Part shown: one piece after another, positions 1 through 64,000 of the stretch
Layout: each line of letters starts with the position of its first letter
Numbering within the stretch: position 1 is the stretch's first letter
Assembly: GCF_026191375.1 (NCBI RefSeq)
Contig: NZ_JAODTL010000032.1
Location: forward strand, 62,001-126,000
Origin: Marinomonas pontica
GTDB lineage: Bacteria; Pseudomonadota; Gammaproteobacteria; Pseudomonadales; Marinomonadaceae
Direction: 5' to 3'
DNA length: 64,000 bases
Program-made: the position numbers and the translations under genes
The notes under the pieces: model-generated
The model's database searches: none
The model's input: the letters and a program-made list of their open reading frames with translations, nothing else
Told to the model about the DNA's origin: nothing

Positions 1-220
1 GGCGAATTGCCCAAAGACAAGGCTCGATTGAACTAAACTATAAAAATGCCTAAATATTGAGAAAAAGGGGTATGAACGGCAAGAATGTGCGATAAATGAA
101 CGATGAATATTGAACGTAGGGTTTCTATTTAAGAAGGGCGATTTGTGTATTCGGATTGTCTGGTTACAAAAATAACAAAGCCTTCAGAAGGCACTAAAAG
201 TAGCATTTGGGAGAAAACAC

Positions 221-1201
221 ATGAAATTCAATAAATTGATTCTTGCTGCGTCGGCAGCGATGGCGATATCTGGTCAAGTAAGCGCGGAAGAGTTGAAATT
301 TGCCAACTTTACTCCGCCGTTCCATACCATTAATGCTTCTGTGATTGAGAAGTTGAACAACGATTTATCCGCAGCGACCAACGGCTCGCTGACTGTGCGC
401 GGGTATCATGGTGGGGAATTGGGGGCGGGTCCTGTGGAGCAATACGTGCGAGTGCTTCAAGGGGCTGCTGACCTTGCTTGGGGATTGCCCGGCTATACCT
501 CATCCCAGTTTGGTAAAACCATGATTGCGGAATTGCCCGGTGCGATTCCAGAAGACATGCCTGGCTATGAAGCTCTATGGCGCGCTTACGACAAACATCT
601 AAGTAAAGAGTTTCCGGGCACCAAGCCTTTGGCGCTCTGGACGTCTGAGCCAAACATTTTCATTATGCGTAACAAGATCATTCGTACTCCTGCGGATCTT
701 GCGGGCCTAAAAGTGCGCGTAGCTGGAGCAACCGCGGCGGAAGTTGCGACGGCTTTAGGGGCAACGCCAGTGCAGATGCCAATCAGCCAAGTGTATAACG
801 CCATGCAAACGGGTCTGATTGACGGTGTTATCACTGGGGCATCGACACTGCGAGATTTTAAATTAGACGAAGTGGCGGACGCATTAACGCTTGGTGCGCC
901 ATTGGGGCGTTTGACTTTTTATACCGTGCTTAATGGCGGTGTTTATGCGGATTTAAACGCAAAACAGAAAGCCGCAGTGGATGCCGCAAGTGGTGCGGGC
1001 TTGTCTAAAAGTGCCGAAGACGCGTGGATGAAAACCGCCACGGCCGCGCTTGAGGTGGCACGAGGCGACAGTGCGAACAGCGTTGTTGAACTGACCGCAG
1101 AAGAAAAAGCCGCCTTTACGAAAGCGGTTTCTGGTGTGGTTCAGTCTTATGTGAAAAGCGTCGGTGGCGCGTCCACTCTCGCTGCGATGCAAGGCAAATA
1201 A
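221..1201 (+). CDS. TRAP transporter substrate-binding protein (DctP family)
   Basis: Periplasmic solute receptor of a tripartite ATP-independent (TRAP) transporter, which hands an organic acid to the DctQ-DctM membrane pair. A cleavable signal peptide covers about residues 1-22 (basic start, alanine-rich core, end near VSA). The body has the DctP layout, with the stretch TPADLAGLKVRVAG near residues 156-169 holding the arginine that usually clamps the substrate carboxylate. The 326-residue length is normal. A GGGAGAA ribosome site precedes the ATG. It is followed after 3 bases by dctQ and then dctM, so this is a three-gene operon. The ligand cannot be told from sequence, and no catabolic gene lies next to it inside the window. 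Confidence 0.9.
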   Translation: MKFNKLILAASAAMAISGQVSAEELKFANFTPPFHTINASVIEKLNNDLSAATNGSLTVRGYHGGELGAGPVEQYVRVLQGAADLAWGLPGYTSSQFGKTMIAELPGAIPEDMPGYEALWRAYDKHLSKEFPGTKPLALWTSEPNIFIMRNKIIRTPADLAGLKVRVAGATAAEVATALGATPVQMPISQVYNAMQTGLIDGVITGASTLRDFKLDEVADALTLGAPLGRLTFYTVLNGGVYADLNAKQKAAVDAASGAGLSKSAEDAWMKTATAALEVARGDSANSVVELTAEEKAAFTKAVSGVVQSYVKSVGGASTLAAMQGK

Positions 1202-1204
1202 ATC

Positions 1205-1711
1205 ATGCTGGCTGTTGTGCGTAAATTGGCGGATGGGCTTATTGCCCTATCCGCCGCTATTGGTGCTTTAGGCTTGTTGTGTGAAGTGGTGATTCTGTTG
1301 GCGGATGTGATTGGTCGGGCATTTGGCTCGCCTATTTATGGCTCGCAAGACTTAATCACCATGACCATGGTGATTGTGGTGTTTGGCGCCATGGCTCTGT
1401 GCGATCGTCAAGGCGGACACATTTCTGTGGATCTTTTTGAACGCAGTTACCCTGAGCTAATGAACCGTGTGATCGATATTTTGTCGGCGCTTTTGGGGGC
1501 GGTGATCTTCTTGGGTATCGCGTACGCGGTGAACGAAAGCGCGAAGATTTCCACCATGCTGAATTTGTCGACTAACTTGTTGCGCTTACCAAAAGACCTT
1601 TTTCAAAACGGCCTGTCTATTTTTGCCTTACTTACGTCAGTGGGCATGGCATTGCGTGCTGTTGAGTTGACCTTATCGGGTCGTGATATTCGAAAAGGAG
1701 ACACAGCATGA
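1205..1711 (+). CDS. TRAP transporter small permease (DctQ family)
   Basis: Small inner-membrane subunit of the TRAP transporter. The 168-residue protein is very hydrophobic, with four predicted membrane spans: about residues 10-35, 45-65, 90-110 and 130-150. The DctQ-type segment SQDLITMTMVIVVFGAMAL lies in the second span. It starts 3 bases after the receptor gene and overlaps dctM by four bases (ATGA), which indicates translational coupling. Family assignment is firm; the substrate is unknown. Confidence 0.88.
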   Translation: MLAVVRKLADGLIALSAAIGALGLLCEVVILLADVIGRAFGSPIYGSQDLITMTMVIVVFGAMALCDRQGGHISVDLFERSYPELMNRVIDILSALLGAVIFLGIAYAVNESAKISTMLNLSTNLLRLPKDLFQNGLSIFALLTSVGMALRAVELTLSGRDIRKGDTA

Positions 1712-3012
1712 GTGCATCATTGATCGGTTTTATCGGCATTTTGGTCATGTTTGCTTTGTTGGTGTTGCGGGTACCCGTGGCGTTTGCCATGTTTTCTGTG
1801 GGCTTTGTGGGGATCACGGTGCTGGACAGCAGTCGATCTGCAATGAGCTTGTTGGCATCAGAGACCTTTACGTTAGCCTCGTCTCCTGAGCTGGTGGTGA
1901 TTCCGCTCTTTATCTTAATGGGCAACGTGGCTTCGATCACGGGAATGAGTCAAAAGCTCTACGACGCGGCGTATGCGATTATCGGGCAGTTTCGTGGCGG
2001 CTTAGCATCGGCCACGGTGATTGGTTGCGGTGGCTTTGCGGCGCTGTCTGGTTCGTCTGTCGCGTCTGCGCTAACCATGGGAAAGGTCGCTTTAGGGCAA
2101 ATGGACCGTTTTAAATACGACACTCGATTGTCTACTGGTGTGGTGGCCGCAGGCGGTACGTTGGGGATATTGATTCCGCCGTCTACGGGGTTTGTTATTT
2201 ATGCGATTTTGACCGAGCAAAGTATTGGGCGATTGTTTCTGGCGGGCGTTTTGCCAGGGATTATGCTGTTGATGCTGTTCATCTTGGTGATCATGGTGAT
2301 TTGTTGGTTCCGTCCTGATTTTGGCCCTGCGGGTCCAGCAACCAGTTGGCGCAACAAGGGCAAAGCATTGATCGGAGCCGGCCCTATTGTGGCGGTCATA
2401 CTGCTGACCATTGGTGGCATTTACGGAGGTTTGTTTTCTCCAGTGGAAGCGGCCGCTGTTGGTGCTGGGGTGGTGATATTGGTGGGCTTTTTGACGCGCA
2501 CTTTGTCTATCAAAGACCTTTGGAATGCGTCCCGTGATGCGATCGTGACAACGGCCACGGTGATGTTGATTCTGATTGCGGCGCACATGATTAACCCCTT
2601 TATGGCATTAAGTCATATTCCTACGGCGGTAGGGGAGTTGTTGTCGGGGTTGGGGTTAGGCGTGATTGGTACCTTGGTGTTGATTCTTGCTATTTATCTT
2701 GTGCTGGGCTGCTTTTTGGAAGGCTTCGCCATGTTGGTGCTGACATTGCCGATTTTCTTTCCGATTATTCTGTCGCTTGGTATCGATCCTATCTGGTTTG
2801 GCGTGTTGACTGTGTTGACGCTTGAAATGGGGCTGATTTCACCTCCGGTTGGGATCAACGTTTTTATCGTGAAGTCGGTGGCTCCGAACGTTGAGCTTGG
2901 GGACATTTTCCGTGGCGTATTACCTTTCTGGTTGATGATGATCTTGGCGGTCGCATTGTTGATTATTTTCCCTCAGATCGTGCTTTTCCTGCCGAATACC
3001 ATGTTTGGTTGA
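1708..3012 (+). CDS. TRAP transporter large permease (DctM family)
   Basis: Large membrane subunit that carries out Na+-coupled substrate transport. It has 434 residues and about 11-12 hydrophobic spans. Typical DctM signatures are visible: GGFAALSGSSVASALTMGKV near residues 112-131, GTLGILIPPSTGFVIYAI near 150-167, and ISPPVGINVFIVKSVAP near 375-391. The ATG overlaps the dctQ stop. Unlike the second dctM in this window (18.5 kb), the frame is intact. A strong hairpin follows the stop codon, closing the operon. Confidence 0.92.
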   Translation: MSASLIGFIGILVMFALLVLRVPVAFAMFSVGFVGITVLDSSRSAMSLLASETFTLASSPELVVIPLFILMGNVASITGMSQKLYDAAYAIIGQFRGGLASATVIGCGGFAALSGSSVASALTMGKVALGQMDRFKYDTRLSTGVVAAGGTLGILIPPSTGFVIYAILTEQSIGRLFLAGVLPGIMLLMLFILVIMVICWFRPDFGPAGPATSWRNKGKALIGAGPIVAVILLTIGGIYGGLFSPVEAAAVGAGVVILVGFLTRTLSIKDLWNASRDAIVTTATVMLILIAAHMINPFMALSHIPTAVGELLSGLGLGVIGTLVLILAIYLVLGCFLEGFAMLVLTLPIFFPIILSLGIDPIWFGVLTVLTLEMGLISPPVGINVFIVKSVAPNVELGDIFRGVLPFWLMMILAVALLIIFPQIVLFLPNTMFG

Positions 3013-3039
3013 AGGGGAAGTTTCTTGTAACCCGATGAC

Positions 3040-3079
3040 CTCTGCCCATGTTGGTGACAGCATGGGCAGAGTGGTTTTT
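3040..3079 (+). terminator. rho-independent terminator after the first TRAP operon
   Basis: An 11-bp perfect stem, CTCTGCCCATG (3040-3050) with CATGGGCAGAG (3061-3071), encloses a 10-base loop and is followed by TGGTTTTTA. It sits between the TRAP operon and the convergent oxidoreductase gene, so it may serve both strands. Confidence 0.75.
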
Positions 3080-3102
3080 ATGTGTCCGAATAGGTGAACG
3101 GA

Positions 3103-3771
3103 CTACTCTGCTTTTTCTTTTTGCAATATCTCTTCGATCGCATTCTGAAACACGTCAGCTGGTTGTCCCCCAGAGATTGCGTATTTGTTATTGATGATCA
3201 CGGTTGGAACCGACGTTATGCCGTTTTGTTGCCAAAACTGTTCTTGTTGTCGAACATCGTCAGCAAAGTGACCGTTCTCCAAAATGCCTTTGGCAGCGCC
3301 TAGATCAAGATTGACGCTGGCCGCTAGATTCGCGAGCGTTTGGTGGTCACTGACGTCTTGGTTGTGAGTGAAATGCGCTTTGAACAGTGCCATTTTGAGC
3401 TCCGCTTGCTTGCCTTCTAGCTTTGCCCAATGCAACAAACGATGCGCGTCAAACGAATTGCGCATGCGACTTTCCTCTGTGAAGTTAAAGTCAAAGTCGA
3501 CGTCTTTGCCGCGTGCCTGAATCATGGCTCGGTTTTCATCCGATTGTGCTTTGGTAATGCCGTATTTTTCTGTGATGTGTTCGCTTAAATCCTGCCCTTC
3601 TGGCGGCATGCTGGGATTCAGCTCAAACGGCTGAAAGGTAAAATCCACATCGACAGCGTCTTGTAATGACGCTAACGCTTTATTGAGATTACCTAAACCG
3701 ACCACGCACCAAGGGCACATTACATCAGACACAAATTGAATATTTAATGGTTCTTTCATGGTGATTTCCAT
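3103..3771 (-). CDS. DsbA family oxidoreductase, FrnE-like
   Basis: Cytoplasmic thioredoxin-fold protein of the DsbA/FrnE group. A CPWC redox motif sits at residues 19-22 inside FVSDVMCPWCVVGLGNL, and the cis-Pro loop appears as GITSVPTVIINNKYAISGGQ near residues 184-203. No signal peptide is present, which separates it from periplasmic DsbA. The 222-residue length fits FrnE-like proteins. An alternative start lies four codons downstream. It is convergent with the TRAP operon and divergent from the lactonase. Its precise redox partner is not predictable. Confidence 0.85.
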   Translation of the reverse strand: MEITMKEPLNIQFVSDVMCPWCVVGLGNLNKALASLQDAVDVDFTFQPFELNPSMPPEGQDLSEHITEKYGITKAQSDENRAMIQARGKDVDFDFNFTEESRMRNSFDAHRLLHWAKLEGKQAELKMALFKAHFTHNQDVSDHQTLANLAASVNLDLGAAKGILENGHFADDVRQQEQFWQQNGITSVPTVIINNKYAISGGQPADVFQNAIEEILQKEKAE

Positions 3772-4026
3772 CGCTTCTGAATGAGAGTTAAGGTTAATAA
3801 TGGTTTATCTAAAAATAGATTGGGACGAGCTGAAGAATTAAAAGAGAACGCGTCATGCTGTCGCGGCTATTGCAGATAATTTACACAATATTGTGTAAGT
3901 TAGCCTAAAGCGTTTGTGTCGTCACACTGCAAAAGTGTATTGATGCTCCTATGCTTGTGTGATGTTATACATTTGAGTGTATTATCTGACTTGATAGCGT
4001 TCTTTAGGCCAACAGGATTAAGACTA

Positions 4027-5094
4027 ATGACCCCAAATAATCAATATGTGTATGTCTCAAATGCAAAAAGCAACACGATATCTCGATATTTATTGGACGG
4101 TGAGATGGGGAAGCTAATCCCTCTAGGCGACACTAAAGCCGGTGATAACGTTATGCCTTTGTCTATTAGCCCAACTCAGTCTCATCTATATGCTTCAATT
4201 CGTTCTGAGCCTTTTCGGGTTCTTACTTATCATATTGACTCTGCAACTGGGGACTTAGAGCAAGTGGGTGAAGCAATGCTACCTACTAGTATGGCGAATA
4301 TTGATATGGATAAAACGGGGCGATTTTTGTTTGCTGCGTCTTATGGTGGCCATGTGGTCAGTGTTAGCCCTATCGACGAAAACGGTGTGGTGACAAAGTC
4401 TGCCCAGCAAGTATTGAATGCAGGTCGTAATGCTCACGCGATTCATGCCAGTCCAGATAATCGTTTTGTATTTTCTTCTAGTTTGGGTGATGACCAAATT
4501 ATGCAGTATCGATTTGATGATAAAAGTGGGCAATTAACACCGAACAGTCCGGCCTTTATTAAAACGGGTATACATTCCGGGCCAAGGCATTTTGTATTTT
4601 CTAAAGATGGAAAGTACGTCTATGTTTTAGGGGAGTTGTCAGGAACAGTAACCACTTTTGTATATGATTCTAGTAGCGGTTTGTTAACGCTCAAAGACGT
4701 AAGTGAAGGTGTCCTTGCAGAAGAATTAGGGTTGGAAAATGGTGTGCCGCCTTCGAAAAACGCCAGCAACGACTTACCTAAAATTTGGACTGCAGATATG
4801 CATTTGTCTGTGGATGGCCGCTTTTTGTATGTGTCTGAAAGGACAAAAAGCATCATTACCACTTTGTCGATTGATCAAACTACTGGTTTGCCAAGCTACC
4901 TGAATATGACTTCAGTTGAACAACAGCCTCGTGGGTTCGCAATCAGCAAAGATGGTCGCTTTATGGTAGTGTCTGGTGAAAATGACGCTAACTTAGGTTT
5001 GTATCATATTAATGAGAAGACGGGCGAATTGATGAAAATAGAAGAAGTTCCAACTGGTGAAGGGGCTAACTGGGTTGAGATCGTAAGTTTTTAA
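4027..5094 (+). CDS. lactonase family protein (seven-bladed beta-propeller)
   Basis: Member of the Pgl/YbhE lactonase family of beta-propeller proteins. Blade repeats are visible as Y-V-Y-V-S-N/S..D..TG.L, for example QYVYVSNAKSNTISRYLLDG at the N-terminus, GKYVYVLGELSGTVTTF mid-protein and GRFLYVSERTKSIITTLSID near residues 262-281. The open frame extends upstream to 3916, but the ATG at 4027 is preceded by AGGA at proper spacing and begins directly with the first blade, so I chose it. The family includes 6-phosphogluconolactonase. Here the position next to aldarate genes suggests hydrolysis of the aldarolactone made by uronate dehydrogenase; that role is inferred. A terminator follows. Confidence 0.82.
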   Translation: MTPNNQYVYVSNAKSNTISRYLLDGEMGKLIPLGDTKAGDNVMPLSISPTQSHLYASIRSEPFRVLTYHIDSATGDLEQVGEAMLPTSMANIDMDKTGRFLFAASYGGHVVSVSPIDENGVVTKSAQQVLNAGRNAHAIHASPDNRFVFSSSLGDDQIMQYRFDDKSGQLTPNSPAFIKTGIHSGPRHFVFSKDGKYVYVLGELSGTVTTFVYDSSSGLLTLKDVSEGVLAEELGLENGVPPSKNASNDLPKIWTADMHLSVDGRFLYVSERTKSIITTLSIDQTTGLPSYLNMTSVEQQPRGFAISKDGRFMVVSGENDANLGLYHINEKTGELMKIEEVPTGEGANWVEIVSF

Positions 5095-5098
5095 TAAG

Positions 5099-5120
5099 CG
5101 CCTATTAGTAGGCGTTTTTT
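5099..5120 (+). terminator. rho-independent terminator after the lactonase
   Basis: CGCCTA (5099-5104), loop TTAG, TAGGCG (5109-5114), then six T. It separates the lactonase from the tctCBA-garD operon. Confidence 0.8.
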
Positions 5121-5178
5121 GGTTTGCTGATGTGCAGTTTGGGAAGTGATAAAAAATAGATAACAGTATTGAAAAGCA

Positions 5179-5200
5179 AGTTGTATGATGTATGATGTAG
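5179..5200 (+). promoter_or_regulatory. candidate operator upstream of tctC
   Basis: The 15-base string AGTTGTATGATGTAT (5179-5193) recurs exactly before kdgD-1 at 9961. A related TATGATGTATGTTGTATTAC lies before the second TRAP operon. A FadR-type GntR regulator often binds TNGTNNNACNA-like sites; here the left half TTGT is present but the right half is degenerate. It lies about 70 bases upstream of the tctC start. Operator function is inferred. Confidence 0.4.
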
Positions 5201-5266
5201 TGCGTTCAAAAAAACAGTAACTACGAAAATTGTCCTAAATACAAAAACAATTATAGGAAAACGGTT

Positions 5267-6316
5267 ATGAAAAAATTGTTTCAGAGCTCGACAATTCTAA
5301 TGGCAGCAGCGTGTGCATTGGCTCCTGCGGTAGCAAATGCGTCAGATAATCCTATTAGAGGAAATATCCGTGTTGTTATCGGTTCTAAGTCTACGGGTGG
5401 CGATACTTATCAGGCGTCTGCGATCATTGCAGAAGCCTTGGCTAAGAAAATCGACACTAACGTTAAAGTGGATGCGGTAGGCTTTTCCGCAGGTTATCAA
5501 GCGTTAGCTCGTGTTCCAACGGGTAATACCTTGATGATTTTCCATGATCAGGCTTATTTAGGAAATCTATATGGACAAAAAGGCTATGAAGATCCCTTCA
5601 AAGAATGGATTATCGGGCCTTCTTTTGCAACCAACCCAGGTAATGGCTACCTAATTCCCAAAAACTCTCCATACAAAAACATGGACGAAATTCTAAATGC
5701 GGCGGGTAATGGCAAAACGGTTCGCGTTGCGATTCAGCCAGGTGGTGTGTCTGAAATCGGTTATACCGCGATGAAAAATGCGGTGCGTCTTGCGTATCCA
5801 GGTCAAGAAGACAACCTAGTGGCTTTGAATACTGGCTCTCAGTCTGACAAGAACCAAGCGTTGTTCGATGGTCTTGCTGATGTCATTAATGGCAGTGTGC
5901 AAGCCAACGAGCAATACACACGTTTGCCAGCAGACGACCAGAAAGCGATGGATTTTGTTTGGTTGACGGCGAAAGCGTCTACGATCGCACAAGCGAACCC
6001 TAACGGTATGGGCGAAACGTCTCGTGATCAGTTGATGCAATATGCGTCTGGTCTTGGGGTCAATATTCCTATGGATGCTGACAGCGATTTTACGTTTGAT
6101 AAGGAGTTTTTCTTCTTATATAACAAGCGCATGTCTCCAGAAGTAATTAAGTTTTTAGACAATGCCCTAGCGGAAGTTTTTGCAGACGGCAAAGTGCAGG
6201 AAACGCTGAAAAAATCGTTCTTCATTCCAAATTTCCGTACCTCTGCTGAAGCGCAAAAACATTTTAAAGCGAAGCGTGACAGTTACGCGAAAATTATTGA
6301 TAACCTACATAAGTAA
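5267..6316 (+). CDS. tripartite tricarboxylate transporter substrate-binding protein (TctC family)
   Basis: Periplasmic receptor of a tripartite tricarboxylate (TTT) transporter. The signal peptide spans residues 1-25, ending VANA. The mature part carries the family pattern of a glycine-rich first loop (VIGSKSTGGDTYQASAIIAE) and the segment VRVAIQPGGVSEIGY near residues 152-166. The length of 349 is slightly above the usual 320-330. It is the first gene of tctC-tctB-tctA-garD, and the 4-base overlap of tctA with garD makes an aldarate (galactarate or glucarate) the likely cargo. That substrate is inferred from context. Confidence 0.85.
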   Translation: MKKLFQSSTILMAAACALAPAVANASDNPIRGNIRVVIGSKSTGGDTYQASAIIAEALAKKIDTNVKVDAVGFSAGYQALARVPTGNTLMIFHDQAYLGNLYGQKGYEDPFKEWIIGPSFATNPGNGYLIPKNSPYKNMDEILNAAGNGKTVRVAIQPGGVSEIGYTAMKNAVRLAYPGQEDNLVALNTGSQSDKNQALFDGLADVINGSVQANEQYTRLPADDQKAMDFVWLTAKASTIAQANPNGMGETSRDQLMQYASGLGVNIPMDADSDFTFDKEFFFLYNKRMSPEVIKFLDNALAEVFADGKVQETLKKSFFIPNFRTSAEAQKHFKAKRDSYAKIIDNLHK

Positions 6317-6384
6317 TTCCGGTAGGTGTGTGCTGCGAACGTCGTTTGTTCGTAGCGCACGATGTTTCGCTAGAGAGGGTTAAT

Positions 6385-6822
6385 ATGTCTGATTGGTTTT
6401 CTTCATTAAATACCGTTGTGATCGACTTTGATGTGTCCCATCAGTTCTTTCCTAGAATTATCATCACTTTATTGCTGATTTTAGGATTGGTGATTGTGGC
6501 CACGAATTTTCGTCCAGTAATGCGGGCGATCCGTTCTGGTCGTTATCAGTTCTTTGTTAAAAATGCAGACTTTTTCCGGTTGCTGGTTACTTTTGCTTTG
6601 ATTCCCGGTTATTTCTGGGGCATGGATGCGGTTGGTGATGTGTTACCCAATATGGGCTTAGGATTCTTATTGGCGTCGATTCCTTTTGTTCTGTTGATGT
6701 CGATGCTTTATTGCCATGACTTAACTCGTCGAAATATGACAATCATAGTAGCCAATGCGGTGATCGCACCGACGGTTGTTTGGGTTGTTCTGTACCATTT
6801 CTTCCTTGTGTCGATGCCTTAG
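6385..6822 (+). CDS. TctB family small permease of the TTT transporter
   Basis: Small membrane subunit partnering TctA. The 145-residue protein has four hydrophobic spans, at about residues 20-42, 65-85, 90-110 and 118-140. The frame is open from 6328, but the ATG at 6385 has GAGAGGG six bases upstream and gives a normal TctB N-terminus, so it is preferred. Sequence conservation in TctB is weak; the call rests on size, topology and position between tctC and tctA. Confidence 0.78.
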   Translation: MSDWFSSLNTVVIDFDVSHQFFPRIIITLLLILGLVIVATNFRPVMRAIRSGRYQFFVKNADFFRLLVTFALIPGYFWGMDAVGDVLPNMGLGFLLASIPFVLLMSMLYCHDLTRRNMTIIVANAVIAPTVVWVVLYHFFLVSMP

Positions 6823-6837
6823 AGACGGAGTAGCATT

Positions 6838-8346
6838 ATGGAATTTCTTGAATTACTTTCGCCTGCTTTCTTTTTGTTGGCGGCGGCGGGATCGATTATC
6901 GGTATTATTTTTGGCGCTATTCCTGGCATGACAGCAACGATGGCTGTGGCGGTATGTTTGCCACTGACGTATACGTTGGGTCTTCAAGAAGGGTTGGCGT
7001 TGTTGCTGGGTTTGTATGTTGGTGGCATATCTGGTGGATTGGTTCCAGCGGTGTTGTTGAACATTCCAGGAACCCCATCGTCTATCACGACGACGTTTGA
7101 TGGTTACCCAATGGCACAACGTGGCGAAGCGGAGCGTGCATTAAAAACCTGTATTGTGGCTTCTTTATTCGGCGGCACATTTAGTGCGTTGATTTTGTTT
7201 TTCTTTGCGCCTGTCTTGGCTGACTTCGCCATTAAGTTCTCGTATGTTGAGAAGTTCTTGATGATCTTCTTTGCAATGTCTGTGATTGCGTCTTTGTCTA
7301 AAAATATTCTGATGGGTGTGTTTAGTGGCTTGCTTGGTGTGTTGCTGAGTCTAATCGGTACCTATGACGTGTCTAATGGTGGGAACGGTGAGTATCGTTT
7401 GATGGCGTCGTTTATGGAGCCGTATTTGGCGTATGGCTTTTCGTTGTTGCCTGTGTTGATTGGCCTTTTTGGTATTTCTACCATCATTGAAGAAGCCGAA
7501 AAGGGGGTGAAAGAACCGTCTCTTGAAAATAAGGTGAACTTAACGAAAGGTACGCCGTTTTCATATCGAATTTTTAAAGGTCAGATGAGCAATTTACTGC
7601 GTTCGTCTTCGATTGGTACCTTTATTGGCATGTTGCCTGGTATTGGTGGCAGCGCTGCGTCTATTTTGGCTTATACCCAGCAGAAAAACTTTTCCAAAAC
7701 GCCAGAAAAAATGGGCACGGGCGAACCAGAAGGGTTGGTGGCGTCTGAGTCGGCTAACAATGGCTTGACGGGCGGGGCGTTGATTCCTTTGTTGTCTTTG
7801 GGGATTCCTGGTGACAGCACAACTGCGGTGTTGATTGGTGCTTTTACCTTGCAGGGTTTGCAAGTGGGCCCTTTGTTTATCGGTGAAAACATCAATACAT
7901 GGTATTCGATGATCACGGCGTTGATGTTCGCCAATATTGTGATGTTTGTGGTGATGTTTTATGCCATTCGTCACATTGCCAAAGTGGTATTAATTCCGAA
8001 GTTTATTCTTTATCCCATTATCGTGATGATGTGCACAGTTGGGGCGTATGCGATCAACTACGGCATTATGTTTGACGTGTGGACCTTGTTTATTTTCGGC
8101 GTAGCGGGCTGGATTTTCACTAAAATTGGTATCGAAGTCGCTCCCTTGGTGATTGGTTTTATCCTTGGTAGCAGTGCAGAAGTGTACTTTGTGAAGAGTC
8201 TAGAGTCTTACGGTGAGTACTCTGTGTTATTTACGAAAAGCCCAATTGCGATGGTGTTGTGGGGGCTAATCGCTTTATCGATCGGTGTGTCCATCATGAT
8301 ACATAAAAAAAGCAAGCAACATGCGAAACAAGGAGCAAGTAAATGA
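6838..8346 (+). CDS. TctA family large permease of the TTT transporter
   Basis: Large membrane subunit of the tripartite tricarboxylate transporter, 502 residues and about 12 spans. The TctA hallmarks are clear: [19 protein letters not shown] near residues 25-44, [20 protein letters not shown] near 73-92, [16 protein letters not shown] near 263-278, and [21 protein letters not shown] near 315-335. GGAG lies upstream of the ATG. Its stop overlaps the garD start by four bases (ATGA), a strong sign that transport and galactarate dehydration are coupled. Confidence 0.93.
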
Positions 8347-9914
8347 GCTCGTCATATGTGTTAATTAAGATTCATGATAATGACAACGTTGCGATTATCT
8401 TGAATCAAGGTGGTGCGCCAGCAGGTGCTGAGCTGGACAATGGTATTGTCCTTAAAGAAGCGGTGCCGCAAGGCCATAAAGTGACACTACGCGCCATTAA
8501 AGAAGGTGAGACAATTGTTCGCTATAACGAGGTGATTGGTTATGCGAACAAAGATTTGGAAATGGGATGTTGGGTATCCGAACAGGTGGTTCGAATGCCA
8601 ACGCCACCAAACCTAGATGAGTTGCCTTTAGCTACTCGTGAGAAACCCGCTTTTGAGCCGTTGGAAGGCTACACTTTTGATGGTTATAAAAATGCAGATG
8701 GCTCCGCAGGAACAAAAAATCTATTAGGCATCAGCACCAGTGTGCAGTGTGTGGCTGGCGTAACCGATTATGTTGTAAAGTTGATTAAGCAAACGCTGTT
8801 GCCAAAGTATCCGAATGTGGATGGGGTTGTGGCGTTAAATCATTCCTACGGTTGTGGTGTGGCAATTACGGCACCTGCGGCTATTGTGCCAATTCGCACT
8901 TTGCAAAATATGGCAAAAAACCCAAATTTTGGGGGCGAAATCATGGTCATTGGCTTGGGCTGTGAAAAATTGTCACCGTCTCGTTTGCTCGAAATCGATG
9001 ACACTCAAGCCATTAATATCATGTCAAATTCCAATGCCGCCAATACATTGAATGACCATGTGGTGAGCCTACAAGATGAATCGCATCATGGTTTTCAAGA
9101 CATGGTTGATCATATTATGGACATGGCTGAAGCACACCTTAAACGTTTAAATAAGCGACGTCGTGAACCTTGCCCTATCTCTGAGCTCATTGTTGGTATG
9201 CAGTGTGGCGGAAGTGATGCGTTTTCAGGTATTACCGCCAATCCCGCTGTGGGTTATGCGTCGGATTTAATTGTTCGTGCTGGTGGTTCGGTGATGTTTT
9301 CAGAAGTCACCGAAGTGCGTGATGCCATTCATTTGCTAACGCCACGAGCTGAAACCGTTGAAGTCGGCAAAGCCTTGTTGCGTGAAATGCAGTGGTATGA
9401 TGATTACTTGAATCAAGGTCAAGCGGATCGCAGTGCGAACACCACGCCGGGTAATAAAAAGGGTGGCTTGAATAACATTGTAGAGAAGTCTTTGGGGTCG
9501 ATTACGAAATCGGGTAACAGTCCCATTGTCGATGTATTGAGTCCCGGTGAGCGTATCCGTAAACGTGGTTTGAATTTCGCAGCGACCCCTGCCAGTGACT
9601 TTATCTGTGGCACCTTGCAGTTTGCGTCTGGTATGAATATTCAAGTGTTCACTACGGGGCGTGGAACACCCTATGGTTTGGAAGTGGCACCGGTGATTAA
9701 AGTGTCGACCAACAGTTCGTTAGGCAACCGCTGGCATGACTTGATTGATATGGATGCGGGTCGCATGGCGACCAAGGAAATCACTTTAGAAGAAGCCGGT
9801 TGGGAGTTGTTCCATCTTATATTGGATGTAGCAAGTGGACGCAAACAAGTGGCTGCGGATCGACTAGGACTGCACAACGACCTTGTGTTATTTAACCCTG
9901 CGCCAGTGACCTAA
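8343..9914 (+). CDS. garD: galactarate dehydratase
   Basis: UxaA/GarD family dehydratase that converts galactarate to 5-dehydro-4-deoxyglucarate. It has 523 residues, the same length as I recall for Escherichia coli GarD. The N-terminal SAF-like domain (residues 1-100) starts [19 protein letters not shown]. The main domain has the conserved NHSYGCGVA near 166-174, [12 protein letters not shown] near 205-216, [20 protein letters not shown] near 286-305, and the late [20 protein letters not shown]. Altronate dehydratase is the close alternative, but length and the kdgD, gudD and ALDH neighbours favour galactarate. It is the last gene of the tctCBA-garD operon. Confidence 0.85.
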
Positions 9915-9960
9915 GCGCAACGGTATAATTGTACGAATTTGACTTGTAATTACCATGTTT

Positions 9961-9980
9961 AGTTGTATGATGTATTACAA
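9961..9980 (+). promoter_or_regulatory. candidate FadR/GntR-type operator before kdgD-1
   Basis: AGTTGTATGATGTATTACAA contains TTGTA and TACAA as inverted halves 8 bases apart, and shares its first 15 bases exactly with 5179-5193. It lies 65 bases upstream of the kdgD-1 RBS region and 46 bases after garD ends. The two FadR-like regulators of this block are natural candidates to bind it. Function is inferred from repetition and symmetry. Confidence 0.5.
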
Positions 9981-10044
9981 ATAAACAACCTAATACCTTC
10001 CGCTTTGGAATGGACTAATTAATATAATAAAAGAGGAAAAGAGT

Positions 10045-10955
10045 ATGGCTTTTTCAGTTGAACAAATGAGATCAGCATTGAGTGATGGATTGTTGTCCTT
10101 TCCAGTTACGGATTTTGATGCGGCGGGCAAATTCAACGCCGAAACGTACAAGGAGCGTCTTGAGTCGTTTATCAAACACGGCGTTTCTTCTATCTTTATT
10201 GCGGGTGGTACGGGCGAGTTTTTCTCTTTAGATGAAGCGGATTTCCGTGAAATCGTTGAGGTGTCTGTCGCAACTGTTAAGGGTCGTGTGCCAGTCATCG
10301 CAGCGGCAGGTCGCAGCGTAAAAGACGCTTCTAACTTCGCAAAGATCGCTGCGGATGCTGGGTGTGATGGTATTTTATTGATGCCGCCTTTCCTAACAGA
10401 ATGCCCAGAAGATGGTGTTGTTGATTACGCATCTCAGGTTATGCAAAGCGCAGACATTCAGTTCATTTATTACAATCGTGGCAATGGCATTTTAAGCGCC
10501 GAATCGGTTAAAGCGTTGGCGGCAGCGAATCCTAATATGGTGGCGTTGAAAGATGGTGTTGGCAACATTGCAGCTCTGAACGACACCATCAAAACCGTTG
10601 GTGATCGTTTGGTTTACATTGGTGGCGTGCCAACGGCTGAGATTTTTGCTGAAGCATACTTGTCTATTGGCGTGAATACTTATTCTTCTGCTGTGTTTAA
10701 CTTTATGCCGGAAATGGCAAACAAGTTTTACAAAGCATTGCGCGCTGGAGATCAGACGGTTGTTACGACAATCATTAAAGACTTTTTATTCCATTCTGCC
10801 GTTTGCGCGACCGCAAAAAAGGCTACGCTGTTAGCTTAATCAAAGCTGGTGCAACACTAATGGGGCAGACTGCTGGTGATGTGCGAGCACCGCTAACCAT
10901 GCCAACGCCAGGTGAAGTTGCAGAGCTAGATGCGATCATTAAGAAAAACATATAA
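10045..10955 (+). pseudogene. kdgD: 5-dehydro-4-deoxyglucarate dehydratase, copy 1 (single-base frameshift)
   Basis: DapA-superfamily enzyme that dehydrates and decarboxylates 5-keto-4-deoxyglucarate to 2-oxoglutarate semialdehyde. The Schiff-base lysine is Lys169 in VALKDGVGN, and YYNRGNG near residue 143 replaces the YNxP loop of DapA. As given, the frame runs to 10839 and ends in an unrelated tail. The T run at 10783-10787 has five T; with a sixth, translation continues as [20 protein letters not shown] to the stop at 10953-10955, matching copy 2 and the family. The break is probably a sequencing deletion. It starts the kdgD-gudD-regulator-ALDH run. Confidence 0.88.
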
Positions 10956-11022
10956 ACCTTAGGGAAGGTTTGGTTGGATAGTCAGGCCTTCTCATTTTTA
11001 TCACAAGGTAGAGACTCGTATT

Positions 11023-12348
11023 ATGTTTACAACAATAAAAAAGATGCAAGTTGTTCCGGTTGCTGGACATGATAGTTTTTTATTAAACCTAAGTGGCGGA
11101 CACGCACCTTGGTTTATTCGTACTGTGGTGGTGCTGGAAGACAACGATGGCAATATTGGTCTGGGTGAAGTGCCAGCCACAGATAAAATCATCTCCACAC
11201 TCGAAGAGTGTCGTGCACTGGTGGAAGGTAAAAGTGTTGGTAAGTGGAAAAGCATCATCAGCGATGTTCGCCGTGCAACATCGGGTAAGGCCGATGATGT
11301 TCGTGGTAATCAAACTTTTGACCTAAGAACCGCAGTCCATGTTATTACGGCAATTGAATCGGCGTTGTTGGATCTAGCTGGTCAAAACATGGGGTTGCCG
11401 GTTGTGGATCTGCTTGGCCAGTACGGCAAGCAACGTGATGAAGTTGAAGCTCTGGGTTATCTTTTCTTTTTAGGCGATCGCACTAAGACAAATTTGCCTT
11501 ACCCAACCTACGACAACCCTATTGATGAATGGGATCGTGTACGCGGCCTGGAAGCGGTAACACCGGAATCCATCGCTACCTTAGCCAAAGCCGCATACGC
11601 CCGCTATGGTTTCAAAGATTTCAAGTTAAAAGGTGGCGTGTTGGATGGCCATCAAGAGGCGGAATGTATTGCGGCTTTGTATGACGCCTTTCCTGATGCG
11701 CGCTTAACACTGGATCCAAATGGTGCGTGGACACTTGATCAGGCGGTTGACTATCTTACTCCAGTCAAACATATGTTGAGCTACGCAGAAGACCCTTGCG
11801 GTCAAGAAGGTGCGTGGTCTGGTCGTGAAACCATGGCGGAATTTAAACGTCGTACCGGATTAAAAACAGCCACCAACATGATTGCGACGGACTGGAAACA
11901 GTTTAAGAACGCTGTGCGTTTGGATTCTGTTGATATCCCGTTGGCAGATTGCCATTTTTGGACTATGCAAGGTGCTGTAGCGGTTGGCGAACTGTGTAAT
12001 GAATGGGGTATGACGTGGGGTTCTCACAGCAACAACCATTTTGATATCTCATTAGCGATGATGACGCACGTTGCGGCAGCGTGTCCTGGTGAAGTGACAG
12101 CCATTGATACTCATTGGATTTGGCAGGATGGACAGCGTGTGACCAAAGAGCCACTAAAAATTCGTGGCGGTAAAATCACGGTACCAACGAAGCCCGGTTT
12201 AGGTATTGAATTGGATCGTGAAAAATTGATGGAAGCGCATGAATTATATAAGACGTTAACCTTGGGTCAACGTGATGATAGCCAAGCGATGCAGTTTCTT
12301 ATTCCGGGTTGGACATTCGATCCGAAAAAGCCAGCGCTTGTTAGATAG
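11023..12348 (+). CDS. gudD: glucarate dehydratase
   Basis: Enolase-superfamily enzyme that dehydrates D-glucarate to 5-dehydro-4-deoxyglucarate, the KdgD substrate. Its 441 residues are close to the 446 of the E. coli enzyme. Active-site elements are in register: the KxK pair Lys201/Lys203 in FKLKGG, metal ligands starting with Asp231 and Asn233 in LDPNGAW, and His335 in [10 protein letters not shown]. It lies 67 bases after the repaired kdgD-1 stop and 36-51 bases before the regulator gene, in one transcription unit. Confidence 0.95.
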
Positions 12349-12399
12349 GTGGTACTGGGGTAATGTTCTTGTTTTTTAGAATATGTGGCGCATTTTAGT

Positions 12400-13164
12400 A
12401 TGCATGGGGTTCATTCGGTGGCAAATTCATTACAAATAGAGCGGGTTGGTAAAGGCGATAGCTTAGCGAGCAATGTGGCAAAACAGCTTGAAAAGCAGAT
12501 ATCAACGGGGCGTATAGCTGTCGGAGATAAGTTACCAACAGAGAACGCATTGTGTGACCTATTTGGTGTGAGTCGTACTGTGATCCGAGAGGCAATTACG
12601 CAGTTGAAGTCTTTAGGCTTGGTCGAAACTAAGCGCGGAGTGGGTACCAGCGTAATCCGCGCTCAGTCCAGCGAAACGCTGTTCGCGTATCAGATCGATC
12701 CAACTGCCATTGCTGACATTCTACATATTCTAGAAATGCGATTGAGCGTTGAAACCACAGCGTGTGAATTGGCGGCGTTACGCCGTTCAGACGAGGATGT
12801 GGCATTGCTGGAAGCGCATTTTAATGCTTTCGATGACGCGTTAAGCCGCGGTGAATTAGCTCGAAAAGAAGATTACGCTTTTCATTTGGCTATTTGTGCG
12901 GCAACACGAAATCCTTTTTTGAAGCAGTTCTACGAACAATTTAACAAGAACGTTATCCCCAGAGCCAAATTAGTTAACTCAAACTTGAATCAGGTTGCAA
13001 CCGATGAGTACTTGCATCGCGTGCGCTCAGAGCATTTGGAAATCCTCAACTGCATTAAAAACAAAGATGCAGAGGGGGCGAGAAATGCCATGCACAACCA
13101 CCTGTATCGCGCGTACCACTTGTACGAGCGTTACCAAAGCAACAACAAGTTTGATTTAGAGTAA
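12400..13164 (+). CDS. FadR-type GntR family transcriptional regulator
   Basis: Winged-helix GntR domain (about residues 20-90, with VGDKLPTENALCDLFGVSRT and the recognition segment VIREAITQLKSLGLVE) followed by an all-helical FCD ligand domain from about residue 105. FCD metal/ligand residues appear in EDYAFHLAICAATRNPF and in SEHLEIL. The start is uncertain: GTG 12385, ATG 12400 and GTG 12418 are all in frame, and none has a strong ribosome site. Placed between gudD and the ALDH gene, it most likely senses an aldarate or uronate and controls this block. Confidence 0.88.
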   Translation: MHGVHSVANSLQIERVGKGDSLASNVAKQLEKQISTGRIAVGDKLPTENALCDLFGVSRTVIREAITQLKSLGLVETKRGVGTSVIRAQSSETLFAYQIDPTAIADILHILEMRLSVETTACELAALRRSDEDVALLEAHFNAFDDALSRGELARKEDYAFHLAICAATRNPFLKQFYEQFNKNVIPRAKLVNSNLNQVATDEYLHRVRSEHLEILNCIKNKDAEGARNAMHNHLYRAYHLYERYQSNNKFDLE

Positions 13165-13239
13165 TTTGCTTGAAATGGGCTCAGCCTATTTCTGTTTTTA
13201 CAGCTCAATTTTGCGTTAGAGCTAAAATCAGGGGGAAAC

Positions 13240-14825
13240 ATGGATACGAAAGAGCTTCTTAAAGGCACTTCATTAGTGGCGGGTCAAGATGTTACAGGCA
13301 CACAACATGCCATTTATGCAATCAATCCTGCAACAAATGAAACACTCGAACCTGCTTATAATGGCGCAACCAAAGCCGAAGTTGAGCAAGCGGTTAGTGC
13401 AGCATGGCAAGCGTTTGATCAATACCGTGCCATTAGTACAGAAAAACGTGCTGCTTTCCTTGAGTGTATTGCGGATGAAATTCTCGCACTCGGTGATGTT
13501 TTGGTAGAACGCGCCATGGCAGAATCTGGTTTGCCAAAAGCGCGTATTGAAGGTGAGCGTGGCCGTACTATGGGACAATTACGATTGTTCGCTGGTGTTG
13601 TTCGTTTGGGCAAAGCAACCGATGCTCGCATTGATCCAGCTATGCCAGATCGTGCGCCATTACCTCGCTCAGATTTACGTTTCCAAAAAATTGCCCTAGG
13701 TCCAGTCGCGGTCTTTGGTGCAAGTAACTTCCCATTGGCTTTCTCTGTTGCGGGTGGTGATACAGCGTCTGCATTGGCGGCAGGTTGCCCAGTTGTTGTC
13801 AAAGCACATTCTGCTCATCCTGGAACGTCTGAACTTGTTGGCCGCGCGATTGCGGCGGCGGTTAAAAAATGCGGTTTGCCGGCTGGCGTTTTCTCTTTAC
13901 TTTATGGCTCCGGCCGTGAAATCGGGAGTGCTTTGGTGGCGCATCCTTCTATTAAAGCCGTTGGTTTTACTGGATCTCGTAGTGGTGGCGTTGCGCTAAT
14001 GAATATCGCTGCAAATCGCCCTGAGCCAATTCCTGTTTATGCCGAAATGAGTAGCATCAACCCAGTCTTTGTCATGCCTGAAAAACTGTCTGCTGAAGCA
14101 CAAAGTGTGGCGAAAGGTTTTGTTGGTTCACTTGCCATGGGCGCAGGTCAATTCTGTACAAACCCAGGCATGGTTGTTTTGTTGAAAGGGGAAGCTGCGG
14201 ATAGCTTTAAAGCGACGGTTGCCAGCGAAGTACAAGCATTGGGCACACAAACCATGCTAACGCCAGGTATTTACCAAGCGTATTGTGAAGGTGTTGAGAA
14301 GCTAAATAGCAACTCAGCAGCGGCACTGTTGGCGAAAGGAATGACAGCGATCAACCAAACCAGTGTTGCCCACATGTATTCGCTACCAGTGCGAAAGCGT
14401 TCTTGGCTGATGAGTCCATGGAAGATGAAGTATTTGGTTCAACGTCTTTGATCATCGAATGCGATACCTTGGATGAGTATAAGGTGGTGGCTGAGCACTT
14501 AGAAGGTCAATTGACTGCGACGGTTCAAATGTTAGATGCGGATGTCGAAGCCGTTCGAGCTTTGTTACCAACGCTAGAGCGTAAAGTGGGTCGAATCCTA
14601 TGTAATGGCTACCCAACGGGTGTAGAGGTTTGTCATTCCATGGTTCATGGTGGTCCTTTCCCTGCAACCTCTGATAGTCGTTCTACGTCTGTTGGTAGCG
14701 CAGCGATTGATCGTTTCTTGCGTCCAGTGTGTTACCAAGACTTCCCTAGCTCATTGATCCCTGAGGCAATTCAAGACAAGAATCCTTTGAATATCCCTCA
14801 ATTAGTCGACGGAAAGTTGCTATAA
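13240..14825 (+). pseudogene. 2,5-dioxovalerate (alpha-ketoglutarate semialdehyde) dehydrogenase (single-base frameshift)
   Basis: NAD(P)-dependent aldehyde dehydrogenase that oxidises 2-oxoglutarate semialdehyde to 2-oxoglutarate, the last step of the aldarate pathway. The ALDH core shows [15 protein letters not shown] near residue 152, [22 protein letters not shown] near 244, the catalytic glutamate in [12 protein letters not shown] and the catalytic cysteine in [10 protein letters not shown] near 308. The frame breaks at the C run 14369-14371. A fourth C restores [14 protein letters not shown] and then DEVFG, and runs to 14825. The restored length of about 528 suits the KGSDH group. A GGGGGA site precedes the ATG. 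Confidence 0.88.
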
Positions 14826-14850
14826 AGTAGACTTTCCCAATCGGTTGAGT

Positions 14851-14888
14851 GAACACTCTATTCACGCTATAGGTGTAATAGAGTGTTC
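14851..14888 (+). terminator. 12-bp perfect hairpin between the ALDH gene and the AEC carrier
   Basis: GAACACTCTATT (14851-14862) pairs with AATAGAGTGTTC (14877-14888) around a 14-base loop. It has no clear T tract and ends only five bases before the AAGGA ribosome site of the next gene. It could be a weak terminator or an mRNA structure that limits translation of the carrier. Confidence 0.5.
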
Positions 14889-14902
14889 TATTAAGGATGT
14901 CT

Positions 14903-15841
14903 ATGTTGTTAGAAGCGAAAAGCGTCATTATGGATGTGGCTGCGCCTGTTTTACTTATGGTGGCAGCAGGATTCTTTTTAAGACGAATTAAATTGATAAA
15001 TGATGAATTTATTTTTGTCAGTTCGAAATTTGTTTTTAAAGTGTGCATGCCAACGCTGCTCTTCTTGGGGCTGTATTCCAATAATCTCAGTGGCCTTATT
15101 CGGCTGCATTTCGCATTGTATTTTGTCCTCGCTATTTTACTTACCTTTTTATTGGCTTGGTTTCTTGCTATCCGTTTGTCACTGCCTTCCTCACAGCGCG
15201 GAGTCTTCGTACAAATAGCCTTTCGAGGAAATTGCGGGGTATTTAGTTTAGCGCTAGCTGTGAACATGTTCGGCCAAGAAGGCGTTGCCATCGGTGGGGT
15301 GATGTCTGGATTAAGTGTGCTGCTGTTTAATATCTTGGCTGAAATTATTTTAACTCGTTACAGCCATGGTTCACTAAACGTTGGCGCTATGTTGAAAAAT
15401 ATGGCGAAAAACCCATTGATACTGGCAATAATTTTTGGTGTTTTGGCAAATTTATGGGCGTTGCATTTGCCTCTTTTTATGGTCAAAACAGGGACTTTGA
15501 TTGGCAATATGACGCTGCCTTTGGCGTTGCTTTGTATTGGTGGTGCGCTGGCAACCAGCGGTCTGAAATTGCCTAGATTTTTTTCATTTGCCATTCTGTG
15601 TAAGGTATTAATCAGTCCGTTTCTATTTACCTTTTTTGGTTTTCTGCTTGGCTTTACGCAAAAAGAGTTGCTGTTCCTTTTCTTATTTTTAAGTGCGCCT
15701 ACAGCGGCCTCGGCCTATGTGTCGGCAGTGTCGAAAGGCGACGATGGGAAATCAACGGCGAATGCAATCGCGCGTTCTACGTTAATTTCTTCCGTTGTGA
15801 TTGTGGTTTGTGTGCCGATTATTGTTAAGCTAACCTCTTAG
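14903..15841 (+). CDS. AEC family transporter (auxin efflux carrier type)
   Basis: Membrane carrier of the auxin-efflux/malonate (AEC, MdcF-like) family, about ten spans over 312 residues. Family features include PVLLMVAAGFFLRRIKLI at the N-terminus, FRGNCGVFSLALAVNMFG near residues 108-125, and the C-terminal APTAASAYVSAVSKGDD. Two ATGs are close together; the one at 14903 is five bases after AAGGA, while the one at 14897 abuts it, so 14903 is preferred. It is the last gene of the kdgD-gudD run and may move an acidic intermediate. The substrate is unknown. Confidence 0.85.
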   Translation: MLLEAKSVIMDVAAPVLLMVAAGFFLRRIKLINDEFIFVSSKFVFKVCMPTLLFLGLYSNNLSGLIRLHFALYFVLAILLTFLLAWFLAIRLSLPSSQRGVFVQIAFRGNCGVFSLALAVNMFGQEGVAIGGVMSGLSVLLFNILAEIILTRYSHGSLNVGAMLKNMAKNPLILAIIFGVLANLWALHLPLFMVKTGTLIGNMTLPLALLCIGGALATSGLKLPRFFSFAILCKVLISPFLFTFFGFLLGFTQKELLFLFLFLSAPTAASAYVSAVSKGDDGKSTANAIARSTLISSVVIVVCVPIIVKLTS

Positions 15842-15900
15842 CTAAGAGGTTAGGGTCTTCTTAGCTAAGAGGTTAGGGTCTTCTTAGCTAAGAGGTTGTG
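15830..15900. repeat. palindrome plus 2.7 copies of a 23-bp tandem repeat
   Basis: A 24-bp perfect palindrome (15830-15853, core CTCTTAGCTAAGAG) overlaps the stop codon of the AEC carrier. Its right arm is part of a 23-bp unit repeated at 15838, 15861 and 15884; the last copy is cut after 15 matching bases. The hairpin may be the transcription terminator of the run, with its downstream arm amplified. It lies between convergent genes. Confidence 0.85.
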
Positions 15901-15924
15901 AGGATGATTCTTTCCTAATTCATA

Positions 15925-16650
15925 CTATGATGACTTCCGATCTATTTCTCTGATTAATCCTCTATACCGCCCAAGCCCATTTATTAAATGTGTTCTCATC
16001 GCCTTTTTTGCGGCTTCTATATCTTTTTTGGCATAAGCGTCAATGATGGCTTTATGTTCCTCTACCAATATTTCCTCAAGGCCAGGCTGTTGAGTTAGGT
16101 TTGCTGCATCATGTAATCGGGTTCGTGGGATGGTGCGTTTGGCTAATATGGATAATAGGTCGATAAAGTGTTGATTGTTACTAGCATTGGCAATAGCAAG
16201 GTGGAAATCATAATCTTCTTGCTCTGCACTTTTGTTGTTTTTTAGTTGGCGTTCCAAAAGGTCAAAACAGCGATAAATTTCGGCTTCTTGCGCTATTGAA
16301 CTACGTGATATTGCTAATGCAATGCTTTCAACCTCAAGTGCAATACGTATTTCAAGCGTTTCTATAATCACCGTTAAGGTTACTTCACCTTGCGCTAAAC
16401 TGGCCATCGTTTCTGTTTTTGGACTGGACACAAATACACCCACTCCCTGTTTTGCTTCAACTAAACCTTCCGCTTTTAGCGTGGCGATGGCTTCACGCAA
16501 AACGGTTCTGCTTACTCCCATTTCTTTTATTAAATCTGGTTCTGTTGGTAGCTTATCACCAGGAACAAGCTTTTCTTTTGCGATTTTATCTCGTAGACGT
16601 ATGGCTATTTGTTGCGGAAGACGCAATTTGGTCTTAGCTTTTCCTGACAT
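15925..16650 (-). CDS. FadR-type GntR family transcriptional regulator
   Basis: Second GntR/FCD regulator of the block, 241 residues. The winged helix covers about residues 12-75 (PGDKLPTEPDLIKEMGVSRT, then VLREAIATLKAEGLVEAKQG), and the FCD domain runs from about residue 95 with EDYDFHLAIANASNNQHF and EEHKAII. It is clearly related to the regulator at 12.4 kb. It is transcribed away from the second TRAP operon, whose promoter region it shares, and is therefore a likely regulator of uronate uptake. Confidence 0.9.
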   Translation of the reverse strand: MSGKAKTKLRLPQQIAIRLRDKIAKEKLVPGDKLPTEPDLIKEMGVSRTVLREAIATLKAEGLVEAKQGVGVFVSSPKTETMASLAQGEVTLTVIIETLEIRIALEVESIALAISRSSIAQEAEIYRCFDLLERQLKNNKSAEQEDYDFHLAIANASNNQHFIDLLSILAKRTIPRTRLHDAANLTQQPGLEEILVEEHKAIIDAYAKKDIEAAKKAMRTHLINGLGRYRGLIREIDRKSS

Positions 16651-16784
16651 TTCTATAATGGCCTGTAATAAGTGTATAGGGGTGATGTCAGTATATCACA
16701 TATGATGATATCGGATTTTTTTTATGTGTATTGGCCTATTAATAGGGGGGGTAACGAGTTTTTTTATTTATTCATATGATGTAT

Positions 16785-16797
16785 GTTGTATTACAAC
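16785..16797 (+). promoter_or_regulatory. candidate GntR-type operator between the regulator and the TRAP operon
   Basis: GTTGTATTACAAC is a 13-base inverted repeat about one central base and fits the TNGTNNNACNA pattern of FadR-type regulators. The preceding bases repeat the TATGATGTAT element seen at 5183 and 9966. It lies about 110 bases upstream of the TRAP receptor start, in the 255-base divergent region, which also holds an AT-rich palindromic patch near 16695-16712. Confidence 0.55.
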
Positions 16798-16905
16798 TAA
16801 AGGTTGTGGTACTAATTAGATTGTTGGTTATATTTGTTTCATTCAAACGATAATTTGACAACAAAAACGGTCGTCGATGAAGGCGACGAAAAAGGAGAAA
16901 TAACA

Positions 16906-17904
16906 ATGATAAAAAAATTTTCCACTAAAAAAATCGGGTCTGCTTTGCTGGTCAGCGGTGCTTTAGCAACGGCATGCTTTGCACCCTTAGCACAAGCTGA
17001 CTGGAAGGGATGGAATGTCCATCCAGCAGGGTATCCTGTCACGGTTGCAATGGAGTCCTTTATTAAAGAGGTTGAAAAAGCGACTGATGGCCGCGTCAGC
17101 GGTCGAGTTTATAATGGTGCTATCCTTGGTAGCCAAGAAGATGCTATTCAGATGATGCAAGTCGGCGGTATCGATTTTGCTGAGTTTAACTTAGGCCCGA
17201 TCGGTGCCTCTGTCCCAGAAGTTAACGTCGTTTCTCTGCCTTTCATTTTCAAAAGCGTTGAACACATGCATCGCGTTATGGATGGCCCAGTTGGTGACGA
17301 GCTAAGTAAAGCAATGGAGAAAAAAGGGATTATCTCTTTGGCTTGGTACGATTCTGGATCTCGTTCTTTTTACGATTCACGTAAGCCGATAAAAACACCT
17401 GAAGACATGAAAGGCATGAAGTTTCGTGTAATGAACAATGAGCTCTATGTTGGCATGGTGGAAGCGCTAGGTGGTAACGCAACACCAATGGCGTATTCGG
17501 AAGTGTATCAGTCGCTTAAAACAGGGGTAGTGGATGGGGCCGAAAACAATTGGCCATCCTATGACTCTAGTAATCACTTTGAGGTGGCAAAATATTATTC
17601 TTTGACTCAGCACCTAATCTTGCCTGAAACCTTGAGTGTCAGTGCAAAAGCATGGGCTAAGTTGTCTCCAGCCGATCAAAAGGCCATTCGTAAAGCCGCA
17701 CAAGACAGCGCAATGCTTGAGCGTAAATTATGGGGTGAAAAAGTCGCCGAGAGCCGTCAAAAGCTAATCGATGCTGGTATTCATATTACAGAAATCAAAG
17801 ACAAGTCAGCCTTCCAAAATGCGATGGCACCGGTATATGCGAAAGCGGTTAAAGATAACCCTACATTGGCTCCATTAATCGAAAAAATTCGCAATACGAA
17901 CTAA
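16906..17904 (+). CDS. TRAP transporter substrate-binding protein (DctP family), probable uronate receptor
   Basis: Periplasmic receptor with a signal peptide of about 31 residues ending PLAQA. The DctP core shows GRVYNGAILGSQEDAIQMMQ near residues 66-85, the substrate-arginine segment MKGMKFRVMNN near 168-178, and GVVDGAENNWPSYDS near 207-221. The open frame begins at 16834, but the ATG at 16906 is preceded by AGGAG and starts the signal peptide, so it is chosen. The following DctQ and DctM genes and uronate dehydrogenase suggest glucuronate or galacturonate as ligand; this is inferred. Confidence 0.9.
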   Translation: MIKKFSTKKIGSALLVSGALATACFAPLAQADWKGWNVHPAGYPVTVAMESFIKEVEKATDGRVSGRVYNGAILGSQEDAIQMMQVGGIDFAEFNLGPIGASVPEVNVVSLPFIFKSVEHMHRVMDGPVGDELSKAMEKKGIISLAWYDSGSRSFYDSRKPIKTPEDMKGMKFRVMNNELYVGMVEALGGNATPMAYSEVYQSLKTGVVDGAENNWPSYDSSNHFEVAKYYSLTQHLILPETLSVSAKAWAKLSPADQKAIRKAAQDSAMLERKLWGEKVAESRQKLIDAGIHITEIKDKSAFQNAMAPVYAKAVKDNPTLAPLIEKIRNTN

Positions 17905-17988
17905 GTCGTAGAGTGATGTAAGCGCCACCATCTAATGATCTGATGTTGGGTGGTGGTAATTCGATGATTTTTTACCCCGAGTAATGTG

Positions 17989-18531
17989 ATGAACTCTTCT
18001 CCCATAAAAGAACCGATCGTCAAACGTTTCCTTGATGTGCTGTCCGTCATTGCTATGAGCATGTCTGGTGTTTGTATGGTCATTTTAGTTGTGTCGTTTG
18101 GTTGGTTAGTATTTGGTCGTTATGTTTTAAATGACACCCCAACTTGGGTTGAGCAAATGGCCATGTTGTTGGTGACTACGATTACCTTTTTAGGTGCATC
18201 TGTTGGTATTCATCAGCGTACACATTTAAGCGTTGAAATGCTGTCTTTGGTGTTACCTGAGAAGAGTATGAAGTGTGTCGATATATTTATTGATCTGACA
18301 TTATTCGTATTCGGTGTCGCTATGGCTTACTACAGCCAAGAATTGGCTTCTTTTGCTTGGAGCCGCAACATTCCTTTATTGGGCATTCCCGATGGGGTTC
18401 GTTACATTCCAGTCGTGACGGCGGGTATTCTAATTTTTCTCTTCTCTTCTTACCGTGTGTTTAATGGCGTGGTCGCGTTGTTTTCATCTCAGGAAACCGT
18501 GAATAAATCCGCTCCAAAAGGGGATAAATAA
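17989..18531 (+). CDS. TRAP transporter small permease (DctQ family)
   Basis: Small membrane subunit, 180 residues with four spans at about residues 20-42, 55-75, 95-115 and 135-160. The DctQ signature VFGRYVLNDTPTWVEQMAM lies near residues 41-59. A GTG immediately upstream (17986) is an alternative start. The 84-base gap after the receptor gene contains an imperfect hairpin (CCACCA near 17925, TGGTGG near 17951), a common device for making more receptor than permease. The stop is one base before dctM. Confidence 0.88.
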   Translation: MNSSPIKEPIVKRFLDVLSVIAMSMSGVCMVILVVSFGWLVFGRYVLNDTPTWVEQMAMLLVTTITFLGASVGIHQRTHLSVEMLSLVLPEKSMKCVDIFIDLTLFVFGVAMAYYSQELASFAWSRNIPLLGIPDGVRYIPVVTAGILIFLFSSYRVFNGVVALFSSQETVNKSAPKGDK

Positions 18532-18532
18532 C

Positions 18533-19815
18533 ATGGGTTTAGCAATTCTATTGGGCATTTTTGCCTTGTTGACTGTGGTGGGTGTGCCGGTGGCGTTTGC
18601 ACTAGGTATGGCCGCGATCAGTGCATTTTGGTACGAAGGTTTGCCACTAATGATTGGTTTCCAACGCATTGTGGCGGGTATGTCTACCTTCTCTTTATTG
18701 GCGATTCCTTTTTTATTTTCGCCGGGGAACTAATGCTGCATGGTGGTATTGCTGCTCGTTTGATTCGCTTAGCGTCTGCCAGTGTTGGTTGGATGCGTGG
18801 CGGTTTGGGGCAGGTTAACGTTTTTTCCAGTATGTTGTTCGGTGGCATTTCTGGGTCAGCAGTAGCGGATGTATCCGCTCTAGGGTCTTTGCTAATTCCT
18901 GTGATGAAGGAAAAAGGCTATGACGATGACTATGCAGTGAACGTGACGGTAAGTTCTTCTATTGCAGGCATCTTGATTCCTCCTAGTCATAATATGATTT
19001 TATATGTGGTTGCAGCAGGCGGTGGTATTTCCGTTGCTAGCCTGTTCATAGCGGGCATTGTACCCGGTATTTTGATGTGTTTGATGTTGGGTTTTGTTGC
19101 TCGTCGGATCGCGATTCGTAAGAATTTCCCAACTGAAGAGTTTGCTGGGTGGCGATTTGTTTTTGTGGCGTTTATTGCCTCTTTCCCAGGCTTAGTTACG
19201 GCGATCATCGTGGTGGGTGGTGCGTTATCTGGCATCTTCACTGTGACTGAATCTGGAGCTATTGGGGCTCTGTACGCAATAGTTATTACTGGGTTTGTTT
19301 ATCGTTCTTTAAGCTTAAAAGACTTCTGGATTGCTGTTATCCGTTCGGTAAAAACAACGGGGATGGTGATGATTTTGGTGGGCTGTGCTGGCGCATTTGG
19401 TTACATGCTAGCGCTCTATGAAGTGCCAAAAGTGCTAGCGGGTGCGCTTACGTCTGTTTCGGATAACCCGATAGTCATCTTTTTGTTGATGAACCTGATT
19501 TTGCTTTTGTTAGGCATGATTATGGACATGGCTGCACTGATTCTAATCTGTACCCCCATTTTTCTACCGGTTGCTGTTGGCCTTGGTATGGATCCCATCC
19601 AGTTTGGTGTCATGTTGATGATGAACTTGGGGTTGGGACTATGTACGCCTCCTGTTGGTGGTTGTCTGTTTGTAGGTTGCGCCATTGGTGGTGTGCCGAT
19701 TCAACGAGCGGTAAAAAGTATTTGGCCATTTTACTTGGCAATTCTGGCAGCGCTGATGTTGGTGACCTATATCCCTGCCGTGTCTATGACCTTGCCTAGC
19801 TGGATTAACCCATAA
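18533..19815 (+). pseudogene. TRAP transporter large permease (DctM family; single-base frameshift)
   Basis: Large permease of the second TRAP system. The first frame stops at 18733 after reading IPFLFSPGN. The run at 18709-18714 has six T; with a seventh the protein reads AIPFFIFAGELMLHGGI and continues to 19815, giving the normal length of about 427. Downstream signatures are intact: FGGISGSAVADVSALGSLLI, ILIPPSHNMILY, and CTPPVGGCLFVGCAIG near the C-terminus. The break is likely a sequencing undercall. It is coupled one base after dctQ and 34 bases before udh. Confidence 0.9.
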
Positions 19816-19849
19816 TAATAGGGTCATTGTTATGGCCATAGGAGAAAAA

Positions 19850-20644
19850 ATGAAACGAGTTTTGATCACTGGCGCTGCTGGCAATTTAGGCCATGTAATG
19901 CGTCCTCGCTTAAATGATTGGGCGACAGATATTCGCCTTTCTGACATTGCCAAAGTAGACGATTTAAAAGCGAATGAACAGTTTGTACAGTGTGATCTAG
20001 GGGATGCCGCTGCGGTGATGTCCTTAGTTGAAGGTTGTGATGCTATTGTGCATTTTGGCGGTGTTTCAACCGAAAATACATTTGACAGTATTTTAAATGG
20101 AAACATACAAGGGACTTACAATTTATATGAAGCGGCTAGAAAAAATAATGTAAAGCGTATCTTTTTTGCTAGTTCCAATCATGTAGTTGGCTTTCATGAT
20201 AGAGAAACGCTTTTAGATGCCCACTGTGCAATGCGACCTGACAGTATGTATGGGTTATCGAAATGCTTTGGTGAGCTATTGGCACAGTATTATTACGATA
20301 AATTTGGCATTGAATCGGCGCTAGTTCGCATCGGTTCTTGCTTCCCTAAACCGCGTAATCGTCGCATGTTATCGACTTGGTTAAGTGAAGGGGATTTGTC
20401 TGATTTAATCAAAAAAGTATATGCCGCAGATCGATTAGGTTGCACGGTTATATATGGTGTATCTGATAACCCAAGTACTTGGTGGGACAACCGTCATGCC
20501 AAATTTATAGGTTGGACACCTAAGGACTCTTCTGTGGTATTTGAAAGTGAAGCGTATTTACAAGAAGAGCAAGCGGATCCAAATGACCCTGCAGTCCGTT
20601 TTCAAGGAGGCCCATTTGCCAGTGCCGGACACTTTGAAGACTAG
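19850..20644 (+). CDS. udh: uronate dehydrogenase
   Basis: Short-chain dehydrogenase of the extended type that oxidises D-glucuronate or D-galacturonate with NAD+ to the aldarolactone. The Rossmann motif is VLITGAAGNLGHVM at the N-terminus, the catalytic serine lies in FFASSNHVVGFH near residue 107, and the YxxxK pair is in MYGLSKCFGELLA near 131-143. The stretch MLSTWLSEGDL, the WWDN motif and the C-terminal DPNDPAVRFQGG resemble the Agrobacterium enzyme as I know it. An upstream ATG (19832) exists, but AGGAG five bases before 19850 decides the start. It follows the TRAP permease by 34 bases. Confidence 0.93.
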   Translation: MKRVLITGAAGNLGHVMRPRLNDWATDIRLSDIAKVDDLKANEQFVQCDLGDAAAVMSLVEGCDAIVHFGGVSTENTFDSILNGNIQGTYNLYEAARKNNVKRIFFASSNHVVGFHDRETLLDAHCAMRPDSMYGLSKCFGELLAQYYYDKFGIESALVRIGSCFPKPRNRRMLSTWLSEGDLSDLIKKVYAADRLGCTVIYGVSDNPSTWWDNRHAKFIGWTPKDSSVVFESEAYLQEEQADPNDPAVRFQGGPFASAGHFED

Positions 20645-20770
20645 CGTGTCGAGCTAGTTAATTTCCGATTAAATCATTTTTCCATAAGGTTTTTTGCTCA
20701 TTTATTGGGCAGGGCATCATGTTGCCAAAATAAGGTCTTTTTACCAAAAAATAACAAAAAGGATGACATT

Positions 20771-21681
20771 ATGACACTTTCTGTCGAGCGTATTCGTGCT
20801 TCTCTTAGTGATGGTTTGCTTTCGTTTCCCATTACTGATTTTGATGAAAAAGGCCGTTTTAATCCAGAAACCTACAAAGCGCGCATTGAATGGTTTATTG
20901 AGCATGGTGTGTCATCTGTTTTTGTTGCAGGTGGGACGGGTGAGTTTTTCTCTTTGGACTTAGCCGAATACCATCAGATTGTTAAAATTGCCGTAGAGAC
21001 CGTGGCAGGGAGAGTTCCTGTGATTGCCAGTGCAGGACGCAGTGTAGCTGAGGCAAAGGTGTTTGTTCGCGCTGCTGAACAAGCAGGTTGCGATGGAATT
21101 CTCTTGATGCCTCCATTTTTAACGGAGTGCCCTGAGGATGGCATTATTGAGTACGCCTCTCAGATTATGCGAAGTAGCCCGATTCAGTTCATTTATTATA
21201 ACCGTGGTAACGGTGTTTTAGGTGCAGAGAATATCAAACTATTAGCGGACAATAATCCAAATTTAATCGCGTTAAAAGATGGTGTAGGCAACATCGCAGC
21301 TCTCAATGATACGATTAAAACAGTGGGGGATAGGCTGGTTTATATCGGGGGGTACCAACTGCAGAGATCTTTGCAGAGGCCTATCTTTCGATTGGTGTAA
21401 ATACCTATTCTTCTGCCGTATTTAACTTTATGCCTGAAATGGCAAATCGTTTTTATAAGGCATTACGAGGAGGAGATAAGAAGGTAGTGACCTCTATTAT
21501 TCAAGATTTCTTTATTCCATTCTGCCGTTTGCGTGATGAGAAAAAAGGCTATGCGGTAAGTCTTATTAAATCGGGCGCGATAGAAATTGGCCGATCTGCA
21601 GGTACCGTGAGAGCACCTCTGACGATGCCGACGATTGATCAAGAAGCTCGACTTAAAGCACTGATTGACGTAAATAAATAG
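20771..21681 (+). pseudogene. kdgD: 5-dehydro-4-deoxyglucarate dehydratase, copy 2 (single-base frameshift)
   Basis: Paralogue of the kdgD at 10.0 kb; the two proteins agree over most positions and share YYNRGNG and the Schiff-base segment IALKDGVGN near residue 169. The frame breaks at the G run 21347-21352 (six G). A seventh G gives LVYIGGVPTAEIFAEAYLSI and continues to the stop at 21679-21681, for a 303-residue product. Its T-rich site, which is broken in copy 1, is intact here, so the two copies are broken at different places. The ATG at 20771 follows AAAAAGGATGAC. Confidence 0.9.
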
Positions 21682-21717
21682 TTTTTGCTGTTATCGTGGC
21701 GCTTACAGGAGGTTAGT

Positions 21718-22668
21718 ATGTCGGAAATAGATGTGTTGGTGATGGTTCCTTGTCGACCAGAGCAATTGAAAACATTAGAACAGCGCTACCGTTTGCATCG
21801 TTTTGATCTGGCTGATGAATCAGGAAAAGAGGCCATGCTCTTGACGCATGGCGCGGCGATTAGAGCAGTAGTGACGACGCATACAGGTGGTTTTACTGAA
21901 GCATTGTTGGATCGTTTGCCGAATGTAGAAATCGTCGCCGTGGCAAGTGTGGGCTACGACACAGTGTGTGTGGATGCCTGTGCAAAACGCGGTATTCCTG
22001 TAACCAATACGCCAGATGTATTGACCAATGACGTGGCGGATATGGCACTTATGTTGCTATTAACAACGGTTCGCCGTTTATTAAATGGCGTGAACTGGAT
22101 ACAAAATGGCCATTGGCAAAGTAAAGGTATGATGGCGTTGAACACCAGCTTAACAGGCAAACGTGTTGGCATTGTTGGGCTTGGGCGTATAGGGAAAGCC
22201 ATTGCGGTACGCTGTGAAGCTTTTGGTTTGCAGCCATGCTATTACGGTCGTCGTGAGCAAAAAGACGTATCTTATCCATGGTTTTCTGACTTGGAAAAAT
22301 TGGCAGAACAGGTTGATGTAATGATTGTGGCGGTTCCGGGTGGTGCGGATACTCAAGGTCTCATCAGCAAGAAAGTTCTTTTGGCGCTGGGCAAACAAGG
22401 CTACTTTATTAACATCGCGCGAGGGTCAGTTGTGGACGAAAATGCGTTAATAGACGTTTTGGTGTCTGGAGAAATAAAAGGCGCTGGCTTGGATGTTTTT
22501 GTCGATGAACCAAATGTACCGGAGGCATTATTGACGCTGGATAATGTGGTTCTTCAACCGCATTGCGCAAGTGGTACGGAAGAAACCCGAAGCGCGATGT
22601 CGCAGTTAGTGGTGGACAATTTGAATGCACATTTTACCGGGCAGTCTTTGTTAACGCCGATACGTTAA
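21718..22668 (+). CDS. D-isomer 2-hydroxyacid dehydrogenase
   Basis: NAD(P)-dependent dehydrogenase of the glyoxylate/hydroxypyruvate reductase group, 316 residues. The nucleotide-binding motif is VGIVGLGRIGKAIA near residues 146-159. The catalytic Arg, Glu and His are in NIARGSVVDE, VFVDEPNVPE and LQPHCASGTEETRSAM. AGGAGG six bases before the ATG at 21718 decides the start over the in-frame 21685. It ends the uronate cluster. A role in reducing a keto-acid by-product or a tartronate-type intermediate is possible but not shown. Confidence 0.87.
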   Translation: MSEIDVLVMVPCRPEQLKTLEQRYRLHRFDLADESGKEAMLLTHGAAIRAVVTTHTGGFTEALLDRLPNVEIVAVASVGYDTVCVDACAKRGIPVTNTPDVLTNDVADMALMLLLTTVRRLLNGVNWIQNGHWQSKGMMALNTSLTGKRVGIVGLGRIGKAIAVRCEAFGLQPCYYGRREQKDVSYPWFSDLEKLAEQVDVMIVAVPGGADTQGLISKKVLLALGKQGYFINIARGSVVDENALIDVLVSGEIKGAGLDVFVDEPNVPEALLTLDNVVLQPHCASGTEETRSAMSQLVVDNLNAHFTGQSLLTPIR

Positions 22669-22726
22669 TTTATGGCGTACTGACGTTAGGTTAGTGCTTA
22701 TTCGTCTACTCGAAATTGGATTTAAC

Positions 22727-22759
22727 AAACCGTGATTCATTTGAATCACGGTTTTTTTT
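22727..22759 (+). terminator. rho-independent terminator closing the uronate cluster
   Basis: A 13-bp perfect stem, AAACCGTGATTCA (22727-22739) with TGAATCACGGTTT (22742-22754), followed by a run of eight T. It lies between the dehydrogenase and the convergent oxygenase gene. Confidence 0.88.
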
Positions 22760-22786
22760 ATACCTCGAAATGGGGTGGCTAGGCGA

Positions 22787-23626
22787 TTAGATTACGCCTA
22801 ATTCCACTAAGCGTTCATGCAAGTAGCTTTTCGCCGTATGGCGGTCGGACAACACGACTTCTGGTTTTGGGTGCAGGAACAACGGCAAAGAAATGCGTGA
22901 TTTGGTTTTGTCAGCGCCTTCTGGGTTGATCACACGATGAGAAGTCGATGGAAAGTAGCCGCCTGATGCTTCTTGTAACATGTCGCCAATGTTGACGATT
23001 AGGGTGCCAAAATCGCAGGGCACATCCATCCAGGAACCGTCTTTGGCTTTGACTTGCAGGCCTGGCTCATTCGCCGATGGCAAAATCGTCAATAGGTTGA
23101 TGTCTTCGTGAGCCCCAGCTCGAATGGCCCCCAACTCTTCATCACCTTTTAATGGTGGATAATGCAATACGCGAAGCAGCGTTTGGTCACTGCCATCCAC
23201 CATGCTTGATAACGGCTGTGAATAATGTTGTGCGACGGCTTCTGGAGAGTGTGCTTCTACCCAAGCGAGCAACTCGGACGCAAGTGTGTTGGCTTCAGAA
23301 TAATACTGTGCCAGTCGCGTTTTTTTGTCTGCTGGGCATTGTCCCCAAGGGTAGTAGTGAAAATATTCTTTGATGTCTTTTTTGGTATGGCCTTTCGCGG
23401 TTTCAGAGACATCCGGTGGAAAAAAACCGTCTTGAGTGCCGACGTTGTAGCGATAATCGTATTTGGATTCGCTGTCGAAAAAGCTTTGCCAGTCTTGATA
23501 AATGGCGCTGACCAGTTCTTTTTTGATGGGATGGTTTTTTAGTACGCCAAATCCCGTTTCACGTAGGGATTTGACGAAATCAGCCGCGGCGGTTGAGCTT
23601 GTGTAGTCAATGGCTTGTAATTGCAT
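22787..23626 (-). CDS. 2-oxoglutarate/Fe(II)-dependent dioxygenase, isopenicillin N synthase-like
   Basis: Non-haem iron oxygenase of the IPNS/DIOX_N-2OG-FeII family, 279 residues. The iron triad is His173 and Asp175 (in AGAHEDINLL) and His230 (in STSHRVINP); Arg244 and Ser246 (KSRISLPLF) should bind 2-oxoglutarate. The N-terminal DIOX_N region covers about residues 1-100. The substrate is unknown; relatives act on small molecules. It is transcribed on its own, convergent with the uronate cluster. Confidence 0.87.
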   Translation of the reverse strand: MQLQAIDYTSSTAAADFVKSLRETGFGVLKNHPIKKELVSAIYQDWQSFFDSESKYDYRYNVGTQDGFFPPDVSETAKGHTKKDIKEYFHYYPWGQCPADKKTRLAQYYSEANTLASELLAWVEAHSPEAVAQHYSQPLSSMVDGSDQTLLRVLHYPPLKGDEELGAIRAGAHEDINLLTILPSANEPGLQVKAKDGSWMDVPCDFGTLIVNIGDMLQEASGGYFPSTSHRVINPEGADKTKSRISLPLFLHPKPEVVLSDRHTAKSYLHERLVELGVI

Positions 23627-23722
23627 GATTGTTTCCTATGGGCCAAATAATGGCCATTTTGTCTGAGGTGCATCGTTTGATAATAGACGGATGCGGTGGT
23701 TTTTCTAGAACAAAATAGGCGG

Positions 23723-23878
23723 TTACGAAGACCAGCCACTGTGGAAAAAATAGCGTAAATCGACCGTTTCCGCTTGGTAGTGCTGCTGCCACTGGGTCAA
23801 ACTCATTACTGAACGACGCACTAATGCCTCGGCTTTTGCCGATTCATTGGGTGTGTTCAGAGATGAGCATAATGTCAT
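23723..23878 (-). CDS. possible small hypothetical protein (51 aa)
   Basis: A short minus-strand frame upstream of the oxygenase. It begins MTLCSSLNTPNESAKAEALV and ends DLRYFFHSGWSS. The composition is plausible for a protein and the gene is co-directional with the oxygenase, but there is no recognised family. An extended frame reaches 23917 into the 8-bp tandem repeat. It may simply be a chance frame. Confidence 0.3.
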   Translation of the reverse strand: MTLCSSLNTPNESAKAEALVRRSVMSLTQWQQHYQAETVDLRYFFHSGWSS

Positions 23879-23900
23879 GGTGTGTTTTCTACTTTTCAAA

Positions 23901-23932
23901 ATGCCGCAATGCCGCAATGCCGCAATGGCGGA
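23901..23932. repeat. 8-bp tandem repeat, three exact copies plus one degenerate
   Basis: ATGCCGCA is repeated at 23901, 23909 and 23917, with ATGGCGGA at 23925. An 8-base unit changes reading frame when copy number changes. It lies in the 562-base stretch between the oxygenase start (23626) and yqgE (24189), which otherwise holds only the weak small frame and no convincing promoter. Confidence 0.85.
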
Positions 23933-24188
23933 ATGTGTTTGTTGTGCTAGTTTACTGCGTGATATGCCGATTTTGAATAGATTCGGTAATAATTTGTATT
24001 TTGGGGTGGGTTAATTCTCAGTATGTCCTATACTGCTTGGGTCGGCTGTGTACATTTGCCGTCTTCTTTTGCACTTCTCTACAGTCTATATATCGTTTTG
24101 TGTTGGCGAGTTCTGTCTTGGTTCAAGTACTTCTTATGTTTACGTAATCAACGCGATCTTTGCGTTGTCATCCATTTAAAGAGGGCAC

Positions 24189-24761
24189 ATGACTATGAAT
24201 ACATTTTTCGATTCGTTTAAAAATCATTTTTTAATTTCAATGCCACATCTCGACGACCCCCATTTTGAACACACGGTTATTTATCTTTGCGAGCACACCA
24301 AAGCGGGTGCGATGGGGATTATTATTAATCGCCCATCAAATGTCGATTTCACAGAATTAGCGAATCACTTAGGCATCCAAATTGACAGCCCGAGCTTGGT
24401 GTCTGAACCCATTTATACGGGAGGCCCCGTTGAAGCGGAGCGAGGTTTTATTCTGCATACGGCGGATAAAGTCTGGAGTAATACACTGCGAGTAACAGAC
24501 GACGTGTCTTTGTCTGCGTCACTGGAAGCGCTGGAAGATATTGCGCAAGATAAAGGCCCCGATGCTTTTCGAATCACGTTAGGTTGTGCGGGTTGGGATG
24601 CTGGTCAGTTGGAAACGGAAATAGCCAATAATGATTGGCTGGTTTGTGAAGCGGATTTAGACGTATTATTCTACACACCAAGTGACATGCAATTTACCGC
24701 AGCGACTCGCGTCTTGGGAATTGATATGACAAGACTTTCACCGGATATAGGACATGGTTAA
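24189..24761 (+). CDS. yqgE: UPF0301 protein YqgE/AlgH
   Basis: Conserved small cytoplasmic protein of unknown biochemical role. The family opening NHFLISMPHLDDPHFEHTVI is followed by YLCEHTKAGAMGIIINRP near residues 31-48, then the typical PIYTGGPVEAERGFILH and LGCAGWDAGQLE. The length of 190 is normal. AAAGAGGG lies before the ATG at 24189; a second ATG is two codons later. Its stop overlaps the ruvX start (TAATG), the usual gammaproteobacterial pairing. Confidence 0.93.
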   Translation: MTMNTFFDSFKNHFLISMPHLDDPHFEHTVIYLCEHTKAGAMGIIINRPSNVDFTELANHLGIQIDSPSLVSEPIYTGGPVEAERGFILHTADKVWSNTLRVTDDVSLSASLEALEDIAQDKGPDAFRITLGCAGWDAGQLETEIANNDWLVCEADLDVLFYTPSDMQFTAATRVLGIDMTRLSPDIGHG

Positions 24762-25231
24762 TGACAGCGTCAATCTCGACAGAAACGCCTAGCAATGACA
24801 ATCACAAGCCCAATACTGCTCGTTCAGTATTGGGCTTTGATTTTGGCACCACGCGCATGGGAGTGGCCATTGGTCAAAGTATTACCGGCACCGCGCGTCC
24901 ATTGGATCCATTAAAGGCCAAAGATGGTATTCCGAATTGGGATGAGATCACGCGTATTGTGACCGAATGGAAGCCAGATGCCTTTGTGGTGGGCTTGCCA
25001 TTGGATATGGACGGTTCAGAAAATGAGATGTGTCAACGGGCACGTAAATTTGCGAAACGATTACATGGACGTTTTAATCTTCCATACCATATGATGGACG
25101 AGCGGTTGTCGTCTTATGAGGCGAAAGGGCATGTGATGGCTCGGGGTGGAAATCGCAATTTCAAAGAGAATTCGGTCGATGGTTTGGCTGCCCAAATGAT
25201 AGTAGAGACATGGTTTGCAGAGTCACATTAA
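24761..25231 (+). CDS. ruvX: Holliday junction resolvase-like / pre-16S rRNA nuclease RuvX (YqgF)
   Basis: RNase H-fold protein that matures the 5' end of 16S rRNA in E. coli. The first catalytic aspartate is in SVLGFDFGTTRMGVAIGQ near residues 23-40, the VVGLPLDMDGSENEM motif lies near 77-91, and the last acidic strand region is MMDERLSSYEA near 111-121. It has about 156 residues, with an N-terminal extension of some 20 polar residues before the fold. It is translationally coupled to yqgE and 55 bases before pyrR. Confidence 0.94.
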   Translation: MTASISTETPSNDNHKPNTARSVLGFDFGTTRMGVAIGQSITGTARPLDPLKAKDGIPNWDEITRIVTEWKPDAFVVGLPLDMDGSENEMCQRARKFAKRLHGRFNLPYHMMDERLSSYEAKGHVMARGGNRNFKENSVDGLAAQMIVETWFAESH

Positions 25232-25286
25232 GCACATCAGTTTGACTCGCGTTTTTTACGAATTTATTAGCAAGGTTTGATCCATA

Positions 25287-25784
25287 ATGAAGTTAGATTT
25301 AGAACATTCTCTGGCGTCGATGAAAATGCAACTGGCGGCGTATTGCGAGCAAAAAAACATCGAAGACGCCATTGTGGTTGGTATTCATACAGGGGGTGTT
25401 TGGGTGGCGGAGCGTTTGATGTCTGCGGTGCCAACCAATGAGCCTCTCGCGACGCTGGACATTACTTTTTACCGTGACGATTTTACCAAAGCGGGATTAA
25501 ACCCAAAAGTGAACCAAACTTTGTTGCCAGCGATTGAAGATCGGCACGTGATTTTAGTAGACGATGTGCTTATGTCCGGTCGTACCATTCGTGCCGCGAT
25601 GAATGAAATATTCGACTTTGGTCGCCCTGCGAGTGTGACCTTGGCGATTCTGTATGATCTTGGCCAACATGAGCTTCCGATTGCAGCGGATATCGTTGGT
25701 GAGCGCTTAACGCTTAATCCTGAGCAAAGGGTCAAGTTGACTGGGCCAAAACCACTGAATGTTTCTGTGATTGATGCCCATTAA
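25287..25784 (+). CDS. pyrR: bifunctional pyr regulator / uracil phosphoribosyltransferase PyrR
   Basis: Phosphoribosyltransferase-fold protein that in many bacteria senses UMP/UTP and controls pyr genes. The PRPP loop is LVDDVLMSGRTIRA at residues 90-103, and the early VVGIHTGGVWVAERL lies at 30-44. The length of 165 is slightly short of Bacillus PyrR. It lies just upstream of pyrB, as in Pseudomonas, where PyrR acts on transcription rather than through a Bacillus-type RNA site; which applies here is not visible. Confidence 0.93.
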   Translation: MKLDLEHSLASMKMQLAAYCEQKNIEDAIVVGIHTGGVWVAERLMSAVPTNEPLATLDITFYRDDFTKAGLNPKVNQTLLPAIEDRHVILVDDVLMSGRTIRAAMNEIFDFGRPASVTLAILYDLGQHELPIAADIVGERLTLNPEQRVKLTGPKPLNVSVIDAH

Positions 25785-25867
25785 TATGCGTAACAAGCCT
25801 TTATTTTTTGTTGAACACATACGACAATTAACCGATGGATAAGATTGACGATACGGCGGTTAGCAGA

Positions 25868-25984
25868 ATGAACTTCCTCCATACTATGTGGAAGGGTAAC
25901 CGTTTAGTGTCATTAATGCCCGGTTGCAGTGTGTCTGTGCCGGGCATTTTCCTATCTACACTTCCTATTTTAAATAGAGAATGA
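25868..25984 (+). CDS. putative pyrB leader peptide (38 aa)
   Basis: A short frame beginning MNFLHTMWKGNRLVSLMPGC and ending FLSTLPILNRE runs straight through the hairpin at 25915-25948 and stops 37 bases before pyrB. This is the arrangement of the enterobacterial pyrL leader, in which translation through the attenuator prevents termination when UTP is low. The ribosome site is weak (no clear GGAG before the ATG), and the sequence is unlike PyrL. Existence as a translated peptide is inferred. Confidence 0.4.
   Translation: MNFLHTMWKGNRLVSLMPGCSVSVPGIFLSTLPILNRE
25915..25950 (+). terminator. candidate attenuator upstream of pyrB
   Basis: AATGCCCGG (25915-25923) pairs with CCGGGCATT (25940-25948) around a 16-base loop, followed by only TT then CC. 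The stem is strong but the T tract is short. It sits in the 237-base leader between pyrR and pyrB and inside the putative leader frame, as expected for an attenuator. Confidence 0.55.
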
Positions 25985-26021
25985 CGACCATGTCGTCGTT
26001 GCAGTTTGAGGAAAGCAAACC

Positions 26022-27025
26022 ATGATGCGATCCGAACCTCGGGCATTACAGTTAAATGAACACGGCCAGCTAAAGCATTTTTTAACGTTGGATGGATTAG
26101 ACAAAACCATTTTGACGGAAATTTTGGACCGAGCCGACTCCTTTCTCTCGATGGGAGAACAGTCTGTTAAGAAAGTTCCTCTGCTACGCGGTAAAACCGT
26201 AGTCAATTTATTTTTTGAAAACTCTACCCGTACACGTACCACGTTTGAGCTTGCCGCTAAGCGTTTATCCGCAGACGTCATCAATTTGAACATTGAAACG
26301 TCGGCAACGTCCAAGGGGAATCTTTGCTGGATACGTTGAAAAACTTAGAAGCCATGCAGAGTGATATGTTCATTGTTCGCCATTCAGACAGTGGCGCGGC
26401 ACATTTTATTGCCGAACACTGCACGCCGAATGTGGCCATCATTAATGCGGGTGATGGACGTCACGCTCACCCAACGCAAGCGATGCTAGACATGTTAACG
26501 ATTCGCCGTCATAAAGGCCGCTTCGATGGTCTAAAAATCGCGATTGTTGGCGACATTCTGCATTCACGAGTGGCGCGCTCTCAGCTGCAAGCATTGACTA
26601 CCCTAGGGGTGAGTGATGTGCGTTTGGTGGGTCCGAAAACCTTAGTGCCGAGTTTCTTCGCAGAAATGGGTGCGACCATTTGTCATGACCTAGAGGCTGG
26701 TCTAAAAGACGTGGATGTTGTGGTGATGCTACGACTTCAAAAAGAGCGTATGAAAGGCGCGTTATTGCCGAGCGAAAGTGAGTTCTACCGTTTGTATGGT
26801 TTGACGGAGGAGTCTTTATCATGGGCGAAGCCTGATGCGATCGTGATGCACCCAGGTCCTATTAACCGTGGCGTTGAGATCTCCTCTGACGTGGCCGATG
26901 GTAAGCATTCAGTGATTTTAGACCAAGTAACCAACGGTATTGCAGTGCGCATGGCGGTATTGTCTATGGCCATGAGCGGTCAGCTGCAAAGTGATGAATC
27001 GCCAGCGACGAAGGACGAAGAATAG
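26022..27025 (+). pseudogene. pyrB: aspartate carbamoyltransferase catalytic subunit (single-base frameshift)
   Basis: Catalyses carbamoylation of aspartate, the first committed step of pyrimidine synthesis. The carbamoyl-phosphate motif is [20 protein letters not shown] near residues 65-84; [27 protein letters not shown] and [13 protein letters not shown] follow. The frame stops at 26339 because the G run 26315-26318 has four G; a fifth gives [17 protein letters not shown] and continues to 27025, for about 334 residues as in Pseudomonas. No pyrI follows; instead pyrC' lies one base after, as in the Pseudomonas-type holoenzyme. A biological null is unlikely unless the strain is a pyrimidine auxotroph. 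Confidence 0.93.
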
Positions 27026-27026
27026 T

Positions 27027-28304
27027 ATGAAATTACGTATTCAAAATGGTCGTTTGATCGACCCAAGCCAAGACATCGATGCGATAACGGATCTGTTTAT
27101 CGACAACCAAAAGGTGGTCGCGATTGGCGAGGCGCCTGAAGGGTTTGAAAATGCCGACGTAGTGGACGCTACGGGTCAGTGGATTTTGCCTGGCTTAGTG
27201 GATCTTGCGGTGGCATTGCGTGAGCCAGGACAAACGCAAAAAGGCAGCATTGCGACAGAAGGCCGTGCGGCTGTTTCGGGTGGTGTGACGACGTTGGTTT
27301 GCCCGCCAGACACTCGTCCTATTGTGGATACGCCAGCGGTGGCGGCGCTGATTCAAGACAAAGCCGATGATGCCGGTATGGCGAATGTGTTCCCATTGGG
27401 AGCGTTAACGCAAGGGCTGGAAGGCGCGCAATTGAGCAATATGGTGGCGTTAACCGAAGCAGGATGTATCGCATTGTCGAATCATCGTCACCCGATGGCG
27501 AGCACCAAGGTGTTGTCTCGTGCGCTTGAATATGCGGCGACCCATGATTTGTTGGTGGTGTTCCACCCTGATGAATCCAGCTTATCTGAAGGCGGTTGTG
27601 CGCACGAAGGTTTGATGTCGACCATGCACGGTTTGGCAGGCATTCCAGAAGAAGCGGAAACCATTGCGTTAATGCGTGATTTATTGCTGGTGGAAAAAAC
27701 CGGCGTACGCGCGCATTTTGCTCGTTTGTCTTGTGCGAAATCGGTTGAGATGATTGCTGATGCTAAAGCTTCTGGGCTGGATGTTACGGCGGATGTGGCG
27801 GTGCATAACTTATTGCTTAATGATCAAGTGTTGAGTGGTTTTGATGGCCATTATCATGTGCTGCCACCTTTGCGCAGTGATGAAGACCGATTGACTCTGA
27901 TTGAGGGGATAAAAGCTGGCGTTATTTCCGCCATTTGTTCCGACCATCAGCCGCATGAAAAAATGGCCAAAACAGCGCCGTTCGCGGCAACAGAACCTGG
28001 TATGGCCAATGTCGAAATTTTGCTTCCTTTGGCGATGCAGTTAATGGACGAAGGCGATTTGGACTTCTCCACTGTTCTGACGTGTTTAACATCGGGCCCT
28101 GCTGCGTGCTTTGGGTTGGAGGCTGGTTCATTGTCCGTGGGCAGTTTCGCCGACTTCATGTTGTTTGACAGTACGGTTCGTTGGACGTGGTCTTACGAAG
28201 GGCGCAGAACCAAAGGTCATAACTCTCCTTATTTTGGCGAAGAGTTTGTTGGTCGTGTTATGTCAACCTACATCTCTGGTCAACGCGTATACCAAGTGGC
28301 GTAA
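27027..28304 (+). CDS. pyrC': non-catalytic dihydroorotase-like protein PyrC'
   Basis: Dihydroorotase homologue of the Pseudomonas PyrC' (PyrX) type, which is a structural partner of aspartate carbamoyltransferase rather than an enzyme. The usual HxH zinc motif after the first strand is lost: LPGLVDLAVALREPG has Ala61 and Ala63 where the histidines belong. The rest of the family pattern is kept (CPPDTRPIVDTPAV, CAHEG, SDHQPHEKMAKTAPFAATEPG). It has 425 residues. ATG 27027 lies one base after the pyrB stop; an in-frame upstream start at 26991 would overlap pyrB. Confidence 0.9.
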   Translation: MKLRIQNGRLIDPSQDIDAITDLFIDNQKVVAIGEAPEGFENADVVDATGQWILPGLVDLAVALREPGQTQKGSIATEGRAAVSGGVTTLVCPPDTRPIVDTPAVAALIQDKADDAGMANVFPLGALTQGLEGAQLSNMVALTEAGCIALSNHRHPMASTKVLSRALEYAATHDLLVVFHPDESSLSEGGCAHEGLMSTMHGLAGIPEEAETIALMRDLLLVEKTGVRAHFARLSCAKSVEMIADAKASGLDVTADVAVHNLLLNDQVLSGFDGHYHVLPPLRSDEDRLTLIEGIKAGVISAICSDHQPHEKMAKTAPFAATEPGMANVEILLPLAMQLMDEGDLDFSTVLTCLTSGPAACFGLEAGSLSVGSFADFMLFDSTVRWTWSYEGRRTKGHNSPYFGEEFVGRVMSTYISGQRVYQVA

Positions 28305-28316
28305 GCCAACCCATAA

Positions 28317-28346
28317 GGCCGAGCTGAGTTTTTCTTGGCTCGGTCT
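28317..28346 (+). terminator. possible terminator after pyrC'
   Basis: CCGAGC (28319-28324) pairs with GCTCGG (28338-28343) around a T-rich loop, followed by TCTTACTATT. The T tract is poor, so termination may be partial. Confidence 0.45.
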
Positions 28347-28420
28347 TACTATTCCTTTACTTTTCTTATTAGGCCGTTAATCTAGTTTGAATTACAAATT
28401 ATTATGGTTTTAATTTCTAT

Positions 28421-29527
28421 ATGCCTACCGACTCACTAAACGCATTGCTAGAGCAGCAGCAAGCCTTGCGGTCTCGTATTGCATATCTTGAGAAAGAAAG
28501 AGATTTTATAAAAAGTTTGTACAGCAACATGCCTCAAGTGCTCCAGTCTATTTCGAAGGGCGCTTTGCTTGGTACCTTGCTAGATGGCTTTAAAATCAAA
28601 TTACAAGCGCAATTGTCGAGCGCATATTGTTTGTTTCTTGTGTGCGATAAAGATTGTTTGCAGTGGCGCTTGCAATATACCGATGGCATTAATGACGCTT
28701 TATTAAATTCAAATAGCCTATTGGGCATAGTGCCCAAAGCCTTGGTTACATTTGCCGCGAGCCCTTCTTGTCCGAAGCGACATGACAGCAGTATTCAAAA
28801 CGCATCTGGTTGGGAGCATTGGTCGTCATTCATTAAAAAACACGCCTTCACCGATGTGTCCATGGTCAGTGTGTCTGATGGTCAAGGCGCGATCTATTTG
28901 ATGTTGGCATTTCAGCGTGAAGAGCATCGTTTAGAAAGTGAGTTGATGACGCTGGCGTTAGACGCGTATTCCTCTTGGCTCAGCGCTGTGTTCGAAAGAG
29001 AGAAAGCAGACTATTTACTATTGGAAGACAGTCACCGAGACCCATCCACGGGCTTGTTGCGTCGATACAGTTTTGAAAACAGTTTTGGGATTGTGTTGAA
29101 AGATGCGAGACGTCATTTTTTACGTGCCGCGGTGCTGTCCATTAAATTGTTATCAAACTCGACGATCAAAGAGGAAGAGCTAAAGGCGTTGGCGGATGTG
29201 ATGCAGGAAACGGTACGAGACAATGACCTTATTGCGTATTTTGGTGAGCGCGAGTTAGTGATGGGCATTCGTATTCAACATTTGACCGATGCTGAAATTG
29301 TTGCGGCAAAATTGTTGAAATCGTTGCATTCTTCTGCGTTTACAAACAACAAATTAGCGCACGATGGTCTGTCTATTGGTATCGCTTTTTATCCGGAACA
29401 CTCTTCTCTTGATACTCTTTATCAGGCGGCATCAATGGCGGCTAATTCCTTGAAGAATGTATCAGGCTATCGCATTGAATTTCATGGCAAATATTATAAA
29501 TCGAGTGCCGATTTTTATTCTATATAA
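28421..29527 (+). CDS. GAF-like sensor protein with degenerate GGDEF domain
   Basis: A 368-residue cytoplasmic protein. An N-terminal coiled coil (about residues 5-35) leads to a GAF-like region (about 40-190) and a C-terminal GGDEF fold: DPSTGLLRRYSFENSF near residue 207, and SIGIAFYPEHSSLDTLYQAA at the usual late strand. The active-site loop reads YFGERELVMG in place of GGDEF, so cyclase activity is unlikely. It could bind c-di-GMP or a partner, or act through the GAF domain. It occupies the place where many relatives have pilT, between the pyr genes and yggS. Confidence 0.75.
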   Translation: MPTDSLNALLEQQQALRSRIAYLEKERDFIKSLYSNMPQVLQSISKGALLGTLLDGFKIKLQAQLSSAYCLFLVCDKDCLQWRLQYTDGINDALLNSNSLLGIVPKALVTFAASPSCPKRHDSSIQNASGWEHWSSFIKKHAFTDVSMVSVSDGQGAIYLMLAFQREEHRLESELMTLALDAYSSWLSAVFEREKADYLLLEDSHRDPSTGLLRRYSFENSFGIVLKDARRHFLRAAVLSIKLLSNSTIKEEELKALADVMQETVRDNDLIAYFGERELVMGIRIQHLTDAEIVAAKLLKSLHSSAFTNNKLAHDGLSIGIAFYPEHSSLDTLYQAASMAANSLKNVSGYRIEFHGKYYKSSADFYSI

Positions 29528-29616
29528 ATGGCTTTGGTAAGCCGTTTTGGTGTGTTTAAACAATATTGTGGTTGGTGTCCATCTGGCACTTGAGTAATAA
29601 AGAGGTGTAGTGGTTC

Positions 29617-30345
29617 ATGGGTGTTGACGTAAAAGATGAGGATAGAAAGGCGATAGCGGCCAATTTGGCCTTGGTGTCTCAGCAAATAGCGTTGCTTGAG
29701 CAGCAATATCATCGAATCGCTGGCAGTGTGCGTTTATTGGCGGTCAGCAAAACGAAGCCTGTTGAAGCGCTGGAAGCGGCGTATCATGTAGGTCAGCGGG
29801 CGTTTGGTGAAAACTACGTACAAGAAGCTGTGGATAAATACCACGCTCTATCTCATTTGACAGACATTGAATGGCACTTTATTGGCCCGATTCAGTCGAA
29901 CAAGTCTCGGCTCATTGCACAGACCATGGCGTGGGTGCATTCGGTTGATCGGGAAAAAATTGCGCGCCGCCTGAGTGAGCAGCGTCCGGACAATTTGCCG
30001 CCATTGAACGTGTGTATCCAAGTCAATATCAGTGGTGAAGAAAGCAAAGCGGGCGTGTCTTTGTCCGAGTTGGACGACATGGTGGCACTGGTTAATCATT
30101 TGCCAAATATACAGCTTCGAGGGCTGATGGCGATTCCCGCCCCTCAGGTTGATCATGACGCACAATGTCGAGTGTACGAACCTTTACAGCAGGCGTTCAT
30201 TGAATTATCCAAATCTGATCGCATGATAGATACCTTGTCTATTGGTATGTCGGCGGATTTGCCCGCTGCCATCGCATCTGGTAGCACCATGGTACGTGTT
30301 GGCACGGCTATTTTTGGTGCGCGCGATTATTCGGCTAAGGCTTAA
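29617..30345 (+). CDS. yggS: YggS family pyridoxal phosphate homeostasis protein
   Basis: PLP-binding TIM-barrel protein that manages free PLP and amino-acid balance. The PLP lysine is in LLAVSKTKPVEALEAAY near residue 47, followed by FGENYVQEA, IEWHFIGPIQSNKSR near 87-101, and the phosphate-binding SIGMSADLPAAIASGSTMVRVG near the C-terminus. It has 242 residues, and GAGGTG precedes the ATG. It is followed by proC, the usual partner. Confidence 0.95.
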   Translation: MGVDVKDEDRKAIAANLALVSQQIALLEQQYHRIAGSVRLLAVSKTKPVEALEAAYHVGQRAFGENYVQEAVDKYHALSHLTDIEWHFIGPIQSNKSRLIAQTMAWVHSVDREKIARRLSEQRPDNLPPLNVCIQVNISGEESKAGVSLSELDDMVALVNHLPNIQLRGLMAIPAPQVDHDAQCRVYEPLQQAFIELSKSDRMIDTLSIGMSADLPAAIASGSTMVRVGTAIFGARDYSAKA

Positions 30346-30423
30346 TCGCGTTGATGACATGGTAAACCTAGCAGACGTTACATAATATAAAGTCGCTTGA
30401 AGAATGAACTAAAAGGACACGAA

Positions 30424-31251
30424 ATGACACTAAGTATTGCTTTTATCGGTGTTGGAAATATGGCGAGATCCATTTTCAGTGGTTTGCTTGCGAGTGGGTA
30501 TCCAGCGGAGAAAATCATGGGTACGTCTAGAACGCCAGAAAAGCGTGAGTACTATCAGCAACAATACGGTATCTCCATGTTGGCCGAAAACGAGCAAGCC
30601 GTCAGCCAAGCGGACGTGGTTGTGCTGTGTGTCAAACCTGCGCAAATGCAAGCCGTTGTAGAAGAGTTCGCGGATTATGTCCGTGATGATCAGTTATTTC
30701 TTTCTGTCGCCGCGGGCGTGGAATTAGACGCGCTGGAACATTGGTTAGCAAAACCTGTGGCTGTGGTGCGCAGTATGCCAAATACGCCATCTCAATTGGG
30801 CGTTGGTATGACGGGCTTAATCGCCAACAAACACACTAATGAATCTCAAAAAGAATGGGTGACGGAGCTGTTTGCCAGCGTTGGTAGCTCGGTATGGGTT
30901 GATGACGAAGTACACATGCACACGGTCACGGGATTATCCGGCAGCGCGCCTGCGTATTTTTTCCGCTTCCTAGAGGCCATGATCAAAAGCGCGAAAGAGC
31001 AAGGTTTGGATGAAGAAACCAGCCGTAAATTGGCAAGCCAAGCCATGCTAGGTGCCGCGCGCATGGTGATTGAATTGGATGAGCCGATTGATCAGTTACG
31101 CAAAAACATTACGTCGCCAAAGGGAACCACAGAACAAGCGTTGCTGTCCTTTGAGGCGGCGAATATAGATAAAGTAGTAGGCGATGCGGTATTCGCATGC
31201 GTAGAACGTTCGAAGGAATTGGCGAAAGCTTTTTCCGCTCAGAAAGATTGA
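30424..31251 (+). CDS. proC: pyrroline-5-carboxylate reductase
   Basis: Last enzyme of proline synthesis, reducing pyrroline-5-carboxylate with NAD(P)H. The Rossmann motif IAFIGVGNMARSIFSGLL opens the protein. VVRSMPNTPSQLGVGMTGL and the C-terminal TGLSGSAPAYFFRFLEAM with ITSPKGTTEQAL are diagnostic. It has 275 residues. The frame is open from 30397, but AAAGGA before the ATG at 30424 and the start of the Rossmann strand decide. Confidence 0.96.
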   Translation: MTLSIAFIGVGNMARSIFSGLLASGYPAEKIMGTSRTPEKREYYQQQYGISMLAENEQAVSQADVVVLCVKPAQMQAVVEEFADYVRDDQLFLSVAAGVELDALEHWLAKPVAVVRSMPNTPSQLGVGMTGLIANKHTNESQKEWVTELFASVGSSVWVDDEVHMHTVTGLSGSAPAYFFRFLEAMIKSAKEQGLDEETSRKLASQAMLGAARMVIELDEPIDQLRKNITSPKGTTEQALLSFEAANIDKVVGDAVFACVERSKELAKAFSAQKD

Positions 31252-31268
31252 TTTAAGGATTGTACAAT

Positions 31269-31811
31269 ATGCATTCAGATCCATTTATAATGCTCGTAAA
31301 GGTGATTTGTAACCTTTACTTATTCATTGTTTTGCTTCGTTTGGTGCTGCAATTGACGCGCGCTGATTTTTACAACCCGATTAGTCAGGGTATTGTGAAA
31401 GCCACCAGTCCAATTGTCATTCCATTGCGAAAGGTGATCCCTGCGTTTGGTCGTTTAGACACGGCGTCTTTGGTGTTGGCTTTGTTGGTGCAATTTGTCA
31501 CCGTGGCGTTGGTGGTTGTCATTAGTGGTGCTGTTATTGCGCCAGGGGCTTATGCGATTTATACGGTGGCCGGCACGCTTTACCATTTGTTGGATTTGTA
31601 TTTCTGGGCGATGCTGATTTCGGTGATTCTGAGTTGGGTTGCGCCGGGTGCAAATCATCCTGGCGCTATGCTAGTTGGGCAGATTACCGCGCCTTTATAC
31701 CGAACTTGCCAGCGCTTTATTCCGACGTTGGGTGGCCTTGATTTATCGCCTATCTTTATCTTTTTGGCGATTTCGTTTTTGAAGCAAGTACTGGCTCCGT
31801 ATAGTATTTAG
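31269..31811 (+). CDS. yggT: YggT family membrane protein
   Basis: Integral membrane protein with two tandem YggT repeats, each with two spans. Repeat one includes LRLVLQLTRADFYNPISQGI near residues 21-40 and repeat two ILSWVAPGANHPGAMLVGQI near 118-140. It has 180 residues. AAGGA lies nine bases before the ATG at 31269, favoured over the TTG at 31260. Linked to osmotic tolerance in some bacteria; the exact function is unknown. It directly follows proC. The frequent next gene yggU is absent. Confidence 0.93.
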   Translation: MHSDPFIMLVKVICNLYLFIVLLRLVLQLTRADFYNPISQGIVKATSPIVIPLRKVIPAFGRLDTASLVLALLVQFVTVALVVVISGAVIAPGAYAIYTVAGTLYHLLDLYFWAMLISVILSWVAPGANHPGAMLVGQITAPLYRTCQRFIPTLGGLDLSPIFIFLAISFLKQVLAPYSI

Positions 31812-31840
31812 TCTTTTAGTTAGGTGTATTGCCGTGTCGA

Positions 31841-31855
31841 GGTAACGGTTACCTT
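31841..31855. promoter_or_regulatory. 15-base inverted repeat upstream of coaD
   Basis: AGGTAACGGTTACCT is symmetrical about one central base and is flanked by GTCG and CGAC four to six bases out. It lies in the 169-base gap between yggT and coaD. It could be a small hairpin or a protein site; no known motif is recognised. Confidence 0.35.
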
Positions 31856-31929
31856 GTTGCGACGAATTGAGAACAGGGGCGTATTCCTATATGATGCGAC
31901 CCCTAAACGGGAATTAGAGCGAATAATAA

Positions 31930-32466
<537 letters not shown>

Positions 32467-32522
32467 ACCTGGTTTGTTCATTATTGTTATTTATTCCGCG
32501 ATAGACACTATGGCGGTTTTAG

Positions 32523-32783
<261 letters not shown>

Positions 32784-32802
32784 TCAATAGGTTGTTGCCA
32801 AC

Positions 32803-34539
32803 ATCGACACAAATAGTTTTATTTTTTTAGCGGGAATACTGTTATTAGTCAGTATTCTGGCCAGTTCATTTACTGTTCGTGTCGGCTTACCTTTGTTGCT
32901 TGTATTTCTGGGAATCGGAATGCTAGCAGGAGAAGAAGGAGTAGGCCGATTAGATTTTGACAACCCAAATCTTGCCTTTTTTGTTGGTAATTTAGCATTG
33001 GCCGTTATCCTTTTGGATGGCGGGATGCAAACAAAAACCAGCACCTTCCGTGTGGCCTTATGGCCTTCTTTGTCTCTTGCGACGCTAGGCGTTGTCTTTA
33101 CCACCGCTTCCGTAGGCGCTTTTGCGGCTTGGATACTGGACGTTAAACTGATTTATGGTTTATTGCTTGGCGCGATCGTTGGCTCGACTGACGCGGCGGC
33201 GGTGTTTAGTTTATTGCGCAACAGTGGCGTGCAGCTGAATGAACGCGTAGGCGGTACGCTAGAGATTGAGTCAGGTGCCAATGACCCGATGGCAATTTTG
33301 CTTGTGGTGATGCTAACCGGCTTATTGCAAAGCTCGGATTCATTAAGTTTGTGGGCTTTTCTAGGGCAGATGATCCAACAATTCGCGGTGGGCGGTGTCC
33401 TTGGTTTGCTGGGTGGCAAACTGCTGTTGATGGTATTGCGCCGTGTTCCTCTTATTGAAGGTCTATACGCACTACTGATTATTTCATGCGGTCTTGCCAC
33501 GTTTTCTGGTGTCAACATGATTGGTGGCAGTGGCTTTCTGGCGGTCTATCTTGTTGGGTTGATGGTTGGAAATGGGCGCATTAAACAACAGGATGCCATT
33601 TCTCAAGTTATGGATGGATTGGCGTGGTTGGCGCAAGCTGGCATGTTCTTGCTGTTGGGCTTGTTGGTAACGCCATCCAGTTTGTTGATTCATGGCTGGC
33701 AGGCCGTGGCGATTGCTGCGTTCTTGATATTTATTGCGCGTCCCGTTGCTGTGATCTTGTGCCTTTTGCCGTTTGATTTTCGCTGGCCAGAGCGGTTTTA
33801 TATCAGTTGGGTGGGGTTACGCGGCGCGGTACCAATCGTTTTGGCTTTGTATCCTGTTATCGCGGGCTTGTCTAATTCTGAATTGCTGTTTGAAATTACT
33901 TTTACCGTGGTTCTTATCTCTTTGTTACTGCAGGGATCGACGGTTCCTCATGTGGCGCGGTGGTTAAAAATTATTGTGCCTTCAGCGCCCGCTCCGACGA
34001 CACGATTTTCTCTGATCAATGATGTGGACGCGCATCGTTCGTTAGAATTGTATGAGTTTTTGGTTCAAGCTGAAGGCATTCGGATTCCGGCTTCTATTGT
34101 ACAAAATGTACCCAGTGCAACGCTATCGACACCGCAGTTGGTTTCTTTGGTGCGAGATGGTCGACCTATCATTGTGAATGCCGAAACGGTGTTGATGCCG
34201 TTAGATCGGATTTGGATGCTGTTGCATCCTGGTGATGTGAATGATGTGGCTCAAATTTTTTCTCAGCCGGCTTCATCGTCCTTTTTGCTGCAGAATTTTT
34301 TTGGTGAGTTTGTAATACGTGGTGATGCTTCGTTGATTGATTTGGCGAAGGTGTATGGCGTGCCTTTGGATGGCATTGATGCAGAAGATACCGCGGCCGC
34401 TTTGTTGCAGCGTCAGCTCGGGCAACATCTGGTGGTTGGGGATCGAGTTCGTTTTGGAAACATCCGTCTGACAATCAGACAAATGGACGGTAACCGCGTT
34501 GAGAGCATTGGGCTTAAATTGCTCAATAAGCAATTATGA
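32803..34539 (+). CDS. K+/H+ antiporter, NhaP2/CvrA type
   Basis: CPA1-family cation/proton antiporter with about 12 spans, then a C-terminal TrkA_C-like and CorC/HlyC-like regulatory tail. Family signatures: LGIGMLAGEEGVGRLDFDNP, LLDGGMQTKTSTFRVALWPS, GSTDAAAVFSLLRNSGVQLN and ESGANDPMAILLV. The first ATG/GTG/TTG in frame is TTG 32893, inside the first span, so the true start must be earlier. The frame is open back to 32791 and reads IDTNSFIFLAGILLLVSI from the ATC at 32803, matching the expected MD..xINS start. Either ATC is used or a base is missing near 32797; the start given is provisional. Confidence 0.85.
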   Translation: MDTNSFIFLAGILLLVSILASSFTVRVGLPLLLVFLGIGMLAGEEGVGRLDFDNPNLAFFVGNLALAVILLDGGMQTKTSTFRVALWPSLSLATLGVVFTTASVGAFAAWILDVKLIYGLLLGAIVGSTDAAAVFSLLRNSGVQLNERVGGTLEIESGANDPMAILLVVMLTGLLQSSDSLSLWAFLGQMIQQFAVGGVLGLLGGKLLLMVLRRVPLIEGLYALLIISCGLATFSGVNMIGGSGFLAVYLVGLMVGNGRIKQQDAISQVMDGLAWLAQAGMFLLLGLLVTPSSLLIHGWQAVAIAAFLIFIARPVAVILCLLPFDFRWPERFYISWVGLRGAVPIVLALYPVIAGLSNSELLFEITFTVVLISLLLQGSTVPHVARWLKIIVPSAPAPTTRFSLINDVDAHRSLELYEFLVQAEGIRIPASIVQNVPSATLSTPQLVSLVRDGRPIIVNAETVLMPLDRIWMLLHPGDVNDVAQIFSQPASSSFLLQNFFGEFVIRGDASLIDLAKVYGVPLDGIDAEDTAAALLQRQLGQHLVVGDRVRFGNIRLTIRQMDGNRVESIGLKLLNKQL

Positions 34540-34551
34540 GCCCAATCTAGA

Positions 34552-35654
34552 TTAACATTTGAACAAACGGCTTATCTCTTCGTTAGATGGAAGCTCTTGA
34601 TCGTCGTTGATCAAGATAATAAGCCCCTCCGCATTGATGATCGAATGCGTCTGCGGATGCGTGACAATGTCCCCGTTTTCTCCCACATAGCCCAACGCTG
34701 TGCCTATGTCGTTTTGGATGAGCGTCGTGACGACCTGAGCCCATGTGACCTTTTCCAGTCGCACGTTTAAACGAATGGTGTGATCGCCTTGATGACGGAA
34801 TAAGTCTTCCAATACTTGTTCTGTTCCGGGAGCAATCAGAGATCGAACCAGCATTTCAGGGTACGCGCGAACTGGTCTGATGACAGCCTTTGCGCCAGCG
34901 CTTTTGAAGCGTGGGCGGTTGGTGTCATTGATTGCTTCAGCCATGATAAACGCCGAAGAATTCAATGCTTGGATACGATGTAACGTATCAAAGGTCAGGC
35001 TATCTGAGTGGCTGTCTTGGTTGTCTTGGCAAAGCACAATGATGTATTTCGCTTTGTGCGCGCCAGCGGATTCAAGCATGCCATCTTCTAATGCGTCCCC
35101 TGTGTGATGCACCACACCTTGTGATCTTAAATCCAGCGGCAACCCTTCAGGGAAGGCCGGCGTTAATATCTGAATGGGGATATCAATCAGTTCTGGAGTT
35201 TGGCAAATTTGGTCGATCAACAGTCCCAGATAGCGTTCTGCGTCGTATTTTGGCGTATTGATAATCAGTATGTGGTTTTGCATATCGTCCCATCTCATGC
35301 GGCCTTTGATGCGCATTTCTTTGCGCGTCAGCCTGAGTTCAACATAATCACTAGCAATTTGAGCGAGCAGCGTAATTCCCAAGCCATATATCAGCAAAAT
35401 AGTCGAAAACTGTCCCCAAAAAGTAACGGCAGATATATCACCATAACCGGTTGTGCTGGCTGATGTCATGGTTAACCAAAATGCCTGCCACCAATTGAGG
35501 TCTTCGAAAAAACCATAGCTAGGCTGTGCATGGCAATCACGCCAGCCAACAGGACAAGCCGTTTTTTTAGATCGCTGGTTTCATGAAGGTGCACTTTTTT
35601 GCGAAAGCGCCGACGACTATTTTTGCGTTTAAGGAGTAATCCTAGAGAATTCAT
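34552..35654 (-). pseudogene. two-TM potassium channel with TrkA-N domain (single-base frameshift)
   Basis: Ligand-gated K+ channel of the Kch/MthK layout. The filter TTGYGDIS lies between two spans, followed by an RCK/TrkA_N domain that starts near NHILIINTPKYDAERYLGLL and a C-terminal domain. The 5' part reads to AMVFSKTS and stops at 35472. The A run 35507-35512 (T on the coding strand) has six bases; with a seventh it reads AMVFFEDLNWWQAFWLTMTS and joins the filter. The restored product has about 367 residues. GAGG precedes the ATG at 35654. It lies 14 bases downstream of trmL. Confidence 0.85.
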
Positions 35655-35668
35655 TTTACCTCGGCGTA

Positions 35669-36142
35669 TTATTCGGCATCGATTGGCATGGCATAACCCA
35701 GCTGACGCCAAGATTCGTACACCATCACCGCCACCGTATTGGATAAGTTTAAACTGCGGGAATTGGCTTGCATGGGCAGACGCAGCCTTTGTTCCAAGGG
35801 TAAAGCGTCAATGAACTCAGCAGGTAAACCGCGCGTTTCTGGTCCAAACACCAATACATCGTTTTCAACAAATGACGCTTCGCTGTGTGTGCGGCTGCCT
35901 TTTGTGGTTAGCGCGTAAATCGTGCCGATTTCATTCTGATCAACGAAGGACTGAAAGTCTGGATAACGTTTTAGGTGGGTGAATTCATGATAATCCAAAC
36001 CAGCGCGACGCAGCTTTTTATCGTCTAAGTCAAAACCAAGAGGCTCGATAAGATGGAGGTGGTAGCCTGTGTTGGCGCACAAACGAATAACATTGCCTGT
36101 ATTCGGCGGAATTTCTGGTTGGTAAAGTACAATATGAAGCAT
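35669..36142 (-). CDS. trmL: tRNA (cytidine(34)-2'-O)-methyltransferase
   Basis: SPOUT-class methyltransferase modifying the wobble base of tRNA-Leu. It opens [20 protein letters not shown]; the trefoil knot carries [13 protein letters not shown] near residues 97-109 and [20 protein letters not shown] near 121-140. The length of 157 equals that of the E. coli enzyme. It is transcribed away from the tRNA-Phe genes with the K+ channel downstream. Confidence 0.95.
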
Positions 36143-36222
36143 GGTATTATCTCCTTGATATAAAGAGATAATACCAGACGAGCAGAAGAAACTAAGTTTT
36201 TAATTTTTTTTCAAAAAAACTA

Positions 36223-36250
36223 TTGACCCATCAAAAGGTTTCTCTATAAT
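36223..36250 (+). promoter_or_regulatory. sigma-70 promoter for the tRNA-Phe genes
   Basis: TTGACC (36223-36228) and TATAAT (36245-36250) are separated by 16 bases, followed by a GC-rich discriminator ACGCCCC and the tRNA at 36262. An AT-rich stretch with A and T tracts lies just upstream, like an UP element. It is the best promoter match in the window. Confidence 0.85.
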
Positions 36251-36261
36251 ACGCCCCACTT

Positions 36262-36337
36262 GCCCAGATAGCTCAGTCGGTAGAGCAGAGGATTGAAAAT
36301 CCTCGTGTCGGCGGTTCGATTCCGTCTCTGGGCACCA
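36262..36337 (+). tRNA. tRNA-Phe (GAA)
   Basis: 76 bases with encoded CCA. The acceptor stem GCCCAGA pairs with TCTGGGC. The D arm is GCTCAGTCGGTAGAGC, the anticodon loop ATTGAAAAT gives GAA, and the T loop is GGTTCGATTCC. It is identical to the second copy at 36421. Confidence 0.98.
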
Positions 36338-36349
36338 TGATTTAAAAGA

Positions 36350-36378
36350 AAGCCTGCTATTTTAGCAGGCTTTTTTTT
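36350..36378 (+). terminator. rho-independent terminator between the tRNA-Phe copies
   Basis: AAGCCTGCTA (36350-36359), three-base loop, TAGCAGGCTT (36363-36372), then T to 36378. It should end most transcription from the first tRNA promoter before copy 2. Confidence 0.9.
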
Positions 36379-36420
36379 GGTCAAAATGGCTTGCGTATCC
36401 TCATAGTCATTTTTCTGTTT

Positions 36421-36496
36421 GCCCAGATAGCTCAGTCGGTAGAGCAGAGGATTGAAAATCCTCGTGTCGGCGGTTCGATTCCGTCTCTGGGCACCA
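36421..36496 (+). tRNA. tRNA-Phe (GAA), second copy
   Basis: Identical over all 76 bases to the tRNA at 36262, with encoded CCA and anticodon GAA. It lies 83 bases after copy 1 and beyond a terminator. No promoter as strong as that of copy 1 is visible in the gap, so its expression may depend on read-through or a weak promoter. Confidence 0.98.
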
Positions 36497-36660
36497 TGCG
36501 TGTCTTCTTTCTTCTGTTGCTGCTTTTCCTTTCAAATGGTATTACATATTTTACTGTCGGTTTTCTGTCGCGCCGTTTATTACACAAGATAACCATTATT
36601 TGATCTTCATATCTCACAGTTTTGGCTATGCTTAATACGTTTTTGATGGAGCAAATAAAT

Positions 36661-39600
36661 ATGATGAAAGTGATGTCAGTCGTTGTTCTAACCGCGTTAG
36701 GGTATTTTTTGCTGGGTGTGGTTGGATTGGCTGTGGCGATTTCACCCGGTTATTCAACTATCATTTGGCCCGCTTCTGGTGTGGCTATTGCCGCGGTGAT
36801 GTTTTTTCCTAAGTTCGCACCCTTTGGTGTGTTTCTAGGCTCTTTACTGCTGAATATTAGCGCGACTTGGTTTAATTATCATGAACTCGCGTTTGCTCTT
36901 CCCGCTTGCATAGCGTTGGGTTCAACGTTGCAATCTTGTGTTGGTGCGTATCTTGTTCGTCGTTTTGTTGGTGTTCCTTTTCTTTTTCATCAAACTCGCT
37001 TGGTTTTACGGTTTGTTTTCTTAGCTGGCATTTTGTCGACGTTAATTGGTGCCAGCATTGGCTCTATTGCGCTGCTTTCATTTGGTGTTATAGGACGAGA
37101 GGAGCTGCTGACGAATTGGTTGGTGTGGTGGGGCGGCGATATGATCGGGGTGCTGGTGATGGTGCCATGGCTTGCCGTTTGCTTCCCTTATTATTTTGGT
37201 AACCGATTAGAGCACCCGTTTCGTGTCTTGTGCGGTTTTTTGTTTGTCCTAGTCGTGACGGCGGCATTGTCTCTGGGCAGCAGTTATTCGGAATGGAATA
37301 AACAGTCTAAAGAATTTCGAGCCAACGCTGAATTGTTGGGGGTGTTGCTGAACAACCGCATTAAAAGCAGTATCGATATGCTGCACAGTTTTGTAGGTTT
37401 AATTAGAGGCAGCGATCATGTTCAGGCTGAGGAGTTTGAGGTATTTGCGAACAGTGTGATGCAGCGTGATGATTCTATCTTGGGGGTATCATTAAATCTT
37501 TCTGTGGCGGGTAGCGAGCTCTCTCAATTCGAGCAAAACATTCAGCGTTATTATCCTGATCGTGAATTCCGTGTAAAAGAAAAAAATAGTTTAGGGGAGT
37601 TTGTTCCTGTAACGCCACGAGATACACACGTTGTGGTGACGTATATTAGCCCTCTAAAAGCCAGTGAAGCCGCTTTGGGCTACGATGTGTATTCACAGGT
37701 AGACCGAAAGTACGCACTTGATCAGACTAAGCTTTTGCGAAAAGCTTATCCCACGCCTCCCATTAAACTGGTTCAACAATCTAATGGTTTGTTATTGTTT
37801 TTACCCTTCTTTGATAAAGACAGCGATGCATTTCTAGGAGTGGTCGCAGCGATTATTGAGCTGGATATACTGACAGACACCATTCTTGAAAGAGGTCATT
37901 TACCAAATACTGAGTTGTATTTGATTGACGCTTTTCATTCCGAAGTATCACCCAATATGGTGACGAAAAGCCGAGCGGCGTCTTTATCCGCAGACGATGT
38001 GGTTGCTCGCTATGATTCCGCTGGGTTTAGCCATGCAGCTAAGTTTGACATTGAGGTGGGGGCGAAAACCTGGCAGTTGTATCAAGTCAGTGATAATTAT
38101 TTTTTCAAACAACCTTGGATCGTGAAGTTTGTTTTAGCGTGTGGTTTTTTATTCACGGGTTTGTTTGGCTGGTTTTTGTTGATTGTCAGCAGTCATACGG
38201 CGGAAGTGGAAAATCGAGTGAGATTAAGAACACGCGATTTGCAGTTGGCAAATGAAAACTTAAAAGTGTCGGAGCTGGAGCAAAGTAAAGCCAAAGAAGA
38301 GGCGTTGCAGGCGAGCTTAGCGAAGAGTGAATTTTTGGCGAATATGAGCCATGAAATTCGAACGCCGTTGAATGGCGTGATTGGGTGTTTGTCTTTGTTG
38401 AAGAATACAAAGCTGCAAACAGAGCAGTCTAAATTGGTTCAGTTATCCCAACACAGCGCAGAGTCTTTGTTGGATATTATTAATGACATTTTAGATTTGT
38501 CGAAAATCGAGATGGGTGGACTTTCCCTCGAAAAACACGAGTTTGCCTTGCCAGAGTTGATCGAAGAAGTGAGCAATATATTTGTGTTGAAGGCGGAAGA
38601 AAAAGGCATTGTGCTTAATTCACCTGCAACGCAAATACCGGAACTCACTTTGCTGGGAGACCGTTTGAGGCTCAAGCAGGTTTTGGTAAATTTATTGGGT
38701 AATGCGGTGAAGTTCACTCATCAGGGTGAGGTTTCGTTGCGTTTATCGATAGAGCCTTTGACAGACAGTAGCATTGTATTACGTGCTTCTATTGAAGACT
38801 CTGGCATTGGGGTGTCTAAGGAAAATCAGCGTCGATTGTTTCAGCGTTTTAAGCAAGCTGATGGCTCTACGACACGCAAGTTTGGTGGTACTGGATTGGG
38901 ATTGGCCATCAGTAAAGAAATTATTGAAATGATGGAGGGGGAGATTGGTCTGGAGTCTGTGGAAGGAGAAGGGTCTACCTTCTGGTTCCGAGTGCCGCTT
39001 GAGGTGTGTGCTGAATCATCCCAGGCTCGCAAGCTGAGCTACCCAACACGCGCCACAGTAATCTATCAGAATCGCACAGGTCGTCATTATCTAGGGGCAT
39101 TGCTGGATTCGTTTGGTGTCCTTTACAATGCGTACCCCAGTCTTTCTCAGGCATTGTCTGACAGTGAGTGGATTGGGCATCATGTTTTGTTGGATTCGGC
39201 GGTTTTAGAGGAGGCGGATGATGCCGATAGAATGGCGTGGGAGGAATTGTGCTCTCAGCATCGGGTAACGAAAGTGTTATTGCATGGCCGTTCAAGTGTG
39301 CCAGCGGAAGACCACGCTTATGACGCGGCCTTAATAAAGCCAATTTTTGGTCATTCTTTGTTGGCGGCCTTAGAGAATCTAAAACCTGTATCAGAAGGAG
39401 AGACTGAAATGCCAGTCGAAGAAGAAAAAACAGCGGATAGTCGCCCTGTTTTTAAAGCCAATGTGCTTTTGGCGGAAGATAATCTCACCAATCAGATTGT
39501 GGCCCGAGGCTTATTGAATTTATATGGGGTAGACGTCGTGGTGGCTGAAAATGGCCAAAAAGCCGTAGAGTTGGCACAGTCGACCGCGTTTGACATCATT

Positions 39601-39831
39601 TTTATGGATTGCCAAATGCCAATCATGGACGGTTATGAAGCCACCCGAACTATCCGTCAGTTTACGGACGGTAAAACGCCGGCGGATGTCGCTATTGTCG
39701 CTCTAAGTGCCAATGCCATGAAGGGTGATGAAGACGAGTGTTTTGCCGCGGGCATGAACGATCACATTGCGAAACCCATTTCTCAAGATAAGCTGGTGGC
39801 GACGTTGACGAAATGGCTTGGCAAGGAATAA
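36661..39831 (+). CDS. MASE1/CHASE hybrid sensor histidine kinase with receiver domain
   Basis: Inner-membrane hybrid kinase of 1056 residues. The N-terminal MASE1 region has about eight spans (residues 1-215), then a periplasmic CHASE-like domain (about 240-470) and one further span (about 490-510). A coiled coil follows, then HisKA with phospho-acceptor His564 in [15 protein letters not shown]. The ATPase has an N box in [12 protein letters not shown], then [10 protein letters not shown] and [13 protein letters not shown] degenerate region leads to a C-terminal receiver with Asp983 in [16 protein letters not shown]. The frame opens at 36622; GGAG before the ATG at 36661 decides. The ligand is unknown. 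Confidence 0.88.
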
Positions 39832-39857
39832 CAGCGACCTATATGGAGAGTGGTGTC

Positions 39858-40205
39858 ATGCTCGAACCAAAAATATTTGATAATGCGGACTATGAAAGTC
39901 GACTTGCTTGTAATCATGAGTTAATGGCTTTGGTTGCATCGGAGTTTATAAAGGAAGCTGAGGGCTTGTTAGTCGAGTTGAGCCGCCATATCCAGTACCA
40001 AGATTGGGTTAACTTTGCTTTGGTTGCGCACCGTTTAAAAGGGGCGGCGTTGGAGGTGTCGGGTTATCGATTTTGCCAATTAATCAGTAAGATGGAGCGC
40101 CATGCGCTTCAGTCTGATCACCAATCCTTGGGCGAAGATCATCACCATTTGAAGAGCGAATTTATCGTGCTGGTGAAGGCGCTCAAGCTCGATATTCTTT
40201 CTTAG
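39858..40205 (+). CDS. HPt domain phosphotransfer protein
   Basis: Stand-alone histidine phosphotransfer protein, 115 residues. The phospho-histidine is His58 in LVAHRLKGAALEVSGYRF, inside a predicted four-helix bundle. GGAGAG lies seven bases before the ATG at 39858. It starts 26 bases after the hybrid kinase, so it should relay phosphate from the kinase receiver domain to an unlinked response regulator. A terminator follows. Confidence 0.87.
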   Translation: MLEPKIFDNADYESRLACNHELMALVASEFIKEAEGLLVELSRHIQYQDWVNFALVAHRLKGAALEVSGYRFCQLISKMERHALQSDHQSLGEDHHHLKSEFIVLVKALKLDILS

Positions 40206-40229
40206 CGACATCTTGTTAAGTGTTTCTTT

Positions 40230-40256
40230 AACGGCCATTCTTTGAATGGCCGTTTT
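40230..40256 (+). terminator. rho-independent terminator after the HPt gene
   Basis: AACGGCCATTC (40230-40240), loop TTT, GAATGGCCGTT (40244-40254), then TTTT. The 11-bp stem is perfect. Confidence 0.88.
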
Positions 40257-40305
40257 CATTTCTATTTTAAAATACGCCGTTCAACGCAATTTAATTGTCC
40301 TTTTA

Positions 40306-40362
40306 GTTTCATTTGAATTGATGTTGTTTTTCAAATGAAACCTACCTATCATCAAAATGAAA
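40306..40362 (+). promoter_or_regulatory. cluster of TTTCATTTGA boxes upstream of ugpB
   Basis: GTTTCATTTGA (40306-40316) and its exact reverse complement TCAAATGAAAC (40331-40341) form an 11-base inverted repeat with 14-base spacing. A third related box, TCAAAATGAAA, is at 40352-40362. They lie 62-118 bases upstream of the ugpB start. TTTC-rich boxes are common for DeoR-family repressors, and one such gene (45418) ends this operon. The pairing is inferred. Confidence 0.55.
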
Positions 40363-40423
40363 TATTTTCTTTTTATAGTCGTTCTTTCTTTTCTAATAAA
40401 AACTCATTGTGAGGAACACGGAA

Positions 40424-41725
40424 ATGCATAATTTGAAGTTAGCGTCAGTGGTTGTTGGTTTGTCTATTGCGAGTTCAGGTTTCGCCGCCACGCAAATAGA
40501 ATGGTGGCACGCAATGGGCGGTGCAAATGGTGAAAAAGTAAATGAAATTGCCAAAGCGTTTAACGACTCTCAAGACGCTTATGAAGTAAAACCGGTTTAT
40601 AAAGGCAATTATACCGAGACAATGACGTCAGCGATTGCCGCTTTTCGTGCCAAACAACAGCCCGCTATCGTGCAAGTTTTTGAAGTGGGCACCGCGAGTA
40701 TGATGGCCGCCAAAGGCGCGATTTATCCTGTATACAAACTGATGCGTGAGTCAGGCCAGTCGTTTGATGAAAGCGCTTATTTGAGTGCGGTAACGGGTTA
40801 CTACACCAACAGCGATGGTCAAATGCTGTCTATGCCATTCAACAGTTCAACGACTGTTTTGTATTACAACAAAGACTTATTCAAAAAAGCGGGCATCAGC
40901 CAAGCTCCAAAAACGTGGCAGGAAGTAGAAAGTGCGGCAAAAAAATTACAAGCATCCGGTGTAACTTGTGGTTTTACGACGGCTTGGCAATCTTGGGTGC
41001 AATTGGAAAACCTAAGTGCCCGTCATAATGTGCCTTTTGCTACGCTGGATAATGGTTTTGGTGGTCTGAAAACCGAGTTGAAATTTAATGGTCCATTACA
41101 AGTGGCTCATGTTACCAAAATGGGTGAATGGCAAAAGAATGGAGTTTTTAGCTATTCAGGCCGCACCAATGATGGCGCTGCGAAATTTTACAGCCAAGAA
41201 TGTGGCATGTTTACTGAGTCTTCTGCTGGTTACGCAGGCATCAAGCGTAATGCAAAATTCGACTTTGGTGTGGCAGAACTTCCATACTGGGAAGGCAAGG
41301 TAAAACAGCCTTCTAATACGATTATCGGTGGCGCGTCTTTGTGGGTGCTGCAAGGTCATTCTAAAGAAGAATACAAAGGCGTAGCGTCTTTCCTAAGTTA
41401 CCTATCTCGCGCATCGGTACAGGCCGATTGGCACCAGTTTTCTGGCTACTTACCAATCACCAAAGCAGCGTATGATTTGACGAAAGGTCAAGGCTTCTAT
41501 GCTGCGAACCCAGGTACCGAGACCGGTGTCATGCAAATGACGACTGGAACGCCTACGGCAAATACCAAAGGTTTACGCTTGGGTAATTTTGTGCAGATCC
41601 GTGGCATCATTGACGAAGCGTTAGAGTCTGTGTGGAGTGGTGATGTCGACGCCCAAACGGCTCTGAATACCGCCGTTGAACGTGGTAATGTGCAGCTTCG
41701 CAAATTTGAAAAAGCGAACGATTAA
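40424..41725 (+). CDS. ugpB: sn-glycerol-3-phosphate/glycerophosphodiester ABC transporter substrate-binding protein
   Basis: Periplasmic receptor of the UgpBAEC importer. The signal peptide is about 21 residues (ends SGFAA). The mature start IEWWHAMGGANGEKVNEIAK, the segment YKGNYTETMTSAIAAFRAK and FEVGTASMMAAKGAIYPVY are typical UgpB. Near the C-terminus lie SYLSRASVQADWHQFSGYLP and RLGNFVQIRGIIDEALESVW. It has 433 residues. GAGGA precedes the ATG at 40424. A terminator-like hairpin separates it from ugpA, as expected for an over-produced receptor. Confidence 0.94.
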   Translation: MHNLKLASVVVGLSIASSGFAATQIEWWHAMGGANGEKVNEIAKAFNDSQDAYEVKPVYKGNYTETMTSAIAAFRAKQQPAIVQVFEVGTASMMAAKGAIYPVYKLMRESGQSFDESAYLSAVTGYYTNSDGQMLSMPFNSSTTVLYYNKDLFKKAGISQAPKTWQEVESAAKKLQASGVTCGFTTAWQSWVQLENLSARHNVPFATLDNGFGGLKTELKFNGPLQVAHVTKMGEWQKNGVFSYSGRTNDGAAKFYSQECGMFTESSAGYAGIKRNAKFDFGVAELPYWEGKVKQPSNTIIGGASLWVLQGHSKEEYKGVASFLSYLSRASVQADWHQFSGYLPITKAAYDLTKGQGFYAANPGTETGVMQMTTGTPTANTKGLRLGNFVQIRGIIDEALESVWSGDVDAQTALNTAVERGNVQLRKFEKAND

Positions 41726-41733
41726 TAAAACCT

Positions 41734-41768
41734 ACGCCCTTATCTTGTATTTATAGGGGCGTTTTTTT
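41734..41768 (+). terminator. intra-operon terminator between ugpB and ugpA
   Basis: ACGCCCTTAT (41734-41743) pairs with ATAGGGGCGT (41753-41762), one wobble, followed by seven T. No new promoter is obvious before ugpA, so this hairpin probably attenuates rather than ends the operon. Confidence 0.75.
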
Positions 41769-41842
41769 ATAGAGAGCTTTGTACGCGATGTCGTGCAAAG
41801 GTCTCCCTCAAATTGTTTTTTTTTCATTGTTTGGATTGTCTG

Positions 41843-42721
41843 ATGACGGTTACGTTTCCCCAAAAAAGCCTGCCTTGGCTATTGCTGTTGCCACAACTAT
41901 TGATCACAGCGATTTTCTTTCTTTGGCCAGCAGAACAAGCGCTAGAACAAGCGTTTTACCAAGAAGACGCATTTGGCTTGAGCCGCGAATTTGTTGGTTT
42001 AGAGAATTTTCTTGATCTGTTTACCGACCCCTTGTACTACCAATCAATCTTGACCACCTTGGTGTTTAGTTTTTCTGTTGCCATTGTGGGTATGTCGTTG
42101 GCGCTGTTGTTGGCTGTGATGGCGGACCGGGTGATCCGTGGCAAATTGGCGTACCAAACCTTATTGATTTGGCCTTATGCTGTGGCGCCTGCATTAGCGG
42201 GGGTGTTGTGGTGGATTTTGTTTGACCCGAGCATGGGGCCGATTGCCTTATGGTTGAAGTCGGCGGGTGTTGATTGGAACCATTATCTTGATGGTAACCA
42301 AGCGATGATCTTGGTGGTGATTGCGTCGACGTGGAAGCAAATCAGTTACAACTTTTTATTTTTTCTTGCGGGTTTGCAAGCCGTGCCGCGCTCGCTTATC
42401 GAAGCGGCGGCGATTGACGGTGCGAGTCCGTTTAAGCGCTTTTGGACCATTGTTTTTCCGCTCCTGTCTCCGACAACGTTTTTCTTGTTGGTGGTAAATC
42501 TTGTGTATGCCTTCTTCGAAACCTTCGGTGTGATCGATGCGACCACCAAAGGGGGCCCTGGACAAAGCACTACGACCTTAGTTTACAAAGTGTTTGATGA
42601 TGGTTTTGTCGGTTTGGATTTGGGTGGATCGGCGGCGCAATCGGTTGTGTTGATGGCGATTGTCGGTCTGATGACGGTGATTCAGTTTCGTTTTATTGAG
42701 CGTAAGGTGCAGTACTCATGA
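41843..42721 (+). CDS. ugpA: glycerol-3-phosphate ABC transporter permease UgpA
   Basis: Inner-membrane permease, 292 residues with six spans. The EAA loop that contacts the ATPase reads [20 protein letters not shown] near residues 185-204, followed by [20 protein letters not shown]. The start is taken at ATG 41843; an earlier in-frame start at 41813 would add ten unusual residues, and neither has a good ribosome site. It overlaps ugpE by four bases. Confidence 0.93.
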
Positions 42722-43566
42722 TCGAGAATCGACCTTGGTTAACGTTTGCGAGTCACGCAACATTATTTACAGGGATTGCTTTGGTGGCCTTGCCTGTGTG
42801 GTTGGCGCTGGTGGCGTCGACGCATCCAGCTTCGGCGTTTGGCGTTGGGCACATTCCTTTGTGGTTCGGCGATGCCGGTGCTGAAACATGGGGAACTGTG
42901 TTGTTTGAAAAAGCAGGCAACGGCGTGGACACTCCCGTCTGGTTTATGATGCTGAACTCTTTGATCATGGCGTTGGGTATTACGTTCGGTAAGATCGCTA
43001 TTTCGTTGTTGTCGGCTTACGCCATTGTATTTTTTCGCTTCCCGTTTCGTAATCTGTGTTTTTGGGTCATTTTCATGACTTTGATGCTGCCGGTTGAGGT
43101 GCGGATTGTGCCAACTTATGAGGTGGTAGCGAATCTGGATCTGCTGAACAGTTACACGGGGTTGACCTTGCCCTTGATCGCCAGTGCGACGGCGACTTTC
43201 TTGTTTCGTCAGTGTTTTTTAAGCATTCCAGGGGAGCTAGTGGAAGCTGCTCGAATGGACGGAGCAGGGCCATGGCGGTTCTTTTTTGACATCTTGTTGC
43301 CGTTATCTAGAACCAATATCGCGGCCTTGTTTGTGATCTTGTTTATTTACGGTTGGAATCAATACCTATGGCCTTTGTTGATCACTACAGACGACGCGTA
43401 TTACACCTTGGTGATGAGTATTAAACGCATGTTGTCAGTAACCGATGGTGATATCGCATGGAACCAGATTATGGCAACCACCTTATTAGCCATGCTGCCA
43501 CCGGTGGCGGTGGTCATTGGTATGCAGAAGCTGTTTGTTAAAGGCTTAGTGGATTCGGAGAAGTAG
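42718..43566 (+). CDS. ugpE: glycerol-3-phosphate ABC transporter permease UgpE
   Basis: Second permease, 282 residues with six spans. The EAA loop is [20 protein letters not shown] near residues 179-198, then [20 protein letters not shown]. The family N-terminus with a span followed by a long periplasmic loop ([20 protein letters not shown]) is present. Its ATG overlaps the ugpA stop, and ugpC starts two bases after it ends. Confidence 0.94.
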
Positions 43567-43568
43567 TA

Positions 43569-44635
43569 ATGACGGACGTTATTTTAGAAAAAGTAGGCAA
43601 GACATACCCGAATGGTTATCACGCCATTCCAAGCGTCGATTTAACCATTGAAGAAGGCGAGTTTATTGTTTTAGTTGGTCCATCAGGCTGTGGTAAATCT
43701 ACTTTATTACGCATGGTGGCGGGATTAGAAAGTATCTCCACAGGCGAGCTGCGCATCCGTAGCGAGCGCATGAATGAAAAAGAACCCGCTGAACGTGACA
43801 TCGCCATGGTGTTTCAGAATTACGCCTTATACCCGCACATGTCAGTGTACGACAACATGGCGTATGGCCTGAAAAACCGCGGTATGCCAAAGGATCAAAT
43901 TGCGGAAAAAGTCAGCGATGTGGCGGCCATGCTAGGGTTGACTGAGTTGCTACAACGTAAACCGCGTCAATTATCGGGCGGCCAACGTCAGCGTGTTGCC
44001 ATGGGGCGCGCTATGGTGCGAGACCCGAAAGTGTTTTTGTTTGATGAACCTTTGTCTAATCTAGACGCCAAATTGCGTGTGCAGATGCGTGTTGAGATTC
44101 GTCAGTTGCAGCGCAAATTGGGCACCACGACCTTGTATGTGACACACGATCAGGTGGAAGCCATGACCTTGGCGGACCGCTTGGTGGTATTGAACAAGGG
44201 TAAGGCGGAGCAAATTGGTACGCCAATGGATTTATACAATAAACCGGCCACACCTTTTGTGGCGGCGTTTATTGGCTCACCTTCAATGAATTTGATCGAC
44301 GCAAATCTCACAGAACAAGGTATTAAACTCTCTGAGGCGTTAACCTTGCCTTTGTCTCATCAGCATCGCGGCGGCATTGTGTGGGAATTCGTCCAGAGCA
44401 CCTGGAAGTGAGCGATGAGCAAAATGCCGATTTCGCTTTGCGTATCCAAGCGGTAGAATCCTTGGGGGCTGAGACATTAATCCACGGTAAAATAGAAACG
44501 CAATCAGGCGATGGCGAACCTATGGTAGTGCGTTTGTCTGGACCGCATTTACCGGATGTGAATAGTCTTATGTGGTTGCATGCACCCGCGCAATATTGGC
44601 ATCTATTTGACGCAAACACTCAACAGAGATTGTGA
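43569..44635 (+). pseudogene. ugpC: glycerol-3-phosphate ABC transporter ATPase UgpC (single-base frameshift)
   Basis: MalK-type ATPase of the Ugp importer. Walker [12 protein letters not shown] near residues 37-47, Q loop [12 protein letters not shown], signature [19 protein letters not shown], Walker [13 protein letters not shown] and H loop [10 protein letters not shown] are intact. The frame then breaks at 44379-44382: as given it reads GGIVWEFVQ and stops at 44411. One extra base gives [20 protein letters not shown], the standard MalK-type regulatory domain entry, and runs to 44635 (about 355 residues). Unlike the other breaks, the lost base is not in a long homopolymer. Confidence 0.9.
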
Positions 44636-44641
44636 GGCGAT

Positions 44642-45403
44642 ATGAGCAATGACACGGTTATGCAGAACGATATTCTGAAAACAAAGGTGATGGGGCATCG
44701 TGGTGCGGCGCTGTTGGCACCCGAAAATACCTTGGCGTCTATCCGTGCTGCTGCGGATGCTGGCGCCACTTGGGTTGAAATTGATGTGTATTTGATCGCC
44801 GAAGGTGGTTTGGTGATTTTTCATGATGATACGCTTGACCGGTGTACCAATGGATCGGGTGTGACCCGTGATGCTCGGCCAATGGATATTGCAGAATTGG
44901 ATGCGGGTTCTTGGTTTTCGGATAAGTTTGTAGGCGAGAAAGTGCCTACTTTGCTGGACGCGCTAGAGTGTATTCAATCGTTGAATTTGGGGTTAAACCT
45001 TGAGATTAAACACGATGGTGCGGACGTGGAAAACATTGTGCCAGCGGTCATGGCGATATTACGTGATCATTGGCAAGACAACGACAAACTGATGATTTCC
45101 AGCTTTAATCTCGCGGCATTGGCTTTGTGTTATGAGATCGATGATCAGCGTTATTTGGCGCCTTTGTATGAGGACATCCCTGATGATTGGCAAGCACAGC
45201 TTGCTGCCATCGAGGCTTACAGCTTGAATTGCGATTACTCACGATTGACTGAGGCGCAAGCGAGAGCGGTAAAAGCCGCTGGTTATAAATTGCTGTGTTA
45301 TACCGCCAATGACCCTAAAAAAGTAGCAGCCCATTGGGAGTGGGGAATGGACGCCGTGATTACCGATGACCCAACTCAGTTTGCGTCATGGTTAGACAAC
45401 TAA
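44642..45403 (+). CDS. ugpQ: glycerophosphodiester phosphodiesterase
   Basis: Cytoplasmic GDPD that releases glycerol-3-phosphate from glycerophosphodiesters imported by Ugp. The catalytic motif MGHRGAALLAPENTLASIRA (HR...EN) lies near residues 17-36, then the metal ligands in WVEIDVYLIAEGGLVIFHDD near 44-64, and LNLEIKHDG near 119-127. The C-terminal GMDAVITDDP is typical. It has 253 residues, 6 bases after ugpC. Confidence 0.94.
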   Translation: MSNDTVMQNDILKTKVMGHRGAALLAPENTLASIRAAADAGATWVEIDVYLIAEGGLVIFHDDTLDRCTNGSGVTRDARPMDIAELDAGSWFSDKFVGEKVPTLLDALECIQSLNLGLNLEIKHDGADVENIVPAVMAILRDHWQDNDKLMISSFNLAALALCYEIDDQRYLAPLYEDIPDDWQAQLAAIEAYSLNCDYSRLTEAQARAVKAAGYKLLCYTANDPKKVAAHWEWGMDAVITDDPTQFASWLDN

Positions 45404-45417
45404 ATTAAGGGTGTTGT

Positions 45418-46176
45418 GTGGGACTGAATGAAAGGCAAAACCAGATTTTAAATTGGGTGCAACAAGAAGACGCACTACTGGTGGAGGACATGGTGACGCG
45501 TTTTAACGTGTCATCACAGACAATACGCAAAGACATTAACCAGTTGGCCGAACGTCATCTTGTACGCCGAACTCATGGTGGAATTGCGCCTGTTTCCAGT
45601 ACAGAAAACTTACCCTTTGATCACCGTCAATTCTTGAACAGTGATGCGAAAGAAGCCATTGCAAAGCTGGTGGCAAACGTCATACCGGACGGTGCCTCGG
45701 TGTTTTTAGGAATAGGTACCACCGTTGAGTACGTGGCTAAGGCTTTGGTGTCCCATCGGAACTTGCAAGTCTTCACCAATAATTTAACCGTGGCGAGTAT
45801 CTTGGGCAATTATCCGCAGGTTCGAGTGCGTGTGCTGGCGGGAAAATTGCGACATAAGCATCACGATTTGGTCGGAGAGGAAACCTTATCCGGTCTGCGT
45901 CAGTATTTTTTTGATTACGGTGTGCTGGGGTGTGGCGGTTTGGATGAAGCACAGGGTGTGTTGGATTTTGATCCAGAAGAAGCGTCCGTCAGTCGAGTGT
46001 TAGTAGAGCAAAGTCGCCACAGTTTGTTGGTCGCGGATCAGCATAAATGGGGGCGCAAAGCGATGGCGCGCGTGCATTCTTTTGATTCAATCGATTGGCT
46101 TTTTAGTGATGAATTGACCGAGTCGCAAACCCGTTTACTCACCGATCACGGTGTTCACATTCAACTTTGTTCATAA
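45418..46176 (+). CDS. DeoR family transcriptional regulator (GlpR-like)
   Basis: DeoR-type repressor of 252 residues. The N-terminal helix-turn-helix carries VEDMVTRFNVSSQTIRKDIN near residues 22-41 followed by RRTHGG, and the sugar-phosphate sensing domain includes GASVFLGIGTTVEYVA near 92-107 and the late ADQHKWGRKAMARV. The start is GTG 45418. It is the fifth-to-sixth gene of the ugp run and most likely senses glycerol-3-phosphate or a related phosphate and acts on the boxes before ugpB. Confidence 0.9.
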   Translation: MGLNERQNQILNWVQQEDALLVEDMVTRFNVSSQTIRKDINQLAERHLVRRTHGGIAPVSSTENLPFDHRQFLNSDAKEAIAKLVANVIPDGASVFLGIGTTVEYVAKALVSHRNLQVFTNNLTVASILGNYPQVRVRVLAGKLRHKHHDLVGEETLSGLRQYFFDYGVLGCGGLDEAQGVLDFDPEEASVSRVLVEQSRHSLLVADQHKWGRKAMARVHSFDSIDWLFSDELTESQTRLLTDHGVHIQLCS

Positions 46177-46183
46177 GGCAATT

Positions 46184-47020
46184 ATGTCGACGTCTGATTT
46201 TTCAACATTAACACTGTCTTCTTTGGCGCTTTCTTCTATAGATAAGAATGCTTGTCAGAACTTGCGATTTATCTTGACGGATTTCGACGACACGCTGACT
46301 TGGGAAGGGCAGTTGCCTGTGGAGACGTTGCGAGCGCTAGCACAATTAGAGGCAAACGGAATCAAGGTGATTCCTGTGACCGGTGGTTGTGCGGGCTGGT
46401 CGGACATGATTGCCAGAGCGCTTCCCGTTGATGGCGTGATTACCGAAGGCGGGGCATGTTTTATTGGCCGTACTGCAGATCGTCATCTGACATATTCCTT
46501 TTGGCGTGACGAGTCGGAAATGCGTGCAGAGCAGGCGGACATACTGGCTCAAGTGACGGCGCTGCTTGTTCAATTTCCGCGTTTGCGTTTGGCGAGAGAT
46601 CAAGCCTATCGGCTGACTGATGTGGCGATCGATTACGCTCAGGACGTTAAGCCTGCCGCTGTGGCTGAAAAAGACGCTTGTTTGGCGGCATTGATTGAAT
46701 TGGGGTTAAATGCGAAGGCCAGTTCGATTCACATTAATGTGTGCTCTCAAGGCTACGATAAGTTCTCTATGGCGCAGCGCGTGTTAACCGAGTCGTATGG
46801 CCTGAGTGAGACACAGCAGCAAGAGCAAGTGCTCTATGTTGGCGATGCTCCGAATGATGAAAGTATGTTTGCGCGTTTCCCATTGAGTGTTGGTGTGGCG
46901 AATATCGCGGAACATTTGTCGATCATGCGCCACCACCCACGTTATCAAACGACGCAGCCGGGCGGGTTAGGGTTTGCTGAGTTGGCGGATTTTATTCTGT
47001 CTTCACGACACCAACGTTAA
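46184..47020 (+). CDS. HAD-IIB family phosphatase
   Basis: Haloacid dehalogenase-like hydrolase, 278 residues. Motif I is LRFILTDFDDTLTWEGQLP near residues 28-46 (nucleophile and acid Asp pair DxD), motif II is IPVTGGCAGW near 64-73, and the late motif is VLYVGDAPNDESMFARFPLS near 215-235. The cap is of the type seen in mannosyl-3-phosphoglycerate and sucrose-phosphate phosphatases. AAGG lies six bases before the ATG at 46184. Clustering with ugp suggests a glycerol- or sugar-phosphate substrate; this is not established. Confidence 0.82.
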   Translation: MSTSDFSTLTLSSLALSSIDKNACQNLRFILTDFDDTLTWEGQLPVETLRALAQLEANGIKVIPVTGGCAGWSDMIARALPVDGVITEGGACFIGRTADRHLTYSFWRDESEMRAEQADILAQVTALLVQFPRLRLARDQAYRLTDVAIDYAQDVKPAAVAEKDACLAALIELGLNAKASSIHINVCSQGYDKFSMAQRVLTESYGLSETQQQEQVLYVGDAPNDESMFARFPLSVGVANIAEHLSIMRHHPRYQTTQPGGLGFAELADFILSSRHQR

Positions 47021-47386
47021 TGCCATTAAAATTAAGCCATCCAAGTTAAGCCAATCAAAAAGCCCCTTGTATTTAGCGCTTGTCCACGGCCTAAGTGGGG
47101 TGATCTTATCAGAACACATCATCCAGTAACGTCGTTATGTCAGTTTGTCATTTCTGATTTCCGTAACACTTCTTAAAATGAATACGTGCTATGGTTTGTG
47201 AAGGTCGCATTTTCGGTCTACGTTGATAAGCAGACTCTGTATTTTAATGTTGCGGCCTTTGGAAAGATAATAGCGCGGTATTTTTGCTGTTTTACGCTAC
47301 GCATGTCGCTGTATCTATGATGGAATAGAATATATTGACACTCATGGAAGTGTTGCTCGCCTGAGGGTATTGGTAAGAGGTTTTAT
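47021..47386 (+). other. 366-base intergenic region upstream of the CofD-like gene
   Basis: No open frame of note. TTGACA occurs near 47335 but has no well-placed -10 element. An AT-rich stretch covers about 47290-47340. No terminator hairpin with a T tract was seen after the HAD gene, so the operon end is unclear. Confidence 0.5.
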
Positions 47387-48569
47387 ATGACGAGCTCTTT
47401 GCGTATTTGGCGCCGTATGGTGATGCCGGACCCTATTCGTGTTCACCGTTATCAAAGTTTGCCAGAACAAGGGCCTAAAGTACTGTTTTTTAGTGGCGGT
47501 TCTGCTCTGAATAAAATTAGTCGGGTTTTTAAAGAATACACGCATCATTCGGTGCATTTGGTGACGCCGTTTGATTCTGGCGGCAGTTCGGCACGTTTAC
47601 GAGCGGCATTTGATATTCCCGCTGTGGGGGATTTGCGCAGTCGGTTAATGGCGCTGGCGGATGAAACCGTCATGGGGCAGCCGGAAGTCTATGCGTTATT
47701 TACCCATCGTCTTGCGGTAGATGCTGAACCAGCCGTTTTGCAAGCGCAGTTACAGCAGTTGGTAATGGGGGAGCACCCCTTATTGAAACTATCCCCAACC
47801 CAATGAAGTCATTGATTCAGACGCAATTGGGCGTGACTCAAGCCCGGATTCATGAAGATTTCGATCTGCGTGGCGCCAGTATTGGTAATCTGATTATGGC
47901 GGGTGGTTATTTAAATAATCAGCAGCAATTGGATCCTATTGTGTTTTTGTTTTCCCGTTTGGTGAAAGCGTTGGGCGAGGTAAAAACGACGCTAGACGCC
48001 AGTTTGCATTTAGGAGTAGAGCTGGAAAATGGGGACATTGTTTTAGGGCAGCATCGGATTACAGGTAAAGAAACTGACATATTACCCAGCCCGATAAAGC
48101 GTATGTGGCTAAATAAAGGCCTGCGTAATAGGATGCCGACAAATTGTGCGATTGCGGACGATCGTAAAGATGCGATAGAAACCGCCGATTTAATTTGTTA
48201 TCCGCCCGGCAGCTTTTATAGCAGTTTATTAGCGAATCTTATGCCGGAGGGGTGGGAGCGTCGATTTCTGCAAACCCTAATCCCAAAGTGTATTTGCCCA
48301 ATTTGGGGGTTGACCCAGAACAACAAGGTTTATCGATGATGGAAAGGGTGGTACGTTTAATGTCTACCATTTCGGGCGATAAAGAAACCGCAGGGCCATA
48401 TTCTGTGTTGGATTATTTATTGTTGGATGACGCATACGATTATGGCGAGTTGGATGATGCATTACTGGCTCGCTTAAATGTCACTGTCATCAAAACGCCA
48501 CTTATTACAGAGAAACCTCATAAATACGACGAACACTTGGTTGCGAGAGCTTTGTTATCTTTTGTATAA
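47387..48569 (+). pseudogene. CofD/YvcK family protein (two single-base frameshifts)
   Basis: Member of the CofD/YvcK (UPF0052) fold family, in a divergent bacterial branch. The family opening is LFFSGGSALNKISRVFKEYT, followed by TPFDSGGSSARLRAAFDIPA and VGDLRSRLMALAD; later come RGASIGNLIMAGGYL and LICYPPGSFYSSLLANL. Two breaks split it. The C run 47776-47779 needs a fifth C, giving EHPLIETIPNPMKSLIQTQL. The G run 48249-48252 needs a fifth G, giving MPEGVGASISANPNPKVYLP. Restored, it has about 394 residues. YvcK proteins affect cell envelope and central carbon balance; the function of this branch is not known. Confidence 0.8.
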
Positions 48570-48678
48570 AATGACGTATTAAGATTTAGAAAAAAGATCT
48601 GTCTGATATGATGGCTGTATTTTAGAAACATCATCTTTAGTGCCTTGGTAAACGGCGCTTTTTAAAAAGAGAGTAGTA

Positions 48679-49698
48679 ATGAGTACAAGGGTACTGATTT
48701 GTGATGATTCCAAAATTGCACGGAAGCAATTGGCGAGAGCTTTACCGACCGATTGGGCGGTAAGCGTCGAGTTTGCTGAGCATGGCCAAGAAGCATTGGA
48801 TATGTTGGCGTCGACGACGTTTGATATCTTGTTTCTGGATTTGAATATGCCGGTAAAAGACGGCTATGAAACGTTAGAAGCATTGCAGGGTTATGCCGAC
48901 GCGCCGGCCGTGATCGTTGTATCTGGCGATGTGCAACCGCAAGCCATCCAGCGTGTCAAAAGCATGGGCGCGGTTGCCTTCCATAAAAAGCCTGCTTCTA
49001 CGGAAGAATTGCGTCAGCTGTTGATTTCTCTCAAGTTGTTTACGGAGGGTGGCAGCGACAACCCCGATAATCAGTTGGCGAATACATTAACCGCTGCCGA
49101 GCAGTTCACGCTTAACGAATGCCTACAAGAAGTCTCGAACGTGGCCATGGGTCGTGCTGCGAGCGTGTTGGCAAATATGCTCAATGTGTTCATTAAGTTG
49201 CCGGTTCCAAAAGTGAATATTTTGGAAGTGGGTGAACTGCAAATGGCGTTGGATTACAGCGTTAAAGAAGACAGCTGCTCTGCGGTTTCCCAAGGCTTTG
49301 TTGGGTCTGGTGTTGCGTTTGAAACCCTGTTGATTTTCAGTGACTCAAGCTTGCCAGATATGGCTAAGTTGCTGAGTGTTTCTGAAACGATTGACAGCGT
49401 GGTTGAGGTCGAGCTTCTGATGGACGTATCGTCCGTTTTGGTTGGGCCTTTTATTGATGCTTTTGGCAAACAATTGAATATCGACTTTAGTCACAGTCAC
49501 CCTGTGCTTTTGGCTCGCCATGCGAAAGTGGCGGATTTGGTCAATGCGAAAAAAGCAAAATGGAAGCGCACGCTTGCCGTTGAAATTGTGTATGAGGTGG
49601 AGAACTATCAGATTAGCTGTGACTTAATGTTGCTGTTTACGGAAGATTCTGTCTCTGTACTTGAGAACTTGTTGTCTTATTTGGTTGAGGAAGAGTAG
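48679..49698 (+). CDS. response regulator fused to a CheC-like domain
   Basis: A receiver domain (residues 1-120, acidic pair Asp9/Asp10, phospho-Asp54 in LFLDLNMPVKDGYE, Lys102 in FHKKPAS) is joined to a CheC/CheX-type phosphatase-like domain (about 140-339). The CheC motif E..N...G appears as CLQEVSNVAMGRAASVLANM near residues 152-171; the second repeat VEVELLMDVSSVLVGPFIDA has less typical residues. It has 339 residues. It lies 4 bases before a diguanylate cyclase, suggesting a two-protein signalling pair that feeds into c-di-GMP. Confidence 0.85.
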   Translation: MSTRVLICDDSKIARKQLARALPTDWAVSVEFAEHGQEALDMLASTTFDILFLDLNMPVKDGYETLEALQGYADAPAVIVVSGDVQPQAIQRVKSMGAVAFHKKPASTEELRQLLISLKLFTEGGSDNPDNQLANTLTAAEQFTLNECLQEVSNVAMGRAASVLANMLNVFIKLPVPKVNILEVGELQMALDYSVKEDSCSAVSQGFVGSGVAFETLLIFSDSSLPDMAKLLSVSETIDSVVEVELLMDVSSVLVGPFIDAFGKQLNIDFSHSHPVLLARHAKVADLVNAKKAKWKRTLAVEIVYEVENYQISCDLMLLFTEDSVSVLENLLSYLVEEE

Positions 49699-49702
49699 AT
49701 AC

Positions 49703-50662
49703 ATGAGCGCCGCAGAAGACATGATGGAACTGCATTGGCTCTTCGATATGTTGCAACATATCGATGTGGGTTTGGTGGTACTAAATGAAAAATATGAAAT
49801 AAAGCTGTGGAACAGCTTTATGGAAAACCACAGTGGTGTCAGCTCTTCTATCGCCAAAGAACGCTCTATGTTTGATGTTTTTCCAAGCATTAATAGCGAA
49901 TGGCTCCAGCATAAATTGGACAATGTGATAGCTCTACGCACTCCTATTTTTGTGTCTTGGGAGCAGCGACCTCATCTTTTTCCTTTTAATAGCTATCGCC
50001 CGATAACGGGAATGGCTGAAAAGATGTATCAAAACGTTGCCTTGCGCCCTATTACCAGTGCCGATGGCACGGTCAAATTTGTATGTATGGTGGTTTACGA
50101 TGTGACAGACGTTGCCACGAATAAAGAATCTCTGTCGAATGCCAATCGTAAATTGGATTACCTCAGTAAAACGGACCCGCTCACTGAACTGCACAATCGA
50201 GGTAGCTTGGATGGCACGTTACAAAGTACCTTTGAGCGTTATAAGCGTGAAGGTGGAAAGCACAGCTTGGTGATGACAGACATTGATTTTTTCAAAAAGG
50301 TTAATGACCAATACGGTCACCCGGCTGGGGATTTAGTGCTGAAAACCATTGCGAAAATATTGGGTGGTAGTATTCGTAAAACCGATTTTGTTGGGCGATA
50401 CGGCGGCGAAGAGTTCGCTATTTTATTGCCTAATACGGATGCCGCCGGCGCGCTTTTCTTTTGTGAAACTGTGCGTAAGAAAATCGCGGAAACAAAAATC
50501 AAACTTCCAAATATGGACATTTCGGTGACCATGAGTTTCGGGATATCAGAGGTTAAGAAAACAGACCAGTCTAAGTCTGAATGGTTGAGCCGATCCGATG
50601 AAGCCTTGTACAAGGCCAAAGAAGGTGGTCGGAACCAATCTGTTGTGTTCTCTGCGACTTAG
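49703..50662 (+). CDS. PAS-GGDEF diguanylate cyclase
   Basis: A 319-residue soluble protein that should make c-di-GMP. The N-terminal PAS-like sensor covers about residues 15-135 (LFDMLQHIDVGLVVLNEKYE), with a linker helix to about 152. The GGDEF domain starts DPLTELHNRGSLDG, has MTDIDFFKKVNDQYGHPAGD and the active loop GGEEF at 234-238. The product-inhibition site RxxD is present as RKTD at 225-228. ATG 49703 lies 4 bases after the response regulator; an earlier in-frame start at 49661 would overlap it. Confidence 0.92.
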   Translation: MSAAEDMMELHWLFDMLQHIDVGLVVLNEKYEIKLWNSFMENHSGVSSSIAKERSMFDVFPSINSEWLQHKLDNVIALRTPIFVSWEQRPHLFPFNSYRPITGMAEKMYQNVALRPITSADGTVKFVCMVVYDVTDVATNKESLSNANRKLDYLSKTDPLTELHNRGSLDGTLQSTFERYKREGGKHSLVMTDIDFFKKVNDQYGHPAGDLVLKTIAKILGGSIRKTDFVGRYGGEEFAILLPNTDAAGALFFCETVRKKIAETKIKLPNMDISVTMSFGISEVKKTDQSKSEWLSRSDEALYKAKEGGRNQSVVFSAT

Positions 50663-50753
50663 TTTTCTTCGCTTTTATGCATTTGGCCTAACTTAGCCAT
50701 GTAAGAACTGTCAGTCATGTACATAGAGAACAACATGGCTGACAGCGTGACGT

Positions 50754-51221
50754 TTACATTGAATATAAGCCTATTAATGAGTCTTGCGCTCTGTCGCCTT
50801 GCAGGCAAAAGCATTCTGGGTCAATCAGCACGCGCCCATTCATGGCTTCTCTTCCTAGTAGCATTCGATAACCCATGGTGTCTCTGTTGGTCAAAGTGAC
50901 TTCGACTTCCCATGTTTGTTCTCCAAGAGAAAGGGGAACCTTGATCACGGGACGCTTCTCTTTGTCGCCGCTTGAACTTTTGATGACACGCTGATCAATA
51001 AGGGGCGCTTCACAATGCACGGTGACTTTGCGATTTTTTTGTAAGGGATGAACATCAAAACGTACCCAATGCTCGTCATTACGAGTAAAGCGTTCAATAT
51101 TGATTGCGTGTATGGAAGAGGTCTTTGCTCCTGAATCTACTCTGGCTTTGATAGCAGGAATGTTTAGCGTTGGGAACGCACACCACTCGTCACAACCTAT
51201 GACTATTTTTTGTTCATTCAT
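50754..51221 (-). CDS. putative ATP-dependent zinc protease / RimB-like retropepsin-fold protein
   Basis: Member of the family annotated as putative ATP-dependent zinc protease, often linked to the RimK glutamate ligase. The aspartyl-protease-like loop is IKARVDSGAKTSSIHA near residues 24-39, then MGYRMLLGREAMNGRVLIDP near the C-terminus. The frame extends to 51281, but the ATG at 51221 begins at MNEQKIVIGCDEW, the normal N-terminus (155 residues). No rimK is in the window. It is convergent with the cyclase gene. Confidence 0.83.
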   Translation of the reverse strand: MNEQKIVIGCDEWCAFPTLNIPAIKARVDSGAKTSSIHAINIERFTRNDEHWVRFDVHPLQKNRKVTVHCEAPLIDQRVIKSSSGDKEKRPVIKVPLSLGEQTWEVEVTLTNRDTMGYRMLLGREAMNGRVLIDPECFCLQGDRAQDSLIGLYSM

Positions 51222-51445
51222 AAAATACAGCGCCTTTTGCAAAGAAAAATAGAGCACACGATAGAGAGTAACCATGGTCACTATGTTGTTGTGTTTTATA
51301 GCCTAAAAGTGGGTGTAGGTTAAGTTTTAATTGCTGTGCTGTTGGCTTATCTATTTTGTTGAATTGTTAGTATAAGTCCAAACTATTGTAATCGTGTTCG
51401 TTGAAGTTAATATGAGCGTATTAAAACACCTAAGTGGAGTAGTTG

Positions 51446-52366
51446 ATGAATGGCCGACTGATGCAAGAGTTGGAAGAGTTGGGTGGAGAAATTCGTCCAG
51501 CGAGCTTTAAAAAATGCGATGAAATTGTGATTGAGCAACCGGGCTTTAGTGCGTCGATAGCGCTCTGGGGCGGGCATTTAGAAAGCTTTATTCCTGCTGG
51601 CCAAGAAGATCTTTTGTTCCAATCTGAGAACCAAGGCGGAGAAGGTCGATTTGGTCGCCGTCACTTTGGTGTGCCTGTCTGCTGGCCTTGGTTTGGTGCC
51701 AATTATGTGCATGATGATTACCCTGCTCATGGGCTGGCACGCTATTTTCGTTGGGATTTTATTGAAGCGGGTCGCTTCAAAAATGGCGATGTGAAAATTG
51801 TGATTCGCTTGGCATCGGAAGATCATCCTCTGATTGAGGAAATGTGGCCACATGCATTTGAGCTTCGGCAAGTGTTTCGTTTTTCCAGTAAGGGCTTTAG
51901 AGTGAATTTTTCGGCGGCGAATTTGTCTGATCAGCCCATGCCGGTCAGTGAAGCCTTGCACACGTATTTTAATGTATCCGACAATCAAACCACAGAGGTA
52001 CATGGACTAGATCAAGTGACGTATGTGGATAAATTTGATAACGGTAGCCGCCAATTACAAAACGGCCCAGTGACGCCATGTGATCATATGGATCGAGTCT
52101 ATCTGTCGGCCCCAGAAGTGTGTGAAATTCATGACGCAGGTTTGCAACGACGTCTGGTGATTAGCACCGAAGGCAGCAACAGCACAGTATTGTGGAATCC
52201 GGGCGCAGAGCTGGCTAAACAGCGAGCTGACATGGAAGACGATGATTATCGTCGTTTTGTGTGTGTTGAGGCGGCGAATGCACTGACAGACGAATACGAC
52301 ATTCCACCTGGTGGTATCCACCAACTTAAGCTTAAGGTGAAGCACAAGCCTTTGGTGGACAAGTGA
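51446..52366 (+). CDS. yeaD: D-hexose-6-phosphate mutarotase
   Basis: Aldose-1-epimerase-fold enzyme interconverting glucose-6-phosphate anomers (E. coli YeaD). Key segments are GRFGRRHFGVPVCWPWFGAN near residues 67-86, PAHGLARYFRWDF near 92-104 with a conserved histidine, SEALHTYFNVSD near 168-179, and the catalytic-glutamate region RRFVCVEAANALTD. It has 306 residues. GGAG lies six bases before the ATG at 51446; TTG 51443 is an alternative. A terminator follows. Confidence 0.9.
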   Translation: MNGRLMQELEELGGEIRPASFKKCDEIVIEQPGFSASIALWGGHLESFIPAGQEDLLFQSENQGGEGRFGRRHFGVPVCWPWFGANYVHDDYPAHGLARYFRWDFIEAGRFKNGDVKIVIRLASEDHPLIEEMWPHAFELRQVFRFSSKGFRVNFSAANLSDQPMPVSEALHTYFNVSDNQTTEVHGLDQVTYVDKFDNGSRQLQNGPVTPCDHMDRVYLSAPEVCEIHDAGLQRRLVISTEGSNSTVLWNPGAELAKQRADMEDDDYRRFVCVEAANALTDEYDIPPGGIHQLKLKVKHKPLVDK

Positions 52367-52400
52367 TGGTGTATTAACAGCGACAGTGCGAAATGAGATA

Positions 52401-52437
52401 AAAAAAGCCAGCAAATTCAATCTACTGGCTTTTTTTA
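52401..52437. terminator. bidirectional rho-independent terminator
   Basis: AAAAAAGCCAG (52401-52411) pairs with CTGGCTTTTTT (52425-52435). The A tract on one side and T tract on the other let it serve both yeaD (+) and crc (-). Confidence 0.88.
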
Positions 52438-52455
52438 TACGTCAAAGATCAACAC

Positions 52456-53232
52456 TTAATCAATATTGTATTCCATGATAAGTGGAGCGTGATCTGAAAA
52501 ACGTTGGCCCTTGTAGATAGTGCCGCCTTGAATGAGGTTTTTGATTCCTGGTGTGGCGATTTGATAATCTAGTCGACCACCTTCGTCCAGTTTCCAAGCG
52601 CGTTCGTAATCCGGCCACCATGTGTACTGTTTGTCTTGCTTGTTTACCTGGCGGAAAGCATCAATGTATTCCATTTCATTGAAGATCTCGTTAATCCATT
52701 TGCGTTCTTCAGGTAAGAAGCCTGAGTTACGCTGATTTACGAACCAGCTGCTTACATCAATCGGTGAACGTGCCACATTGGCTGTGCCACAAAAAATAAA
52801 CTCGCGACGCTTACGGCGCGTTTTAATGAGGTGGTTTTTAAAGCCTTCCATAAAACGATATTTGTGTTCCTGCAGGGCTTCTTCATGATTCGAGCCGTGA
52901 GGCGTTAAGAAAGCACCAATGCTGACTTTATCAAAGTCTGCTTGAATAAAGCGTCCTTCAAAGTCGCATTCTGGAAACCCCATGCCAGTCATAATTGCTT
53001 TGGGCATGGTTTTACAATAAATGGCGACCCCTGCTTGCTCAGGATTTTCCATAGAGTCAAAGAAGTACGTATTGAACTCTGGTGGAAAGAAAACGCTGTC
53101 ATTTAGACTGCGCTCGTCTGCTTGTATATCTTGTAGACATACAACATCCGGGTTCTGACGAACCATCCATTCGAAAAAGCCGCGGTCTGCTGCTTGTCTT
53201 ATACCGTTTACATTAAGGCTGATGACCTTCAT
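52456..53232 (-). CDS. crc: catabolite repression control protein Crc
   Basis: Exonuclease III-fold protein that, in pseudomonads, works with Hfq to repress translation of catabolic mRNAs. It has 258 residues and opens MKVISLNVNGIRQAADRGFF. Crc-like traits are CLQDIQADERS (glutamate of ExoIII replaced by Asp), DFDKVSIGAFLTPHGSN, RRKRREFIFCGTANVARSPI (aspartate of the GDxN motif missing) and SDHAPLIMEYNID. Loss of these acidic residues argues against nuclease activity. It is divergent from pyrE, exactly as in Pseudomonas, which supports the name over xthA. Confidence 0.85.
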   Translation of the reverse strand: MKVISLNVNGIRQAADRGFFEWMVRQNPDVVCLQDIQADERSLNDSVFFPPEFNTYFFDSMENPEQAGVAIYCKTMPKAIMTGMGFPECDFEGRFIQADFDKVSIGAFLTPHGSNHEEALQEHKYRFMEGFKNHLIKTRRKRREFIFCGTANVARSPIDVSSWFVNQRNSGFLPEERKWINEIFNEMEYIDAFRQVNKQDKQYTWWPDYERAWKLDEGGRLDYQIATPGIKNLIQGGTIYKGQRFSDHAPLIMEYNID

Positions 53233-53350
53233 TTCTGGTCCCTACAATTCCTAGCCGTGTGTTATATTAGCGCCTATCCAATGTTGGCATGGCTTCGCTC
53301 GATCTTGGCGGCGCTTTGTTGTGTGTTATTTTTATCTTTCTGGAGTTGGC

Positions 53351-53998
53351 ATGAAACCTTACCAAAGAGACTTTATCGAATTCGCTATCGAGCAAAATGT
53401 GCTGCGTTTTGGCGAATTCACGCTTAAATCAGGACGCGTAAGTCCTTACTTCTTTAATGCTGGCCTATTTAGCTCAGGCCAAGCGTTAGCAAAGTTAGGA
53501 CGCTTTTACGCCACCTCATTAATGGAAGCAAATGTTCCATTTGATGTTCTATTCGGCCCAGCCTACAAAGGCATACCGTTAGCAACAACGACGGCTGTTG
53601 CTCTGTATGATCATCATAATGTAGACACACCATACGTTTTCAACCGTAAAGAAGCAAAAACTCACGGTGAAGGCGGTTCCCTTGTTGGCGCTCCGCTTGC
53701 AGGTAATGTCATGATTATTGATGACGTTATTACCGCTGGTACAGCCATTCGTGAAGTCATGGCGATCATTAAAGACGCCAATGCGGTTCCTGCTGGTGTA
53801 CTTATCGCCTTGGATCGTCAAGAACGAGGCCAAGGTGAATTATCTGCCATTCAAGAAGTCGAAAGAGACTTTGGAATGCCAGTGATCAGTATCGTTTCTC
53901 TAAACGACATCATGACGTATTTGGCAGAACAGGATTCCCCTGAATTTGCGAAACATCTTGATGCGGTTAAAGCTTATCGTCTTCAGTACGGTATCTGA
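53351..53998 (+). CDS. pyrE: orotate phosphoribosyltransferase
   Basis: Makes orotidine monophosphate from orotate and PRPP. It has 215 residues and opens [20 protein letters not shown]. The loop [11 protein letters not shown] lies near residues 98-108, and the PRPP motif [18 protein letters not shown] near 119-136. The frame opens at 53321, but the ATG at 53351 after GGAGTTGGC gives the family start. Divergent from crc with a 118-base shared promoter region. Confidence 0.96.
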
Positions 53999-54040
53999 TG
54001 CCAATACCAAACGCTAAGTTTTGGGGTATTACCTCAAACC

Positions 54041-54634
54041 TTAGCGGTTTAGCATCAAGTTTTGTGCCAATACTGACCATTGTTCTTGCCAAATTTCCAT
54101 TGGCTTCACTTTAAATTCACTGCGCACGTAGTGGCGAATTTTGCCTTCAATGACAGCAATTAAAAAATTTGCACACGGTGCGACGCCCATCGCTGGTCGT
54201 AAGCCCTGTTTTAAATCCGCTTCACGAATGATTTGTTTTAACTGGGTTTCAATGCGGTCAAATACTTGTGCAATACGTACGCGCAGTCGCTCTGTTTCGC
54301 CAGCTAAGGCATCAGCCGTTAATAAACGACACATGCCAGGGTTTTGTTCAGCAAAGCCAAGAATCAATGTCATGATCACTTCTATTCGAGCGACCACGTT
54401 GCTTTCTTCTTGGATAATTCGGTTGATTCGAGTAAATAAACTTTCTTCAATGAATTCAATTAGGCCTTCAAACATTTTTGCTTTGCTAGGAAAATGACGA
54501 TACAAAGCCGCTTCCGATACTCCAACTTGCTTTGCTAGAGCCGACGTCGTGATACGTGCTCCAGGGCTGCTCTCTAGCATTTGTGCTAAAGATTGCAATA
54601 TTTGAGTGCGACGATCGTTTTTCTTATTGCTCAT
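54041..54634 (-). CDS. slmA: nucleoid occlusion factor SlmA
   Basis: TetR-family DNA-binding protein that blocks FtsZ ring assembly over the nucleoid. It has 197 residues. The helix-turn-helix is ITTSALAKQVGVSEAALYRH followed by FPSKAKMFEGLIEFIEE, a SlmA-specific pattern. The C-terminal dimer domain ends WQEQWSVLAQNLMLNR. It lies downstream of argB on the same strand (62-base gap) and is convergent with pyrE, the common gammaproteobacterial order. Confidence 0.95.
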   Translation of the reverse strand: MSNKKNDRRTQILQSLAQMLESSPGARITTSALAKQVGVSEAALYRHFPSKAKMFEGLIEFIEESLFTRINRIIQEESNVVARIEVIMTLILGFAEQNPGMCRLLTADALAGETERLRVRIAQVFDRIETQLKQIIREADLKQGLRPAMGVAPCANFLIAVIEGKIRHYVRSEFKVKPMEIWQEQWSVLAQNLMLNR

Positions 54635-54696
54635 GTGTTGAGTCCGCTGTTTTTGCTTGTGTTATTTATTGCTTATTCTAATGACCAATAATGCAG

Positions 54697-55608
<912 letters not shown>

Positions 55609-55887
55609 TTATGTACTCCTGTAAACAAAAAAATGGATCGCGACAAAAAAATATACGGTCTTGATACGCGCACGATTTTATCAAGCCTAATGTTAGTGAT
55701 TCACTGTGGCAAAACGATGACAGATAAGGCTGGCAACGAGTGTAAGCAACCACTTAGGTTTGAAATAATAGCGTGATATTAGAGGATTAACTATAGAAAT
55801 TTATAAGAAACGGGCAAACTTTAGACTTATGAAAGTTAATATCGTTTGACTCAGAAAAGAAGGATGAGCGAATGCCGTAACGAGAAG

Positions 55888-55916
55888 AAAAAAGGTGAAA
55901 TATTCTCACCTTTTTT
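55888..55916 (-). terminator. terminator after dut
   Basis: AAAAAAGGTGA (55888-55898) pairs with TCACCTTTTTT (55906-55916). On the minus strand it lies 13 bases past the dut stop; it has T tracts in both directions. It separates dut from argB, which therefore needs its own promoter. Confidence 0.85.
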
Positions 55917-55928
55917 CTGTGTTTGAGG

Positions 55929-56387
55929 CTATTTTGTGCCAGTGTGACCAAAGCCTCCTTCGCCGCGTTCGGTGCTTTCGAATTCTGAAACAATGTTAAA
56001 TTCAGCCTGAATAACAGGCAATAAAACCAATTGGGCAACCCGTTCGCCTGGTTCAATCGTGAAAGTAGTATTACCACGGTTCCAGCATGAGACCATGAGT
56101 TCACCTTGGTAGTCGGAATCGATTAAACCGACAAGGTTCCCTAAAACGATGCCGTGTTTATGGCCTAACCCAGAGCGCGGTAAAATAGTCGCGGCCAAAT
56201 TTGGGTCTTGGATATAAATAGACAAACCAGTTGGAAGCAGCGTGGTGTCGCCCGGTGCAAGGTCGATGGCCTGATCAAGGCATGCGCGCAGATCTAAACC
56301 AGCTGAGCCTTCGGTTGCGTAGCTTGGTAGTGGAATCTCTTTACCGATTTTGTCGCTAAGGATTTTTAATTGAATGGCGTGTTTCAT
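55929..56387 (-). CDS. dut: dUTP pyrophosphatase
   Basis: Trimeric dUTPase that removes dUTP and supplies dUMP. It has 152 residues from ATG 56387. The five family motifs are visible: [10 protein letters not shown] near residues 29-38, [16 protein letters not shown] near 72-87, [13 protein letters not shown] near 88-101, [11 protein letters not shown] near 117-127, and the C-terminal [10 protein letters not shown]. The longer open frame to 56579 overlaps coaBC and is rejected. It follows coaBC by 25 bases. Confidence 0.96.
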
Positions 56388-56412
56388 GGTTAACTTCTCT
56401 TTTTTGCTGAAT

Positions 56413-57639
56413 TCAGTGACGGCGTGATACGGCGTGTTGGTGGATGCATTCGACCAATTGGATAGCGAGCTCATGTTTTGCGGCTTTATCTGGCGACCAA
56501 ATCGACTCTTTCGTAATAACCGTGACTTGGTTTTCGTCTTGATTGAAGCCAATGTCGGAACGAGATACATCATTGGCAATAATCATATCCAAGCCTTTTC
56601 GCGCCAATTTGCCTTTCGCGTATTCCATGACATTTTGTGTTTCCGCAGCGAAACCAATGATAATTTTTGCTCGTTTCTGCTCGGCCAGTGTGGCAATGAT
56701 GTCTGGGTTTTTAACTAACGTCAGAGTAACTTCATCCGTATCAGACTGTTTTTTCATTTTCTGATCGTTGGCGGTTTTCATTTTAAAGTCGGCAACCGCT
56801 GCCGCGCCAATAAACACATCCGCTGGTGTTGTCATGCTTTGCTGGCACGCGGCGAGCATGTCGTCCGCGCTTTTCACCGCAATGATATTTGCGCCTGCAG
56901 GTGCCGTTATTTGCACGGGGCCGCTGATTAGCGTGACGGTCGCACCGCGAGCCATCGCAGCAGAGGCGAGCGCATAGCCCATTTTTCCTGAACTGTGATT
57001 GCTGATGTAGCGCACAGGGTCAATGGCTTCCATGGTGGGGCCTGCGGTAATGACCCAGTGTTGTCCTGTTAAATCTTGCTTAATAAGACAGCGATCGAAG
57101 TGAGCGGCAATGGCATTGAAAATATCGCCCGGTTCGCTCATGCGGCCAGGGCCAATATCGCCACAGGCTTGTGCTCCATCGGCAGGCCCAATGCTTAATA
57201 CGCCTCGTTCGGCCAGTAATTTTGCATTGGCTTGTGTTGCAGGATGACGCCACATGGCTTGATTCATCGCAGGTGCCAGCAAAACAGGGGATTCCGTGGC
57301 CAAACATAATGTGCTTAGTAGGTCGTTTGACATGCCTTGAGCGTATCGTGCCATAAAGTCGGCAGAGGCTGGAGCGATCACAATTAAGTCTGCCCATTTC
57401 GCTAATTCTATGTGTCCCATGCCCGCTTCTGCGTTTGGGTCTAGCAATGTGCTGCGCACCGTGTAACCAGAAACCGCTTGCAGTGTCATTTCAGTGACGA
57501 AAGCTTTTGCCCCTTCGGTTAAAACGACTTGAACTTCTGCGCCTGCTTTGGTTAATAAACGAATCAGTTCAATGCTTTTGTAGGCGGCAATACCGCCAGT
57601 AATGCCTAATAGAATGCGTTTTTGAGCAAGGTTTGACAT
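56413..57639 (-). CDS. coaBC: phosphopantothenoylcysteine decarboxylase / phosphopantothenate-cysteine ligase
   Basis: Bifunctional flavoprotein for two steps of coenzyme A synthesis. The CoaC half (residues 1-180) opens [20 protein letters not shown] and carries [20 protein letters not shown]. The CoaB half shows [20 protein letters not shown] near residues 192-211, [10 protein letters not shown], and [20 protein letters not shown]. It has 408 residues from ATG 57639; the frame to 57744 lacks support. Divergent from radC, convergent with nothing; dut follows. Confidence 0.95.
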
Positions 57640-57742
57640 AAAAAACTTCTCAATTCGATCTGTGATAGATAAGGTAAGCGACAGGCAGGACGCCTTTCTC
57701 TTTAAAGTGAACGCAAGGTTACCATGGATCAAGGAGTAGATC

Positions 57743-58416
57743 ATGAGTATTAAGCATTGGCCGGAACAAGAAAGGCCGCGTGAGAAACTGATTCATCAGG
57801 GCGCGAGCGCATTGAGTGATTCGGAATTGTTGGCTATTTTTTGCGCACAGGCACTCAGGGTATCAGTGCCGTCGATCTGGCACGTCAAGTTTTGTCCCAA
57901 TTCGGTGGATTGCGAGCGTTGATGTCGGCCAGCCGAGAGGAATTTTGCCAAGGCTTTGGTTTGGGTGATGCCAAATACACCCAGCTGCAAGCGGTGCTGG
58001 AAATGTCCAAGCGCCATCTGCAAGAGCAGCTAATGCGCGAAACGGTATTCACCAGCGCGGAACATGTCAGAACCTATCTTTCTTCCCAACTGCGTCATTC
58101 TCCGCGAGAAGTGTTCGCGGTGCTTTTCTTAGATACTCAACACCGATTGATTCGTTATCAAGAACTCTTTATGGGAACTATTGATGCTGCTGCGGTATAT
58201 CCTAGGGAAGTGGTAAAGGCCGCACTGCAATATAACGCCGCTGCAGTGATTATCGCCCACAACCATCCAAGTGGTATCGCTGAACCCAGTCAGGCTGATA
58301 TCAGCATTACCGACAAAATCAAACGTGCGCTAGACCTCGTCGATGTGCGATTACTCGATCACTTTGTTGTCGGTGATGGCTCGCCTGTGTCGTTAGCAGA
58401 GAGAGGATTGATGTAA
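57743..58416 (+). pseudogene. radC: RadC/JAB domain protein (single-base frameshift)
   Basis: Homologue of RadC, a JAB/MPN-fold metalloprotein whose role in DNA repair is doubtful. The start [20 protein letters not shown] follows AAGGAG. The run at 57837-57842 has six T; a seventh restores [20 protein letters not shown] and the HhH region. The metal motif is [18 protein letters not shown] near residues 171-188, followed by [10 protein letters not shown]. The restored length is 224. It is divergent from coaBC and followed by a very stable hairpin before rpmB. Confidence 0.9.
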
Positions 58417-58433
58417 GTTGCTTTTGGGAAAAG

Positions 58434-58497
58434 CATAGTGATGTTCCGAATGAGGTAGGCGCGAGTTTCGATAAGGAACATCACTATGTTTTTCTTT
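58434..58497 (+). terminator. 14-bp stem terminator after radC
   Basis: CATAGTGATGTTCC (58434-58447) and GGAACATCACTATG (58475-58488) are perfectly complementary around a 27-base loop, followed by TTTTTCTTTG. The loop is longer than usual. Confidence 0.8.
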
Positions 58498-58634
58498 GAG
58501 ATTCTTGTTTGAGTGCTGGTTGATCATTTTTTTAACAAAAGAATTGCTCAATAGGTGTGGTTATGGGAAAATGCGCGCCGCTATATCCTCGGTATGGGAT
58601 TTTTTTGATTCATAAGGAATCATGCTCCGCCTGA

Positions 58635-58651
58635 GGAAGTGAAACACTTCC
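58635..58651 (+). promoter_or_regulatory. small hairpin in the rpmB leader
   Basis: GGAAGTG, loop AAA, CACTTCC, 35 bases upstream of the rpmB start. It may be a site of ribosomal-protein feedback or mRNA stability. No T tract follows, so it is not a terminator. Confidence 0.35.
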
Positions 58652-58685
58652 AATAATCTTTCTGGATAGCAAAAGGTATTTAATT

Positions 58686-58922
58686 ATGTCTCGCGTATGT
58701 CAAGTTACTGGGAAACGTCCTGTTACAGGTAATAACGTTTCTCACTCAAAACGCCGCACTAAGCGTCGTTTTCTTCCTAACCTTCATTGGCACCGTTTTT
58801 GGGTCGAAGGTGAAAACCGTTACATCCGTTTACGTGTATCTTCTAAAGGTATGCGTATTATCGATAAAAAGGGCATTGAAACAGTTCTTGTTGAAATGCG
58901 CGCTAACGGCGAAAAAGTATAA
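58686..58922 (+). CDS. rpmB: 50S ribosomal protein L28
   Basis: Ribosomal protein of 78 residues: [20 protein letters not shown], then [20 protein letters not shown] and a basic, beta-rich C-terminus. It forms a two-gene operon with rpmG, which starts 11 bases later. Several AAA, CGT and GAA codons fit high expression. Confidence 0.98.
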
Positions 58923-58933
58923 GGATCTGAATC

Positions 58934-59104
58934 ATGGCTTCTAAAGGCGCTCGCGATCTAATTCGCATGGTATCTTCTGCTGGTACTGGTCACTTTTACA
59001 CAACTGACAAGAACAAGCGAAATACTCCTGACAAACTTGAAATGAAAAAGTTTGATCCAGTTGTACGTCAACACGTAATGTACAAAGAAGCGAAAATTAA
59101 ATAA
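58934..59104 (+). CDS. rpmG: 50S ribosomal protein L33
   Basis: Ribosomal protein of 56 residues. It begins [20 protein letters not shown] and ends [19 protein letters not shown], matching gammaproteobacterial L33. No zinc-binding cysteines, so it is the C-minus form. AAGGA lies before the ATG. Confidence 0.98.
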
Positions 59105-59126
59105 TTTTCGATTTTTGTCAAAAAGG

Positions 59127-59154
59127 AACCGACTCATTGAGTCGGTTTTTTTTT
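59127..59154 (+). terminator. rho-independent terminator after rpmBG
   Basis: AACCGACTCA (59127-59136) pairs with TGAGTCGGTT (59138-59147) followed by T to 59154. The tip of the stem must open to form a loop. Confidence 0.9.
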
Positions 59155-59274
59155 ATCTAGCATATAGTAGTAGAAGCTTTTTGTTCGTTTGGTCAAAATT
59201 GCTTGTATTTACATGACACAGAATCCCATGAGGTGGTGAGATGATCCTATTTGAGGTTTTACTGGAGATTGCTT

Positions 59275-60093
59275 ATGCCTGAATTGCCCGAAGTAGAAAC
59301 CACATTGCGTGGCATCGAAACCAAGTTAGTCGGACGTTCTCTTGCTAGTGTGGACATTCGTCAGCCAAAGTTACGTTGGTTGATCACGCCAGAACTTAGG
59401 TCTGACATCGTTGGCGAGGAAATTACACATTTGTCTCGCCGTGGTAAATACATTGGTATTCACACGTCAAAAGGCACCTTGATTGTGCATTTGGGCATGT
59501 CTGGTAGTTTGTACTTTGTGCCTGCTGAGACGCCGCCGCTGTTTCATGATCATGTGGATTTTTGTTTTGCCGATGAGGATGTGTGGCTGCGATATACAGA
59601 CCCACGTCGTTTCGGTGCGATTTTGTGGACGACTGACGATTGGCATGAACACGAACTGATTAAGCATTTAGGCCCTGAACCACTGTCTGAGCGTTTTAAT
59701 GGTGACATGCTTTATGCGAAAGCAAAGGGTCGGAAAGTACCGATAAAGACCTTTATCATGGACAGCAAAGTGGTTGTCGGGGTTGGTAATATTTATGCCA
59801 ATGAGGCGCTTTTTAAAGCTGGGATTCGTCCAGATCGTTTGGCAGGCAAGATCAGTAAGGTGCGCATGACGCGGTTGGTTGAATGCATCAAAGTGGTGCT
59901 TTCAGCTGCCATTAAACAGGGCGGAACCACGTTAAAAGACTTTGTCGGTGGCGATGGAAAGCCGGGGTATTTCAAGCAAGAATTAGCGGTATACGGGCGT
60001 GCTGACAAACCTTGCGTGGTTTGCGGTGCGGCATTAAAAGAAATTCGTCAGGCACAGCGCAGTACGGTTTTTTGCTCAAACTGCCAATCTTGA
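59275..60093 (+). CDS. mutM: formamidopyrimidine-DNA glycosylase
   Basis: Base-excision repair enzyme that removes 8-oxoguanine and formamidopyrimidines. The mature N-terminus PELPEVETTLRGIE holds catalytic Pro2 and Glu3. HLGMSGSLYFVP near residues 73-84, YTDPRRFGAILW near 107-118, and the zinc finger CVVCGAALKE with VFCSNCQS at the C-terminus are all present. It has 272 residues. The frame opens at 59251, but only ATG 59275 exposes the needed proline. Confidence 0.97.
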   Translation: MPELPEVETTLRGIETKLVGRSLASVDIRQPKLRWLITPELRSDIVGEEITHLSRRGKYIGIHTSKGTLIVHLGMSGSLYFVPAETPPLFHDHVDFCFADEDVWLRYTDPRRFGAILWTTDDWHEHELIKHLGPEPLSERFNGDMLYAKAKGRKVPIKTFIMDSKVVVGVGNIYANEALFKAGIRPDRLAGKISKVRMTRLVECIKVVLSAAIKQGGTTLKDFVGGDGKPGYFKQELAVYGRADKPCVVCGAALKEIRQAQRSTVFCSNCQS

Positions 60094-60341
60094 CCCTGTG
60101 TTTATGTCCGCTGTGAATGGCGGCATAAGAATTGCTGTCTATAATAGTCGGTAACACAGATAGTTAGAAAAGTGTTTTCTGGATTGGCTTTTTACTATAT
60201 ACGTAAGAATATTGCTCAAAATGTGCATATTGCGTTGCGGTATTTTGCTATTCGGTTTATTTTTGACCAGTTAGGCAAGATTTACATTGTGCCTAGATTA
60301 AATTATGCCTAGAACATATTACACAAATAAGAGGAATTGGA

Positions 60342-61334
60342 ATGAAAGCTGTCTTTCTTGCGTCTGTCACGGCGTTGGCTATCTCATCAAGTATGGCTCA
60401 CGCGGCATCAGAACCTGCTGTTGTTTACGATCAAGCGGGTAAATTCGATAAATCGTTTAACGAAGGTGTTTACAACGGCGTTAAAAAATACACGGCTGAA
60501 AGCGGTGTTCAGGTTCGCGAATTTGAACCTAAAAACGAAGCGCAAGTAGAGCAAGGCCTACGCCGTTTAGCAAAACGTGGTTATTCTCCAATTGTTACTG
60601 TTGGCTTTAACATGACGTCTGCTGTTGAGAAAGTGGCGAAAGATTTCCCAGAAATCAATTTCACTATTATTGATGGCGTGATCGACCTTCCAAACGTTCA
60701 GTCCGTTGTTTTTAAAGAGCATGAAGGTTCTTTCCTTGTTGGTGCTTTGGCTGCAATGGCGTCCAAAACCAATACTGTAAGCTTTGTTGGCGGCATGGAT
60801 ATTCCTCTTATTCGTAAGTTTGCTTGTGGCTACGAGCAAGGTGTGAAATATCAATCTCCTAATGCCACTGTTTTTCAAAACATGACAGGTTCTACTGGTG
60901 CGGCGTTTAATGATCCAACAAAAGGATCTGAGCTTGCGAAGAGCCAGTTCTCTAAAGGGTCTGACGTTGTATTTGCTGCCGCTGGCGGTACTGGTATTGG
61001 TGTTTATCAAGCCGCAAAAGACGAAGGCAAATTGGCGATCGGTGTTGACTCAAACCAAAACCATATTCAACCTGGCACTATGTTAACGTCCATGGTTAAA
61101 CGTGTGGATGAAGCCGCGTTTAAGACCTATTCTGATTCTGCTGCAGGTACATGGAAGCCAGGCTTAGTGGTATTGGGTCTTGCTGAAGATGGTGTTGATT
61201 GGGCGCTGGACGACAATAATGCCAAGCTAATCACGGCTGATATGAAAGCGAAGATCAATGATATTCGTTCTAAAATTATCAGTGGTGACATCAAAGTTCA
61301 CGATTACATGTCTGACAATACATGTAACTACTAA
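60342..61334 (+). CDS. BMP family ABC transporter substrate-binding protein
   Basis: Periplasmic receptor of the basic membrane protein (PnrA/TmpC) group, which usually binds nucleosides. The signal peptide is about 21 residues, ending AHAA, with no lipobox. The mature protein starts PAVVYDQAGKFDKSFNEGVY; GHITVGF-like IVTVGFNMTSAVEKVA, and FVGGMDIPLIRKFACGYEQG near residues 143-162, are typical. It has 330 residues. A terminator-like hairpin follows before the ATPase gene, giving a receptor excess. The ligand (purine nucleoside or other) is inferred only from family. Confidence 0.88.
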   Translation: MKAVFLASVTALAISSSMAHAASEPAVVYDQAGKFDKSFNEGVYNGVKKYTAESGVQVREFEPKNEAQVEQGLRRLAKRGYSPIVTVGFNMTSAVEKVAKDFPEINFTIIDGVIDLPNVQSVVFKEHEGSFLVGALAAMASKTNTVSFVGGMDIPLIRKFACGYEQGVKYQSPNATVFQNMTGSTGAAFNDPTKGSELAKSQFSKGSDVVFAAAGGTGIGVYQAAKDEGKLAIGVDSNQNHIQPGTMLTSMVKRVDEAAFKTYSDSAAGTWKPGLVVLGLAEDGVDWALDDNNAKLITADMKAKINDIRSKIISGDIKVHDYMSDNTCNY

Positions 61335-61344
61335 GCTGTCGATG

Positions 61345-61384
61345 AAAACAGTTACTTACTTTTGGTAGGTAACTGTTTTTTTTG
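61345..61384 (+). terminator. hairpin with T tract between the BMP receptor and the ABC ATPase
   Basis: AAAACAGTTACTTAC (61345-61359) pairs with GTAGGTAACTGTTTT (61365-61379), one wobble, then T to 61384. It probably reduces downstream expression relative to the receptor. Confidence 0.85.
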
Positions 61385-61427
61385 CTCTAGTGTGTTCCGT
61401 TTTTAAGCAGATGAATTATTTTTAGTT

Positions 61428-62996
61428 ATGACGAATAAAACAATGCCATACGCAATTGAATTGCGAGACATCAGTAAACGTTTTGGTGCCGTTCAGGCCA
61501 ACAAAGACATTTGCTTACAAGTCCCAGCCGGTACAGTTCACGGAATTATCGGTGAAAACGGGGCAGGAAAATCCACCTTGATGAGTATCATTTATGGCTT
61601 TTATGAAGCCGATACTGGCCATATTGAGGTTGACGGTAAGCAGGTTGATATTCGCAGTTCTCAAGATGCTATAAATGCTGGTATTGGCATGGTGCACCAG
61701 CATTTTATGTTGGTGGAAAATTTTAGTGTGCTTGAAAACGTTATTTTGGGCGCAGAAGGCGGGGCGTTACTGAAAAACGGCATCGATACTGCGCGAATCG
61801 AATTACAACGTCTTGCTCACGAATACAGTTTGGATATCGATGTAGACGCTATTGTCGAAGATTTGCCAGTCGGATTACAGCAGCGAGTCGAGATTTTAAA
61901 AGCGCTTTACCGTGGCGCCCGTATTCTTATTTTGGATGAGCCTACAGGGGTTTTAACACCACAAGAGGCGGATCATCTTTTTCGTATCCTGAAAGCCTTG
62001 AAAGATCAGGGCGTGACCGTTCTATTAATCACCCATAAATTGCGCGAAATTATGGCTTCCACGGACAATGTGTCAGTGATGCGCCAAGGCGAAATGGTGG
62101 CCCACCGTGAGACAGCACAGACCAGTAAAGAAGAGCTGGCTGAACTGATGGTGGGTAAAAAAGTCCGTCTTACTGTTGATAAAGACGAAGCTCAGCCGAG
62201 TGAGGTTTTATTGTCTGCGCAGAACCTTTCTCAGTTTGATAGTCAGGGCGTGAAACGCTTAAAAAATGTCAGTTTAGAATTACGTGCTGGTGAAATTTTA
62301 GGCATTGCTGGGGTGTCTGGTAATGGTCAAAGTGAATTATTGAATGTGTTGTCTGGCATCGTTCCTATGGACGAAGGCGAGATCCATTTTGCAGGTCAAG
62401 TCATGACCGCAAAAGCCCCAAAAGATGCTGCGCAGATGCGAGACCTTAAGATGGCTCACGTACCAGAAGACCGCCATAAAATGGGGTTGGTGACGGGGTT
62501 TGAAGCGTATGAAGCCGCGGTGTTGGGCTACCACAATTCGCCTGCGTATAACGGCAAAATCCTTATGGACCGTAAGACTATGTTGGATGAGTGTAATGAA
62601 CGCATGGCGGCGTGGGACGTTCGTCCACCCAATCCACATTTAAAAACCGCTAACTTTTCCGGTGGTAATCAGCAAAAAATTGTTATTGCCCGTGAAGTAG
62701 AACAGAACCCAGATGTTTTGTTGATTGGTCAGCCGACTCGCGGTGTGGATATTGGTGCGATTGAAAATATTCACGAGCAAATTGTTAAATTAAGAGACGC
62801 TGGCAAAGCTATTTTGTTGGTATCCGTAGAACTGGATGAAATTATGGCACTGAGTGATCGCATCATTGTGATGTTTGATGGTGCGGTCGTTGGTGAGCTT
62901 GATGCGAAAGACGCAGACGAACGCACCCTTGGCTTGATGATGGCTAACGCCTATAACGAAGAACAAGGCGAAGAGCAAGAAGGGGTATCTGCATGA
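61428..62996 (+). CDS. ABC transporter ATP-binding protein, duplicated (YufO/RbsA type)
   Basis: Tandem-duplicated ATPase of a nucleoside-type importer, 522 residues. Domain one has Walker A GENGAGKSTLMSII near residues 43-56, Q loop GMVHQHFML, signature-like LPVGLQQRVEILKAL and Walker B ILILDEPTGVLTPQE. Domain two has the degenerate Walker A GVSGNGQSELLNVL near 292-305, then FSGGNQQKIVIAREVEQNPD and LIGQPTRGVDIGAIE. The stop overlaps the permease start by four bases (ATGA). Confidence 0.92.
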   Translation: MTNKTMPYAIELRDISKRFGAVQANKDICLQVPAGTVHGIIGENGAGKSTLMSIIYGFYEADTGHIEVDGKQVDIRSSQDAINAGIGMVHQHFMLVENFSVLENVILGAEGGALLKNGIDTARIELQRLAHEYSLDIDVDAIVEDLPVGLQQRVEILKALYRGARILILDEPTGVLTPQEADHLFRILKALKDQGVTVLLITHKLREIMASTDNVSVMRQGEMVAHRETAQTSKEELAELMVGKKVRLTVDKDEAQPSEVLLSAQNLSQFDSQGVKRLKNVSLELRAGEILGIAGVSGNGQSELLNVLSGIVPMDEGEIHFAGQVMTAKAPKDAAQMRDLKMAHVPEDRHKMGLVTGFEAYEAAVLGYHNSPAYNGKILMDRKTMLDECNERMAAWDVRPPNPHLKTANFSGGNQQKIVIAREVEQNPDVLLIGQPTRGVDIGAIENIHEQIVKLRDAGKAILLVSVELDEIMALSDRIIVMFDGAVVGELDAKDADERTLGLMMANAYNEEQGEEQEGVSA

Positions 62997-64000
62997 GTCA
63001 GGCGAAAGTTCCAGCTTGGGTAAATATTGCACTTATCCCAGTATTGAATATTTTATTGGCCTTTTTAGTGTCTGGATTGGTGATTCTGGCTATTGGTGAA
63101 AATCCAATCGAAGCGGCTGGCTATCTGATCTATGGTGCTTTTGGTTACGACGAAGGCATTGGCTATACGCTGTATTACGCCACGAACCTGATTTTTACCG
63201 GTTTGGCAGTGTCGGTTGCATTTAAAGGTGGGTTGTTCAACATCGGTGGTGAAGGGCAAGCGTACATTGGTGGTTTGGGTGTGGGTTTGATCTGTTTATC
63301 GCTTGATCACACTATGCCGTTTTATGTGATTGCGCCATTGGCGGTGATAGGCGCTGCTGTGTTTGGCGCTGCATGGGGTTACATTCCCGCGTACTTGCAA
63401 GCGCGTCGTGGTAGTCACATTGTTATTACCACCATCATGTTTAACTTTATTGCGTCGTCTTTGATGGTTTACTTGATTGTGAATTGGCTAAAAGAAGATG
63501 GCCGCATGGCACCTAATAGCCGAACGTTTGAAGAAAACGCGTGGTTGCCTTACTTACATGAAATCTTTTCCCCATTAGGGATTGAGATTGGTGATTCTCC
63601 ACTGAACTTGGCTTTTGTGTGGGCATTGTTGTGCTGTGTCTTTGTGTGGGGATTGATTTGGCATACTCGCTGGGGTTACCAGCTGCGTACATTGGGAACC
63701 AATCCAACGGCCGCGCGTTATGCAGGTATTGATACGGCAAAAGTGACGATCTGGGCAATGTTGATTTCGGGTGGTTTGGCTGGTTTTGTCGGTCTGAATG
63801 AAATCATGGGTGTTAACCATAACTTGCTGCTTAATTTCACTGCTGGTTATGGTTTTGCGGGGATTGCGGTGTCGTTGATGGGGCGCAATCATCCTATTGG
63901 TATTATTTTGGCTGCGGTTTTGTTTGGTGCCCTGTATCAAGGTGGTGCGGAATTGGCTTTTGAGATTCCAACCATCACACCTGAAATTGTGGTAGTGATT
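62993..64000 (+). CDS. ABC transporter permease, nucleoside type (partial, runs off the window)
   Basis: Inner-membrane permease of the BPD_transp_2 family (YufP/NupP-like). The frame is open to the last base, giving 336 residues with no stop. Typical segments are SVAFKGGLFNIGGEGQAYIG near residues 74-93, TTIMFNFIASSLMVYL near 144-159, GTNPTAARYAGID near 234-246 and LAGFVGLNEIMGVNHN near 259-274. It is coupled to the ATPase by a 4-base overlap. A second permease of the same family is expected just beyond 64000. Confidence 0.92.
   Translation, partial: MSQAKVPAWVNIALIPVLNILLAFLVSGLVILAIGENPIEAAGYLIYGAFGYDEGIGYTLYYATNLIFTGLAVSVAFKGGLFNIGGEGQAYIGGLGVGLICLSLDHTMPFYVIAPLAVIGAAVFGAAWGYIPAYLQARRGSHIVITTIMFNFIASSLMVYLIVNWLKEDGRMAPNSRTFEENAWLPYLHEIFSPLGIEIGDSPLNLAFVWALLCCVFVWGLIWHTRWGYQLRTLGTNPTAARYAGIDTAKVTIWAMLISGGLAGFVGLNEIMGVNHNLLLNFTAGYGFAGIAVSLMGRNHPIGIILAAVLFGALYQGGAELAFEIPTITPEIVVVI

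Follow-up and report, generated by a model that had tools for sequence, protein, structure and literature searches.

A leader between pyrR and pyrB of Marinomonas very likely acts as a transcription attenuator and may be gated by a leaderless reading frame

The leader described here lies in a window of 64,000 nucleotides, the whole stretch of Marinomonas pontica DNA that was analysed. Gene order at the locus is an AlgH-like (DUF179) gene, RuvX, pyrR, a gap of 237 nt, pyrB and a dihydroorotase-like gene, with pyrR directly upstream of the leader and the pyrB ATG at 26022. The features of the locus are as follows.

25287 to 25784, forward strand: pyrR, an ORF for a PyrR-like phosphoribosyltransferase or regulator homologue with a phosphoribosyltransferase domain; its best solved relatives are PyrR proteins
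25800 to 25828, forward strand: promoter-like block, TTTATT, 17 nt, GACAAT; same hexamers and spacing in 46 of 48 genomes
25835 to 25984, forward strand: leader frame of 49 codons; its ATG is at the 7th base after the -10 hexamer, the predicted transcription start, and has no Shine-Dalgarno sequence
25846 to 25912, forward strand: hairpin I, helices 25846-25850/25908-25912, 25855-25861/25898-25904 and 25874-25880/25890-25896, from the consensus fold of 16 leaders
25868 to 25984, forward strand: 38-codon frame of the sequence-only reading, starting at an internal ATG, nested in the 49-codon frame and in the same reading frame
25915 to 25956, forward strand: intrinsic terminator, stem 25915-25929/25935-25948, a short T tract and the common CCTATC
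26022 to 27025, forward strand: pyrB, aspartate carbamoyltransferase, as two overlapping ORFs of 105 and 233 amino acids, with carbamoyltransferase domains in the second part

The pyrB frame of the window is broken once, near 26315, at a short G run. The relative L002 carries a single frame of 334 amino acids, and the one other match in the window's genome is distant (27%); a sequencing error seems likelier than a real loss. Around the pyrB Shine-Dalgarno sequence, at about 26003-26020, we noticed GTTTGAGGAAAGCAAAC, which could fold with the site in its loop; it is exact in 24 of the 48 genus genomes, and by eye the pairing is broken in some others.

We collected the pyrR-pyrB junction from all 48 Marinomonas genomes and found the 237-nt element in 46 of them. 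The remaining two, L018 and L033, lack all of it, from the promoter block to the terminator, and have 52 and 54 nt between pyrR and pyrB. They stand near each other on the pyrR+pyrB tree, together with L030, which keeps the element, a placement that points to one or two losses. The Marinomonas vulgaris record L128 likewise lacks the element.

The promoter-like block keeps its 17-nt spacing throughout the 46 leaders; the upstream hexamer reads TTTATT in 43 and TTTCTT in 3, and GACAAT is present in all 46. An exact-pattern search for the block hit 37 of the 48 genomes, once in each. By consensus score the block is weak, and it was not among the sites listed by the promoter scan. From its hexamers and spacing, the block at 25800-25828 presumably acts as a promoter. 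Conservation at 25799-25828 and in its relatives (CTTTATTTTTT and ACGACAAT) looks to extend beyond an ordinary -35 and -10, and a DNA-binding protein acting at this block is possible.

Outside the genus we found no comparable element at this junction. Of 390 genomes surveyed in the order, 138 had a pyrR match; 18 of them belong to the genus, and from the other 120 we took 52 loci (12 + 40), of which 49 were measurable, L054, L089 and L100 having no pyrB in the stretch. The gap between pyrR and pyrB was 78 nt or less in 46 of these 49 junctions and longer in L053, L073 and L095, and neither the promoter-block pattern nor the terminator pattern occurred in any of the 49. The 268-nt gap of L095, which belongs to another family, holds by eye a long imperfect inverted repeat unlike the Marinomonas element. 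An RNA model built from 16 leaders, searched at E up to 1, found no match in any of these 52 loci; over 293 genomes of the order, at E up to 0.01 and with stricter filters, it matched 14, of which 13 were of the same genus. The genes around the sole outsider, G159 (E 7.6e-4), do not resemble pyr genes, and we rejected this match as a case of the element outside the genus. Searched against the window's own genome at E up to 10, the model returned one copy, before pyrB, and a regulon was rejected on this ground. A literature search over titles and the openings of abstracts, whose coverage leaves most subscription journals outside, gave no report of a pyrB leader in Marinomonas, and a word search of the main text of PMC2965389 gave no pyrB.

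The leader of the window folds better than its shuffled versions (z -2.7, 1 of 200 shuffles as good). The sequence-only reading had described a 9-bp GC-rich hairpin spanned by an open frame that ends at 25984, 37 bases before the pyrB ATG. The frame end is there in the sequence, and so is the helix, AATGCCCGG with CCGGGCATT, pairing 25915-25923 with 25940-25948 ahead of a short T tract. The 9-bp helix is part of a longer stem of 14 pairs, and a second, longer hairpin, which that reading did not mention, lies upstream at 25846-25912.

Both structures were assessed in an alignment of 16 leaders, those most alike among the 25 of the window's clade; nine others, more different in length or sequence, were left out. 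In hairpin I, 94.4% of the alignment cells pair and 10 of 19 pairs have changed on both sides. Its covariation score was reached by 0 of 500 shuffles, and sliding the partners destroyed the covariation, a control in which the structure has an advantage, having been derived from these same sequences. The loop holds no conserved sequence among the aligned leaders, and the hairpin ends 2 nt before the terminator. The terminator stem has 98.7% of its cells paired and is nearly invariant. By eye the terminator is recognisable in all 46 leaders, degenerate in L047, and in the minimum-energy folds of all 46 the terminator hairpin is preceded by one or more other hairpins; the shape of the upstream fold differs in several (L007, L014, L021 and L044, for example), and both hairpins are weak in L047. 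CCTATC directly after the T tract (25951-25956) is common, and ATTTTCCTATC is exact in 31 of the 46 leaders.

We found no conserved antiterminator: in truncated RNAs of the 46 leaders, the partners of the terminator arm were scattered. An upstream partner reached a mean pairing above 0.5 in 15 of the 46, and a local alternative fold is therefore possible in single species. One candidate, formed by the 3' strand of hairpin I and the 5' arm of the terminator, fits the window by eye and was rejected, being broken in L005, L008, L012 and L015. We consider it very likely that the leader is a transcription attenuator.

On the pyrR+pyrB DNA tree the window's clade comprises 27 genomes, 25 with a leader. 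An ATG lies 7 or 8 nt after GACAAT in 24 of these 25, and L009 has ACG there; among all 46 leaders with the block, ATG stands at the 7th base in 28 and at the 8th in 2 more, the transcription start being a predicted one. Read from this position, the frame reaches to 12 nt or less from the TGCCC of the terminator, or passes it, in all 25 clade genomes, and the other two frames come within 15 nt of TGCCC in 1 and 0 of the 25. The frame of the window itself spans the terminator. L125, a close relative of L017 from outside the test set, also has it open. So do L022 and L024, which are not among the 25; these two differ in length at one place only, by 9 nt, which keeps the frame. In both, the frame has about 75-85 nt further to go before it meets the terminator than it has in close relatives of the window, and their leaders are the same as those of the Marinomonas spartinae records L131 and L132.

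We compared the open frame with neutral expectation by simulating leaders on the tree from an open root, with as many changes in each column as were observed. Over 22 codons, a mean of 10.4 of the 25 simulated leaders were open and all 25 were open in 0 of 4000 runs, the simulated sequences being somewhat more alike than the real ones. A pair-aware version, in which base pairs evolved jointly and identity was near that observed, gave 0 of 3000 at each of three rates, and with three roots codons 2-22 were all open in 0, 1 and 1 of 3000. Shorter stretches were less extreme (15 codons, 28 of 4000; 19 codons, 2 of 4000, and in the pair-aware version 7, 1 and 0 of 3000). The frame had been picked after being seen open, from three possible, and the simulations ignore indels; the 22-codon result still stands after allowing for three frames. 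Taken separately, both halves depart from neutral, codons 12-22 with 3-6 of 3000 and codons 2-11 with 48-127 of 3000, the latter indicating that the frame probably begins upstream of codon 12. The peptide shows no conservation: differences at codon positions 1, 2 and 3 number 49, 78 and 65, with no excess at the third, in sums from 17 chosen close pairs that overlap. We conclude that in the window's clade the frame is likely selected to be translated.

These results move the start of the frame. The 38 codons of the sequence-only reading become 49, from 25835 to 25984. A start at 25868 was rejected, since an ATG occurs at codon 12 in only 11 of the 25 clade genomes, the window included, and has no convincing Shine-Dalgarno sequence. 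What had been called a weak ribosome site is really none, and 25835 is the better start, leaderless or nearly so. No Shine-Dalgarno sequence precedes 25835 in the window, and the frame is thus probably leaderless. It is the spacing alone that suggests the start site, use of the promoter and leaderless translation. Leaderless initiation is usually weak in Gammaproteobacteria. The window frame begins MDKIDD, and attenuation through aspartate codons was considered and rejected: these residues vary in the clade and a GAC codon lies inside a helix of hairpin I. No conserved regulatory codons were seen in the clade leader frames.

Beyond the clade the picture differs. The frame at +7 is open in 2 of 6 leaders neighbouring the clade and in 1 of 15 from deep branches; most others stop early or have no AUG. 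In these 15 deep-branch leaders the terminator is reached more often by the other two frames (in 7 and 8), and there is thus no sign of selection on the +7 frame there. Since the terminator and a hairpin persist in the deeper branches mostly without the +7 frame, what was proposed about translation cannot be extended to the genus as a whole, and the earlier proposal of a translated pyrB attenuator stands for the window's clade, where an open frame of free peptide sequence reaches the terminator. In several leaders outside the clade other frames reach the terminator, a few with a Shine-Dalgarno-like stretch (AGGAGG with GTG in L025, AGGAGG with TTG in L048, AGGAG only 2 nt before ATG in L046). 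L036, L040 and L044 have no frame started by ATG, GTG or TTG that reaches the terminator, and in L151, which resembles L044, the frame stops 61 nt short. The clade of L034, L035, L036, L037, L038, L040, L041 and L043 keeps hairpin and terminator, with TTG at +7 and a stop after 6-9 codons. The leader of Maribrevibacterium harenarium is identical to that of L045, which is counted in the window's genus.

The product of the adjoining gene is a clear relative of solved PyrR proteins. Its 35 nearest named relatives are all from Marinomonas, the closest, from M. foliarum, at 94% identity, and the 36th is from Maribrevibacterium harenarium. An Rfam search of 20000-32000 at E up to 1 found no PyrR element, its single match being an unrelated histone hit, and the leader holds no copy of the PyrR loop consensus when up to 2 mismatches are allowed. 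On these grounds a PyrR-binding element in the leader was rejected. The stretch HRELPIRAD of Bacillus and Thermus PyrR reads QHELPIAAD in the window and is variable within the genus; HRELPIR presumably binds RNA, and the change is a weak hint only. PyrR may act elsewhere. The mixed arrangement with PyrR that had been suggested for this locus thus survives as gene order only, with neither a PyrR-binding element nor a conserved loop in hairpin I.

The layout most like that of the window is the pyrBI (pyrL) leader of E. coli, which has the same order of promoter, leader frame, hairpin, intrinsic terminator spanned by the frame, and pyrB. According to passages of PMC10135430 and PMC5021804, abundant UTP there lets the polymerase outrun the ribosome and terminate, and scarce UTP leads to a pause, at which the coupled ribosome prevents the terminator hairpin. 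The distance from frame start to terminator stem is 90 nt in pyrL and 82 nt in the window. The U content from ATG to stem, measured alike, is 33% in pyrL and 28% in the window (20-35% in the 25 clade leaders); PMC10135430 gives 49% for the template used there. The pyrL frame has the Shine-Dalgarno sequence GGGAGG, whereas the Marinomonas frame has none. Hairpin I is longer than its E. coli counterpart and lies 2 nt before the terminator, unlike in E. coli, which leaves little room for a pause between the two. In the part of PMC9291695 that deals with it, the pyrL pause is reported probably not to depend on an RNA hairpin, so hairpin I need not be a pause hairpin. The Marinomonas locus also has pyrR upstream and a dihydroorotase-like gene after pyrB, not pyrI as in pyrBI. 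Moreover, in 8 of the 25 clade leaders, unlike pyrL, the frame stops just before the stem; in seven clade leaders the stop lies 12 nt before TGCCC, and a ribosome would only just touch the stem there.

Two other systems share traits with the leader. The trp attenuator senses tryptophan. A precedent for a leaderless leader frame is trpL of Sinorhizobium meliloti (peTrpL / rnTrpL), as described in part of PMC7298713; in contrast to peTrpL, the Marinomonas leader has neither conserved regulatory codons nor conserved alternative pairing, and its start site is predicted. The PyrR-binding pyr attenuators of Firmicutes, which we take to be Rfam RF00515, likewise have pyrR next to the leader and a terminator before a pyr gene; unlike them, the Marinomonas leader has no Rfam match, no conserved binding loop and no conserved antiterminator.

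We give a slight preference to an attenuator of pyrB that is gated by the ribosome and works like enterobacterial pyrBI (pyrL). A dedicated promoter at 25800-25828 would start an RNA of about 118 nt. Ribosomes would load, with no Shine-Dalgarno sequence to guide them, on the AUG at 25835, at the 5' end of that RNA or very close to it. The sequence of the frame would be free, but the frame must remain open up to the terminator. A ribosome close behind the RNA polymerase would melt hairpin I and cover the base of the terminator stem, and pyrB would be transcribed; with the polymerase running ahead, hairpin I and then the terminator would form and transcription would stop. By analogy with pyrL, low UTP would slow the polymerase and favour read-through. 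Transcription and translation would thus be coupled in the leader, with UTP, again as in pyrL, as the presumed signal. UTP sensing by the pyrL mechanism is plausible but unproven, and so is leaderless entry.

The signal may be other than UTP. A ribosome-gated attenuator could respond to transcription-translation coupling in general, or the frame could mainly shield the leader from Rho; we think this unlikely, if conceivable. The ordinary U content of the leader (20-35%) and the position of hairpin I against the terminator agree with it, and with peptide and codons unconserved the attenuator would respond to any change in the speed of ribosome or polymerase. Yet the position directly before pyrB, the single copy and the pyrL-like layout favour a pyrimidine signal. 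Attenuation independent of translation, with hairpin I as a binding site for a protein such as PyrR or as a folding or pause element, and the clade frame as incidental, would accommodate the covariation of hairpin I, the adjoining pyrR and the branches that keep hairpin and terminator without the frame. It leaves the open frame unexplained, however, and the leader lacks a PyrR match in Rfam, the PyrR loop consensus and a conserved hairpin I loop, while the HRELPIR stretch is variable among the PyrR proteins of the genus and reads QHELPIA in that of the window; we find this account quite improbable.

Regulation of pyrB might also be absent, if the leader were nothing more than a partial terminator behind pyrR, or the gene of a small RNA. 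Its own promoter-like block and strong terminator would indeed yield an RNA of about 118 nt, and L018 and L033 still keep pyrR and pyrB together without the element. We judge this improbable: the body of the RNA varies in sequence, as that of a trans-acting RNA does not; the element occurs nowhere but before pyrB; and the frame stays open.

Returning to the ribosome-gated reading, we propose a more specific form of it, as a tentative suggestion that has somewhat less in its favour than against it. The leader peptide, leaderless and free in sequence, would act as a pure sensor of ribosome position, in a pyrBI-like attenuator that arose within Marinomonas beside pyrR. The transcription start would be the start codon, with both initiations synchronised from the first nucleotide. 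The deeper branches would hold the same hairpin-terminator layout, either lacking the +7 frame or carrying different ones, of which a few have a Shine-Dalgarno sequence in front.

If this is true, pyrB can be controlled by ribosome gating with no Shine-Dalgarno sequence involved, in a genus that has pyrR and in an operon whose pyrB is not directly followed by pyrI. With a leaderless leader frame, ribosome loading would no longer add a variable delay, a point that matters for coupling at the very start of the RNA. The species with the frame, those without it and the two genomes without the element form a natural test series, and the leaders of the deeper branches would let one follow the gain or loss of translation in an attenuator.
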